Below are positions 1-39,418 of a stretch of 39,418 nucleotides of DNA, piece by piece (position 1 is the stretch's first letter; the number at the start of each line of letters is the position of its first letter). The notes below the pieces were generated by a model, which was not told where the DNA came from, did not search any database, and saw nothing but the letters and a program-made list of their open reading frames with translations. Source of the DNA: a virus; IMG/VR virus record IMGVR_UViG_3300027763_000111, positions 1-39,418 of that record; one strand, 5' to 3'. A program made the translations under genes and the position numbers.

Positions 1-1077
1 AACTTATCTGCTGCATCTGATTATTTGGCTCAAACACTTGGACTAGCTGCGTCATTGAAGGACAAGCAAATTATAATGGACAATAAGGGAAGAGGATTTA
101 TACAAGGAACAGATCCTAACGATTTAGTTGAAGTAAACTGGTTAAATAATGAAAGAAATTTATTAGTTCCAAAGGTAAAATTAGATTCTTTGATGGATGC
201 TAATGCTGATAAAATAGGCAAATATGCATTAATTGGTGGCGTAACAAAAAGTGGCATATTAAGTATTGATGATGCAAAAAAACGTAAGGGATATGAGGAT
301 TACAGAAAAACTGTAGCAAATGGTGTTATTAGCGATCCTATGGGTGCTCTTTCTATATTAACTGATTATGGTGATATTGATGGAGTTAGGTACACTCCTA
401 CCATAAATAAAGCTGAGGCAGATGCAGATAAAACTGGAACTAAGGTATATATAAAGTTAAACTCTACTGGAAATCCAGAACCTGTGTTTTCTCCTAAACA
501 ATTAGAGGCAGCTGGTAAAATAATAGAAAACGAAATTGATCAAAGGGTAGATGTTATAACAACTCAGGTAGAGAATGTGTACAGACCTCCAGTATTTGCT
601 CCTAAAGATAGTGGTGAACCTGTAGATGTTACCAAAAACACAGGTCCAGCTATACCTGCTGATATTATAAAAACAATAAAAGGTAAGAAATACAAAGTAG
701 GAAGTTCTGTAGGTGTTGAAAACGTAGTTATTGATGTAGCTAAAGGAGTTACAGAACAGATAGATAAATTCGGTGTTTATAATACTCCAACTGGTAAAAG
801 GTACTATATAGACTATACAACCTATAAAGGAAAGGAAGTTACTGAAGATGGTGAGGCAACTATTACAGATATTGTTCCTACAAAAACAAGACTATATTCT
901 GACGTAGCTGGAGATAAATTTCTTGCTAAATTAAACCTAGTTCCTAATCCTCAAACTGGAAAAGCATTTAGTAATGTTAAAGAAATTGAAAACTATATAA
1001 ATTCAAATAAAGCTACTAGTAATAAAGGAGGATTTGACGCAGACGCATATTTTAATCAGCAAAAAGGTAAAAAATAA
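1..1077 (+). CDS. Partial virion-type protein of unknown function (C-terminal 358 residues)
   Basis: The reading frame is open from the first base, so the true start lies left of the window; the first possible start inside, a TTG at 25, is only an internal codon. The visible part is hydrophilic, rich in Lys, Asp, Thr and Asn, with no membrane segment and no catalytic motif I recognise. A proline-rich stretch (VYRPPVFAPKD) near residue 200 may be a linker. Its TAA overlaps the ATG of the giant gene by one base (TAATG), so the two are translationally coupled and probably both packaged in the virion. Function is inferred from position only. Confidence 0.8.
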   Translation, partial: NLSAASDYLAQTLGLAASLKDKQIIMDNKGRGFIQGTDPNDLVEVNWLNNERNLLVPKVKLDSLMDANADKIGKYALIGGVTKSGILSIDDAKKRKGYEDYRKTVANGVISDPMGALSILTDYGDIDGVRYTPTINKAEADADKTGTKVYIKLNSTGNPEPVFSPKQLEAAGKIIENEIDQRVDVITTQVENVYRPPVFAPKDSGEPVDVTKNTGPAIPADIIKTIKGKKYKVGSSVGVENVVIDVAKGVTEQIDKFGVYNTPTGKRYYIDYTTYKGKEVTEDGEATITDIVPTKTRLYSDVAGDKFLAKLNLVPNPQTGKAFSNVKEIENYINSNKATSNKGGFDADAYFNQQKGKK

Positions 1078-4000
1078 TGGATGAAGAATTAAGAAATCTA
1101 ATAGAAGGTGCTAAAAGTCAAGGTGCTAACGATAATGATATAAAGAGAATTATAGATCTTTATATTGCTGATTCAAAAAAAAAAGTAGTTTCCGAGCCCA
1201 CTGTTCAAAAAAGGCCATTGGCTTCTCTTACGCAAACTCAGCCTACCACTACTTCATTGGATACAGAAGGAACTCAACCTCCTGTGGAATCGGATGGTTT
1301 AGGTGGACCGCCTAAGTCTTTTCCTAATAGAGATAAAAATATAAAATCTATTATGTATGGTGATGGAATGGAACAACAAAATGTTTTAGTTCAATCACTT
1401 CCTCTTGAAGAAAAGCCGAAGAAATACTATAGATTAGTATCTGATCAGAAAAAAGAAGTAGCTAAAAAAATATCTGAACTTGAAGAAAGAAATGTAAGGT
1501 TAGGAAGAAGACCTGAAGATTTACAGAGAGAAGGAACATATCAATCACTTCAAAAACAAAAACTACAATTAGATTCTGAGTTTCAACCTGCTGAAAGAGC
1601 TATACAAGAAGTTAAAAAAGAAACAGCTACATGGACAAGACCTATAGAGGTTTTAACCAATGCATTTACTGATGGTAAATATACATTAGCTAATACTGAA
1701 ACTATAAAGCTAAATAAAGATGTAGAAGATAGGATTATAGATACTTTTGATTATGCTTCAGAAGAAGTAAGGCAAAAATGGTATAAAGGCTCTTTACCTA
1801 CTGAACAAAAAGAGAAAATAATAAATTCAGCTAAGATAGACGTATTAAATGGTACGTTTAAATCTTTGAAACAAGAAACTAGTGACTACCTTAAAAATAT
1901 AAAGGATAATCCAAGTATTCCAGAAGACGAAAAGAGTGTTATAAGAACTAACCTAGTAAATAGAAGTAATGCCTTTAACGCTCAGTTAGCCCTTGATTTT
2001 TCTGGTAACCTATTAAAAAATAATTTCAAAGTTACAGATGAGGACAAAAAACTAGATGAAGCTATATTTTCAAAGTACGAAGGGTTTATTCCAGAAACAG
2101 TAGATTGGATGTCTAGGCTTACAGAAGGAATTATAAGTACTGGAGGAAAAGCATTAACTGGAATACCTACATTAGCTCTCCTTGGTGCCGAACAGTTTAA
2201 TCAGTTTACAGGAGCTTCAAAATCAGAAGATTATACTCCTATAGAGGCAACTATTGACTTAATAAACGATACTACTAATTATAACTTTCTTCCAAGCTCT
2301 AAATCAGAAGAGGGGGCTATTGTTGGTCAAGATGGCAAATATAATTTTAGTTATAGATCTATAACTAGGACATTAGCAGATACACTTCCTTTTACATTAA
2401 AAATAATGAGTGATGTTAAGAAAGGAAGAGTAGATGGTTCTCCTCAATCTATTATATCTCAATTAGTTAATCCAAGTAAAAATAAAGCGTTTACAGACCA
2501 ATTGAATGTAGTTCAAACTGCATATAAAGTTACTATAAACGATAATTATAAAGACGCTAAAGAATTAGGAATGGATGATTCAAAGGCTTTTACTTATGCA
2601 AATGTATTATCATTAGCGGAAGGTGTTTCTGAAACGATCATGCCAGATTATAAATACTTTGACTCTTTAACTGGATCTACTCTAAAGAATTTATTTAAGT
2701 CAAACTTAAAAAAAGCAGCTACTAAAGAAGCTGTAAAAAATGTTACTAAAGATTTCTTTAAAAATGCAGCTTTAGAGTTGGGTGAAGAAGAGTTTGTACT
2801 TGCTGTTGAAGACGGATTAAAATATTCTTTACTTTTAAATCATAAAAATTCTGAATTTTTTAATATTAAAAGACAAAAGGAATTAGTTGCTGCTACAGTA
2901 ATCATGTCTGGAGCAATGGGTGCTGTTGCTGCTCCAGGTAAATTTAAACAGAATAGGACGGATATATATAGAGATGTTTATAACAATATATCTGACCTAC
3001 AAGATCAATTTGCTAATGAAATAAATTCTCCTTTAAATGATGAGAATGCTAGAGAATCATTAATAACTGCTTATAAATTTGCAAACGATATATCAAGCGC
3101 AATAGCAAATGCTCCAGAAACTGTAACTTCAGATCAAGTAGATTTATTAGTTCAAAAGAAAAAATTAGAAGAAAAAAAGAAGAATATAGATTCTGCCTTT
3201 CATCCAGACATAAATGAAGAAATAGCTGGAATAGATGATAAAATAAGAGAGCTGTCTAAGCAACCAGTTATTACTGAAGAAGCAGTTGCTGAAGAAAATA
3301 AAGAATATTTAGGAACACCCACGATCTCAACAATTGAAGATGGTGATTTATATGAATTTAAAACTCAAGATGGTATAATTGGAGGTGTAATGATTTCTCC
3401 AACAGAATTTAGAATAGATGGCATATCTGCCAATGAAGTTGGTAAAGGACAAGGATCAAAAATGTTTGAGGCTTTAATTGAAAATTTAAAAACAAAAGGA
3501 GTTACTACCTTAACAACTAAGTCAGCTGGAGATGGTGCTGTTAAAATGCATAATAAAGCTATTGATAAAGGATTATTAACAAAAGTAAAAGAGGACGGAA
3601 GAACCGCAACTTTTTTAATTAATTCTGAAATTAAAATTCCATCTACTGAAGAAGTAGTTGCTGAAGAGTTAATTTCTGTAGATGAGATTGAAAAAAGAAG
3701 GGTAGAAACTGAATCTAAAATAAAAAGAAAGGATTTATTTACAGGAGTTGGATATTTTTCTACAGAATTAGGAGGTAGCGATACTTCTGCTGTACCATTT
3801 TCTCATAAAGAAAATAATGGAATTGAACTTGTGGAATATGCACATCCAAAAACTGGGAGTGTTGATGTAATTGTTACTGGTAAATCAGAAAATGATTTTG
3901 TGGGATTTTATAGAATATACGAAAATGGTAAACCTACTAATAAATGGAGTTCTAAATTTAATAATGAATCAAGAGATAAAGATGACTTTAAAACAATGAT

Positions 4001-7000
4001 CTCTGGAGTTCAAGAGATGTTACCAGAAGGTCATGAATATATTGAAAAAACAAGTATTTCAACTGATGGATTAAGAGTCTGGAATCAACAATTGGGCAAA
4101 GGATATGAATTACAATATGATGAAAATGGAAACCTAAAAACAAATTCAGTAGCTATAAATGGAGATGCTATTGTAAATGAGTTAGGTATTGATGTGAATA
4201 AGGGAGATTTCGATAATATATCTGTAACTAATAATAAAGACTTTAATACTGTAAAAAAAGCACTGTTGCCTTATTTAGAAAAATTTGGCTTAAATGAATT
4301 AAATATTAGAAATGTAAACGGTACTGTTGAAATAGACTTACCTGTATTAAAGCAATCTAAAAAAGCTAACACTAAAGTAGAAGCTAAACCTACTACCGAA
4401 GCTATATCTCCAGAGACATCATCAAACTACGGTAATCTTACAGAGAATAAGGATGGAGACTTTGTGTTCTTCCATGTTGGAGGTAAGGGATATAAGACCA
4501 TAAAGAAATCATCTGGAGGAACTACTGCAACTTCAAAAGAAGAGGGAGCTGCTCTTAGCAAGGTTGGCGGTGTAGCTATGTATTATACTAGACCTGGAGA
4601 TACTGAGAGAATGGTTAATGGTGAAGCTAAGTATGCTGTAACTATACCAAAAGAAAAAGTATACGATGCCAATACAGACTCTAATAACTATGCTGCAGAG
4701 GCTGAGACTCGTCATGAAGAAGAGAATCCTGGGAAAGCATTTGATGCCAATTCTAAACTAGCATATATTACTAAGATAGCTGGTGAGAATGGTTATGATA
4801 TGGTGGTTTCTGAGTGGATGGGTAAGACCAGAGCACAGACCACTGCAGAACTTACCCCAACAGATGTTCAGTTGAAGGAGGGTGATAAAATAGCAAAACC
4901 TTTTGAAGAAGAGTATGTAGACAATACTGCAAAGGGATATAAGTCTATAGTTCCAGAATCTAAAGAGGCTAAACTTAAGACTGTTTATGATGCTATTAAT
5001 GCTGAGAGAAGTAAGCAAAATAATTATGATGCGTTATATAAATTATCTGGTAAAGATTTAACCAATACTCCTCAAGAAGAAACAACTAAACTAATTGAAG
5101 AGTCTGATATTTCTCAAGAGGTTAAGGATATGTATGCAGAAGCATTAGCTTATGAGCCAGGAATTAGACGTACAGAGGCTCCTGTAGAAACTCAAATTTC
5201 ATCACACAAGAAAAATGGAGGATCTACATTCTTGGCTAATGGAGAAAATAAGGCAGGATCTGACGCTTCTTCTGTATCTATATTTACAGAAAGATCAAAA
5301 ATAATTGATGGCGAGATTACTGAAAAAGATATAAATGACTTCAAAGAAGCTAACAAGGATTTATTTAAAGGAAACGAAGATATACTAGCCATTGGTACTT
5401 GGTATGATTCTAAATCTGGAAAGACTTATATAGATGTGTCAGCTGTAGTACCAAACGAGCAAGCAATAAAACTTGGTAAACAGTATAATCAAAAGGCTGT
5501 ATACAATTTAAAGACAAATGAAGAGGTAGATACTGGTGGTACTGGTGAAGCTATTGAAGGATTAAAGCCAGAAATAGAGAGAATTAACGATATTAGAGAA
5601 ATATTAAAACCAACTGCCGCTAAATCAAAACTTGCAGCATTCAAGGCTAAGTATATTGATAAACCAGTATATGATAGAGCTAAGCTGAATACTCAGGTTG
5701 AAAACGCTAAGAAGTCATTATCTAAATTACTTCCAGACGTTAAGTTCGTGGTACACGATACTAGGGAATCATTTATAGGAGTAGCTGGCAAGAATGGAAG
5801 AGGTTATTATGATCCAGCAACTAAGACCATACATATAAATGCTTTGGAAGCTAACGCTAGAACTGTTGCTCACGAAGTATTCCACTCTGTATTACTTGAT
5901 AAAGTTAAGACAGATGCTAATGCTAGAGATCTGACCAAGAGAATGGTTAGTGCTATCTCTAAAACTCTTGAAGGAAATCCTGAACTTAAGAAGAATCTTG
6001 ATGATTTTATTAAGAATTATGATGAGAATATTCAGAACGAAGAGAAGGTTGCTGAACTTTTTGGATACCTTGCTGATGGATATAGTGGATTCGATGCTCC
6101 TACTAAGTCTGTGATTAAAAGAGCTATGGACCGTCTTGCTAAGATGTTTGGTATAAAACCATTCACTGAAGAAGATATTGTAGATATGCTTAAAACATTA
6201 TCTGGAAAGGTTGCAACTGGTGAAGAGATTGTATCTAAGGATGTTAAAATATTTAAAGGAGGAGAAAAAGTTGTAACTCCATCTGATGGTTTATCAAAAA
6301 GATGGTCTTATGGTAATGATAAGGTAAGTCTTGAAATTAAATATCTAGAACAAGATAGGATAGATGAGTTAATAAAGCAAGGATTATTAATAGAACCTGA
6401 AAATTTATCTGAATTAAACGGTAAAAGAGTTACAACTACTTCTCCAGATGACATGTTAGTAGGATCTATATTTGTAAATGGAAAAGAAGTAGCAGTTGGT
6501 AATGGGGGTGTTTATTTTGTAACTAAATTTGGAGACGTATGGGCAAATTCTAATAAAGGAATTGCTAATGGTTTAGCAAGATCTATTAATGAAACTTATG
6601 ATCCTGAAACTGGTAAATCATACTTAGTTTTAGTAAAAGGAACGGATGCTAAATTAGTAAGTAGTCCTCAAGGAGTTACTTCAAGTTTAGCTATTACTGA
6701 ATCTATGATAGATGCTGGATTATTTAGTTTATCTGATTTTAGATCAGCTGTTAGATCAGCTGTTAAATCAAGTGGAGGAAGCATATCTCTATCTCCTAAT
6801 GGAAGTGCTAAAGTATTAAAATCAGAGGTAGATAACTTCTTTAAAGACGTAACTTCATCTACTTTTGAAAAAAGAGGAAATGTATTAAGAGAAATAGTTT
6901 CTAATTTAGCTAAGTCAGAAAGCGCTAAAAATAATAAAAATGAAATTATTAGTTTTTTAGACGGAGATAAAAGTAAGGGTTTAGGCGTAGGTAAAACAGA

Positions 7001-10000
7001 AAAATCACAAAGTTTAATTGATTTAATAGCTAAAACATCTGCTGAAAAATTAACTAAAGGATTAAATGTTGGAGACATATATGCAGTTATAGAAATAGAT
7101 GGAAAAGTAGGCGTGTTCCAAGATAGTCATCAGTCATACCCATATCATATTAAAATTATAGATAAAAATGGAGATGTATCTTCAAAAAAACCTGTATTAA
7201 TTCTTCCTAAAAATAGAAAAAACGGAAAGGAAATTCTAACAAGTGTAGATGGAAAAACAGCAGATGAATTAGGCGTTAAAAATTTTGCTGGAACAGTTGG
7301 GGCTACTGCAAACATGCCTTATGGTAAAGCTATTATTATGGACGATACCAAGGGTAGAATGCAAGAATCTGAGAGTTACTCAGACATGAAGGATATTATT
7401 AAGGATATGATCGATGAAGGAATGTCTATTACAGAGATCAAAAAAACTATAGGTAGTGAGTTAGGCACTGATCAGGTTTCGTTGGCTGAGAGAGCCTATA
7501 ATGAGCTTACAGTTAAACCAACTAAGACTAACGTAGAACCTACAAATAATACTGAAGCATTTAGAGATAAGGTAAAAGATATTCCTGAGTCTAACAAGGT
7601 TGGAAAATATTTAAGTGGTGAGACTATAGAGAGAGTTGAAGGTGAGGCTCCTCGTAATGTTCAAGATATAGATATTATGCCTCTTGTAGAAGCTGGTATT
7701 CACGGTAGAGAAACTGTAGCTATGGCTAAGGAGGTTTATGGTGACAAATATATTGAAAAGACACTTGATTTTCTTGATACTGCAAACTTAAAAGCTCACG
7801 AGAAGGCTCTTTTATATGTGTCATTAGAGAATGAGATGTTTGATCTAGTTAAATCCGATCCTAGTCTTAAAAAACTACAGGACCTAGTTAGAGCAAAATC
7901 TCAACAATTCTTAAGAGAGTCTTCACTAGCTATTAATATGGGTAGATTAAGAGCGATTATGAAGAATGGATTTAATTATGAGTCTGTTACAGATAAGTTT
8001 TTATCTTCTGATCAATTAACTGGTAAGAAAGAAGTTGAAAAAGCTATCCAATCAGATGCAAACGCAATACAAAAAGAATACGAATCTATAGTTAGTGAGT
8101 CTGATGTAGAACAACTTATACTTAGTGGTGTTGAGAAACAGATAAACGAGATATATAAGAAACTTCCTACGGCAAGAAGAGTTAGAGCTGATAAGGCTAT
8201 AGCTGCACTAGAAAATATACAGAAGAAACTTAGAGGTAGAGCCTATGATGCTACTGTAGGTCTTCCTATTGCATTAATTGACTCTGGTATAACGGTTATT
8301 AAGAACTCTATAAAAGCTGGTGTTAATATAGCTGACGCTATTGAACTTGGTATAAACCATATCAAAGAAAAATATGGTAAGGACTGGGCTAACGAAGGTA
8401 TGTTTAGAGATGATATGACTCAAGGATTTAAAACTGAAGGAATATCTGAAAAAGAAATTAAGGCTAAAGAATTATCTAATAAAGATATAGTTAATCAGGC
8501 TTTAGTAGAGGCTGGATTTGGTAAAGAAATTACTGTAAAAACTAAAGACGGAAAGGTAAAACGTAATGTACTTGACTGGAAGAAACTTGCTGGAGAGGAA
8601 GGAAGTGTAGATAAGTTAAGAGAGAATGTAGAGAAGATAATTGGTAAAGAAGCTGCTAAAGAATTAGAGAATGAATATAATGATCTAAGAGCAGGTATAA
8701 TTGAGAAGTCTTTAAATGAGTTAGAAAGAAGAAATACACCTAGAAAAAAAGTAAACTTAAAGACAAGTGCTAAGAAACTTGCTGAGCTATACAACTATGG
8801 TCTATTTGAGAAAGAATCTGATACTTATGATCGATTAATGAATACTGCACTTGGTATGAATGAGTTAGATCAGAAGAGCTTTAATGAGGCTAAGAATTTA
8901 GCCAAGAGCTTGTCTGAATTATTTTCTCAGAAAAATAGTGAAGGAAATCAATTGGACCAAGTATACTTAAAACAAGCAGAGAGAACTATAAATAAGCAGA
9001 TCGAAAGATTACTTAGTAAGGTTGCTTGGTCTGAGTCTAATGGAGCCTATAAGGCTGTTGTAATTGCTAAAGAGTTTATAGGTCTTGCCCAGAGAAATGC
9101 GTTAGTATCTGTAGCTCAAGCTATTGAGAACACAACATCTGGATATATCTCCAGAGTATTTAAGAAGATTGGGTTTATGTTTGATAATGTAGATACAAAA
9201 TCATTAAAAGAATCAAGAAATAAACTTGCTAGTATGACATTTAAGGATATTACATTAGGTAGTGGTCTTGAATTTGGAGATGTTACTTCTCCATTTATTA
9301 CAAAAAGTAAGACAATGGATTTAATAGTTAATGCAAGTGATAGTAGATTATACCACGCACTTACATCTACTGCTCTTGGAAAACCGTTCCTAGAATCTGC
9401 AGATAGTATGCACAAGGCTGCACTTGCTCAAGGATTCTTCCAGTATAACTTAATAAAGATACTTAGAAAGAAGGGTTACTCTAAATCAGAAGCTAAGAAC
9501 TATGTTTCAGAACAATTAACTGGTCAATCGTTTGAAGATGCTTTAGTTACTGCAAAACAAATTATTGATAAAATAAATGAAGATGCTGGTAAAAAAGTCA
9601 TACCAGACTCTAAAGAAAGTATCTATAGATTCGCAAATGACTTAGTTAATGAGGCATTAGTTAAAGGAAATAAGATAACATTGGAAGAACTTGAGGCATC
9701 ATTGAAATCTGCAGAAACAGTTGCTGGATTTGAATTAGGGCACGAGCCAAATAACATTATATCTAAACCATTAAACCTATTTAATTCTTGGGTTCAAACT
9801 AGAACAGATAGAGCAGTAAAAGATAAGAAATGGAATGATGCTGCTGCGTTAACTGCTGCATCAATAGTTACTACAAATATACTTAACCCTTATATTGGTG
9901 GTGGTACTAACTGGACATTACTTGCTGCTCAGAAGGCAGGTATTCCTACACTAAGCACAATATACTGGAATATTAAATCAAGAGGAAGTAAACTTGATAT

Positions 10001-10643
10001 TAGCACTGAAGAAGGTATGAAAAATCTTGAAAAAGATTTAAAGTATCAGTTATTAGCTAAGAACGCCAACACTAGAATGTTTATTGGAGCTGCTGTAACT
10101 TTGGCTGCATTTGCATTAGCTAGTGCAACAGGAGCAGATGACGATTTATACGATTGGTTAAAGAAAAACCCTTGGGCTAACAAGTATATGAAGAAAATAA
10201 ATCCTCCAGCTGTACAGTTTATGTTAGCTCAAAAAGATAAGAAACTTGGAGAGTTCTTAGGACAGCAGATGAATATAAAGGCAGATGCATTTGATGAAGG
10301 TAAGAAAATTCAACAAGCTATGAAGAATGCTGCATCTGGTAAAACTCAGAAAGCACTTGGTGGAGCTGGTCAGTTGATTGGAAGTAGATTGTCTACTCCT
10401 ATTATACCTTGGAGAGTTGTAAGAGATGTTCGTGATATTTACAGAGGACTTAATGGATTACCAGCTATAAAAAACGAGTATAAGGCTAGTGGATTTGCTA
10501 ATGGATACTTCCAAGGAGGAATGGTTGAGCAACTTGGATTAAGACCTGAAAAAAGTTACGAGATAAGTGATGAGGAACTTAGAATTAAAAATCCTAGGAG
10601 ATATGAAATAAGAATGAGACTTAGAAGAAAAAAAAATAAATAA
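1077..10643 (+). CDS. Giant 3188-residue polyvalent virion protein with zincin motif
   Basis: A single unbroken frame. Residues about 340-680 are helical. Residues 786-850 resemble a GNAT acetyltransferase (GKGQGSKMFEAL). Residues about 1115-1270 have a FFHVG...YYTRPGD...YDMVVSEW pattern that could be an ADP-ribosyltransferase-like or related polyvalent-protein domain, but this is uncertain. A clear metallopeptidase motif HEVFH sits at 1599-1603. Residues about 1850-1890 resemble other large-polyvalent-protein barrels. The last third is helical, with hydrophobic segments near 2923-2950 and 3001-3021 and a very basic end (MRLRRKKNK). Known large polyvalent proteins of phages travel with the genome and act on the host after entry; that role here is inferred. 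It is the last gene of its operon. Confidence 0.85.
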   Translation: MDEELRNLIEGAKSQGANDNDIKRIIDLYIADSKKKVVSEPTVQKRPLASLTQTQPTTTSLDTEGTQPPVESDGLGGPPKSFPNRDKNIKSIMYGDGMEQQNVLVQSLPLEEKPKKYYRLVSDQKKEVAKKISELEERNVRLGRRPEDLQREGTYQSLQKQKLQLDSEFQPAERAIQEVKKETATWTRPIEVLTNAFTDGKYTLANTETIKLNKDVEDRIIDTFDYASEEVRQKWYKGSLPTEQKEKIINSAKIDVLNGTFKSLKQETSDYLKNIKDNPSIPEDEKSVIRTNLVNRSNAFNAQLALDFSGNLLKNNFKVTDEDKKLDEAIFSKYEGFIPETVDWMSRLTEGIISTGGKALTGIPTLALLGAEQFNQFTGASKSEDYTPIEATIDLINDTTNYNFLPSSKSEEGAIVGQDGKYNFSYRSITRTLADTLPFTLKIMSDVKKGRVDGSPQSIISQLVNPSKNKAFTDQLNVVQTAYKVTINDNYKDAKELGMDDSKAFTYANVLSLAEGVSETIMPDYKYFDSLTGSTLKNLFKSNLKKAATKEAVKNVTKDFFKNAALELGEEEFVLAVEDGLKYSLLLNHKNSEFFNIKRQKELVAATVIMSGAMGAVAAPGKFKQNRTDIYRDVYNNISDLQDQFANEINSPLNDENARESLITAYKFANDISSAIANAPETVTSDQVDLLVQKKKLEEKKKNIDSAFHPDINEEIAGIDDKIRELSKQPVITEEAVAEENKEYLGTPTISTIEDGDLYEFKTQDGIIGGVMISPTEFRIDGISANEVGKGQGSKMFEALIENLKTKGVTTLTTKSAGDGAVKMHNKAIDKGLLTKVKEDGRTATFLINSEIKIPSTEEVVAEELISVDEIEKRRVETESKIKRKDLFTGVGYFSTELGGSDTSAVPFSHKENNGIELVEYAHPKTGSVDVIVTGKSENDFVGFYRIYENGKPTNKWSSKFNNESRDKDDFKTMISGVQEMLPEGHEYIEKTSISTDGLRVWNQQLGKGYELQYDENGNLKTNSVAINGDAIVNELGIDVNKGDFDNISVTNNKDFNTVKKALLPYLEKFGLNELNIRNVNGTVEIDLPVLKQSKKANTKVEAKPTTEAISPETSSNYGNLTENKDGDFVFFHVGGKGYKTIKKSSGGTTATSKEEGAALSKVGGVAMYYTRPGDTERMVNGEAKYAVTIPKEKVYDANTDSNNYAAEAETRHEEENPGKAFDANSKLAYITKIAGENGYDMVVSEWMGKTRAQTTAELTPTDVQLKEGDKIAKPFEEEYVDNTAKGYKSIVPESKEAKLKTVYDAINAERSKQNNYDALYKLSGKDLTNTPQEETTKLIEESDISQEVKDMYAEALAYEPGIRRTEAPVETQISSHKKNGGSTFLANGENKAGSDASSVSIFTERSKIIDGEITEKDINDFKEANKDLFKGNEDILAIGTWYDSKSGKTYIDVSAVVPNEQAIKLGKQYNQKAVYNLKTNEEVDTGGTGEAIEGLKPEIERINDIREILKPTAAKSKLAAFKAKYIDKPVYDRAKLNTQVENAKKSLSKLLPDVKFVVHDTRESFIGVAGKNGRGYYDPATKTIHINALEANARTVAHEVFHSVLLDKVKTDANARDLTKRMVSAISKTLEGNPELKKNLDDFIKNYDENIQNEEKVAELFGYLADGYSGFDAPTKSVIKRAMDRLAKMFGIKPFTEEDIVDMLKTLSGKVATGEEIVSKDVKIFKGGEKVVTPSDGLSKRWSYGNDKVSLEIKYLEQDRIDELIKQGLLIEPENLSELNGKRVTTTSPDDMLVGSIFVNGKEVAVGNGGVYFVTKFGDVWANSNKGIANGLARSINETYDPETGKSYLVLVKGTDAKLVSSPQGVTSSLAITESMIDAGLFSLSDFRSAVRSAVKSSGGSISLSPNGSAKVLKSEVDNFFKDVTSSTFEKRGNVLREIVSNLAKSESAKNNKNEIISFLDGDKSKGLGVGKTEKSQSLIDLIAKTSAEKLTKGLNVGDIYAVIEIDGKVGVFQDSHQSYPYHIKIIDKNGDVSSKKPVLILPKNRKNGKEILTSVDGKTADELGVKNFAGTVGATANMPYGKAIIMDDTKGRMQESESYSDMKDIIKDMIDEGMSITEIKKTIGSELGTDQVSLAERAYNELTVKPTKTNVEPTNNTEAFRDKVKDIPESNKVGKYLSGETIERVEGEAPRNVQDIDIMPLVEAGIHGRETVAMAKEVYGDKYIEKTLDFLDTANLKAHEKALLYVSLENEMFDLVKSDPSLKKLQDLVRAKSQQFLRESSLAINMGRLRAIMKNGFNYESVTDKFLSSDQLTGKKEVEKAIQSDANAIQKEYESIVSESDVEQLILSGVEKQINEIYKKLPTARRVRADKAIAALENIQKKLRGRAYDATVGLPIALIDSGITVIKNSIKAGVNIADAIELGINHIKEKYGKDWANEGMFRDDMTQGFKTEGISEKEIKAKELSNKDIVNQALVEAGFGKEITVKTKDGKVKRNVLDWKKLAGEEGSVDKLRENVEKIIGKEAAKELENEYNDLRAGIIEKSLNELERRNTPRKKVNLKTSAKKLAELYNYGLFEKESDTYDRLMNTALGMNELDQKSFNEAKNLAKSLSELFSQKNSEGNQLDQVYLKQAERTINKQIERLLSKVAWSESNGAYKAVVIAKEFIGLAQRNALVSVAQAIENTTSGYISRVFKKIGFMFDNVDTKSLKESRNKLASMTFKDITLGSGLEFGDVTSPFITKSKTMDLIVNASDSRLYHALTSTALGKPFLESADSMHKAALAQGFFQYNLIKILRKKGYSKSEAKNYVSEQLTGQSFEDALVTAKQIIDKINEDAGKKVIPDSKESIYRFANDLVNEALVKGNKITLEELEASLKSAETVAGFELGHEPNNIISKPLNLFNSWVQTRTDRAVKDKKWNDAAALTAASIVTTNILNPYIGGGTNWTLLAAQKAGIPTLSTIYWNIKSRGSKLDISTEEGMKNLEKDLKYQLLAKNANTRMFIGAAVTLAAFALASATGADDDLYDWLKKNPWANKYMKKINPPAVQFMLAQKDKKLGEFLGQQMNIKADAFDEGKKIQQAMKNAASGKTQKALGGAGQLIGSRLSTPIIPWRVVRDVRDIYRGLNGLPAIKNEYKASGFANGYFQGGMVEQLGLRPEKSYEISDEELRIKNPRRYEIRMRLRRKKNK

Positions 10644-10648
10644 ACAAA

Positions 10649-10672
10649 AAAGCCTCCAATTAAGGAGGCTTT
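10649..10672. terminator. Shared bidirectional terminator between convergent operons
   Basis: The arms at 10649-10657 and 10664-10672 (core AGCCTCC/GGAGGCT) form a 9-bp stem with a 6-base AATTAA loop. An A-run precedes it and a T-run follows it, so both strands end in a U-tract. It lies 5 bases after the giant gene stop and 6 bases before the stop of the convergent gene. The same 7-bp core recurs in the terminator at 21666-21691. Confidence 0.9.
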
Positions 10673-10678
10673 ATTTTT

Positions 10679-10915
10679 CTAATCTATTAAGTCATCAATG
10701 TCTACATTAAACTGCTCAAATAGACTGTTTATGTGCTCAAATATGATGTGGAAGTCATCCTCATCTGTTTCATCAGCCTTATAACTACAAGTCTTATAAG
10801 AGTTATGTTTTAACTCCCATAATAACATTGCCATATCTTTAGACTTTATACATCTCTTGAAGTCTTGGTTCTCTTCAAAATCGGTTAGGTTCCAAGTAAT
10901 TACTGCCTTGCTCAT
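10679..10915 (-). CDS. Conserved small phage protein, function unknown
   Basis: 78 residues, acidic at the C-terminus (FNVDIDDLID), with a central DFKRCIKSKDMAMLLWEL segment predicted to be helical. It resembles a small family seen often in phages of the Bacteroidetes for which I know no function. The ATG overlaps the stop of the upstream phosphoesterase gene as ATGA, so it is the last, coupled gene of the leftward operon and runs into the shared terminator. Confidence 0.75.
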   Translation of the reverse strand: MSKAVITWNLTDFEENQDFKRCIKSKDMAMLLWELKHNSYKTCSYKADETDEDDFHIIFEHINSLFEQFNVDIDDLID

Positions 10916-12486
10916 AACGTAGTGTATTTATTATTTATTATATGCACGTGCTGTGCCTTACCATTTGGATAGATAACAACATTACTATTTAACCAAGAGC
11001 TAAGACCTTTATTATATCCAACCCTTAGATGAGTTAGGGTACCTACAGACAGATGACCATCCAATCTAATCGGAGAATGGGTGTGTCCAGTTACCGTCTT
11101 AGTATTCATCTGAGCATACTGAATAGCACTTCCTCTGCTTCCATTTGCACCAATATGACCATGAACACCAAGCTCCCAATCCATAACTCTAAGACTATCG
11201 TCAATCCCTAAGCAGAATGCGTTAGTAACGCCTACACTCTCTAAATAAAGTGGTATAACTCCCTTATTATTATCTGAGTTTACCATCATAGCGGCAAGCT
11301 GTATATAAGCCATCTTGTTACTAGCTTTACGCCAGTCAACATCACTAAGCCATCTGTCTAAGAACTCGTCATGGTTGCTACGAATAACTCCAAAGTTATA
11401 TTTAGAATACTCATCAAAGAAGTTTGCCATCTCATCAAGCTCATCAAGTAATGAACCTGATCCATCTTCCTCACGTTTAAGCAGTTGGAACGGTTGATTC
11501 CTCTCGTGATGAGAGATACTGTGTCCGTTGAATACATCGTGTAGTATAATTTGAGTACATCTTAATTTGTCAGCCATATCAAACGATACCTTAAGAACCT
11601 CTTCGTTAGTTTCTCCAAGATGAAGATCTCCAAACACTATTACAGTTGGTTCATTATGCTTAGCAACAATACCTCCAAACACACAGTACTCAAGATCATA
11701 GAATGTACCATCATCATCAGCAGTAACTTGTCTTACATGGAAGTCATCTCCATCAAGCTCTACGATCACAAACCCATATGTATGGTGAAACTCACCCTTC
11801 TTACCAACCTTAGTATCTGTATAATTCTCAACAGAAATTGAACCAGTTGTTAGTAATAACTTGTGAGGGTATCCATCAAGTATCGGCAATGACTTTAGGT
11901 GTACTCTAGGATGCCCTACGATGCACGATTCAAGCCCTGTGAGACCGTTAATCCCAGACAAGGGTGTAGATGCTGTCGGCTGTATTTTAAGGTCTGATAG
12001 GATACATAAATGCTTGTGTATTTTATGTCTATTAGCATCTAGGTAAGGTAAAACTCTTTCGTGCCAAGAATTTTGTAGTACATCTTCTTTGTTCTGAAGT
12101 GACTTACTGGCAGATAACGATATTGGATTCTTATAACGACCAGCGATTATATGTATCGAAGCATCAATATGCTTGGCATAAGCCTCTATATTTGAAAGAA
12201 ACCTCTCGTTAATATCTGTCTCTGACTGGCACCAAGATATTATAAATCTCTGCTTAGAATTATCAAACACCTTCTTCTTAGCCTCTTGGAACACATCTGT
12301 CTTCTCAAGCTCTATATTATTAGAGACATTATTCTTCTCTAACCATCTAGATGTTTTTCTACGAACTCCATCATTGTAATTTACTCCGTGTTCCGTACAT
12401 GCCGTGATACAAGATGTAGTAATACTATTTCCATTTAAGAAATATTTTAGTACTGAGTCCTTAAACTCCTGCGTATATTTTTTCAT
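10912..12486 (-). CDS. Calcineurin-like metallophosphoesterase with N-terminal helix-turn-helix
   Basis: 524 residues. The C-terminal half has the full metallophosphoesterase set: GDLHLG (D287, H289), HDVFNGH (D317), SNHDE (N371-H372-D373), VHGHIG (H442, H444) and GHTHSP (H468, H470). These bind two metal ions and hydrolyse phosphodiesters or phosphomonoesters. Residues 5-50 (YTQEFKDSVLKYFLNGNSIT...TSRWLEKNN) look like a transposase-type helix-turn-helix, suggesting DNA targeting. The region 80-280 is unassigned. A DNA nuclease or repair role (Mre11/SbcD-like in the wide sense) is possible but not shown. It starts with ATG; its first 26 bases overlap the upstream 48-residue frame. Confidence 0.85.
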   Translation of the reverse strand: MKKYTQEFKDSVLKYFLNGNSITTSCITACTEHGVNYNDGVRRKTSRWLEKNNVSNNIELEKTDVFQEAKKKVFDNSKQRFIISWCQSETDINERFLSNIEAYAKHIDASIHIIAGRYKNPISLSASKSLQNKEDVLQNSWHERVLPYLDANRHKIHKHLCILSDLKIQPTASTPLSGINGLTGLESCIVGHPRVHLKSLPILDGYPHKLLLTTGSISVENYTDTKVGKKGEFHHTYGFVIVELDGDDFHVRQVTADDDGTFYDLEYCVFGGIVAKHNEPTVIVFGDLHLGETNEEVLKVSFDMADKLRCTQIILHDVFNGHSISHHERNQPFQLLKREEDGSGSLLDELDEMANFFDEYSKYNFGVIRSNHDEFLDRWLSDVDWRKASNKMAYIQLAAMMVNSDNNKGVIPLYLESVGVTNAFCLGIDDSLRVMDWELGVHGHIGANGSRGSAIQYAQMNTKTVTGHTHSPIRLDGHLSVGTLTHLRVGYNKGLSSWLNSNVVIYPNGKAQHVHIINNKYTTL

Positions 12487-12607
12487 ATTTCTTTTTTATT
12501 ATGTTACGATAAACATTATTTACTGACTCTTTGTTACCGCCTCTACGGTATAGGTACTGCATAACTAATAATATTCTCTGTAGTGGTGATTGCTTATGTT
12601 CTTTCAT
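12461..12607 (-). CDS. Small basic protein, 48 residues
   Basis: A short frame that fills the gap between the phosphoesterase and the MazG-like gene. It begins MKEHKQSPLQRILLVMQYLY and continues RRGGNKESVNNVYRNIIKKKYEK, helical and basic. The start lies 14 bases inside the end of the upstream gene and the stop 26 bases inside the downstream gene, a layout used elsewhere in this operon. There is no recognised domain, and coding status is inferred from position and tight fit. Confidence 0.5.
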   Translation of the reverse strand: MKEHKQSPLQRILLVMQYLYRRGGNKESVNNVYRNIIKKKYEKIYAGV

Positions 12608-12851
12608 TTAGTTCTATTTGGATTCGTTTTAAATAAAGTGATAGGTCAAGTGCCTCTTCAAGTGCGTGAGTCACCCAACCTTTAAGGTCAATATCAGTTC
12701 TATCAAGCGTGGTATTATATTTATTGATACCTACCTTAGACCTTCTTAAAAGGTCCTCTCTTACAGCCTCTACCACAGCATCTTTCGGATGGCTAAGTAT
12801 CTCATGACCATTGACTATAATGTCATTCGTTGCATTTGTTGTGTATTTCAT
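12594..12851 (-). CDS. Possible MazG-like / dATP-dGTP pyrophosphohydrolase-type small protein
   Basis: 85 residues. The segment RRSKVGINKYNTTLDRTDI followed by HALEEALDLSLYLKRI matches the pattern of short phage proteins related to nucleotide pyrophosphohydrolases (R..G..KY....R, then EE..D...Y). Those enzymes remove pyrophosphate from dNTPs, using the EE..D acidic residues for magnesium. The domain is short and the assignment is by eye, so function is tentative. It would fit a nucleotide-metabolism role in the early block. Five bases separate it from the zinc-ribbon gene. Confidence 0.6.
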   Translation of the reverse strand: MKYTTNATNDIIVNGHEILSHPKDAVVEAVREDLLRRSKVGINKYNTTLDRTDIDLKGWVTHALEEALDLSLYLKRIQIELNERT

Positions 12852-12855
12852 ATTT

Positions 12856-13089
12856 TTAATTATTTATTTTAACAAAACCTACAATATTCCCTTTTTCATC
12901 TACAATGTCGTTATATAAACCAAGTTCCTCATCACTATTAATTATCTCAATGATGTGGTTTTTTTGTTTGCACTTATCGCAATAAAGCTCATCTGTCTTT
13001 GGACCTGTAGATATTATAGTTCTACAACCATTGCAGATCATTCCTCCCATTCCTGAATTAAACTTGTAAATTGGTTTAATTTTTGTCAT
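12856..13089 (-). CDS. Small zinc-ribbon protein
   Basis: 77 residues with two CxxC pairs (CNGC near residue 20, CDKC near residue 38) forming a probable zinc ribbon, followed by an acidic tail. The N-terminus reads YKFNSGMGGMICNGC. Two degenerate copies of the KFN.G.GA segment remain on the far side of the GIY-YIG gene (13791-13864), suggesting this gene's ancestor was split by that insertion. The start is ATG and overlaps the GIY-YIG stop by 14 bases. The partner or nucleic acid bound is unknown. Confidence 0.7.
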   Translation of the reverse strand: MTKIKPIYKFNSGMGGMICNGCRTIISTGPKTDELYCDKCKQKNHIIEIINSDEELGLYNDIVDEKGNIVGFVKINN

Positions 13090-13759
13090 TTTTTGTTTTT
13101 TTATAAGTTCCTCTTTTTTTATAAACTCTATTAATGTGACTTAATGCTAATTTTTCTTTATGATCATCACTAAATGATACACCTTTGTTTACAGTATGTC
13201 CTTTAGCAAATACTGACTTAGACAATCTTTTAACATAAGGTTCTATTTTTAAAGAATAATCTTCTGTATGGTATCTCCATTGAAATCCACCAGCAGATTG
13301 TCTTTTGTTACTACAGCAATTTGAAATATGTTTTCTTAAACTTTTATTTCCTTCTGATGCAATTGTTATTGAATCATAGACACAAACAAAATCTCCATTA
13401 ATATCATACTTGATAACTTTTTTTATAACAGATGATACAAAATCATGTCTTTTATGGTATTCACCAAAATAAGTTATACCACCTTTTGATATATTAGTTA
13501 AGTTAGGATAAAAAGAAATCCAATATTGTTCTCTTTCTTCCCAGTTATTTTCAGTACATTCTTCAATTAGCTCTATTGTTGGTCTTAAATTATCTTTTAA
13601 TAACTTACTTATCCAAGAATAAACATGTGAATCATGTCCTTGTTTTGCTCTAGCAATATGTTGACTATATCTTAGTGATAAGTCATTTTTGGTTTTACCT
13701 ATGTATCTAATCTCATTAGTTATGGGATGTAGCAGTTTGTATATTTTTATATTTTTCAT
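13076..13759 (-). CDS. GIY-YIG homing endonuclease with NUMOD DNA-binding motifs
   Basis: 227 residues. Residues 1-100 form a GIY-YIG nuclease: IYKLL near the start replaces GIY, RYIGKT is the YIG, followed by the conserved Arg (LSLRYSQH), Glu (REQYW) and Asn (LTNISKGG). After it come a NUMOD1-like segment (YDINGDFVCVYDSITIAS...FQWRY) and a NUMOD3-like segment (FSDDHKEKLALSH), typical of freestanding homing endonucleases. I chose the ATG at 13759 rather than the upstream TTG at 13774, because a -7 promoter box covers the extra codons. It appears to be a mobile insertion between two ordinary operon genes. Confidence 0.9.
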   Translation of the reverse strand: MKNIKIYKLLHPITNEIRYIGKTKNDLSLRYSQHIARAKQGHDSHVYSWISKLLKDNLRPTIELIEECTENNWEEREQYWISFYPNLTNISKGGITYFGEYHKRHDFVSSVIKKVIKYDINGDFVCVYDSITIASEGNKSLRKHISNCCSNKRQSAGGFQWRYHTEDYSLKIEPYVKRLSKSVFAKGHTVNKGVSFSDDHKEKLALSHINRVYKKRGTYKKTKNDKN

Positions 13760-13763
13760 ACAA

Positions 13764-13771
13764 CAAATATA
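13764..13771 (-). promoter_or_regulatory. -7 promoter box of the GIY-YIG gene
   Basis: TATATTTG on the - strand fits the Bacteroidetes -7 consensus TAnnTTTG and ends 5 bases before the chosen ATG. No good TTTG box sits 20 bases upstream. A private promoter is expected for a mobile endonuclease gene; the transcript would be nearly leaderless. Confidence 0.5.
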
Positions 13772-13790
13772 CAAACTATTATTGAATAAC

Positions 13791-13864
13791 TAGCTCCTGT
13801 ACCATTATTAAATTGTTAAATATGTAGCTCCTCTACCGTTATTGAATTTATGAATTGGCTCCAT
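13791..13864 (-). repeat. 34-base tandem imperfect repeat, remnant of a split zinc-ribbon gene start
   Basis: Two adjacent 34-base units (13791-13824 and 13825-13858) and the start of a third share a TAGCTCCT.TACC.TTATT.AA core. Read on the - strand, an ATG at 13864 inside the end of the upstream gene opens MEPIHKFNNGRGATYLTI and stops at 13808; the second unit encodes FNNGTGASY. Both resemble the FNSGMGGM start of the zinc-ribbon gene beyond the GIY-YIG gene. Confidence 0.65.
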
Positions 13865-14258
13865 TTTTATCAGTTATTATTTTATACCCTGTTGGTATAG
13901 GTTTGAAATCTTCAACTATACAGTTTTTAAATCCTAAAAAATCTAAAGACATTCCTCTGGATATATAACATCCACCGCTCGGATCCACCGAGTCTATCTC
14001 GTTTCTTAAGCAATCAACCATCTTGATATACTTTGGATATACGTGTTCAAATGCTTTGTCATCCCACTTATGAACTTCGGTCTTGAACTCATCAAGTTCC
14101 ATATCTCCACCCTCTCTTAGGTACTCAGCATATGCCATTGAATAATCGTTTGGCATACTAAAACCGCACCACTCGAAGTTACCTTCCCAAAGAATATCGT
14201 GGTTCTCATCTTTAGTGAAGGTATAAATATCTCCGTATCTATTTTTGTACTCTTTCAT
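13848..14258 (-). CDS. Phage protein of unknown function, 136 residues
   Basis: Begins MKEYKNRYGDIYTFTKDE, with many aromatic and acidic residues and no membrane segment. No known motif is visible. The ATG overlaps the stop of the upstream 119-residue gene as ATGA, so it is coupled. Its last codons overlap the ATG of the remnant zinc-ribbon start, so before the GIY-YIG insertion the two genes were probably coupled as well. Confidence 0.7.
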   Translation of the reverse strand: MKEYKNRYGDIYTFTKDENHDILWEGNFEWCGFSMPNDYSMAYAEYLREGGDMELDEFKTEVHKWDDKAFEHVYPKYIKMVDCLRNEIDSVDPSGGCYISRGMSLDFLGFKNCIVEDFKPIPTGYKIITDKNGANS

Positions 14259-14614
14259 ATTCTTGATTTTACAAGTTCAAATAATTTTTGATGAGATGTT
14301 GAACCAAAATATATGTGACTAATAAGTCCTCTTACTTCGTTATAACTTAAGCAAGGTTTATACTGTATTATAAAATCTCTAGCTCCTTCTTTCGAACTAA
14401 AGTATTTTTTAGTATCTGTATCTAACTTAATAGCATCTACTTTAATTGGCTCCCAAGCATTATGAAAAGGCATATCAGTTAAAGAAACCATAAAATTAAC
14501 TTCTAAAATTTCTTCGTAAAACTCTGGGTATTTTTCATAAGAATTACACCCTGAATGTATATCCCCTATATTTTCACTTCCTGGATACTCTTTTATTAAT
14601 TTAAATCTTCTCAT
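14255..14614 (-). CDS. Phage protein of unknown function, 119 residues
   Basis: Begins MRRFKLIKEYPGSENIGDIH, a start seen in other small phage proteins of this kind. It contains mixed alpha/beta sequence, WEPIKVDAIK and a helical C-terminus, with no catalytic signature. Both ends join neighbours through 4-base ATGA overlaps, showing that it is part of one translationally coupled run. Confidence 0.7.
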   Translation of the reverse strand: MRRFKLIKEYPGSENIGDIHSGCNSYEKYPEFYEEILEVNFMVSLTDMPFHNAWEPIKVDAIKLDTDTKKYFSSKEGARDFIIQYKPCLSYNEVRGLISHIYFGSTSHQKLFELVKSRI

Positions 14615-14769
14615 AACTCTTCCTTATTTGATTGTTGAACATCCTTTAAAACAGCTATAAGAGTAACTATACTTTTATTCAACGCTGCCGTGTCGCCATC
14701 TGCAAGACCTTCATAGATTTCATCTGTTAAGTCATTGATATTCTTCATTGTACTGTTAATGTATTCCAT
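14611..14769 (-). CDS. Small acidic helical protein, 52 residues
   Basis: The start is taken at the ATG at 14769 (MEYINSTMKNINDL) because the longer frame would need a TTG at 14796 and would cover a promoter. The sequence is amphipathic and helical (LNKSIVTLIAVLKDVQQ) and probably forms a coiled coil. It is the first gene after the promoter at 14782-14813 and is coupled by ATGA to the next. Function is unknown. Confidence 0.65.
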   Translation of the reverse strand: MEYINSTMKNINDLTDEIYEGLADGDTAALNKSIVTLIAVLKDVQQSNKEEL

Positions 14770-14781
14770 ATCTTTTTTTAT

Positions 14782-14813
14782 CAAATTTATAAACAATTTT
14801 GCTTACTTGCAAA
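14782..14813 (-). promoter_or_regulatory. Bacteroidetes-type promoter, TTTG-N20-TAAATTTG
   Basis: On the - strand the -33 box TTTG (14813-14810) is followed by exactly 20 bases and the -7 box TAAATTTG (14789-14782). The spacing equals that of the main early promoter near 29.5 kb. It lies in the gap between the DnaA-like gene and the 52-residue gene and would start transcription about 10 bases before its ATG. Confidence 0.75.
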
Positions 14814-14821
14814 TAAAGTTA

Positions 14822-15277
14822 TTAACAATTCATTCTGACGATTGTGCTAAACCTATCGTATAAAAGCTCCTCCTTTTCGTATGGTATCTTATCTACAAGC
14901 TCATAGAACTTATTATTTGATAGTTTCTTTATCTGTTTATTAAGCTCAACTATCTTTAGATTTAACATCATATTCTCATACCTAACACTATTGAAATCTG
15001 TTTCGTCTATATTATCTATAGCGTATAGTATGTTCTTATACTTACCAGCCAACACAGTATCATACTTCATCCAGTTATTAACACTTTTCAAGCTATGTAG
15101 TATAGTAGCGTGGTCCTTGTTAACAGTGTCACCAATAGCCTGAAATGTCATACCAGATATGTCTCTGAGTAGCTTGTAGTATATTGCTCTAGCCTCTATA
15201 AAGTTTTTCTTTCTGGATACAATTTCAACATTTACTCCTGTTTCTAATTCTATTATTTTCTTAAATTTCTCTATCAT
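14822..15277 (-). CDS. DnaA domain IV-like DNA-binding protein
   Basis: 151 residues from the ATG at 15277; the longer frame starts with TTG at 15322 and would run deep into the upstream gene. Residues 25-65 (FIEARAIYYKLLRD...FQAIGDTVNKDHATILHSLK) closely match the C-terminal double-stranded DNA-binding domain of the replication initiator DnaA, including the KDHATILH signature at 54-61 that contacts the DnaA box. There is no AAA+ ATPase domain. The rest is helical (LNLKIVELNKQIKKL). It may mark the phage origin, compete with host DnaA or repress transcription; these roles are inference. Confidence 0.85.
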   Translation of the reverse strand: MIEKFKKIIELETGVNVEIVSRKKNFIEARAIYYKLLRDISGMTFQAIGDTVNKDHATILHSLKSVNNWMKYDTVLAGKYKNILYAIDNIDETDFNSVRYENMMLNLKIVELNKQIKKLSNNKFYELVDKIPYEKEELLYDRFSTIVRMNC

Positions 15278-15530
15278 TTGGGTATATTTTTCCTTTAGTT
15301 GCGTGGAGGCAGAATGCCTCAAATCCTTGCTTAATTAACTCATCTATTCGATACTTTTGCAATTGCTTAATCGTATCTCCACCTTCTTTACACTCTATAA
15401 ATAGAGTCTTGCCATCTTTGAAACAGAACAGATCAGGGTAGCCACTAACACTAAGTTTTATAGTATTAATGACTATCCATCCGTTTTCTTCGTAGTATTT
15501 CTTTGTCTTAGTCTGAAACTTACTTGCCAT
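15261..15530 (-). CDS. VRR-NUC domain nuclease
   Basis: 89 residues, nearly all domain. The PD-(D/E)XK core is visible: GYPDLFCF (D33), then LFIECKEGG (E46, K48), with the usual Q..YRI...KQG helix and a C-terminal strand. Standalone VRR-NUC proteins in phages act on branched or flapped DNA, often in place of a Holliday-junction resolvase. It sits beside the DnaA-like gene and upstream of helicase and primase genes, consistent with replication or recombination. The start is ATG, 7 bases from the upstream gene stop. Confidence 0.85.
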   Translation of the reverse strand: MASKFQTKTKKYYEENGWIVINTIKLSVSGYPDLFCFKDGKTLFIECKEGGDTIKQLQKYRIDELIKQGFEAFCLHATKGKIYPNDREI

Positions 15531-15536
15531 AGTTTT

Positions 15537-15920
15537 TTAGTTTATAAGTTTTTCAATATCCATTATATACTTATCTTCTATTGATCTATCTTTAGCTACA
15601 TAATATCTTTCTTTCCACTTAAAGGCATCGTGAATTTCGTCTTTACCTTTATAATTGGTGCGAATCTTATACTGATTATCTGGATCAAACCTAGCATTAA
15701 AAATCATACAGTCCTCATTTTCTTTCTCTAGTCCATCTTGCATTCCATAACATCTATTTACCCACTCGTATAACCTTGCTCTTTCATTTTCTGTAAGTTC
15801 GTTATAGTGCTTGTTTATAACATCATCCCAGAACATCGCCCTTGCTATTGGTCTTGGAGGAATACATGTCTCAACTAAGAAGCTGAACTCAAAGAAATCT
15901 ATGTTAAATCTATTTTTCAT
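15537..15920 (-). CDS. Phage protein of unknown function, 127 residues
   Basis: The ATG at 15920 (MKNRFNIDFFEFSFL) is chosen over a TTG at 15995 because it forms the usual ATGA overlap with the upstream stop at 15917. The sequence includes IPPRPIARAMFWDDVINKHYNELTENERARLYEWV, which recurs as a family in phages of related hosts. It is helical and soluble, with a probable beta C-terminal part. No enzymatic motif is visible. Confidence 0.75.
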   Translation of the reverse strand: MKNRFNIDFFEFSFLVETCIPPRPIARAMFWDDVINKHYNELTENERARLYEWVNRCYGMQDGLEKENEDCMIFNARFDPDNQYKIRTNYKGKDEIHDAFKWKERYYVAKDRSIEDKYIMDIEKLIN

Positions 15921-16384
15921 AACCACTTCTTTTTTAAAATTAAATTGTAATAATCTGTAGTTTCCTTTGTTCCGTCTTGGTGATGTCTGGTCCAAGTCTG
16001 CGGAGCTAATTGTCTACAAAGTGCAACTCTTTCTGCTGTATCTCCTTTAGTTTCTCTTGTATAATATAGCCAAGACTCCCAATAATGGTCAACGTCATGT
16101 GGTGCAACAAATGTAACTGCAATCTGCCACTTAAGGAATACGAAACTAATCATTGGGCTAAACTCGAACCTATAATCATCATATTTTGTCTTCCAGCCTA
16201 ATGGCACAAAGTCAAACCCTATCTTTCTAGGAACTGCTGTTAGGTATCCTTCTTTTTCTTTATTCCTTACCCATTTTCTTGGGTAGAAGTAAGGTGTTCC
16301 AAGTGTAATTTTACCACAATAGAAACTTAGTCTAGGCGGTTTAAACGGTGAGCAGTATGCTCTTAAATAATCAAAATTTCTCAT
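15917..16384 (-). CDS. Phage protein of unknown function, 155 residues, aromatic-rich
   Basis: Rich in Tyr, Trp, Phe and Pro, with a repeated strand-turn pattern (PPRLSFYCGKITLGTPYFYPRKW). A hydrophobic stretch near 78-92 (PMISFVFLKWQIAVTFV) is too polar at its ends for a confident membrane call. The basic, aromatic composition would suit a compact beta-rich fold. It is coupled to both neighbours by ATGA overlaps. Function is unknown. Confidence 0.75.
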   Translation of the reverse strand: MRNFDYLRAYCSPFKPPRLSFYCGKITLGTPYFYPRKWVRNKEKEGYLTAVPRKIGFDFVPLGWKTKYDDYRFEFSPMISFVFLKWQIAVTFVAPHDVDHYWESWLYYTRETKGDTAERVALCRQLAPQTWTRHHQDGTKETTDYYNLILKKKWL

Positions 16385-16620
16385 AGTTTTTCTATTTCTT
16401 GTTTAACTTCTTGCCAATAGGATACATATTTACCATTTACTTCTACTTTGTAATATGTTCCATATTCTTTTAATATCTCATCAACTGCTATTAATGCACA
16501 TTGCTTAGCATCATACTCTCCAATCCTAAAACATATACACATATATTCTAAACAATCACAATCATTAGTTAAGTCAGTGTATTTATCTATTAACTCTTTT
16601 GCTTTCTCTTTTGCTGTCAT
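16381..16620 (-). CDS. Small cysteine-containing phage protein, 79 residues
   Basis: Begins MTAKEKAKELIDKYTDL and includes DCDCLEYMCICFRIGEYDAKQCALIAVDEIL, then a WQEVKQEIEKL tail. The KA.EL...Y and A.QCALI.VDEI pattern is common in small uncharacterised proteins of phages and prophages of the Bacteroidetes. Five cysteines are present but not in a clear metal-binding spacing. ATGA overlaps are seen on both sides. Confidence 0.75.
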   Translation of the reverse strand: MTAKEKAKELIDKYTDLTNDCDCLEYMCICFRIGEYDAKQCALIAVDEILKEYGTYYKVEVNGKYVSYWQEVKQEIEKL

Positions 16621-16817
16621 GATTCTAAGTATAAGTTGTGATTAAATTTAACTCTATAAGTATACCTAGCATACTTTTCGTAATTCATTGGTAGGTTCTC
16701 TATCGAAATGATAGATACATTTTCAAAAGAGTTTTTTACTTTTTCTATAATTTCAGTTATATCTAACATAGATTTTTCAGTAAACTCAGTGGCAACTACT
16801 ATTTTATGTGATATCAT
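16617..16817 (-). CDS. Small protein of unknown function, 66 residues
   Basis: Begins MISHKIVVATEFTEKSMLDI. Alternating strands and helices suggest a small ferredoxin-like or similar alpha/beta fold, but no family is recognised. Its ATG lies 14 bases inside the end of the helicase gene and its stop overlaps the next ATG by 4 bases. Confidence 0.65.
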   Translation of the reverse strand: MISHKIVVATEFTEKSMLDITEIIEKVKNSFENVSIISIENLPMNYEKYARYTYRVKFNHNLYLES

Positions 16818-18039
16818 AATCCTTCTTAAAATGTGATAATGTGTAAGACTTCTTATCCATCACCGATTTGTAAATCTTTTTCTCTATTCCCTTTGTGCTA
16901 AATATCCAGTAAATCTTGTTGAACTTACGATCCATTGTAGTCATACGATCACGCCCCTGCCAGTAACTTGTAGCACTGAAGTCAATATTGTAGAACACTA
17001 AAAACTCTGCATTCTGTAAACTTATTCCCTCACGCCCAGATATGATCTGCAAGGCTATTGACTTATCTGTTGAGTTGAACTCATCTAGATCATTTGTCAA
17101 GTTCTCGACACCAAATACTTGACGTAAAGCCTCTAGTTCAGCGATAAATTTGTAGAATATCCCAATCTTAACTCCCTTGAAACGCTCTCGTATAAACTCT
17201 GCCTTGCTTAGATCAATAACCATTGAATTACCAGACTCAAACTTAACTGTTCCGCTATACATCTGGTGCAACTTCTGCTGTAGCTTGACCGAAGTATCTG
17301 CCAGTATAACCTCATCCTTACCTTGTATAACCAAGTCTTTTATCAGTTTATCGCACATACTGTAGGTAGATGGTTTCATTTCAACATACAGGCATTCTTC
17401 CTCTATAACTGACTCAAATCCAGCCTGTTCTTGTGTGTATGTTACATTGTATGGATCAGTGATAGGTCTTATCTTGTCTATGTATGCATTCTTATAGCAG
17501 GCTGTTGGTCCGTGACTCGTGTACTTTATCCCAGGAATAACGAAGTCCTTAGCCCACTTGTAAAAGTTAGCATACTTACTAAATGGAGAGTATGCTGAAA
17601 CCCAGTACTGGTGATATATCTGACTATACCCCTCTGGAGTAGGCGTTCCTGATAGGAAGATCATTGGCAGGTGTCCAAACATTTTCTTAAACGTCTTTGT
17701 TGCCTTTCCTGGCTTAGGCTCTGCTCCAAACCTGTGATGCTCGTCATGTATAACTAAGTCATAACTAGCTGTGAGCTTATGCATTGACTCGTCATTCATC
17801 ACCTGCATAGAGAAGTGCTTAGCATATCCAAACTCGCTATAGTCAGACTTGATAGAGTTCATTGCGATCTTCTTGGTGAGGAATAAAACATTCTTGGCTC
17901 CGTATAACCTTGCGATCTCCATTGAGGTAGCTGTCTTACCAGTTCTAACGCTCATACAAAGATAAACAATTTTCTTATCTTTAAGAATTTCTACGCCTTT
18001 ATTTGCGTTATTTATTTGGTAGTCTCTTAGTATCTTCAT
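16804..18039 (-). CDS. Superfamily 2 (SNF2-type) DNA helicase
   Basis: 411 residues. Motif I is VRTGKT (G34-K35-T36), motif II is DEHH (99-102), motif III is SGTPTP (130-135), and the C-terminal lobe has SGREGISLQ and QGRDR (361-365) for motifs V and VI. This is the compact SNF2/DEAD-like ATPase form common in phage replication modules. It lies between nuclease and primase genes and probably remodels replication forks or recombination intermediates. It begins with an ATG 32 bases inside the previous gene's end. The role in replication is inferred from context. Confidence 0.88.
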   Translation of the reverse strand: MKILRDYQINNANKGVEILKDKKIVYLCMSVRTGKTATSMEIARLYGAKNVLFLTKKIAMNSIKSDYSEFGYAKHFSMQVMNDESMHKLTASYDLVIHDEHHRFGAEPKPGKATKTFKKMFGHLPMIFLSGTPTPEGYSQIYHQYWVSAYSPFSKYANFYKWAKDFVIPGIKYTSHGPTACYKNAYIDKIRPITDPYNVTYTQEQAGFESVIEEECLYVEMKPSTYSMCDKLIKDLVIQGKDEVILADTSVKLQQKLHQMYSGTVKFESGNSMVIDLSKAEFIRERFKGVKIGIFYKFIAELEALRQVFGVENLTNDLDEFNSTDKSIALQIISGREGISLQNAEFLVFYNIDFSATSYWQGRDRMTTMDRKFNKIYWIFSTKGIEKKIYKSVMDKKSYTLSHFKKDYDIT

Positions 18040-18268
18040 CTCTTAAATATTTATATACTTTTTTAAGTTCCTTAGCTGCTAGGTCCTGAGACTTATACAG
18101 TACTGTTCCACTTCTTTCTACTACATTAACTCTTACTCCGTTTGTATAGTAGAAATCCTTACCTTCAGATGTTATACCTCCCTTACGGATGCATATCCTT
18201 GCAAACGAATGTTCAGGCTTTATATAAACCTGAAAGTCATTCTCTATGCACCAGTTAAAGTCTGTCAT
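18008..18268 (-). CDS. Small phage protein of unknown function, 86 residues
   Basis: Begins MTDFNWCIENDFQVYIKPEH and has a beta-rich middle (ARICIRKGGITSEGKDFYYTNGVRVNVVERSG) with a basic helical end. The start is coupled by ATGA to the 56-residue coiled-coil gene, and its 3' part overlaps the helicase start by 32 bases. The composition suggests a small nucleic-acid- or protein-binding module, but nothing specific is shown. Confidence 0.7.
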   Translation of the reverse strand: MTDFNWCIENDFQVYIKPEHSFARICIRKGGITSEGKDFYYTNGVRVNVVERSGTVLYKSQDLAAKELKKVYKYLRDEDTKRLPNK

Positions 18269-18435
18269 AATATTCTTAATTGACTTAAGTCTAATTCTTT
18301 CCAGTATTCTATCTGCTTTCTTTTTCGAGATAGTTCTTGATTTATAGCCTTTCTTTGCTGTAATAACTCATCCTCTGCTTTACTTAGAATTGATAGGTTT
18401 GTCTGAACCTCTTTTTCTGTATACTTATTTTCCAT
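18265..18435 (-). CDS. Short coiled-coil protein, 56 residues
   Basis: Reading the gap shows a complete frame beginning MENKYTEKEVQTNLSILSK and running through LLQQRKAINQELSRKRKQIEYW to a TGA that overlaps the next ATG (ATGA). The sequence is almost entirely charged helix with heptad-like leucines, a probable coiled coil. The perfect stop-start overlap supports it as a real gene. Function is unknown. Confidence 0.7.
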   Translation of the reverse strand: MENKYTEKEVQTNLSILSKAEDELLQQRKAINQELSRKRKQIEYWKELDLSQLRIL

Positions 18436-18583
18436 TTTGTTTATTTTTAATTATTTCTATCCATATATCTAACCAAGCGATTTGTATATCAATACTTGCA
18501 TAATATTCTCTGTGTTTATGATTTCTAAATACCCTAAACATAATTCCAAAGTCTGTCCAATCCCATAAAAAATTTAGTCTCAT
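18425..18583 (-). CDS. Small aromatic-rich protein, 52 residues
   Basis: This frame begins MRLNFLWDWTDFGIMFRVFR and continues HREYYASIDIQIAWLDIWIEI. Its ATG overlaps the stop of the 72-residue gene (ATGA at 18580-18583), and it ends 11 bases inside the next gene. The many Trp, Tyr and Phe residues with a hydrophobic second half suggest a small amphipathic or membrane-associated protein. Start-stop coupling on both sides supports coding. Confidence 0.72.
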   Translation of the reverse strand: MRLNFLWDWTDFGIMFRVFRNHKHREYYASIDIQIAWLDIWIEIIKNKQNGK

Positions 18584-18798
18584 ATTTTTTTTTCTTTTTT
18601 ATAAATTTCTAATGTTTTTTCAATAGTAACATTATCAAATAAAACGTTTTCTTGATATTTAATCAAGAACCATCCTGCAAACCCAATAGCAAATTCATCT
18701 GCTATAACTTCAAATTGTTCAGCTGATTCTTTTGTTAATTTAAAACTATATGCATTAATATGTATTGCTTCTTCTTGAAGCTTTTCTTTTAGTGTCAT
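18580..18798 (-). CDS. Small phage protein of unknown function, 72 residues
   Basis: Begins MTLKEKLQEEAIHINAYSFK and carries ADEFAIGFAGWFLIKYQEN, a segment often seen in short Bacteroidetes phage proteins, then a basic tail. It is predicted helical and soluble. Three bases separate it from the primase gene and an ATGA overlap couples it to the next. No function is known to me. Confidence 0.72.
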   Translation of the reverse strand: MTLKEKLQEEAIHINAYSFKLTKESAEQFEVIADEFAIGFAGWFLIKYQENVLFDNVTIEKTLEIYKKEKKI

Positions 18799-18801
18799 AT
18801 C

Positions 18802-21216
18802 TTAAAATTTAAATTCATCATTAATTTCTTCCTCTTCTTCCTTAATACTCGTGTCCTTAAACTTGATCCATCTGCCAGTGTTGTTACGTCCTTCTAAAGG
18901 AGTAACTCCAGTAACAAATAAACCATACGATACTAACCACTTGTAAAATATAGTCCGTGATATTGTCATCTTAGCCTTCGGTGCAAAGTCTGGATTGTCT
19001 TGGATAAAGTCAAGATATAAATCTTGCTTGTACAGTATCTCTCCCAACGTAATCGTAGGCTTATCATCCATCAGCCCAACCCACTCAATAAACTCGTGGC
19101 AAGTATCTGCCGATAACTTACGGATCTTAAGATTAACAAACTCACTCTTGACTAAACCTGTTGTTAGGTATGCCTGTAAACTCTTGATCATATAGTTATC
19201 GAACTTGCACCACTCGTTGTCATCCCACTCAGTAAACAATAACCTACCAAACTCTACCAACGGAGTAAACTCTTTGGTATAGAACTGCTTGAACTCAAGC
19301 TCCCACTTACGTCTCTCGAATGAGTTACCCTTACCCTTGATGGCGTAGTTTGTTGTGATAATAATCTTAGGAGACTTCGCAAATGGAATATGCATTGCAT
19401 CCTTATTCTTTCTCTCCAAGGTTATACCCTCTGTAATCACACTGAACAACCTCTCGAAGTTGAAGTGCTTCTTAACATCATCAAACGCAAGTATCTGGGT
19501 ATCAACTGACACGGTCTGGTATGGGAACGAACTATCGAAGTTCACGCTCTTACCATCGATAAAGGCTAACTTCTTCATCTGAGATATTGCATTGGTAAAT
19601 AACCCCTTACCAGTCCCGCCCTCTGGGTTATCTGTGATTACCTCATCATTTAGAATGACCGCAGGACAGTAAGATAAATTCTTATATCCGTGCATAAGGA
19701 ATCCAATCGTGCTCTCAAGAGAGTCAATGCGAGTCTGTTCATCGTTTGATACGTTTGATATAAATGTCTTGAAGTCACAGTCTGTGATCTCACAAATGTT
19801 AAAGTCTCTATCGATCACCTGGTCTGCCCATATATAACCACCAAGATCGATATAGTCAATGATGTCGATGCTGTCCTTGTCTATGCGAACAGCACAATTC
19901 TTGTAATAAAGGTACGCATTGTCCTTGTCATCCTCCATAAAATATACATCAACAGAAGATAATAGAGATAGAAAGTCCTCCTTAAAGAACCTAGTCTTGT
20001 CTGCAAAGTAGTTGTAAACTGATAAGTCATCGATTGTTTGTAAATGGTTTAGTATAAAGTCTTTGATCTCGTCCTCTGACGTATGGTCGATGAGGTTGTT
20101 GGTTACTCTTACAAAGATGTAACTCTTGCCACCATTTGGCATGTACTTGAAGAATCCGTTGTCCTCCAGGAACTCTCTGAATAGGTAGTGAATGATGCTT
20201 ATGGCTCCCTTGTCTGACTTGCTCCAGTACTTCTGACTTGCCTCGTCTCTGTCGATTGTATCGATCACATCGTCAATTGCATTCTCCGATATGTTCAAAC
20301 CCATTAGCTCAGACTTGATCTCTTTCTTGGAAATTCCACGCTTGATCTTCTGTCGAACCTGAGTCAACTTGTCATCATCTTCATAAAACTTTGTACCGAA
20401 CTTCTGAGTCTGTCTGTATGCTGAGTCGATAATGGTTCTGATCTCTTGCATTGGAAAGTCCTGACTGTCGAACTGCCCCATAACATACTCTGCCAACGAC
20501 TTGCTTACTCCGTAGTCATTGAATGCTGAGGCTAGTATGAATACATTATTGTTACGCTCACCATCAACAAGTCCGTACTTCCTAGTCCACCACTTCATAA
20601 GTATCTCGATTATCTTATTCTCGTTGGTTATAGGAATGGTTGGTTTAGATGTTACCTTATCCATCTCAATATACTCGTGCTCTGACAGTGTGTTCCATAG
20701 CTCGCTTGAGGTGTTCACATATATCTCTGGATCGTATGACTCGTAGCATACCCTTGAGATATTCTTTGAGGTCTTATCGAAGTACTTAGAGTTGAAGTGT
20801 TTCTCTAATGAGTTGAAGTAGTTCTTATGGTTCTCAATATCCCTAGGTATCTTTACGATCACCTTGAGTCCGTTCCCAGACGGTGAAACAAACACAGAAT
20901 AGGTATACTTATTCTTTGAAATTACAGCCTTATCAGCCTTCATTTCTTTCTCTGTAGCATAACCATCAAAGTCTAGGCAAATGAACCCTGAGTGCTCTAA
21001 AATAGCCTTATCCTCACGCTTAGTGAACTTACCTGAGAAGCACACCGCAGGTAGTTGTTGCTTTAGTATATTACGAGTGGACTTGTCCTTCTCGTTTCTG
21101 ATACCTTCAACGATGTCTTTAGAGGCACCGTTCTGGATCCTATCAAGCATCACACCAATTGTCTTGAAGAATGGTGTTGATGTTGACTTGATGTCTCTGA
21201 AAATCGTTACTTCCAT
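18802..21216 (-). CDS. Primase-polymerase / superfamily 3 helicase replication protein
   Basis: 804 residues. The N-terminal 1-190 matches the VirE-N/BT4734-type primase-polymerase domain: LDFDG with metal-binding D82 and D84, then SPSGNGLK (112-118). Residues about 190-300 contain a PriCT-like helical region. The C-terminal half is a D5-like superfamily 3 helicase with Walker A GGTGKG (533-538) and Walker B FDD (D579-D580), ending in a winged-helix-like part and an acidic tail. It would synthesise primers and unwind DNA for phage replication. The gene looks richer in G+C by eye than its small neighbours. It starts with ATG 10 bases inside the upstream ATPase gene. Confidence 0.92.
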   Translation of the reverse strand: MEVTIFRDIKSTSTPFFKTIGVMLDRIQNGASKDIVEGIRNEKDKSTRNILKQQLPAVCFSGKFTKREDKAILEHSGFICLDFDGYATEKEMKADKAVISKNKYTYSVFVSPSGNGLKVIVKIPRDIENHKNYFNSLEKHFNSKYFDKTSKNISRVCYESYDPEIYVNTSSELWNTLSEHEYIEMDKVTSKPTIPITNENKIIEILMKWWTRKYGLVDGERNNNVFILASAFNDYGVSKSLAEYVMGQFDSQDFPMQEIRTIIDSAYRQTQKFGTKFYEDDDKLTQVRQKIKRGISKKEIKSELMGLNISENAIDDVIDTIDRDEASQKYWSKSDKGAISIIHYLFREFLEDNGFFKYMPNGGKSYIFVRVTNNLIDHTSEDEIKDFILNHLQTIDDLSVYNYFADKTRFFKEDFLSLLSSVDVYFMEDDKDNAYLYYKNCAVRIDKDSIDIIDYIDLGGYIWADQVIDRDFNICEITDCDFKTFISNVSNDEQTRIDSLESTIGFLMHGYKNLSYCPAVILNDEVITDNPEGGTGKGLFTNAISQMKKLAFIDGKSVNFDSSFPYQTVSVDTQILAFDDVKKHFNFERLFSVITEGITLERKNKDAMHIPFAKSPKIIITTNYAIKGKGNSFERRKWELEFKQFYTKEFTPLVEFGRLLFTEWDDNEWCKFDNYMIKSLQAYLTTGLVKSEFVNLKIRKLSADTCHEFIEWVGLMDDKPTITLGEILYKQDLYLDFIQDNPDFAPKAKMTISRTIFYKWLVSYGLFVTGVTPLEGRNNTGRWIKFKDTSIKEEEEEINDEFKF

Positions 21217-21575
21217 ATAGTCTCTATTATATTAATTCTTCTATTTAAACTACTTCCAAGTTTTTCAATAGCGTCTCTTGTTATTTCTTCACTACAAACT
21301 ATTATTATTTTTGGAGTTATGTAAAATATTGATTTGCCAGGTCTTTCTACTAATACATAATCATACGTGCTAAAAATAATGTTTACTAATGTGTTTATAT
21401 TATTTACTTCGTCAAATATTATTACTTCTGTATCTTTTTTGCACATACTATAACTAAAACTACCTATAGGTAGGTTTATTCTTATCGTGTTGAAGTTGCA
21501 AGCCATTGCTTCCGCAATTCTTGACTTACCGCTTGCTCTTCTACCAATTATTACTGTTGTTTTCTTTATTTCCAT
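21207..21575 (-). CDS. Small P-loop ATPase
   Basis: 122 residues with Walker A GRRASGKS (11-18) and Walker B VIIFDEV (D55-E56). Later strands (YVLVERPG, KIIIVCSEE) and an Arg-rich end (SLNRRINII) complete a minimal AAA+/RecA-like core that lacks a lid. It lies directly before the primase-helicase gene and overlaps it, so it may load or assist that protein. Its small size means it probably acts as an oligomer or with a partner. The role is inferred. Confidence 0.75.
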   Translation of the reverse strand: MEIKKTTVIIGRRASGKSRIAEAMACNFNTIRINLPIGSFSYSMCKKDTEVIIFDEVNNINTLVNIIFSTYDYVLVERPGKSIFYITPKIIIVCSEEITRDAIEKLGSSLNRRINIIETIWK

Positions 21576-21652
21576 TTCTCGTAAAATTCAATTAATGTTA
21601 TTATAAAGTGTGCAAAAAAGTAACCTACAATAAATGCTGCTATACTTTCCAT
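21566..21652 (-). CDS. Very small membrane protein, 28 residues
   Basis: A short frame, MESIAAFIVGYFFAHFIITL then IEFYEKWK, forming one membrane helix with a charged end. It fills the space between the SSB terminator and the ATPase gene and its stop overlaps the ATPase ATG. The same layout occurs at 25500-25592, 28639-28749 and 29088-29195. Coding is inferred from composition and coupling. Confidence 0.55.
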   Translation of the reverse strand: MESIAAFIVGYFFAHFIITLIEFYEKWK

Positions 21653-21665
21653 AATTTGTGTTGTT

Positions 21666-21691
21666 AAAAAAGCCTCCCGTGAAGGAGGCTT
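21666..21691 (-). terminator. Rho-independent terminator after the SSB-like gene
   Basis: On the - strand an AGCCTCC stem (21690-21684), 6-base loop and GGAGGCT (21677-21671) are followed by a run of T, 9 bases after the SSB-like stop. It would reduce transcription into the ATPase and primase genes, which have no obvious promoter of their own, so partial read-through is likely. Confidence 0.85.
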
Positions 21692-21699
21692 GGTTAGTT

Positions 21700-21987
21700 T
21701 TAGAATGGAAGACTATCGTCTGCCTCTTGTGGTTGTTGTGCTGGTGCTGGTTTCTTAGCTCCATCAGAGTCATAGACTACCTTCCCATTTCCTAAGAAAT
21801 TTCTGTCTACCTTAGCTTCTCTTTCTTCTTTACTCTGTGACTGCCAAGCAGAAACAGTGTTTCCGAACTTGTCTTCTTCGTCATTCAATGAGACCGTTAA
21901 GTTTAGGTACGTTCCTTTTGCACCTGCAACTAATAATTCTTTTTTAATTTTCGTAACATCGATTGAAACGCTTAATAATTTTGACAT
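21700..21987 (-). CDS. Single-stranded DNA-binding protein-like
   Basis: 95 residues. The N-terminal 1-70 is compact and beta-rich (LLSVSIDVTKIKK...YLNLTVSLND). A Pro/Ala/Gln linker follows and the protein ends in the acidic tip ADDSLPF, the hallmark tail by which SSB proteins recruit partners. The length is short for a full OB fold, so it could be a related small SSB-like family of Bacteroidetes phages. It is placed between tRNA genes and the primase and ATPase genes, and followed by a strong terminator. Confidence 0.75.
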   Translation of the reverse strand: MSKLLSVSIDVTKIKKELLVAGAKGTYLNLTVSLNDEEDKFGNTVSAWQSQSKEEREAKVDRNFLGNGKVVYDSDGAKKPAPAQQPQEADDSLPF

Positions 21988-22045
21988 TTTATTTAATTTT
22001 AATGTGTTCCCTACCTTTTTTTACTGTTGTCGGATTTTCAGTTTG

Positions 22046-22123
22046 TAACAGAGGTAGGATTCGAACCTACATATCACGGCATATCTTTCAATACCGCGTG
22101 CCTCTCCACTCAGCCACTCTGTT
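22046..22123 (-). tRNA. tRNA-like gene with abnormal anticodon arm (possibly Ser)
   Basis: The acceptor stem AACAGAG/CTCTGTT, the D-arm (GCTGAGTGG...GGC, Ser-like) and the T-arm GTAGG-TTCGAAT-CCTAC are clear. Between them 29 bases form an 8-bp stem, CGCGGTAT with ATGCCGTG, closing an 8-base loop TGAAAGAT. A normal arm has 5 bp and 7 bases. Because of this the anticodon is not certain: TGA (Ser) is suggested by the D-arm and loop, but the usual U33 position does not fit. CCA is not encoded. Confidence 0.7.
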
Positions 22124-22138
22124 TAAGCATGTTATTCG

Positions 22139-22204
22139 GAGAGATGCTATCTCTCAGACATATAAAAGGCAATTCTTTATTTAACCTCTCGAGTGGTGTT
22201 GCCT
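22139..22204 (-). other. Structured linker between the two tRNA-like genes
   Basis: The spacer holds a 7-bp hairpin (GAGAGAT/ATCTCTC, 22139-22155) and a longer-range stem (AGGCAA 22167-22172 with TTGCCT 22199-22204). These may guide RNase cutting of a joint tRNA-mRNA transcript, or be remnants of another RNA gene. No tRNA or protein is visible here. Confidence 0.4.
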
Positions 22205-22217
22205 AACGCTGCTTATT

Positions 22218-22288
22218 GCGCTACGGCAGGAATCGAACCTGCGTCCTTAAGTAAAAGGCTCAAGATAATACCACTATACCACGTAGCT
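22218..22288 (-). tRNA. tRNA-like gene, probable tRNA-Lys (UUU), atypical
   Basis: GCTACG/CGTAGC forms the acceptor, with a first-pair A-G mismatch. The D-arm (GTATAGTGGTATTAT) and T-arm GCAGG-TTCGATT-CCTGC are good. The anticodon stem TTGAG/CTTAA closes the loop CCTTTTA, placing TTT at 34-36 but giving C33 and T37 instead of the usual U33 and purine 37; shifting by one restores these but breaks the stem. CCA is not encoded. Confidence 0.7.
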
Positions 22289-22294
22289 GAATTA

Positions 22295-22316
22295 CAAATA
22301 TAAAACAAATATTTGT
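22295..22316 (-). promoter_or_regulatory. tRNA operon promoter with palindromic operator candidate
   Basis: TATATTTG (22302-22295, - strand) fits the -7 consensus and ends 6 bases before the first tRNA base. Directly upstream is the perfect 12-bp palindrome ACAAATATTTGT (22305-22316), a possible operator. No -33 TTTG at 20-base spacing is present. Confidence 0.6.
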
Positions 22317-22332
22317 ATTTATTACATTTTAT

Positions 22333-23046
22333 CTACAAAACTTCTCTTATGTAGTAGTTATTAATATCTTCAGTTTTATTTTTACCGTAGAACTTTTCGT
22401 AGATCTCTACTGCTCTGAGCACCTTATCTCTACCTCCTAACACAAAGTCTTCTGTAGGCTCAAATACCCCTAGCTCATGAGTTGTCTTGTCGATCACATA
22501 GAAGATCAAAGGCTTGTCAAAAAACTGTTGGTACAAATAGGCCTGAGAGTCGTAGTTGTACTTCTTAGCTGACCATCTAAAGTCCTTGATGTTCGATGTT
22601 GTCTTGATGTCAATCACCATCTCATCTGTTACAATATCCGCCTTACCTTTGAACTTATGTCCGAACAACTCCATAATCGCAGGTTCTTCGTACACGTTAC
22701 CGTCCTTATAAATATTCTCGTAGAAGAAGAAGTTTGACTTGATAGTTCTTACCATCTCCTCTAGGTTCTCTACCTCTCCCTTAAGAAGAAGTAGTTTACC
22801 CTGAGATGCATCTTTGTAAATGTTTGTGTTCCTTGTACTTGCCTCGACAATCTCGAAGTTGTTTAACTTCTCAGGCTCCAGAAGTGCCGTATGGAAGTAA
22901 CTTCCTTGTAGCATTGGAACTGTTGGATCTTGTTTTACTCCATACATTTTTGGGTTACTCAGCAGAACTCCTACCGTACTATTCGATAGGAATTGTGATC
23001 CGTATTCTCCGTAATAATCTTCATCATTTCTTAATTTATCCAACAT
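22333..23046 (-). CDS. PD-(D/E)XK exonuclease (RecE/exodeoxyribonuclease VIII type)
   Basis: 237 residues. The order of motifs fits the phage exonuclease family: GSYFHTALLEPE near 48-59, GKADIV (D137), VIDIKTT (D146, K148) and QAYLYQ (168-173). This enzyme degrades one strand of double-stranded DNA to leave single-stranded ends for annealing. It overlaps the annealing-protein gene by 11 bases, forming a two-gene recombination module as in many phages. The start is ATG. The expected host RecBCD-independent recombination role is family knowledge; activity here is inferred. Confidence 0.88.
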   Translation of the reverse strand: MLDKLRNDEDYYGEYGSQFLSNSTVGVLLSNPKMYGVKQDPTVPMLQGSYFHTALLEPEKLNNFEIVEASTRNTNIYKDASQGKLLLLKGEVENLEEMVRTIKSNFFFYENIYKDGNVYEEPAIMELFGHKFKGKADIVTDEMVIDIKTTSNIKDFRWSAKKYNYDSQAYLYQQFFDKPLIFYVIDKTTHELGVFEPTEDFVLGGRDKVLRAVEIYEKFYGKNKTEDINNYYIREVL

Positions 23047-23605
23047 ACTTTCCTAGTTCTTTTTTTGTTAATGTATCAATCTTGTACTTTACTTGCAGGT
23101 TCTTGATGATTGGTGCAAGTCCTAACTGCTTGTTAGCCTTGATATAGTCCAGAACCTTATCCCAATTTGCATCACCTATGTTTAGGTCTACTAGCGTAAC
23201 TACTTTTTCTGTCTTAGCTACAGTAACTAAATCCTCTCCAGACCATAGCGACAATCCTAGTCCGTGCATCGCAATAGCCTTAGTCATAGATCTTTGTATT
23301 GTTTTATTCACGTCCATTGATGTAATATCTTCAATCTTAATCGACTTGTTTCTAAAGTCCATAATTGGTAGATAATCAATATGCTCCAGACCTTCAATCA
23401 CAACTCCAACCTTTACATAGCCTGACTTACCGTCATTGAAGTAGTTTAAACCTGTTAGGTTATCTTCATATACAACTCGTTGTGCCGTTGGAAACTCTTG
23501 CTTCACTAGGCTCCATGCATTACTCCAAGAAAGATAGTCTTGGTTTCCTTTCCTTGCAATCTTTGACTTTACGTCTATTGCTGATAATTTTTTGAATACT
23601 TCCAT
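23036..23605 (-). CDS. Sak3-like (DUF1071) single-strand annealing protein
   Basis: 189 residues. The N-terminus FKKLSAIDVKSKIARKGNQDYLSWSNAW and the central MDVNKTIQRSMTKAIAMHGLGLSLW are typical of the Sak3/DUF1071 recombinases of phages, which coat and anneal single-stranded DNA. A C-terminal helical part (LDYIKANKQLG) is also expected. It is paired with the exonuclease, which it overlaps, and lies two bases after an 82-residue gene. Confidence in the family is good; biochemical activity is inferred. Confidence 0.88.
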   Translation of the reverse strand: MEVFKKLSAIDVKSKIARKGNQDYLSWSNAWSLVKQEFPTAQRVVYEDNLTGLNYFNDGKSGYVKVGVVIEGLEHIDYLPIMDFRNKSIKIEDITSMDVNKTIQRSMTKAIAMHGLGLSLWSGEDLVTVAKTEKVVTLVDLNIGDANWDKVLDYIKANKQLGLAPIIKNLQVKYKIDTLTKKELGKYVG

Positions 23606-23606
23606 T

Positions 23607-23855
23607 TTATTTAATTTGTTTAATTATTTGTCTAACTTCTTCGATTTTATTCAAGCAATCCCTAACATCTTCCGATCCTTCGATCTTCAGATCCAGATAC
23701 TTATTCAATGCCTGGGGCAAAGATAGGAAAAACCATTGGTCTTTATGTAAAAAATCTACCATTATTTTATTCTTTTCTCTCTGGCGTTGTTGTTGAAAGT
23801 TTAGAACCGTTCCTGCTCCGTCTGTGTCAATACTGTAGTTGTCGTCTAGTCTCAT
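23607..23855 (-). CDS. Small phage protein of unknown function, 82 residues
   Basis: Begins MRLDDNYSIDTDGAGTVLNF, then a basic helical stretch (QQQRQREKNKIMVDF) and a C-terminal helix (RDCLNKIEEVRQIIKQIK). There is no known motif. Only a one-base gap separates it from each neighbour. Because it stands just upstream of the recombination pair it may belong to that module, but this is positional only. Confidence 0.65.
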   Translation of the reverse strand: MRLDDNYSIDTDGAGTVLNFQQQRQREKNKIMVDFLHKDQWFFLSLPQALNKYLDLKIEGSEDVRDCLNKIEEVRQIIKQIK

Positions 23856-23856
23856 C

Positions 23857-24624
23857 TTATTTATTTTTTAAAATTTCTATTTTATTTGATTTTTTTCTAT
23901 TATCTTCCGCCCACAATGGTTGGAAGTTTGTGTAATTGTTAAGTTTTATTAAATGTTCTTCATCAATTGCTAATGATACTGGATATATATGGTCAAGATG
24001 CCACTCTCCATAATTATTCCAGTTCATTCCATCAGCAAATCGTTGTTCTAAGTGTTTTTTAAAGTATTCAAAAGAACATCCAAGTATATCATAAGTTTTT
24101 GATTTTTTAGAATAACCTTGATTTTTAATGGATTGGTATATTCTTGTTCTTATATTTCCACTTAATTTAAATAAAGGATCATTTAATTTTCTATTTATTC
24201 TATTTTTATTTAACTTACCTTTATTATTTAAATCCCATTGTTTTTTATATTCTTTGTTATTAAAATTATATTGTGCATGGTATTTTTTTAATTCTTCTTT
24301 ATTTTCTAAACGATATTGTTTATTATATTCCTTTGTTTTTTCCTTATTGTTTAAACGGTATTGTTTTTTAATTTTTAATATTTCTTCTTTATTATCTAAA
24401 TAATATTTTTTTAATTCTTCTTTATTTTCTAAATAATATTGTTTTTGATATTCTTTTGCATTTTCTTTATTATCAAAACGGTATTGTTTTTGATAATCTT
24501 TTTTACTTTCTGCGTAATATTTACAACAATTTTTACACCAAACATTATACCCATCTTTTTGACTTTTTTGTTTATAAAAGTTACTAAATTCTTTCTCAAC
24601 CTTACATTTTGTACATATCTTCAT
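23857..24624 (-). CDS. HNH homing endonuclease with N-terminal zinc finger and helical repeats
   Basis: 255 residues from the ATG at 24624. A CxxC pair at 4-7 and another at 30-33 form a zinc finger. Residues about 40-145 are seven imperfect repeats of the type Y-R-L-x-NKE-x-x-K-x-Y. The C-terminus is an HNH nuclease (WHLDHIYPVSLA, then NFQPLWAEDNRKKSNK). Such proteins cut DNA and spread as mobile genes. An earlier in-frame ATG (24648) exists but sits in a predicted hairpin stem, so I favour 24624. The very low GC and private promoter support an inserted gene. Confidence 0.88.
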   Translation of the reverse strand: MKICTKCKVEKEFSNFYKQKSQKDGYNVWCKNCCKYYAESKKDYQKQYRFDNKENAKEYQKQYYLENKEELKKYYLDNKEEILKIKKQYRLNNKEKTKEYNKQYRLENKEELKKYHAQYNFNNKEYKKQWDLNNKGKLNKNRINRKLNDPLFKLSGNIRTRIYQSIKNQGYSKKSKTYDILGCSFEYFKKHLEQRFADGMNWNNYGEWHLDHIYPVSLAIDEEHLIKLNNYTNFQPLWAEDNRKKSNKIEILKNK

Positions 24625-24641
24625 GTTATTTAAAATAAAAT

Positions 24642-24679
24642 ACCCCATGAATTGGAAGTAGAGTTCCGCATCATAGGGT
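24642..24679 (-). promoter_or_regulatory. Leader hairpin of the HNH gene
   Basis: On the - strand ACCCtATGA pairs with TCATgGGGT and an inner GGAA pairs with TTCC. The 3' arm contains the upstream in-frame ATG, which would be hidden. This may direct initiation to the next ATG at 24624. Confidence 0.55.
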
Positions 24680-24693
24680 TTTTAAAAAATCTT

Positions 24694-24727
24694 TAATGTA
24701 ATAAGTTCTCTACCAAATATTACGTTA
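24694..24727 (-). promoter_or_regulatory. Dyad at the HNH gene transcription start
   Basis: TAATGTAATA (24694-24703) and TATTACGTTA (24718-24727) form a 10-base dyad with one mismatch, right after the -7 box, where the transcript would begin. It is a candidate operator or 5'-end hairpin. Confidence 0.4.
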
Positions 24728-24735
24728 CAAAGATA
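24728..24735 (-). promoter_or_regulatory. -7 promoter box of the HNH gene
   Basis: TATCTTTG on the - strand, preceded by TTG, fits the TAnnTTTG consensus. It lies about 104 bases before the chosen HNH start codon, in the only sizeable gap of this part of the operon. Confidence 0.65.
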
Positions 24736-24755
24736 CAACTTTTTTTATAATGTTT

Positions 24756-25121
24756 CTAAAGAGACCTAAGTTCTTCAATTTTTCTCTCTAACTCTGCAAT
24801 CTCTTTTGAGTGGTCTGGTTTAATTCTGTATTTTCTATCAGGTAATAGGTCTAACCATTCATTTAATAATTCTGAATAGAATTGAAATACATTTTCTGTC
24901 TCTATGCCACATGCTTTTAAGAATATTTCTTCGTTCCATTCATCGTAAAATTCATCTGCCCAAGCATTTGCATACTTGTATGTTAAATTTATAATACTTG
25001 ACTGTCTGTAACAATTTATTAGATAAGGAGCCTTATCAAAATTTGTTATCAGATCACAATTTGTTAACCTGTCTTTAATTGCGTCAAACTGTTCTCGACT
25101 GCATATCATTGCTATTTTCAT
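24756..25121 (-). CDS. Phage protein of unknown function, 121 residues
   Basis: Begins MKIAMICSREQFDAIKDRL and carries LINCYRQSSIINLTYKYANAWADEFYDEWNEEIFLKACGI, then a coiled-coil end (HSKEIAELERKIEELRSL). Related small proteins with the same start are common in phages of this type. Its ATG overlaps the upstream stop by 4 bases. No function can be assigned. Confidence 0.72.
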   Translation of the reverse strand: MKIAMICSREQFDAIKDRLTNCDLITNFDKAPYLINCYRQSSIINLTYKYANAWADEFYDEWNEEIFLKACGIETENVFQFYSELLNEWLDLLPDRKYRIKPDHSKEIAELERKIEELRSL

Positions 25122-25507
25122 ATTGCTTGTTTTAATTTAATTACTTCTGTTATTTTATTCATTATTATTGTTCTGTACTCTTTTAAAGCCTCGTAGTGCT
25201 TTACATTATTACGCTTGGATACTTCCTTCCGTATGTCATTAGATAGTGTCTCTAATGTACGCTTATAGTTCGTCATGCACACCTCATAGACTCCTTGCCT
25301 AAAACCTTTCTCAAAGAATACCTTGTACTGCTCGTCTGTTATCTCCATATAGAAGTCTCCATTGAGAGCCATATTCAGTACCCTTACCTTACCGTCTTTA
25401 TTCTCCACCTTAACGCCTCTATGTATTACTGATACTGAGTCTGGCGTTGTTATCTTAACCCCTAGCCTATCGTTGTAAGCCTCTTCAAAAATTATATCTT
25501 TATTCAT
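25118..25507 (-). CDS. Phage protein of unknown function, 129 residues
   Basis: Begins MNKDIIFEEAYNDRLGVKIT. The first half is beta-rich (VSVIHRGVKVENKDGKVRVLNMAL), the second a long helix (RTLETLSNDIRKEVSKRNNV). No catalytic or binding motif is recognised. It is coupled upstream to a tiny membrane-protein frame and downstream through ATGA. Confidence 0.72.
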   Translation of the reverse strand: MNKDIIFEEAYNDRLGVKITTPDSVSVIHRGVKVENKDGKVRVLNMALNGDFYMEITDEQYKVFFEKGFRQGVYEVCMTNYKRTLETLSNDIRKEVSKRNNVKHYEALKEYRTIIMNKITEVIKLKQAI

Positions 25508-25592
25508 TTGCTTTATTAATTAAATAATACCATAACCAAATTACTTTTGGTCTTATAAACTCATAGCTCAACCATATTAATATATACTCCAT
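25500..25592 (-). CDS. Very small membrane protein, 30 residues
   Basis: The frame MEYILIWLSYEFIRPKVIWL continues WYYLINKANE, mostly hydrophobic with tryptophans and tyrosines, and its stop lies just inside the next gene's start. It fills an otherwise empty gap in the operon. Similar very small hydrophobic frames occur at 21566, 28639 and 29088. Confidence 0.5.
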   Translation of the reverse strand: MEYILIWLSYEFIRPKVIWLWYYLINKANE

Positions 25593-25818
25593 AATCTTAT
25601 TTGTTTTTAAATTGTTCAAACCATTCTTCAATGAAATAAGGACAAGTTTGTTTAAATTTATATATTATTTCTAATACTTCTTCCTCACTATAACTTCTTT
25701 CTTGTTGCCATTTAGTACCAATTTCAAAAAATGTTATATCTCTTTCACAACTACAAATTCTTTCAGCAGCTTCTTCAAGTGTTTCTTTTTCCATCTTATT
25801 TGTTTTTAAATTGTTCAA
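25593..25818. repeat. 26-base direct repeat flanking paralog A
   Basis: An identical stretch of about 26 bases (ATCTTATTTG...TTGTTCAA) occurs at 25593-25618 and 25793-25818. Each copy covers the last codons (EQFKNK) and stop of one paralog plus its downstream spacer, marking the edges of a tandem duplication. Confidence 0.75.
25597..25794 (-). CDS. Small paralogous protein A (AERI...KWQQE...EQFKNK type)
   Basis: 65 residues from the ATG at 25794 (MEKETLEEAAERICSC); the longer frame would use a TTG at 25818. The body holds IGTKWQQERSYSEEEVLEII and the end FEQFKNK. It shares its plan, ending and flanking DNA with the neighbouring 66-residue protein, so the pair arose by tandem duplication. The family is common in Bacteroidetes phages without known function. 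Confidence 0.72.
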   Translation of the reverse strand: MEKETLEEAAERICSCERDITFFEIGTKWQQERSYSEEEVLEIIYKFKQTCPYFIEEWFEQFKNK

Positions 25819-25996
25819 GTATTAATCTTCTTGCTTCTGCATCAGATTTTGTTGCTCTTAATTTTTGTAGAAATTCTGACTTGCCTATCTGTTCTTGTTG
25901 CCATTTAGCACCTGCTATAAATATTTCTTTTATAGTCCATTTATCTGGCTGTGGCGTAAATCTTTCAGCAAATTCTTCAATTGTTTCTTCTTTCAT
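25796..25996 (-). CDS. Small paralogous protein B (AERF...KWQQE...EQFKNK type)
   Basis: 66 residues, MKEETIEEFAERFTPQPDKW then IFIAGAKWQQEQIGKSEFLQ and ending LEQFKNK. The N-terminal EE.AERF, the GAKWQQEQ core and the identical tail match paralog A. It is coupled to the upstream gene by ATGA. Function is unknown. Confidence 0.72.
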   Translation of the reverse strand: MKEETIEEFAERFTPQPDKWTIKEIFIAGAKWQQEQIGKSEFLQKLRATKSDAEARRLILEQFKNK

Positions 25997-26259
25997 ACTA
26001 GCTGTACTGTTAGTTTGTCGTCGTCCTGCTCTATCTCGTATCTTCCGCAGAAGTCGTCATCCATAACTATCGTGAACTTAAAAGCTCCGTTGTTAGGTGT
26101 AGCCTTTCTGATACGAGCCCTCGTGTCTACCGTAGGTCTCGTGAACTCTATCTTATTCCATTTTACCTTCATGACAAACTCTTCCTTGAAGAAGTTGTCT
26201 CGTGTATGCAGATCAAACTGCCTGCCTGTAAACCCTCTTTTGTAAATTGATATTTTCAT
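25993..26259 (-). CDS. Phage protein of unknown function, 88 residues
   Basis: Three ATGs are possible: 26280, 26259 and 26172. I use 26259 (MKISIYKRGFTGRQF), which still overlaps the upstream gene by 47 bases; 26172 (MKVKWNKIEF) would avoid the overlap and keep the conserved-looking beta-rich core RPTVDTRARIRKATPNNGAF and DDDKLTVQLV. The true start is therefore open. There is no known domain. Confidence 0.6.
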   Translation of the reverse strand: MKISIYKRGFTGRQFDLHTRDNFFKEEFVMKVKWNKIEFTRPTVDTRARIRKATPNNGAFKFTIVMDDDFCGRYEIEQDDDKLTVQLV

Positions 26260-26536
26260 ACTGTTGTTGTTTAATTTCATTTTCTTTTAATTTTTGGAAC
26301 CGCCATTCTGCAAACATTGGTTCCTTTACCTTATCTACCAACCTAAAATACTTCGGTTGGTTTACAATCTCTTCCAACAGTACGCCTACGGCACCAAAGT
26401 CGTGATGCTCTACCGCTCGTATTGTGTATATGTTGTCCTGCTGTACCCAATTTGGTACGTCTACTGCCAATTCGTCTGCCGTGTGTGGTTGTTTACTTGC
26501 GTCAACACATACCACTCTGTCTCCTATGCTAAACAT
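26213..26536 (-). CDS. Small beta-barrel-like phage protein, 107 residues
   Basis: Begins MFSIGDRVVCVDASKQPHTA and continues YTIRAVEHHDFGAVGVLLEEI...YFRLVDK, the pattern of a small SH3-like barrel protein frequent in phages (GDRVVCVD ... Y.IR ... FRL). The C-terminal helix (AEWRFQKLKENEIKQQQ) is charged. The family is recurrent, but its role is not known to me. Confidence 0.75.
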   Translation of the reverse strand: MFSIGDRVVCVDASKQPHTADELAVDVPNWVQQDNIYTIRAVEHHDFGAVGVLLEEIVNQPKYFRLVDKVKEPMFAEWRFQKLKENEIKQQQYENINLQKRVYRQAV

Positions 26537-26766
26537 AGGTTCTTAAGTTCTTTCTTACTCATATCCAACAACTTAGTCAAGGCACCGTCCGTTGTGTCAT
26601 TGGTATCCAGTATCTTAAACAATACCTCTACCTTGCGATGTGTTAATGACCTGCCAGAGGCGAACTGCTTGACTCTGTTTAGTCTGTCCGTGAAGTCCTG
26701 ATGTTGTTGTGGTGTTGTTATTTTATCTCCGTGTTGGGTTTCCCAACGTCCATTTATTACTCTCAT
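26524..26766 (-). CDS. Small protein of unknown function, 80 residues
   Basis: Begins MRVINGRWETQHGDKITTPQ. Two helical parts (HQDFTDRLNRVKQFASGRS and ALTKLLDMSKKELKNLCLA) could form a small helix-turn-helix-like bundle, but no clear DNA-binding signature is present. It overlaps the barrel gene by 13 bases. Confidence 0.68.
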   Translation of the reverse strand: MRVINGRWETQHGDKITTPQQHQDFTDRLNRVKQFASGRSLTHRKVEVLFKILDTNDTTDGALTKLLDMSKKELKNLCLA

Positions 26767-26984
26767 ATTATTATTTTTATAAAGTTGTTGTTTTTATCGT
26801 ACAATCCTGTAAGTTCAAATTTATTATCAATATGTACCAAAATGTTGTCAAGCGGAACCTGATTGAATATTATTCCAAACGTGTTGATGTCGATGCTATC
26901 CTTACTGTTCTCCAGGTAGTATTTGTAGAACCAATTTAGATTATACTGCTTACTGTTGCGCATCTTAATATATTCTGCTCTCAT
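26763..26984 (-). CDS. Small protein of unknown function, 73 residues
   Basis: Begins MRAEYIKMRNSKQYNLNWFY, rich in Asn, Ile, Tyr and Asp, alternating helix and strand (IIFNQVPLDNILVHIDNKFELTGLYD). It is coupled to the next gene by ATGA and overlaps the previous one by 20 bases. No motif is recognised. Confidence 0.65.
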   Translation of the reverse strand: MRAEYIKMRNSKQYNLNWFYKYYLENSKDSIDINTFGIIFNQVPLDNILVHIDNKFELTGLYDKNNNFIKIII

Positions 26985-27147
26985 ATATCTTATTTTTTTG
27001 GTTGTACGTAAGTTTGTACCATGATTGCTGTAGTTCCATTGTTATATCATCTGTGCCGTATATTTTTTGTAATAAACGGTAAGGCAAATCCTGGTACCAA
27101 TGATCCAATGTCTGTTCCATGTGTGTTGTATGTTCGTTAAATCTCAT
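26965..27147 (-). CDS. Small protein of unknown function, 60 residues
   Basis: Begins MRFNEHTTHMEQTLDHWYQD and contains YRLLQKIYGTDDITMELQQSWYKLTYNQKNKIY, a helical, Trp- and Tyr-rich sequence. It overlaps both neighbours. A short domain with W...L...QK.KIY spacing is seen in other small phage proteins, without known function. Confidence 0.65.
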   Translation of the reverse strand: MRFNEHTTHMEQTLDHWYQDLPYRLLQKIYGTDDITMELQQSWYKLTYNQKNKIYESRIY

Positions 27148-27325
27148 CGTTTAAAAATTTATAGTATTCATTATACAAGTCGTTAAAAATATGTCTGTAA
27201 TAATCTTTATACCTCAGGTCTCCGTTGTCGTCCGTTGTGTAAAGGTCTAGCTCGTTGTCTACCATGAGGCGCAAGTCTTTATGCGCCAATTCCGATGCTT
27301 TTTCTATTGTGCACATAATCCCCAT
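27137..27325 (-). CDS. Small acidic helical protein, 62 residues
   Basis: Begins MGIMCTIEKASELAHKDLRL; the second ATG (residue 4) is an alternative start. The C-terminal part YKDYYRHIFNDLYNEYYKFL is a strongly aromatic helix. It overlaps the upstream gene by 22 bases and the downstream one by 11. Function is unknown. Confidence 0.65.
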   Translation of the reverse strand: MGIMCTIEKASELAHKDLRLMVDNELDLYTTDDNGDLRYKDYYRHIFNDLYNEYYKFLNDEI

Positions 27326-27594
27326 GGTTCTATCTTGTTAATATTTCTTCCGTTTAGTCCTAATCTTTGACAGATAAACTTCGCCAATACCTTGTTACCT
27401 CGTGTGCCGTTGTCAATCTCACGTGTGCCTATTCTGAACACTACCTCTGACGGCTCCATTCCTAAGACTCTGTTACAGAATTTTGAATCTTGTCCTAGGT
27501 ATAGCCTATTGTGTTTTGTTTTTGTACTTACTAATAACGTCCACTCGTGACCAAATCCGTAACTACCTCTGTTAACTTCTATTGTTGCCTTCAT
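27304..27594 (-). CDS. Beta-rich small protein, 96 residues
   Basis: Begins MKATIEVNRGSYGFGHEWTL and continues VSTKTKHNRLYLGQDSKFCNRVLGMEPSEVVFRIGTREI. The alternating hydrophobic and polar pattern suggests a beta sandwich with a C-terminal helix (KVLAKFICQRLGL). There is no catalytic motif. It is coupled to the upstream gene by ATGA. Confidence 0.68.
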   Translation of the reverse strand: MKATIEVNRGSYGFGHEWTLLVSTKTKHNRLYLGQDSKFCNRVLGMEPSEVVFRIGTREIDNGTRGNKVLAKFICQRLGLNGRNINKIEPWGLCAQ

Positions 27595-27908
27595 ATAAAG
27601 TATTTGTTGTTAAATTTTTGTTTTTGTCCTGCAAAGTTTGGGCTGTAAACCAACATATCAAACTCATCACTACTTATAGCAATACACTGTTGAGTCATTA
27701 CAGAGCATATCTTTTCAAAGTCGGCTATTATCTTAGAAGTAAGTTTATAGTCCGTTGACAGTCCTAAAACTGCCGTTGGTTCGTCTACTCCGTTGTACTC
27801 TCCGTTCTCGATTTTAAAGGTTACTACTTTGTAGCCTACGTGCTCCATGAAGTATTTGTAAATATTCTCCACTGCATTGTTGTTTAGTCCTATGTTTACT
27901 GTTATCAT
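27591..27908 (-). CDS. Small protein of unknown function, 105 residues
   Basis: Begins MITVNIGLNNNAVENIYKYF. The first part looks alpha/beta (VGYKVVTFKIENGEYNGVDEPTAVLGL), the second carries IIADFEKICSVMTQQCIAIS, and it ends in a basic, Asn-rich stretch. It is coupled by ATGA at both ends. No family is recognised. Confidence 0.68.
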   Translation of the reverse strand: MITVNIGLNNNAVENIYKYFMEHVGYKVVTFKIENGEYNGVDEPTAVLGLSTDYKLTSKIIADFEKICSVMTQQCIAISSDEFDMLVYSPNFAGQKQKFNNKYFI

Positions 27909-28117
27909 TTTGTGTTAAGATTTTCGTTTGTTGCTACTAAGTTAATTGTCTCGTTAATGTACTCAATCACTGTAGGGCTAGTCATAGACCAATACAATAT
28001 ATTTTGAGCCGTTTCTTCGTCGCACTCGAAGTTGTCCTGCACGTCATTCACGTGCCATAAATTTTCTACGAAGTAACCGTTGTTTTTAAGTACTTCTTTT
28101 GCTTGTGTTACTGTCAT
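27905..28117 (-). CDS. Conserved small phage protein, 70 residues
   Basis: Begins MTVTQAKEVLKNNGYFVENL then WHVNDVQDNFECDEETAQNILYWSM. The NLWHV.DV...F.CDEETA pattern is one I recognise as recurring in short Bacteroidetes phage and prophage proteins, with no described function. It is helical and acidic, and coupled on both sides by ATGA. Confidence 0.75.
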   Translation of the reverse strand: MTVTQAKEVLKNNGYFVENLWHVNDVQDNFECDEETAQNILYWSMTSPTVIEYINETINLVATNENLNTK

Positions 28118-28410
28118 AATGTTTTATATAAAGTTTTTAATTGTTGGATAATGCTCGAATAAGCCTCTATTTCGGCTTGTTTTTCTTTGGTTAGTCTCTT
28201 AATACCACTTTGTGTTTTTATGCTCTTAATCTCGTTGTCTATAGCCTTAGCGACTGCCTGACGCTTTGAAGACTGAAACGGATATACTTCCCATGTGCGG
28301 TTTATGTAGTTACATTTAGCCGTTGCTATTAAAATTCCATTGTCATTGTATAGTTCCGACGTGTGACTAAAACCTGACCTGCTACTGTTGTAAGTGTTTT
28401 TAAATTCCAT
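28114..28410 (-). CDS. Small protein of unknown function, 98 residues
   Basis: The ATG at 28410 (MEFKNTYNSSRSGFSHTSEL) is preferred to a TTG at 28443, giving an 11-base overlap with the upstream gene. The first half is beta-rich (YNDNGILIATAKCNYINRTWEVYPFQSS), the second a long helix. This strand-then-helix plan is common among small phage proteins. No function is known. Confidence 0.7.
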   Translation of the reverse strand: MEFKNTYNSSRSGFSHTSELYNDNGILIATAKCNYINRTWEVYPFQSSKRQAVAKAIDNEIKSIKTQSGIKRLTKEKQAEIEAYSSIIQQLKTLYKTL

Positions 28411-28639
28411 AATTATTAAGTTGTTGTTTGTTACATTTGTCAAATCCGTAATATTCTAAGAAGGCGTTGATATGCCTTGCTGTAGTTGCACTGTACCAAC
28501 CGTTAACGGTCATTACATTTGTATCGTGGTTGTAGTTCGCCACTTCCGTGTTGTAACTAACTAATCTAGTTATGTTGTTAACTGTTTCCATTTTGGCTTT
28601 GCCGTAGAAAATATTTTGCATTAGTTGTAAATTTGTCAT
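28400..28639 (-). CDS. Conserved small phage protein, 79 residues
   Basis: The ATG at 28639 (MTNLQLMQNIFYGKAKMETV) is chosen over a GTG at 28675, because it overlaps the preceding TAA as TAATG. The middle SYNTEVANYNHDTNVMTVNGWYSATTARHINAFLEYYGF matches a widespread small phage family (VA.......V.GWYS.TT.RHIN.FL...G). Its role is unknown. Confidence 0.78.
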   Translation of the reverse strand: MTNLQLMQNIFYGKAKMETVNNITRLVSYNTEVANYNHDTNVMTVNGWYSATTARHINAFLEYYGFDKCNKQQLNNYGI

Positions 28640-28749
28640 TATTTCCTTAGTGTTATTATGCCTGCTATTATGCACGCGATTATTACTATACTCGATGTAG
28701 ATAGCACGCCTATGGTGCCGATTGCTAGTTGTAAGATTGATTTTTTCAT
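28639..28749 (-). CDS. Very small membrane protein, 36 residues
   Basis: The frame MKKSILQLAIGTIGVLSTSS continues IVIIACIIAGIITLRK: two positive residues, then one long hydrophobic span and a basic end, as in a membrane anchor or toxin-like peptide. Its TAA overlaps the next ATG by one base and its ATG overlaps the preceding TAA, giving TAATG at both ends. This double coupling strongly supports coding. Confidence 0.72.
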   Translation of the reverse strand: MKKSILQLAIGTIGVLSTSSIVIIACIIAGIITLRK

Positions 28750-28904
28750 TATTTAAATGTTCCTTGGGTTATGTCCTTATGGGTTGCTACTAGTTCTTTT
28801 AATCTGTCTAGGCTACCCGCCTCTATTGTGGCGGTGCCTACGTTGGCACGGTAGATAATTCTTTCCGTGCCCTTGTACATTTGTGTGTAGGTCTCAATAT
28901 TCAT
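28749..28904 (-). CDS. Small protein of unknown function, 51 residues
   Basis: The frame MNIETYTQMYKGTERIIYRA continues NVGTATIEAGSLDRLKELVATHKDITQGTFK. Two or three strands followed by a helix suggest a tiny alpha/beta fold. It is coupled by TAATG to the next gene and overlaps the preceding one by 11 bases. No match is known. Confidence 0.68.
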   Translation of the reverse strand: MNIETYTQMYKGTERIIYRANVGTATIEAGSLDRLKELVATHKDITQGTFK

Positions 28905-29073
28905 TGTATTCTATTTTTGATATTAATAATTCAACGTTTCTAGCGTAGATGCTATACTCTATATCGTTTGTAATATAGTCCGTATTGCAACATAAATCTT
29001 CGTAGTAGTCTAGCGTTTCCTTGCGCTCCTGCTTAGTCATGCTAAGGACTTCTTTTTGTGTTAGTGTTTTCAT
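28894..29073 (-). CDS. Small acidic protein, 59 residues
   Basis: The frame MKTLTQKEVLSMTKQERKET continues LDYYEDLCCNTDYITNDIEYSIYARNVELLISKIEYNEY, mainly helical with two adjacent cysteines. It lies 14 bases after the 35-residue membrane-protein frame and overlaps the next gene. The sequence before its ATG (ACTATATATT) resembles that before the 29195 start. Confidence 0.68.
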   Translation of the reverse strand: MKTLTQKEVLSMTKQERKETLDYYEDLCCNTDYITNDIEYSIYARNVELLISKIEYNEY

Positions 29074-29087
29074 AATATATAGTGTTA

Positions 29088-29195
29088 TTAGTTAAATTTT
29101 TCGTTTAAATATGCTATTAATAATGCACCTGCAAATAATGCAAAGTATACCGTGCATATTAATACTAAAAAATCATGGTCAGATATTGTACTCAT
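29088..29195 (-). CDS. Very small membrane protein, first gene after the ribozyme (35 residues)
   Basis: The frame MSTISDHDFLVLICTVYFAL continues FAGALLIAYLNEKFN: an acidic N-terminus and one membrane span of about 21 residues. Its ATG follows the last base of the hammerhead core by 12 bases. It is the first gene of the main early run. Small membrane proteins at the head of early operons often act on the host, but no function is shown here. Confidence 0.68.
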   Translation of the reverse strand: MSTISDHDFLVLICTVYFALFAGALLIAYLNEKFN

Positions 29196-29207
29196 AATAT
29201 ATGTTGT

Positions 29208-29265
29208 TACGTTTCGCCATTCCGTGGCTCATCAGTACGGACTGTTGTTATCCGTATACGTACAC
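29208..29265 (-). ncRNA. Type III hammerhead ribozyme in the early-operon leader
   Basis: Read on the - strand: helix III 3' arm TACGT (29262-29258), H17 = A (29257), helix I TACGG (29256-29252) with CCGTA (29240-29236) and an 11-base loop, core CTGATGA (29235-29229), helix II GCCA/TGGC (29228-29225, 29219-29216) with loop CGGAA, core GAA (29215-29213), and helix III 5' arm ACGTA (29212-29208). Every conserved core base of the hammerhead is present, including G10.1-C11.1 and A15.1-U16.1. Cleavage is predicted between 29257 and 29256 after a GUA triplet, separating the 45-residue leader frame from the operon mRNA. Confidence 0.93.
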
Positions 29266-29318
29266 GTCTATTCCTATTTAGATAGCTCGTGGTCTTCGGT
29301 TTCAACTCCAGAGTAGAC

Positions 29319-29456
29319 TTACCCTATTTTATCCTGTTTTATCAGTCCGCCACTTTTTAAATATGTGGTCTCTATTTCATTATGGTACAAATTAAATACT
29401 TTTATTTGATACCTGCAAACTTTTAACAAAACTTTAACATTTGATATATTCTTCAT
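29319..29456 (-). CDS. Leader protein of 45 residues downstream of the early promoter
   Basis: The ATG at 29456 gives MKNISNVKVLLKVCRYQIKV and a total of 45 residues, basic and mixed. A longer frame from 29519 would cover the promoter and is rejected. The start is about 15 bases after the expected start of transcription from P1. The second repeated promoter lies inside this frame, so part of the coding sequence is shaped by promoter duplication; it may be a leader peptide or not translated at all. Confidence 0.45.
   Translation of the reverse strand: MKNISNVKVLLKVCRYQIKVFNLYHNEIETTYLKSGGLIKQDKIG
29388..29438 (-). promoter_or_regulatory. Second (duplicated) early promoter copy, P2
   Basis: Within the second 36-base repeat, TTTG is followed by 20 bases and TTAATTTG (29395-29388), one mismatch from TAnnTTTG. 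The spacing is identical to P1. It lies inside the 45-residue frame and would start just upstream of the ribozyme. Confidence 0.55.
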
Positions 29457-29528
29457 CGTTTGTTTGTTTTGACAGTACAAACATACGGCAGGTATTTGGT
29501 TCCCGCAAATAATTAACATAACTTTAAC
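29403..29528 (-). repeat. Two 36-base imperfect direct repeats carrying promoter -33 boxes
   Basis: Copies at 29493-29528 and 29403-29438 share 28 of 36 bases (ends AACTTTAAC, TTAACA and TATTTG conserved), start 90 bases apart, and each carries the TTTG of a promoter. They may be a duplicated control element and repeated protein-binding sites. Confidence 0.75.
29478..29509 (-). promoter_or_regulatory. Main early promoter P1, TTTG-N20-TATGTTTG
   Basis: On the - strand a TTTG box is followed by 20 bases and TATGTTTG (29485-29478), an excellent Bacteroidetes-type promoter. It points into the 45-residue leader frame, the hammerhead ribozyme and the main leftward operon. Confidence 0.8.
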
Positions 29529-29900
29529 ACTTTATTTTTAGAAACCCTTTGTTTACTTAACTAGTATGTATTGCATAGTAGCGCAATTAATAACGTTTAA
29601 CAGTTAATATCTTATACAAGTCAATAGAATAGGGGCTTTATCGTTTTAATGTACTATATATATAGATGATATTTTGAAATTTGAAATAAGGCAGGGGCTA
29701 TGACACACGTAAGTATGTCTAAAATCGATTTTAAGGTACATTTGCGCCACGATAATAAACCAATACATACACTAGCATTAAAAGTTCGAGTTTTTGCCTT
29801 AGAATCAAAATACCAATAAATAAAGCACCTGCAGAGACCAATAAAACAACAATACACCGTTAACCCTTACCACCATTGACTGCGACGTTTTTTTAGACCA

Positions 29901-30263
29901 ACCTGGTAGTAACTTTGTAGCATTGGTGCGGGTTCTTTAAATTCAGTGTCATTTACTACCAGGTAGTGCGACGTTTTTAAAAAAGTTTGTCATGGTCTTA
30001 AGTCTTGATACCAAAGGGCTAAGAAGGATTTTATCATTTCATTCTGATTTTTTTTATGATTATGAAAAAAAAAAAAGAATAGTTGTCTTAGTACATTTAT
30101 TAAGGCTGTAGTACCTATATTTTACTATAAAACCTCAATAATCGACGCAGATACTGTAAACATTGATACTCACAAAAACAACATCGTCACAAAACCTGGT
30201 AGTGGATTTTAACTTCTTAGTGTTTATAGGCTTTTAACCTGGTAGTAAATCTGTCATGGTAGT
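29901..30263. repeat. ACCTGGTAGT repeat cluster (iteron- or operator-like)
   Basis: ACCTGGTAGT occurs at 29901-29910, 30194-30203 and 30237-30246. A palindromic variant ACTACCAGGTAGT is at 29955-29967 and a shorter ATGGTAGT at 30256-30263. Flanking words TGCGACGTTTTT (29881 and 29967) and TGTCATGGT (29989 and 30252) are also repeated. Confidence 0.75.
30041..30080. repeat. A/T-rich inverted repeat
   Basis: ATTCTGATTTTTTTT and a run of 12 A followed by GAAT form inverted arms around a short ATGATTATG centre. It could be an easily melted element of an origin or a weak terminator for either strand. Confidence 0.5.
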
Positions 30264-30292
30264 GTCACTAAATAGTGTATTGGTTTATTTTG

Positions 30293-30300
30293 TATTTTTG
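30293..30300 (+). promoter_or_regulatory. Possible rightward promoter -7 box
   Basis: TATTTTTG fits TAnnTTTG, but no TTTG stands 20 bases upstream. It lies about 110 bases before the zinc-finger gene and just after the repeat cluster. Confidence 0.4.
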
Positions 30301-30303
30301 TAA

Positions 30304-30376
30304 TGTAGTTACGATCTCAAAATAGGTAACTTAAAAACATTAGCCCTTTATATTTTTTGTAGCTTGAGATCCTACA
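30304..30376 (+). repeat. Inverted repeat in the leader of the zinc-finger gene
   Basis: GATCTCAA (30313-30320) and TTGAGATC (30364-30371) are exact inverted copies, with outer arms TGTAG (30304) and CTACA (30372). A long stem could form in the RNA, or a dimeric protein could bind the DNA. Confidence 0.55.
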
Positions 30377-30410
30377 AATTTTATTTAGGGCATTTTTAAT
30401 TTATAACGAT

Positions 30411-30800
30411 ATGCAATGTTTAAAATGTAAGCAAGAAAAAGAAACGAGGGAGTTTCAACAGAACGAATTTTTAACACGTGGTTACGTGGATAATTGTTTT
30501 GAGTGCGAGATCATATATTATGATTATGCAATGATCCAAAACAAACGTAATGAAACAAGAGTTATAAACGCTGAAAAAGAAAAATCAATAGTAAACCAAC
30601 GGCAAAGGAATTACAATTCTAAAAATAGATCGTTAGTTAATGAAAGGGCACGTTTGAATTATGCTAATAATAAGTACGCAATATGTAAGATGCGTAAAGA
30701 TCAACGAGATGCAAAGAAAGTTCCAAAGGTTATCGATCCAAAGGAGTTCACATATAAAGAAGTGATAGATAAGTACAAGGAAGATCGACGCAACAACTAG
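30411..30800 (+). CDS. Zinc-finger protein, first rightward gene
   Basis: 129 residues. CxxC at residues 3-6 and CFEC near 29-32 form a zinc finger of the same plan as the N-terminus of the HNH endonuclease at 23857-24624 (MxxCxxCKxEKExxxF...GY...C..C). The rest is very basic and helical (NYNSKNRSLVNERARLNYANNKYAICKMRKDQRDAKK) and has no HNH motif. It probably binds nucleic acid. Its place just after the control region suggests a regulator, possibly of the rightward genes; this is inference. Confidence 0.78.
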   Translation: MQCLKCKQEKETREFQQNEFLTRGYVDNCFECEIIYYDYAMIQNKRNETRVINAEKEKSIVNQRQRNYNSKNRSLVNERARLNYANNKYAICKMRKDQRDAKKVPKVIDPKEFTYKEVIDKYKEDRRNN

Positions 30801-31031
30801 CTAAGGTCACCGCCTGGAGCTTGTAGGTAGTGGCGTAGTAGCTAGCCTGATGACATATATTGTCATGACTGTTGTCGTCCTGGAGTTGTCTGTCCCAAAA
30901 AAGGTAGAAATTTGGGACGAAATGTTGAAAATGGTACCCCAGGGGTTGTTTTTTAATCGGTTTCCTTTTGGGGAAATTTTACGTAGAATGGGGTATAACC
31001 CAATCACTATAAATTTCTAACAAATTTTTTA
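30801..31031 (+). other. Structured non-coding stretch before the virion operon
   Basis: No supportable gene. It contains a TGAC/GTCA hairpin (near 30850-30867), a perfect 8-bp stem GTCCCAAA/TTTGGGAC (30892-30918) and a CCCCAGGGG element followed by a T-run (about 30936-30954), perhaps ending transcription. G+C looks higher than nearby. It may be a regulatory RNA or leader. Confidence 0.5.
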
Positions 31032-31039
31032 TATCTTTG
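31032..31039 (+). promoter_or_regulatory. Promoter -7 box of the first virion-block gene
   Basis: TATCTTTG fits the -7 consensus and ends 3 bases before the only ATG of the gene (31043). Transcription would begin at or next to the start codon, giving a leaderless message. Confidence 0.65.
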
Positions 31040-31042
31040 CCT

Positions 31043-31240
31043 ATGAGTCGTTCAGTAAAGAAACCGATAGTTAGGGATAAGCCATCAACGAGATGGTACT
31101 GGAGAACTACTAGGAGAATAATAAATCAGAAGGTAAGAAATGGAGAAGAGGATCTTCCGAGTGAGAAGAGCATTATAAATGATTATGATTATTCTGACTA
31201 TACGTTTATGAGTGATTTAGAGAAAAGTAAAAGAAAGTAA
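31043..31240 (+). CDS. Small basic protein, 65 residues
   Basis: The ATG at 31043 (MSRSVKKPIVRDKPSTRWYW) is used; the two extra codons upstream would need a TTG inside the promoter. The sequence is basic with RTTRRIINQKVRNGEED then an acidic DYDYSDY section and a basic tail. One base separates it from the next ATG. It is probably a minor virion or DNA-binding protein; this is inferred only from position among late genes. Confidence 0.65.
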   Translation: MSRSVKKPIVRDKPSTRWYWRTTRRIINQKVRNGEEDLPSEKSIINDYDYSDYTFMSDLEKSKRK

Positions 31241-31241
31241 T

Positions 31242-31394
31242 ATGGAGATAGAGATTCAGAATAGATTGAGTTTAGGATTGGTATTGGGATGGGCATTGTA
31301 TAATATTGATGAGGAGTATGACTATGGTGAGTTTATACTTTACTTGTTATTTATCAGTGTACATATCAGATGGATAAATGAATTAAAGTTGTAA
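31242..31394 (+). CDS. Small membrane protein, 50 residues
   Basis: The frame MEIEIQNRLSLGLVLGWALY continues NIDEEYDYGEFILYLLFISVHIRWINELKL. Two hydrophobic stretches separated by an acidic turn suggest a hairpin membrane protein. It is spaced one base from the preceding gene, and its TAA is part of the next promoter box (TAACTTTG). The function is unknown. Confidence 0.65.
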   Translation: MEIEIQNRLSLGLVLGWALYNIDEEYDYGEFILYLLFISVHIRWINELKL

Positions 31395-31399
31395 CTTTG
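31392..31399 (+). promoter_or_regulatory. Promoter -7 box before the Met-rich gene
   Basis: TAACTTTG, preceded by TTG, fits the TAnnTTTG consensus, 17 bases before the ATG at 31417. The stop of the previous gene is embedded in it. Confidence 0.65.
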
Positions 31400-31416
31400 C
31401 AAGAAAAATAATAACT

Positions 31417-31596
31417 ATGAAGAACAGTAACATAAACAATCCGATGCCAGATCAGACGATTGGTATTACAAAGATTGTAAGAGCTGCTAAGGCTCAGAAA
31501 CAGATGAGTAAGAATATGAACATGGCTAATGCTATGGCTATGGCAGATGCTATGAAGCAAGGACCTATGCGTCATAACATAATCATGAAGAAGTAA
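31417..31596 (+). CDS. Methionine-rich small protein, 59 residues
   Basis: The frame MKNSNINNPMPDQTIGITKI contains 10 methionines in 59 residues, clustered in MSKNMNMANAMAMADAMKQGPM. It is basic overall. The TAA overlaps the ATG of the next gene (TAATG). Short Met- and Lys-rich proteins are frequent among phage virion genes, but no specific role is known. Confidence 0.68.
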   Translation: MKNSNINNPMPDQTIGITKIVRAAKAQKQMSKNMNMANAMAMADAMKQGPMRHNIIMKK

Positions 31597-32234
31597 TGTC
31601 AACAGACTTTAGATTTATAGGTATTGCACCAAGTGTTGACCTAACTGAGAGAAGGAGCAAGTTGATTAATGATCAGACTGAGGTATTTACTCTTGATGAT
31701 ATTAGGGGATATAAGGTTTATACAGCTTTATTATCACAGAGTGGTACTAGTGATAATATTGGATTATATAGTGGAAACACTACAATAGGTGTAACATATA
31801 CTATTATTGAGGATGGTCCACTTGGAACAGGATATGATTTTACTGTAATAGGAGCTTCAAACAATGATATAGGAACAGTATTTGTAGCAACAGGTACAAC
31901 TCCTACCTGGGGAATTGATAGTGCTGTTGGATTATCATATGATGCAGGTGCTCCAATAGCAAATGTATTAGAAAATACTATTGGTAATATTTGGTTTACT
32001 TATAGTGATCAAGGGTTTTATTTTATTAATTCAAGCGGATTATTTTCTCCATCTGATAAATCTTGTGTTGTACATAGCGGAGCAACCTCTGATGATGGTG
32101 GCTATTCTTCATTTTTTGTTTATTCTAATCTTGCTGATACTAATTCTATTAGAATATTAGTCACTAGTGTAGCAGGTCTTACAGTTAATTCTGTGCTTAA
32201 TAATTATTTAATTGAAATAAGAGTATATAACTAA
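31596..32234 (+). CDS. Virion (probably tail-associated) protein, 212 residues
   Basis: The N-terminus SVDLTERRSKLINDQTEVFT followed by LDDIRGYKVYTALLSQSGTSD, and the later GTGYDF...VLENTIGNIWFTYSDQGFYF, match a repeated type of structural protein in Bacteroidetes phages near tail-fibre genes. It is rich in Gly, Ser and Thr with beta-strand periodicity. A terminator follows it. Assignment as an appendage or tail protein is from pattern memory and context. Confidence 0.68.
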   Translation: MSTDFRFIGIAPSVDLTERRSKLINDQTEVFTLDDIRGYKVYTALLSQSGTSDNIGLYSGNTTIGVTYTIIEDGPLGTGYDFTVIGASNNDIGTVFVATGTTPTWGIDSAVGLSYDAGAPIANVLENTIGNIWFTYSDQGFYFINSSGLFSPSDKSCVVHSGATSDDGGYSSFFVYSNLADTNSIRILVTSVAGLTVNSVLNNYLIEIRVYN

Positions 32235-32270
32235 TAGTTCATCATTCCATTTGGATGAAGGAAATCAAGA

Positions 32271-32299
32271 AACGCAAGCCTAGATGCTCTGCGTTTTTT
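32271..32299 (+). terminator. Terminator before groEL
   Basis: AACGCA (32271-32276) pairs with TGCGTT (32290-32295), extended inward by AGC/GCT with a bulged C, and is followed by a T-run. It separates the small virion operon from the chaperonin promoter. Confidence 0.85.
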
Positions 32300-32315
32300 G
32301 CATTAAAAAAAGTTG

Positions 32316-32323
32316 TATATTTG
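32316..32323 (+). promoter_or_regulatory. groEL promoter -7 box
   Basis: TATATTTG preceded by TTG fits TAnnTTTG, 27 bases upstream of the groEL ATG and directly after the terminator. Confidence 0.75.
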
Positions 32324-32350
32324 TCCTAAGAAACAATAAAATTAAATAAA

Positions 32351-33946
32351 ATGAGTTACAGTCCAAAGGATTTAGTCTTCGATACAGAAGGAAGAGATAA
32401 GTTAATTAATGGTATTACTACTATTGCCAAGGCGGTTAAGAGTACACTCGGACCACGAGGTAAGACTGTCTTGATTGAATCACCAGAACATACACACGGA
32501 ATTACAGTAACAAAAGATGGAGTTACTGTAGCAAAGTCTATCTACTTGATTGATCCAGTAGAGAACCTTGCGGTTAAGATGATGAAGGAGGCGGCAGATC
32601 GTACAGCTACGAGTGCTGGTGACGGAACCACTACAGCGATTGTACTTACAGAGGCTATTGTTAAGCAAGGTCAGGAGATTTTGAATGAGAAGCATAACAT
32701 CACAGAGGTTATTAGACATATTAACGATGTGACTGATAAGTTAGTTGTTAGTTTGGAGAAGAGGTCTAAGAAGGTTAGCGGTAAGACATTGAAGAACGTA
32801 GCATCAATATCTGCAAATAATGATTCTGAGCTTGGTGGTATTATTGCAGATACTTATGAGAAGGTAGGTAAGGATGGTATTGTTACCATTGAGGATTCTC
32901 AGACTGCAGAGACATACACACAGGTAACCAATGGTATTAAGATCGATAGAGGTTATACATCGAATATGTTCATCAACAACCATAAGAAGGATGAGTGCAT
33001 TATGGATGATGTGCTGGTACTTGTTACAGACCAGGAGATAAGTAATATCTTATCAATCGAGAAGGTGTTGAAGCCAGTGATTCAGCAGCAGAAGAAGTTG
33101 TTGATTATTGGTACGTGTAGTCAGAATGTTATTAACACACTGGCTGCCAACGTAGTACAGAACAACCTTAAGATATGTAATATTATACCTCCTCAGTTTG
33201 GTTACAAGAGGAATGAGTTGATGGGAGATATTGCACTGGCTGTTGGAGCAAAGTATTTCTCAGAGAGTACTGGAGATGACTTGAGCTTGATAGGTATTGA
33301 AGACTTGGGTAGAGCAGACAAGATCATTGTTGGTAGAGATAGTACGGTGATTGTTAGATCAGAGGTAGCGAGTGATGAGATCAACGAGAGAGTAGCTCAG
33401 TTATGGGATAGTTATAACTTGTCTGACCGTAAGGGAGATAAGGACTTTATCAAGCAGCGTATTGCGAGTTTGACAGGAGGTATTGGTGTTATTTACGTAG
33501 GTGGTAACTCAGACCTTGAGCAGAAGGAACGTAAGGATAGGGTTGATGATGCTGTGTGTGCTGTTAGGTCAGCATTGGAGGAGGGTATATTGCCAGGTGG
33601 AGGACTAGCCTTGTTTAGTGAGTCTTACACGATCATTGCCAATGCAGATGATACGATTGATGATATTAGTGCCAACGAGTATGCAGCGATGCATATTATA
33701 GCAAGGGCGATACAGGCACCATTGCTACAGATCATGACCAATGCTGGGTTGGATGGTTATGAGGTGATGGAGGTTCCGTTTGGTAAGGATCAGGGATATG
33801 ATGTTAAGAATGAGGTGTATGGAGATATGTTCAAGATGGGAGTAATTGATCCTCTGAAGGTAACGAAGAACGCACTGAAGAATGCGGTGAGTGTAGCCAC
33901 GACAATACTGAGTACTAACGCGATTATAACAATGACACGAGCGTAA
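32351..33946 (+). CDS. groEL: Chaperonin GroEL (phage-encoded)
   Basis: 531 residues covering all three chaperonin domains. Diagnostic residues are present: TKDGVTVAK (D56), SAGDGTTTA (D91), and VDDAVCAVRSALEEGILPGGG near 399-418 (D400, equivalent to D398 of E. coli). The flexible C-terminal GGM repeat of bacterial GroEL is missing; the end is ITMTRA. It would fold phage proteins inside a ring closed by the co-chaperonin. The co-chaperonin follows by one base, the reverse of the usual bacterial groES-groEL order. G+C looks higher than neighbours, consistent with gain by transfer. Confidence 0.95.
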   Translation: MSYSPKDLVFDTEGRDKLINGITTIAKAVKSTLGPRGKTVLIESPEHTHGITVTKDGVTVAKSIYLIDPVENLAVKMMKEAADRTATSAGDGTTTAIVLTEAIVKQGQEILNEKHNITEVIRHINDVTDKLVVSLEKRSKKVSGKTLKNVASISANNDSELGGIIADTYEKVGKDGIVTIEDSQTAETYTQVTNGIKIDRGYTSNMFINNHKKDECIMDDVLVLVTDQEISNILSIEKVLKPVIQQQKKLLIIGTCSQNVINTLAANVVQNNLKICNIIPPQFGYKRNELMGDIALAVGAKYFSESTGDDLSLIGIEDLGRADKIIVGRDSTVIVRSEVASDEINERVAQLWDSYNLSDRKGDKDFIKQRIASLTGGIGVIYVGGNSDLEQKERKDRVDDAVCAVRSALEEGILPGGGLALFSESYTIIANADDTIDDISANEYAAMHIIARAIQAPLLQIMTNAGLDGYEVMEVPFGKDQGYDVKNEVYGDMFKMGVIDPLKVTKNALKNAVSVATTILSTNAIITMTRA

Positions 33947-33947
33947 T

Positions 33948-34211
33948 ATGACGGCAATTCCCATAAATAAATACATTTTAATCACAACGATAGATGAACA
34001 GATTAAAACTGACTCTGGTCTATTACTTACTGGCAGTGATGCTGAGAAGTTCAGATATAAGAAAGGACTGGTGGTTAAGCCAGGCACGAATGTAGATTGC
34101 GTTAACGAGGGAGATTATATCTACTACGATAAGGGAGCTGGATACACTATGTTGATAGAGAACATACCCTACACTATAATTCAAGAAAGGGATGTGGTGG
34201 TAGTCCTCTAG
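33948..34211 (+). CDS. groES: Co-chaperonin GroES-like
   Basis: 87 residues. The order is that of GroES: an N-terminal strand (PINKYILITTI), a mobile loop region (DEQIKTDSGLLLTGSDAEKF), GLVVKPGTNVDC, then EGDYIYYDKGAGYTMLIENIPYTIIQERDVVVVL. The GLLL part corresponds to the hydrophobic loop that contacts GroEL. The protein is shorter and diverged from bacterial forms, as in phage T4 gp31-like proteins. Its 3' end overlaps the convergent winged-helix gene by 38 bases. Confidence 0.88.
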   Translation: MTAIPINKYILITTIDEQIKTDSGLLLTGSDAEKFRYKKGLVVKPGTNVDCVNEGDYIYYDKGAGYTMLIENIPYTIIQERDVVVVL

Positions 34212-34740
34212 CTTCTCTTTTTTTAATAGTAGAAGGCTGTTTTTGAAAGGCGATCTCGTCTATCTTCTTCAGCCTTCTTTGTTCAGCATAGTTTCGGTTC
34301 ATGGTCTTTATAATACGTTTGTACATATTATCAGTATATGACACGTTGGTATTGAACAAAGGATTATTCTGCTGAGCCTCAGAGATTGGTTCCTCACCAT
34401 TAAGTTTACGGTATACGGTGGTTATCAGCAGCTTACCCTTCTGAGATAGTTCGTATAGTGCTCCCTCAGTACCTCTACGCTCACGCCATTTTGAGATCCA
34501 TCCCTCGTCCATTAGACGTTGGAATCGGTTTACATCCCATGCGAATAGGCATTCGTATTCTTTGAAGTCTGTACGCTTGAATAGTTTTTGAGTATATAAG
34601 AAGCACAACATCTCAAGATCTGATGTTCCAACACCATATTTTCGTTTTACCCAGTACCTAACTACCTTGTAATATTTTAGATAGTCGTACTTTGGTTCGT
34701 TCCTGTCGTAGTTTTTACGTAATTTCGAGTTAAATTCCAT
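34174..34740 (-). CDS. Winged-helix (MarR/PadR-like) regulator
   Basis: 188 residues from the ATG at 34740; the longer frame would run through the promoter palindrome. Residues about 25-105 have a winged-helix pattern: a helix set ending in GTSDLEMLCFLYTQKLFKR, then FQRLMDEGWISKWRERRGTEGALYELSQKGKLLITTVYRKL, with the beta-hairpin wing GTEGALYELSQKG. The C-terminus is basic. It probably binds the adjacent 16-bp palindrome and controls its own promoter and the opposite operon; that is inference from position. Confidence 0.78.
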   Translation of the reverse strand: MEFNSKLRKNYDRNEPKYDYLKYYKVVRYWVKRKYGVGTSDLEMLCFLYTQKLFKRTDFKEYECLFAWDVNRFQRLMDEGWISKWRERRGTEGALYELSQKGKLLITTVYRKLNGEEPISEAQQNNPLFNTNVSYTDNMYKRIIKTMNRNYAEQRRLKKIDEIAFQKQPSTIKKREARGLPPHPFLEL

Positions 34741-34754
34741 TAGATTATATTTTA

Positions 34755-34770
34755 TATCTTTGCAAAGATA
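34755..34770. promoter_or_regulatory. 16-bp palindrome of two face-to-face -7 boxes
   Basis: TATCTTTGCAAAGATA is a perfect palindrome made of a + strand TATCTTTG (34755-34762) and a - strand TATCTTTG (34770-34763). The + box serves the gene at 34783 and the - box the winged-helix gene at 34740. The two polymerases would overlap, so only one promoter can be used at a time. Confidence 0.8.
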
Positions 34771-34782
34771 AAACAAATAACA

Positions 34783-34908
34783 ATGCCGTTAAAGAAGACA
34801 ATAGAATTAGCGAAAAAATGGGATTCAAATAAATCTTTAGATGGAAAAATGTCTTATCTAAAGGGTAATATTAAAAAACAAGGAAATGCCGTTAAAAAAG
34901 GGAAGTAG
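34783..34908 (+). CDS. Small lysine-rich protein, 41 residues
   Basis: The frame [20 protein letters not shown] continues [21 protein letters not shown], very basic and helical. It follows the palindromic promoter and overlaps the next gene, which begins with the same four residues (MPLK). Likely a small DNA-binding or virion-core protein; function is unknown. Confidence 0.6.
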
Positions 34909-35020
34909 TCAGAAGACAATTAGTTCAAATATTAGAACTGAGATGAAACATGGTAAACCTCAGAAACAAGCAATTGCAATTGCATTGAGTGTTGCTGGTA
35001 AAAGTAAAAAGAAGAAGTAA
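34886..35020 (+). CDS. DUF6496-like small basic protein, 44 residues
   Basis: The frame [20 protein letters not shown] continues [24 protein letters not shown]. The [12 protein letters not shown] motif is the signature of a small family widespread in phages (DUF6496-like, sometimes near structural genes). Its start lies inside the preceding gene in another frame, and its TAA overlaps the next ATG as TAATG. The role is not known. Confidence 0.78.
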
Positions 35021-35499
35021 TGGAAAATATTCCAATGAAAAACTCTGCCTTAGCGGCTATTGCATCTAAGAGATTAGCACAGCAGGCTGGAACAAAGTCA
35101 GATCCAATTATTAAGAGAACTCAAACTACAGATCCAGACACTGGAGCTGTAACATACAGACAGTCTTGGGACAATAAGTCTTCAAAATCTACATCAAGAA
35201 GAACAAATACTTCACCATCAATATCCTCTGTAGGATCTAAGGTAAAGAGTACATCAGGTTCAAGAGAGATTACTTCTGCTGTTATTCCTAAAACAGCTGG
35301 AACTAAAAAGGCTGAAATTTCAGCACCTCTTATGAAGAAGGATGATAAATTTACTCCTACTACTCGTAAGGAAGTGGTTATTGAAAAAAAGATAGATGAT
35401 TATAATAAAAATAAAACTTCTGACGAATCTTTTGATCAATATAGAAAAAGAATCCAAGAAAGAGCCAATATAAATTCTGAAAAGGCAAAAAGTAATTAG
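35020..35499 (+). CDS. Ser/Thr/Lys-rich protein, 159 residues
   Basis: Begins [20 protein letters not shown] and has a long low-complexity Ser/Thr/Lys section (SSKSTSRRTNTSPSISSVGS) followed by a charged helical end (DQYRKRIQERANINSEKAK). It is probably largely disordered, as in some internal virion or head proteins. There is no recognised domain, and it is coupled to the preceding gene. Confidence 0.68.
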   Translation: MENIPMKNSALAAIASKRLAQQAGTKSDPIIKRTQTTDPDTGAVTYRQSWDNKSSKSTSRRTNTSPSISSVGSKVKSTSGSREITSAVIPKTAGTKKAEISAPLMKKDDKFTPTTRKEVVIEKKIDDYNKNKTSDESFDQYRKRIQERANINSEKAKSN

Positions 35500-35559
35500 A
35501 CTAAGGGAGTCTTATCGAGTAATAAAAATAAAGACACATCTTGTAAAACTTGTTAAACT

Positions 35560-35712
35560 ATGAAAAAAGAAATTTACGCATCGAAATCATCAATGATGAA
35601 GCACGAAAAAACTGAAGGCAAGAAAATGGAAAGAAAAGAAGATCTTGCTGGTATTAAAAATGTGATTGGTAAGAAAACTACCAAGACATTAATGAAAGTA
35701 AAAAAGAAGTAA
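35560..35712 (+). CDS. Small lysine-rich protein, 50 residues
   Basis: The frame MKKEIYASKSSMMKHEKTEG continues KKMERKEDLAGIKNVIGKKTTKTLMKVKKK, strongly basic. It ends with TAATG into the next gene. It probably belongs to the same group of small basic virion-associated proteins as its neighbours. Function is unknown. Confidence 0.65.
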   Translation: MKKEIYASKSSMMKHEKTEGKKMERKEDLAGIKNVIGKKTTKTLMKVKKK

Positions 35713-35867
35713 TGTTATTAGGTGATGCAATAGAGAAAGTGACAACTGCCACAGGTATAAAGTCTGTGGTAGATGGTATTGCTAAGAAGACTGGCAAGGA
35801 CTGTGGATGTGCTGCTCGTAAGGCTAAACTTAATAACCCTAATTTATTAATAAACAAAATACTATGA
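35712..35867 (+). CDS. Small cysteine-containing protein, 51 residues
   Basis: The frame MLLGDAIEKVTTATGIKSVV continues DGIAKKTGKDCGCAARKAKLNNPNLLINKIL. The pattern G..I..VT.ATGIK...D......GKDCGC..RK..LN is one I recognise from several Bacteroidetes phages, located near structural and lysis genes. The CGC pair could bind metal or form a disulfide. It is coupled on both sides (TAATG and ATGA). Confidence 0.75.
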   Translation: MLLGDAIEKVTTATGIKSVVDGIAKKTGKDCGCAARKAKLNNPNLLINKIL

Positions 35868-36130
35868 ACGTAACAAAAAAACAATACTTAAGAGGTTTAA
35901 ATTTAAATTTAGGTGTTCTTCCATTATCTATAGAATCTGTATCTGGAGTAATAAATTCAGGGTGTAATCTATATATAGGATCGTCTACTGTAGGCTCATA
36001 TATTATAGTAAAAAATATATCTGGAGATGAAGTTAGATTTACTAATCCTATTCAAGGTGCTGTACTTCCATTTAGCGTAACTGAAATACTAGAGTTTAGT
36101 AATATAGAAAAAGTAGTGGCACTTTGGTAA
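35864..36130 (+). CDS. Small beta-rich protein, 88 residues
   Basis: Begins MNVTKKQYLRGLNLNLGVLP and shows strand periodicity (NSGCNLYIGSSTVGSYIIVKNISGDEVRFTNPIQG...VTEILEFSNIEKVVALW). It could be a decoration or tail accessory protein of the virion. It is coupled upstream by ATGA and lies one base from the holin gene. The function is not established. Confidence 0.65.
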   Translation: MNVTKKQYLRGLNLNLGVLPLSIESVSGVINSGCNLYIGSSTVGSYIIVKNISGDEVRFTNPIQGAVLPFSVTEILEFSNIEKVVALW

Positions 36131-36131
36131 G

Positions 36132-36323
36132 ATGAGTAAAGAACAGATAGATATAATTTTAAGTAAGTGGATTTCACGCAAGCTATTAGTTTTCATAACT
36201 GCTTGCGGTGGATTATTTTCAGGAAGTCTTACTTCTTCTGACTGGGTTATTATAGCTACTGTTTATATTGGAATAGAAGGAGCTACGAATATTGTTGAAC
36301 GATTAACTAAGAAGAATGGATAA
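36132..36323 (+). CDS. Holin-like membrane protein
   Basis: 63 residues with two hydrophobic segments, LLVFITACGGLFSGSL (about 18-34) and WVIIATVYIGIEGATNIV (about 38-55), an amphipathic charged start and a basic end. This is the size and shape of a small holin, which permeabilises the inner membrane at lysis time. It begins a compact four-gene lysis cassette (holin, coiled-coil membrane protein, lysozyme, spanin), which supports the call. Confidence 0.8.
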   Translation: MSKEQIDIILSKWISRKLLVFITACGGLFSGSLTSSDWVIIATVYIGIEGATNIVERLTKKNG

Positions 36324-36549
36324 TCTTGAACAATTAAGCAGAGATATTAAAGAAATTAAGCAAGCATTATTAGGTAATGAGTTTAATGATTATAAGGGAA
36401 TGGTCCATCAGGTAAAAGAAGTAGACGATAGAGTAGCAGATCTTGAGAAATTTAAGAACGAAATATCAGTCTATGTAAATCAGTTTAAGGTAGCATTCGT
36501 AATACTTTTTGGAGCACTAATAACACTACTATTCAAAGCATTTAAATGA
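36316..36549 (+). CDS. Coiled-coil protein with C-terminal membrane anchor
   Basis: 77 residues: a coiled-coil part (IKEIKQALLGNEF...QVKEVDDRVADLEKFKNEIS), then one membrane helix (FKVAFVILFGALITLLFKAF). This resembles XhlA/hemolysin-type phage proteins that help or regulate the holin. It overlaps the holin gene by 8 bases and the lysozyme gene by 4 (ATGA). It could also be an antiholin; the sequence does not decide. Confidence 0.72.
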   Translation: MDNLEQLSRDIKEIKQALLGNEFNDYKGMVHQVKEVDDRVADLEKFKNEISVYVNQFKVAFVILFGALITLLFKAFK

Positions 36550-36992
36550 AATTAAACAAAGATGGTTATAAATTAATAACAGATTTTGAAGGATTTAGTT
36601 CTAAGCCATATCTATGCGCAGCAAAAATCCCTACAATTGGTTTCGGTAATACATATTATCCTGACGGACAAAGAGTTACGTTATTAGATAAGCCAATAAC
36701 TAAAGAATACGCTCTTGAGATTTTTAAATTTATTGCTGATAGATTCTGCTTAGCTGTGAATAAACAGTTAAAAAAAGAAGTTAATCAAAATCAATTAAAT
36801 TCATTGACAAGCATAACATACAATATTGGAATTGCAGCATTTATGAATAGTTCTTTATTAAAACTAGTAAATAAAAATCCTGACGATCCATTAATAGAGC
36901 TAGAGTTTAAGAAGTGGAATAAGGTAGGAAAGAAAGAAGTTGCTGGATTAACTAAAAGAAGAAAACATGAAGCAGATATTTATTTTAGTTAG
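36546..36992 (+). CDS. GH24 lysozyme (endolysin) with cysteine in the catalytic triad
   Basis: 148 residues matching the T4-type GH24 fold, which cleaves the glycan strand of peptidoglycan. The catalytic acid is E15 (ITDFEGF). In T4 an Asp lies 9 residues later and a Thr 6 further; here they are C24 (YLCAAKIPT) and T30, followed by the conserved GFGNTYYPDG. The later LNSLTSITYNIG and KWNKVG...[14 protein letters not shown] match the family. No signal peptide is visible, so export depends on the holin. The gene overlaps the spanin by 26 bases. Confidence 0.9.
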   Translation: MKLNKDGYKLITDFEGFSSKPYLCAAKIPTIGFGNTYYPDGQRVTLLDKPITKEYALEIFKFIADRFCLAVNKQLKKEVNQNQLNSLTSITYNIGIAAFMNSSLLKLVNKNPDDPLIELEFKKWNKVGKKEVAGLTKRRKHEADIYFS

Positions 36993-37398
36993 TTTAGTTC
37001 TAATAACATCATGTGCTACTCGTAAGGTTAATAAATCTACAGAAGAAATAAAACAAACACGTGTAGAAGACGTACAAAATAACGTACAGATCAAAGAAAA
37101 TATAGCTATAAAAGTTATAGATAGTACTGACGATATTTGTATAGAACCAATTGATAGTGTCAAGCCTATGATAATAGATGGTAAAAGATATCTAAACGCT
37201 AAAATTAGCCACAAAAAAAGAAAAGTCAATACTAATATCGTTTCTGATAAAACAACGTCTGATTTAAGCATAAAAAAGACTACTGAAAAAATCGAGGCTA
37301 TAAAGGATGTAAAAGAAACTGAACGTAAATCAGGTTTTAACTGGTGGTGGTTACTTTTATTAATAATACCAGCATATATCATATATAAATTCAAATGA
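36967..37398 (+). CDS. Unimolecular spanin
   Basis: 143 residues: an N-terminal lipoprotein signal ([16 protein letters not shown], lipobox ITSC with C16), a long periplasmic part rich in Lys, Glu, Asp and Thr, and a single membrane helix at the C-terminus ([17 protein letters not shown]). A lipid anchor in the outer membrane and a helix in the inner membrane, in one chain, is the layout of u-spanins such as T1 gp11, which fuse the two membranes in the last step of lysis. Its place after the lysozyme supports this. The longer antisense frame on the other strand is not coding. Confidence 0.85.
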
Positions 37399-39418
37399 CA
37401 AAAATAAGTGTATATAAGATTGACGAAAAGGTATTAGGAAATGATAAGTGGATTGGATCTGATGCTCAGAATCAGTATGCTACAAAGAACTTTACACCTA
37501 CTAAGTTATCTGAATATTTTAATGAGAATCAAGTTATAGATATTGGAACTCCAATACGTTATAGATATGATATTCTTGAGATTGGTGATACCAGACTCCC
37601 TGGTACAATAACGTTTAATCCACAAGTTGGTACTCCGTATAGTTTCTCAAATATATCTACATTCTTATTAAGTAAATATACTTTAAAAGGTAATGATGTT
37701 ACTGAGTATCTTAATTTCTTAGTAGGAACAAAGGTATTAATAAGTAAGTCAAGTGATGTAAATAAATTCGGATATTTTTCTGTAGTGAGTATAGAAGAGT
37801 ATGTTCCAGAACCTAATTTCTTTGAGGTAACTCTTGAGTATATAACTGGTAATGGATCAATAGAGGAAGATAGAGATTATTTAATATCATTAGTAGATGT
37901 TCCTACTGGAGGAGGACCTACTCCAACACTAGACGAAGTTACAACTGCTGGTAATACTACAGGAAATAGCATAATTTTAACTAATCCTTATAATCCAGAT
38001 TATACTCTAACTAATACATTAACTTCATTAAATTCTTACTACGAATATATTTCTCCTACTGAGGTAAATTATACAGCTGATTATGCTGGATATGGTATAC
38101 TTTTGAATCAAACATTTGATAGTCAGATTAACAGTATTTCTATTTATGACAGTAATCTTAGTTTGAATTGGAATAATGGAACTTTATATTCATCCGCTAC
38201 TTCACAGGCTGCAAATGGTTTATCTCAGGTAATATCTTCTTATGGAATCCCTGGTAATTTTAGTTATGCTAGTCTTTATGCAAGTTCTAACTTTGCATCT
38301 TTATCGCTATATAAAGCAGCTGGAAAAGGAGGTTCAATTTCTGTATCTAATCTTGATAATATAGTTAATTTAGAGTTTCCTAATAAGTCAGCTGGAACAT
38401 ATACGATAGCAACTACAGCAGATATTCCATCAATAACTCCTACCGCTTTAACAAAAACTGACGATACGAATGTAACATTGACATTAGGAGGAACGCCTGC
38501 TACTTCATTGTTACAAGCGGTGTCCCTAACATTAGGTTGGACAGGAACATTAGCAGATAGTAGAATAGCAAGTGCGTCTACTTGGAATGCTAAACAGAAC
38601 GCAATAACTACAGGCACAACTGCACAATATTTTAGGGGAGATTTGTCATTAGCCACATTTCCTACAATACCAACCGTAGGAACTTGGGGCGCATTAAACT
38701 ATCCAACTTGGACCACTGGCACACCATTTGTAAAAATGACTGCTGTTGGTACATTTGCTCTTGATACAAATACGTATCTAACAGGTATAACATCATTAGA
38801 TGTAACTACAGCATTGGGATATACTCCTGTAACAAACGCAAGGACATTAACAATTAATGGAGTTGGTTATGATTTAACTGCAGATAGAAGTTGGACTATA
38901 TCTACATTTACTTCTCCTCTTACAACTAAAGGAGATTTATTTACATATAATTCAACTAACGCAAGGCTGCCTGTAGGGTTAGATACGCAAATACTTATAG
39001 CAGATAGTTCAACTGCAACAGGATTAAAATGGGGTACTAACACTGCTGCTACACCAACAGGTTATTACTTAGCAATATCAGATAGTACAACACAAGATAA
39101 TCCTACAGCAAACATACCAAGAGCTGTAAAGTTTAATACTACAGATTTATCTAATGGATTTTCATTACAAACAGAAACTGCTGTATTTACAGGAACTATA
39201 AATAATGGTGGTGTTGGTGCAGGAACTATATTAAATGTTACAGGTATTACATCAGGAACATTAAAGGTTGGAATGGTATTAACAGGAGGTAGCATAACTG
39301 CTGGTACATTTATATCTGCATTTACAAGTGGCACAGGAGGAATAGGCACTTATGTAGTTTCAGTCTCTCAACTTAAAACATCTGCTACATATACAGGAAC
39401 AATGACTTCTCAAATTGT
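37395..39418 (+). CDS. Tail-fibre or receptor-binding protein, truncated by the window
   Basis: The ATG at 37395 overlaps the spanin stop as ATGA, and the frame stays open to the last base (674 codons), so the end is outside the window. After an N-terminal part of about 170 residues and a PTGGGPTPT linker, the protein is rich in Thr, Ser, Gly and Ala. It includes [20 protein letters not shown] (from about residue 475), [12 protein letters not shown] and [11 protein letters not shown] (from residue 510), stock motifs of long tail fibres in Bacteroidetes phages. It probably forms a trimeric fibre that recognises the host surface. Confidence 0.85.

Follow-up and report, generated by a model that had tools for sequence, protein, structure and literature searches.

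The early transcript of the virus studied here probably processes itself: a type III hammerhead ribozyme ahead of the first early gene would release a structured leader RNA and leave the early mRNA. The ribozyme belongs to a regular arrangement in related viral loci, in which type III hammerheads head operons after a long noncoding stretch and type I hammerheads overlap the upstream stop codon. The window (the whole stretch of DNA that was analysed, 39,418 bases) is the complete virus record, and its early region on the minus strand contains, in the direction of transcription, the following features.

29478..29509, minus strand: distal early promoter, TTTG-N20-TATGTTTG, found by inspection, in the duplicated 43-nt repeat unit
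29388..29419, minus strand: proximal early promoter, TTTG-N20-TTAATTTG, found by inspection, motif and surrounding bases identical in the relative G033
29263..29372, minus strand: structured noncoding leader RNA with helices P1-P6, from covariation and a covariance model, no Rfam match
29208..29262, minus strand: type III hammerhead ribozyme, from an RF00008 match, the minimum free energy fold and compensatory changes in relatives
29088..29195, minus strand: first early ORF, 35 aa, read by eye, its ATG 12 nt past the ribozyme
25993..28675, minus strand: downstream early operon made up of small ORFs, most of which overlap (phrog_4264, phrog_11722 and unknowns, from the ORF list and PHROGs)

An earlier note, made from the letters alone, had placed a complete type III hammerhead at 29208-29265; the left end stands, but the motif proper stops at 29262. 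The core was found where the note had put it, with CTGATGA at 29235-29229 and GAA at 29215-29213, and so were helix III (TACGT 29262-29258 with ACGTA 29212-29208; 5 bp), helix I (TACGG 29256-29252 with CCGTA 29240-29236; 5 bp) and helix II (GCCA 29228-29225 with TGGC 29219-29216; 4 bp). All bases that define a hammerhead core are present (C3 U4 G5 A6 N7 G8 A9, G12 A13 A14, the pair A15.1-U16.1 and an H17 that is not G), and helices I and II are closed by loops with helix III open, as in type III. H17 is the A at 29257, which with U16.1 gives an accepted cleavage triplet, though others are commoner, and the cut proposed between 29257 and 29256 is right as a prediction.

The covariance-model check proposed in that note gave a match. 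In a permissive search of 29100-29400, RF00008 was the single match of all 4227 Rfam families, at full length and 35.2 bits (E 3.8e-6 for all Rfam over 301 bases; E 1.2e-7 for the single model over the whole record). Neither the window nor any relative searched reaches the Rfam gathering score of 48.5, which is a curation threshold and not a structural criterion. The minimum free energy fold of the isolated segment is exactly the hammerhead, with an ordinary energy (z -0.92). Because the bare core CTGATGA..GAAA is expected by chance about 0.9 times per window, the core alone is insufficient, and the case is built on the complete structure and its conservation. Compared with RF00008 (Hammerhead_3), the window ribozyme has the same core, helix order and open helix III, but a short helix III, a GUA cut site and a CRGAA loop II. 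No second hammerhead was found in the window, including the downstream operon at 25993..28675, by an RF00163 search and by a strict scanner, which finds one.

No near DNA match exists among cultured phages by megablast against phage records, while a distant similarity search led to related Flavobacterium elemo phages. The window and elemoA_7-9A have a common replication gene type (primase/helicase, ERF/Sak annealing protein, exonuclease) and a GroEL gene; the GroEL-like chaperonin of the window is at 32351-33946 on the plus strand (phrog_5725, E 3.4e-136). Two phage tRNA genes at 22046-22288 (minus strand) are the sole Rfam matches of the window at the curated cut-off. Through the window's 804-aa primase-like protein (phrog_28855), 56 related viral loci were collected; for the 91-aa early protein, no viral relatives were found.

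When the complete records of 48 relatives were searched with RF00008, 16 had a match with E no higher than 1, and in eight E was under 1e-5; direct inspection of relatives found further copies and several ribozymes per operon. In relatives gathered without selection on loop or stem sequence, helix I varies with pairing kept and the core is constant. Helix II occurs as GCCA/UGGC, GCUA/UAGC, GUCA/UGAC, GUCG/CGAC, GAGG/CCUC and GUCC/GGAC, while 11 of the 12 type III ribozymes from the first search of relatives retain CRGAA as loop II. The position just before the first early gene is also kept in related phages. From sequence and predicted structure, we regard the hammerhead of the window as confirmed.

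The placement of this ribozyme in the leader of a minus-strand phage early operon is likewise supported. The duplicated promoters described earlier are two 43-nt copies, 79% identical and 90 nt apart, and both motifs are of Bacteroidetes type, the proximal one read as a sigma-A type promoter. Transcription would start at about 29382, from the proximal promoter. The spacing of 12 nt between ribozyme and start codon is correct, with the first ATG at 29195-29193, and the 35-aa ORF that begins there has a single hydrophobic stretch and is predicted to be a membrane peptide. In the wider set, TANNTTTG is found 85-260 nt upstream of the type III ribozyme in 26 of 60 cases, compared with 9.5% at random. 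Farther upstream in the window, the noncoding stretch 29900-30254 between divergent operons carries direct and inverted AACCTGGTAGTAA repeats, possibly operator or origin iterons.

The leader comprises about 110-120 nt directly upstream of the ribozyme, with about 110 nt of conservation in relatives. In the earlier note the ribozyme was thought to separate a short leader frame from the operon, which was not borne out: the stretch is a structured noncoding RNA with compensatory changes, and past the proximal promoter there is a single ATG, whose frame reads MK*. A 66-aa frame at 29319-29519 begins inside the promoter and overlaps promoter and leader, and we do not believe that it is coding.

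Eight leader sequences fit a structure of 27 pairs in which 94.9% of cells are paired, with both-side changes at 15 pairs; none of 500 shuffles was as good, and sliding by 1-3 columns left 30-39% paired. A covariance model built from the eight matched 32 loci with 26 distinct sequences, in which, with the alignment fitted to the model, 95.0% of pairs hold and both-side changes occur at 21 of 23. The hairpin GGGU/ACUC is invariant in the eight sequences; since helix P3 is formed by the loop of this hairpin, there may be a pseudoknot, though this is unproven. Neither the window leader (E up to 10) nor the relatives' leaders tested matched Rfam. Judged by covariation, the leader represents a previously undescribed structured RNA family, absent from Rfam.

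Leader and ribozyme occur together. Among 43 whole records, the leader is present in 11, all with a type III ribozyme, and in 0 of the 32 others. Scans with the leader sequence only returned six contigs with a type III hammerhead next in 6 of 6; five were previously known for their type III ribozyme, and one (L300) is new, with the ribozyme directly after the leader. In every member examined a type III hammerhead adjoins the leader. Other phages carry different leader classes ahead of their type III ribozyme, and for three such groups RNAalifold energies are far under those of column-shuffled controls, each from few sequences. In L064, L068 and L062, a second conserved stretch, CCGAGTATTGTAAGTTATTATT..GGCGTTACGC..AAGCAGTATGCCGAGATAGAC, lies upstream of the leader, perhaps another structured RNA.

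The relative G033, whose primase is 95% identical, has retained the early promoter region, with identity at 321 of 434 aligned columns, and its proximal promoter core is identical letter for letter to that of the window. G033 lacks the hammerhead, and an unrelated leader occupies the stretch between the approximate start site and the first ATG. The promoter without leader or ribozyme indicates that the two behave as one exchangeable module, which is dispensable. The G033 leader (L294:9575-9800) is itself structured-looking; it has no Rfam match, and a search for other ribozymes in it found none.

To place the window among other viruses, we scanned 2.68 Mb, consisting of the relatives and of viral contigs from two pattern scans (for the second, those among the matches listed). 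With three stems required, the strict scanner found 256 hammerheads among the matches listed (182 type I, 65 type III and 9 type II) and 0 in the same 2.68 Mb reversed. Since the loci were picked by hammerhead patterns, 256 is no frequency estimate, while positions and order are unselected. Among the matches listed, 241 of 256 have the ATG of an ORF of 30 aa or more no farther than 60 nt downstream; on the antisense side this holds for 35 of 256, and at random positions for 32%. By type, the matches listed give 64 of 65 for type III (median 13 nt) and 171 of 182 for type I (median 16 nt). The gap to the stop of the upstream ORF differs, with a median of -3 nt for type I and 376 nt for type III (p 1e-21; among the matches listed); in the window, the 66-aa frame made this gap look like 56 nt. 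In mixed arrays, type III comes first in 32 of 33 among the matches listed, where 13.5 are expected. Gap and order together indicate that a type III hammerhead signals the head of an operon, and a type I or II hammerhead a junction between genes. Among 84,980 prokaryote species the type I pattern was found in only 3 MAG contigs, so this form is mainly viral.

The same arrangement exists in cultured phages. For example, in elemoA_7-9A the first early gene (CDS 18854-19069) begins 13-14 nt past a type III hammerhead at 19083-19139; a second copy (L293:17341) before CDS 17013-17267 is type I-like with one helix III mismatch and fails the strict scanner. The leader has a match in 68 Flavobacterium BAL314 phage records. 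In the T7-like Pelagibacter phage HTVC031P, a type III hammerhead at 314 precedes gp02, a type II at 1351 precedes gp05, a type III at 41004 lies at the genome end (upstream of gp01, should the ends be joined), and a looser copy, type I-like with an unusual helix II, fails the strict scanner and precedes gp08 (L290:2076). All four are early and precede the RNA polymerase gene (2796); the late genes have none. Pelagiphages HTVC019P and Eistla have similar hammerheads.

Based on these observations, we propose that the early transcript begins at the duplicated promoters with the leader RNA first and the type III hammerhead next. The hammerhead would fold on leaving the polymerase and cut after A29257. 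The freed leader RNA would retain only 5-6 nt of the ribozyme and end in a 2',3'-cyclic phosphate, and the early mRNA would be left with a 5'-OH and the two ribozyme hairpins ahead of its first start codon; the mRNA end foreseen in the earlier note is thus supported, given the predicted cut. In related phages, type I hammerheads over upstream stop codons would cut the same operon further, giving the downstream message a short clean leader and the upstream message a folded 3' ribozyme. Type III keeps the ribozyme on the downstream RNA and type I keeps it on the upstream RNA, so each topology fits its place.

As to what the first cut is for, release of the leader may be the point. We suggest, tentatively, that the leader RNA is itself a product, an early noncoding RNA with its own role (e.g. 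regulating in trans, or acting on the RNA polymerase of the host), and that the hammerhead makes its 3' end, so that one transcript yields both this RNA and the early mRNA. The arrangement recurs with several different leader classes, among phages of two or more bacterial phyla. Alternatively, the cut may condition the mRNA, since a 5'-OH end protected by hairpins would resist 5'-phosphate-dependent decay, and the leader would then be a by-product or a promoter-proximal spacer. The type III topology keeps both hairpins on the mRNA, the cut falls just before the first ATG, and the same ribozyme type is preceded by different leader classes, all of which would suit conditioning; on the other hand, the leader structure is conserved more strongly than a by-product needs, and the downstream messages of type I ribozymes get unstructured 5' ends. 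We therefore hold conditioning, too, as a tentative reading.

It is improbable that the leader is an allosteric switch, which would sense something, turn the hammerhead on or off and so control the early genes. The leader does adjoin the ribozyme, and when the window's leader and ribozyme are folded together by nearest-neighbour rules, a rival structure with helices I and III open is favoured; an 8-nt leader stretch can pair with helix I there. However, the relatives inspected do not show this pairing, leader classes are very unlike one another, and across 56 loci shuffled leaders interfere equally on average (helix III 0.20 vs 0.21 shuffled). We rejected the switch on this last result, which also makes the rival fold weak evidence against cleavage, and we gave it little weight. 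A degenerate or inactive remnant without function is very unlikely: a score under the gathering cut-off and the missing ribozyme in the close relative G033 could suggest one, but the core is intact, stem changes in relatives are compensatory, and 256 cases, among the matches listed, hold a fixed position. Least probable, and rejected as the window has one ribozyme only, is the release and circularisation of RNA by paired ribozymes, as in a retrozyme- or viroid-like element; several relatives do have two or more hammerheads a few hundred nt apart, but the intervals are protein genes with their own ATG, the type order differs, and earlier prophage work, in its accessible part, found no circular products (PMC3088659).

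Hammerheads in such places have precedents, and the earlier note overstated their rarity, because clustered prophage hammerheads and a halovirus leader hammerhead were reported in 2011 (PMC3088659). According to Perreault et al. 2011 (PMC3088659), prophage clusters include types I-III, several flanking single phage genes; three tandem arrays cut in vitro, one also in E. coli, and the authors proposed that long transcripts are processed to gene-length mRNAs. The same paper describes HHphage of haloviruses HF1/HF2, which precedes the start codon of a helicase gene in the early region by 13 nt (PMC3088659). These findings, the prophage clusters, the processing proposal and the halovirus spacing, were already known. 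With one hammerhead, the window is unlike the clusters of at least two per operon, while relatives (G003, G004, G005, G007, G011 and elemoA) have at least two flanking genes in one operon. As far as the accessible part of that paper goes, the clusters show no fixed type order, no structured leader RNA before the first ribozyme and no type I-on-stop rule, and include no lytic Flavobacterium or Pelagibacter phages (PMC3088659). HHphage shares the place before the start codon, but has a 2-nt core insertion and an archaeal virus as its carrier, with no leader RNA described in that part (PMC3088659). We found no papers on hammerheads in pelagiphages or Flavobacterium phages in a search that covered few subscription journals. 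To our knowledge, what is new is that type III comes first, that type I overlaps stop codons, that a structured RNA forms the leader, and that cultured lytic systems have such ribozymes.

RNase III processing of T7 early mRNA has a comparable outcome: the early polycistronic transcript is cut between genes and in the leader by this host protein. Unlike T7, these phages, T7-like pelagiphages included, carry cis-acting ribozymes. The put RNAs of HK022 are structured RNAs right after an early promoter and are not known to be followed by a ribozyme; their resemblance to the window leader is a functional analogy only, with no sequence relation seen.

A 2017 review treats the role of prokaryotic hammerheads as an open question (PMC6155905). 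The regularity of the arrangement described here allows the expected RNA ends to be predicted, and cultured phages with laboratory hosts (Flavobacterium sp. BAL314 and Candidatus Pelagibacter) make the role of phage ribozymes testable, with ribozyme-dead mutants or natural device-free variants for comparison. A further gain is a structured RNA family that Rfam lacks, and the findings raise the idea that in phages ribozymes may take the place of processing by host RNase III.
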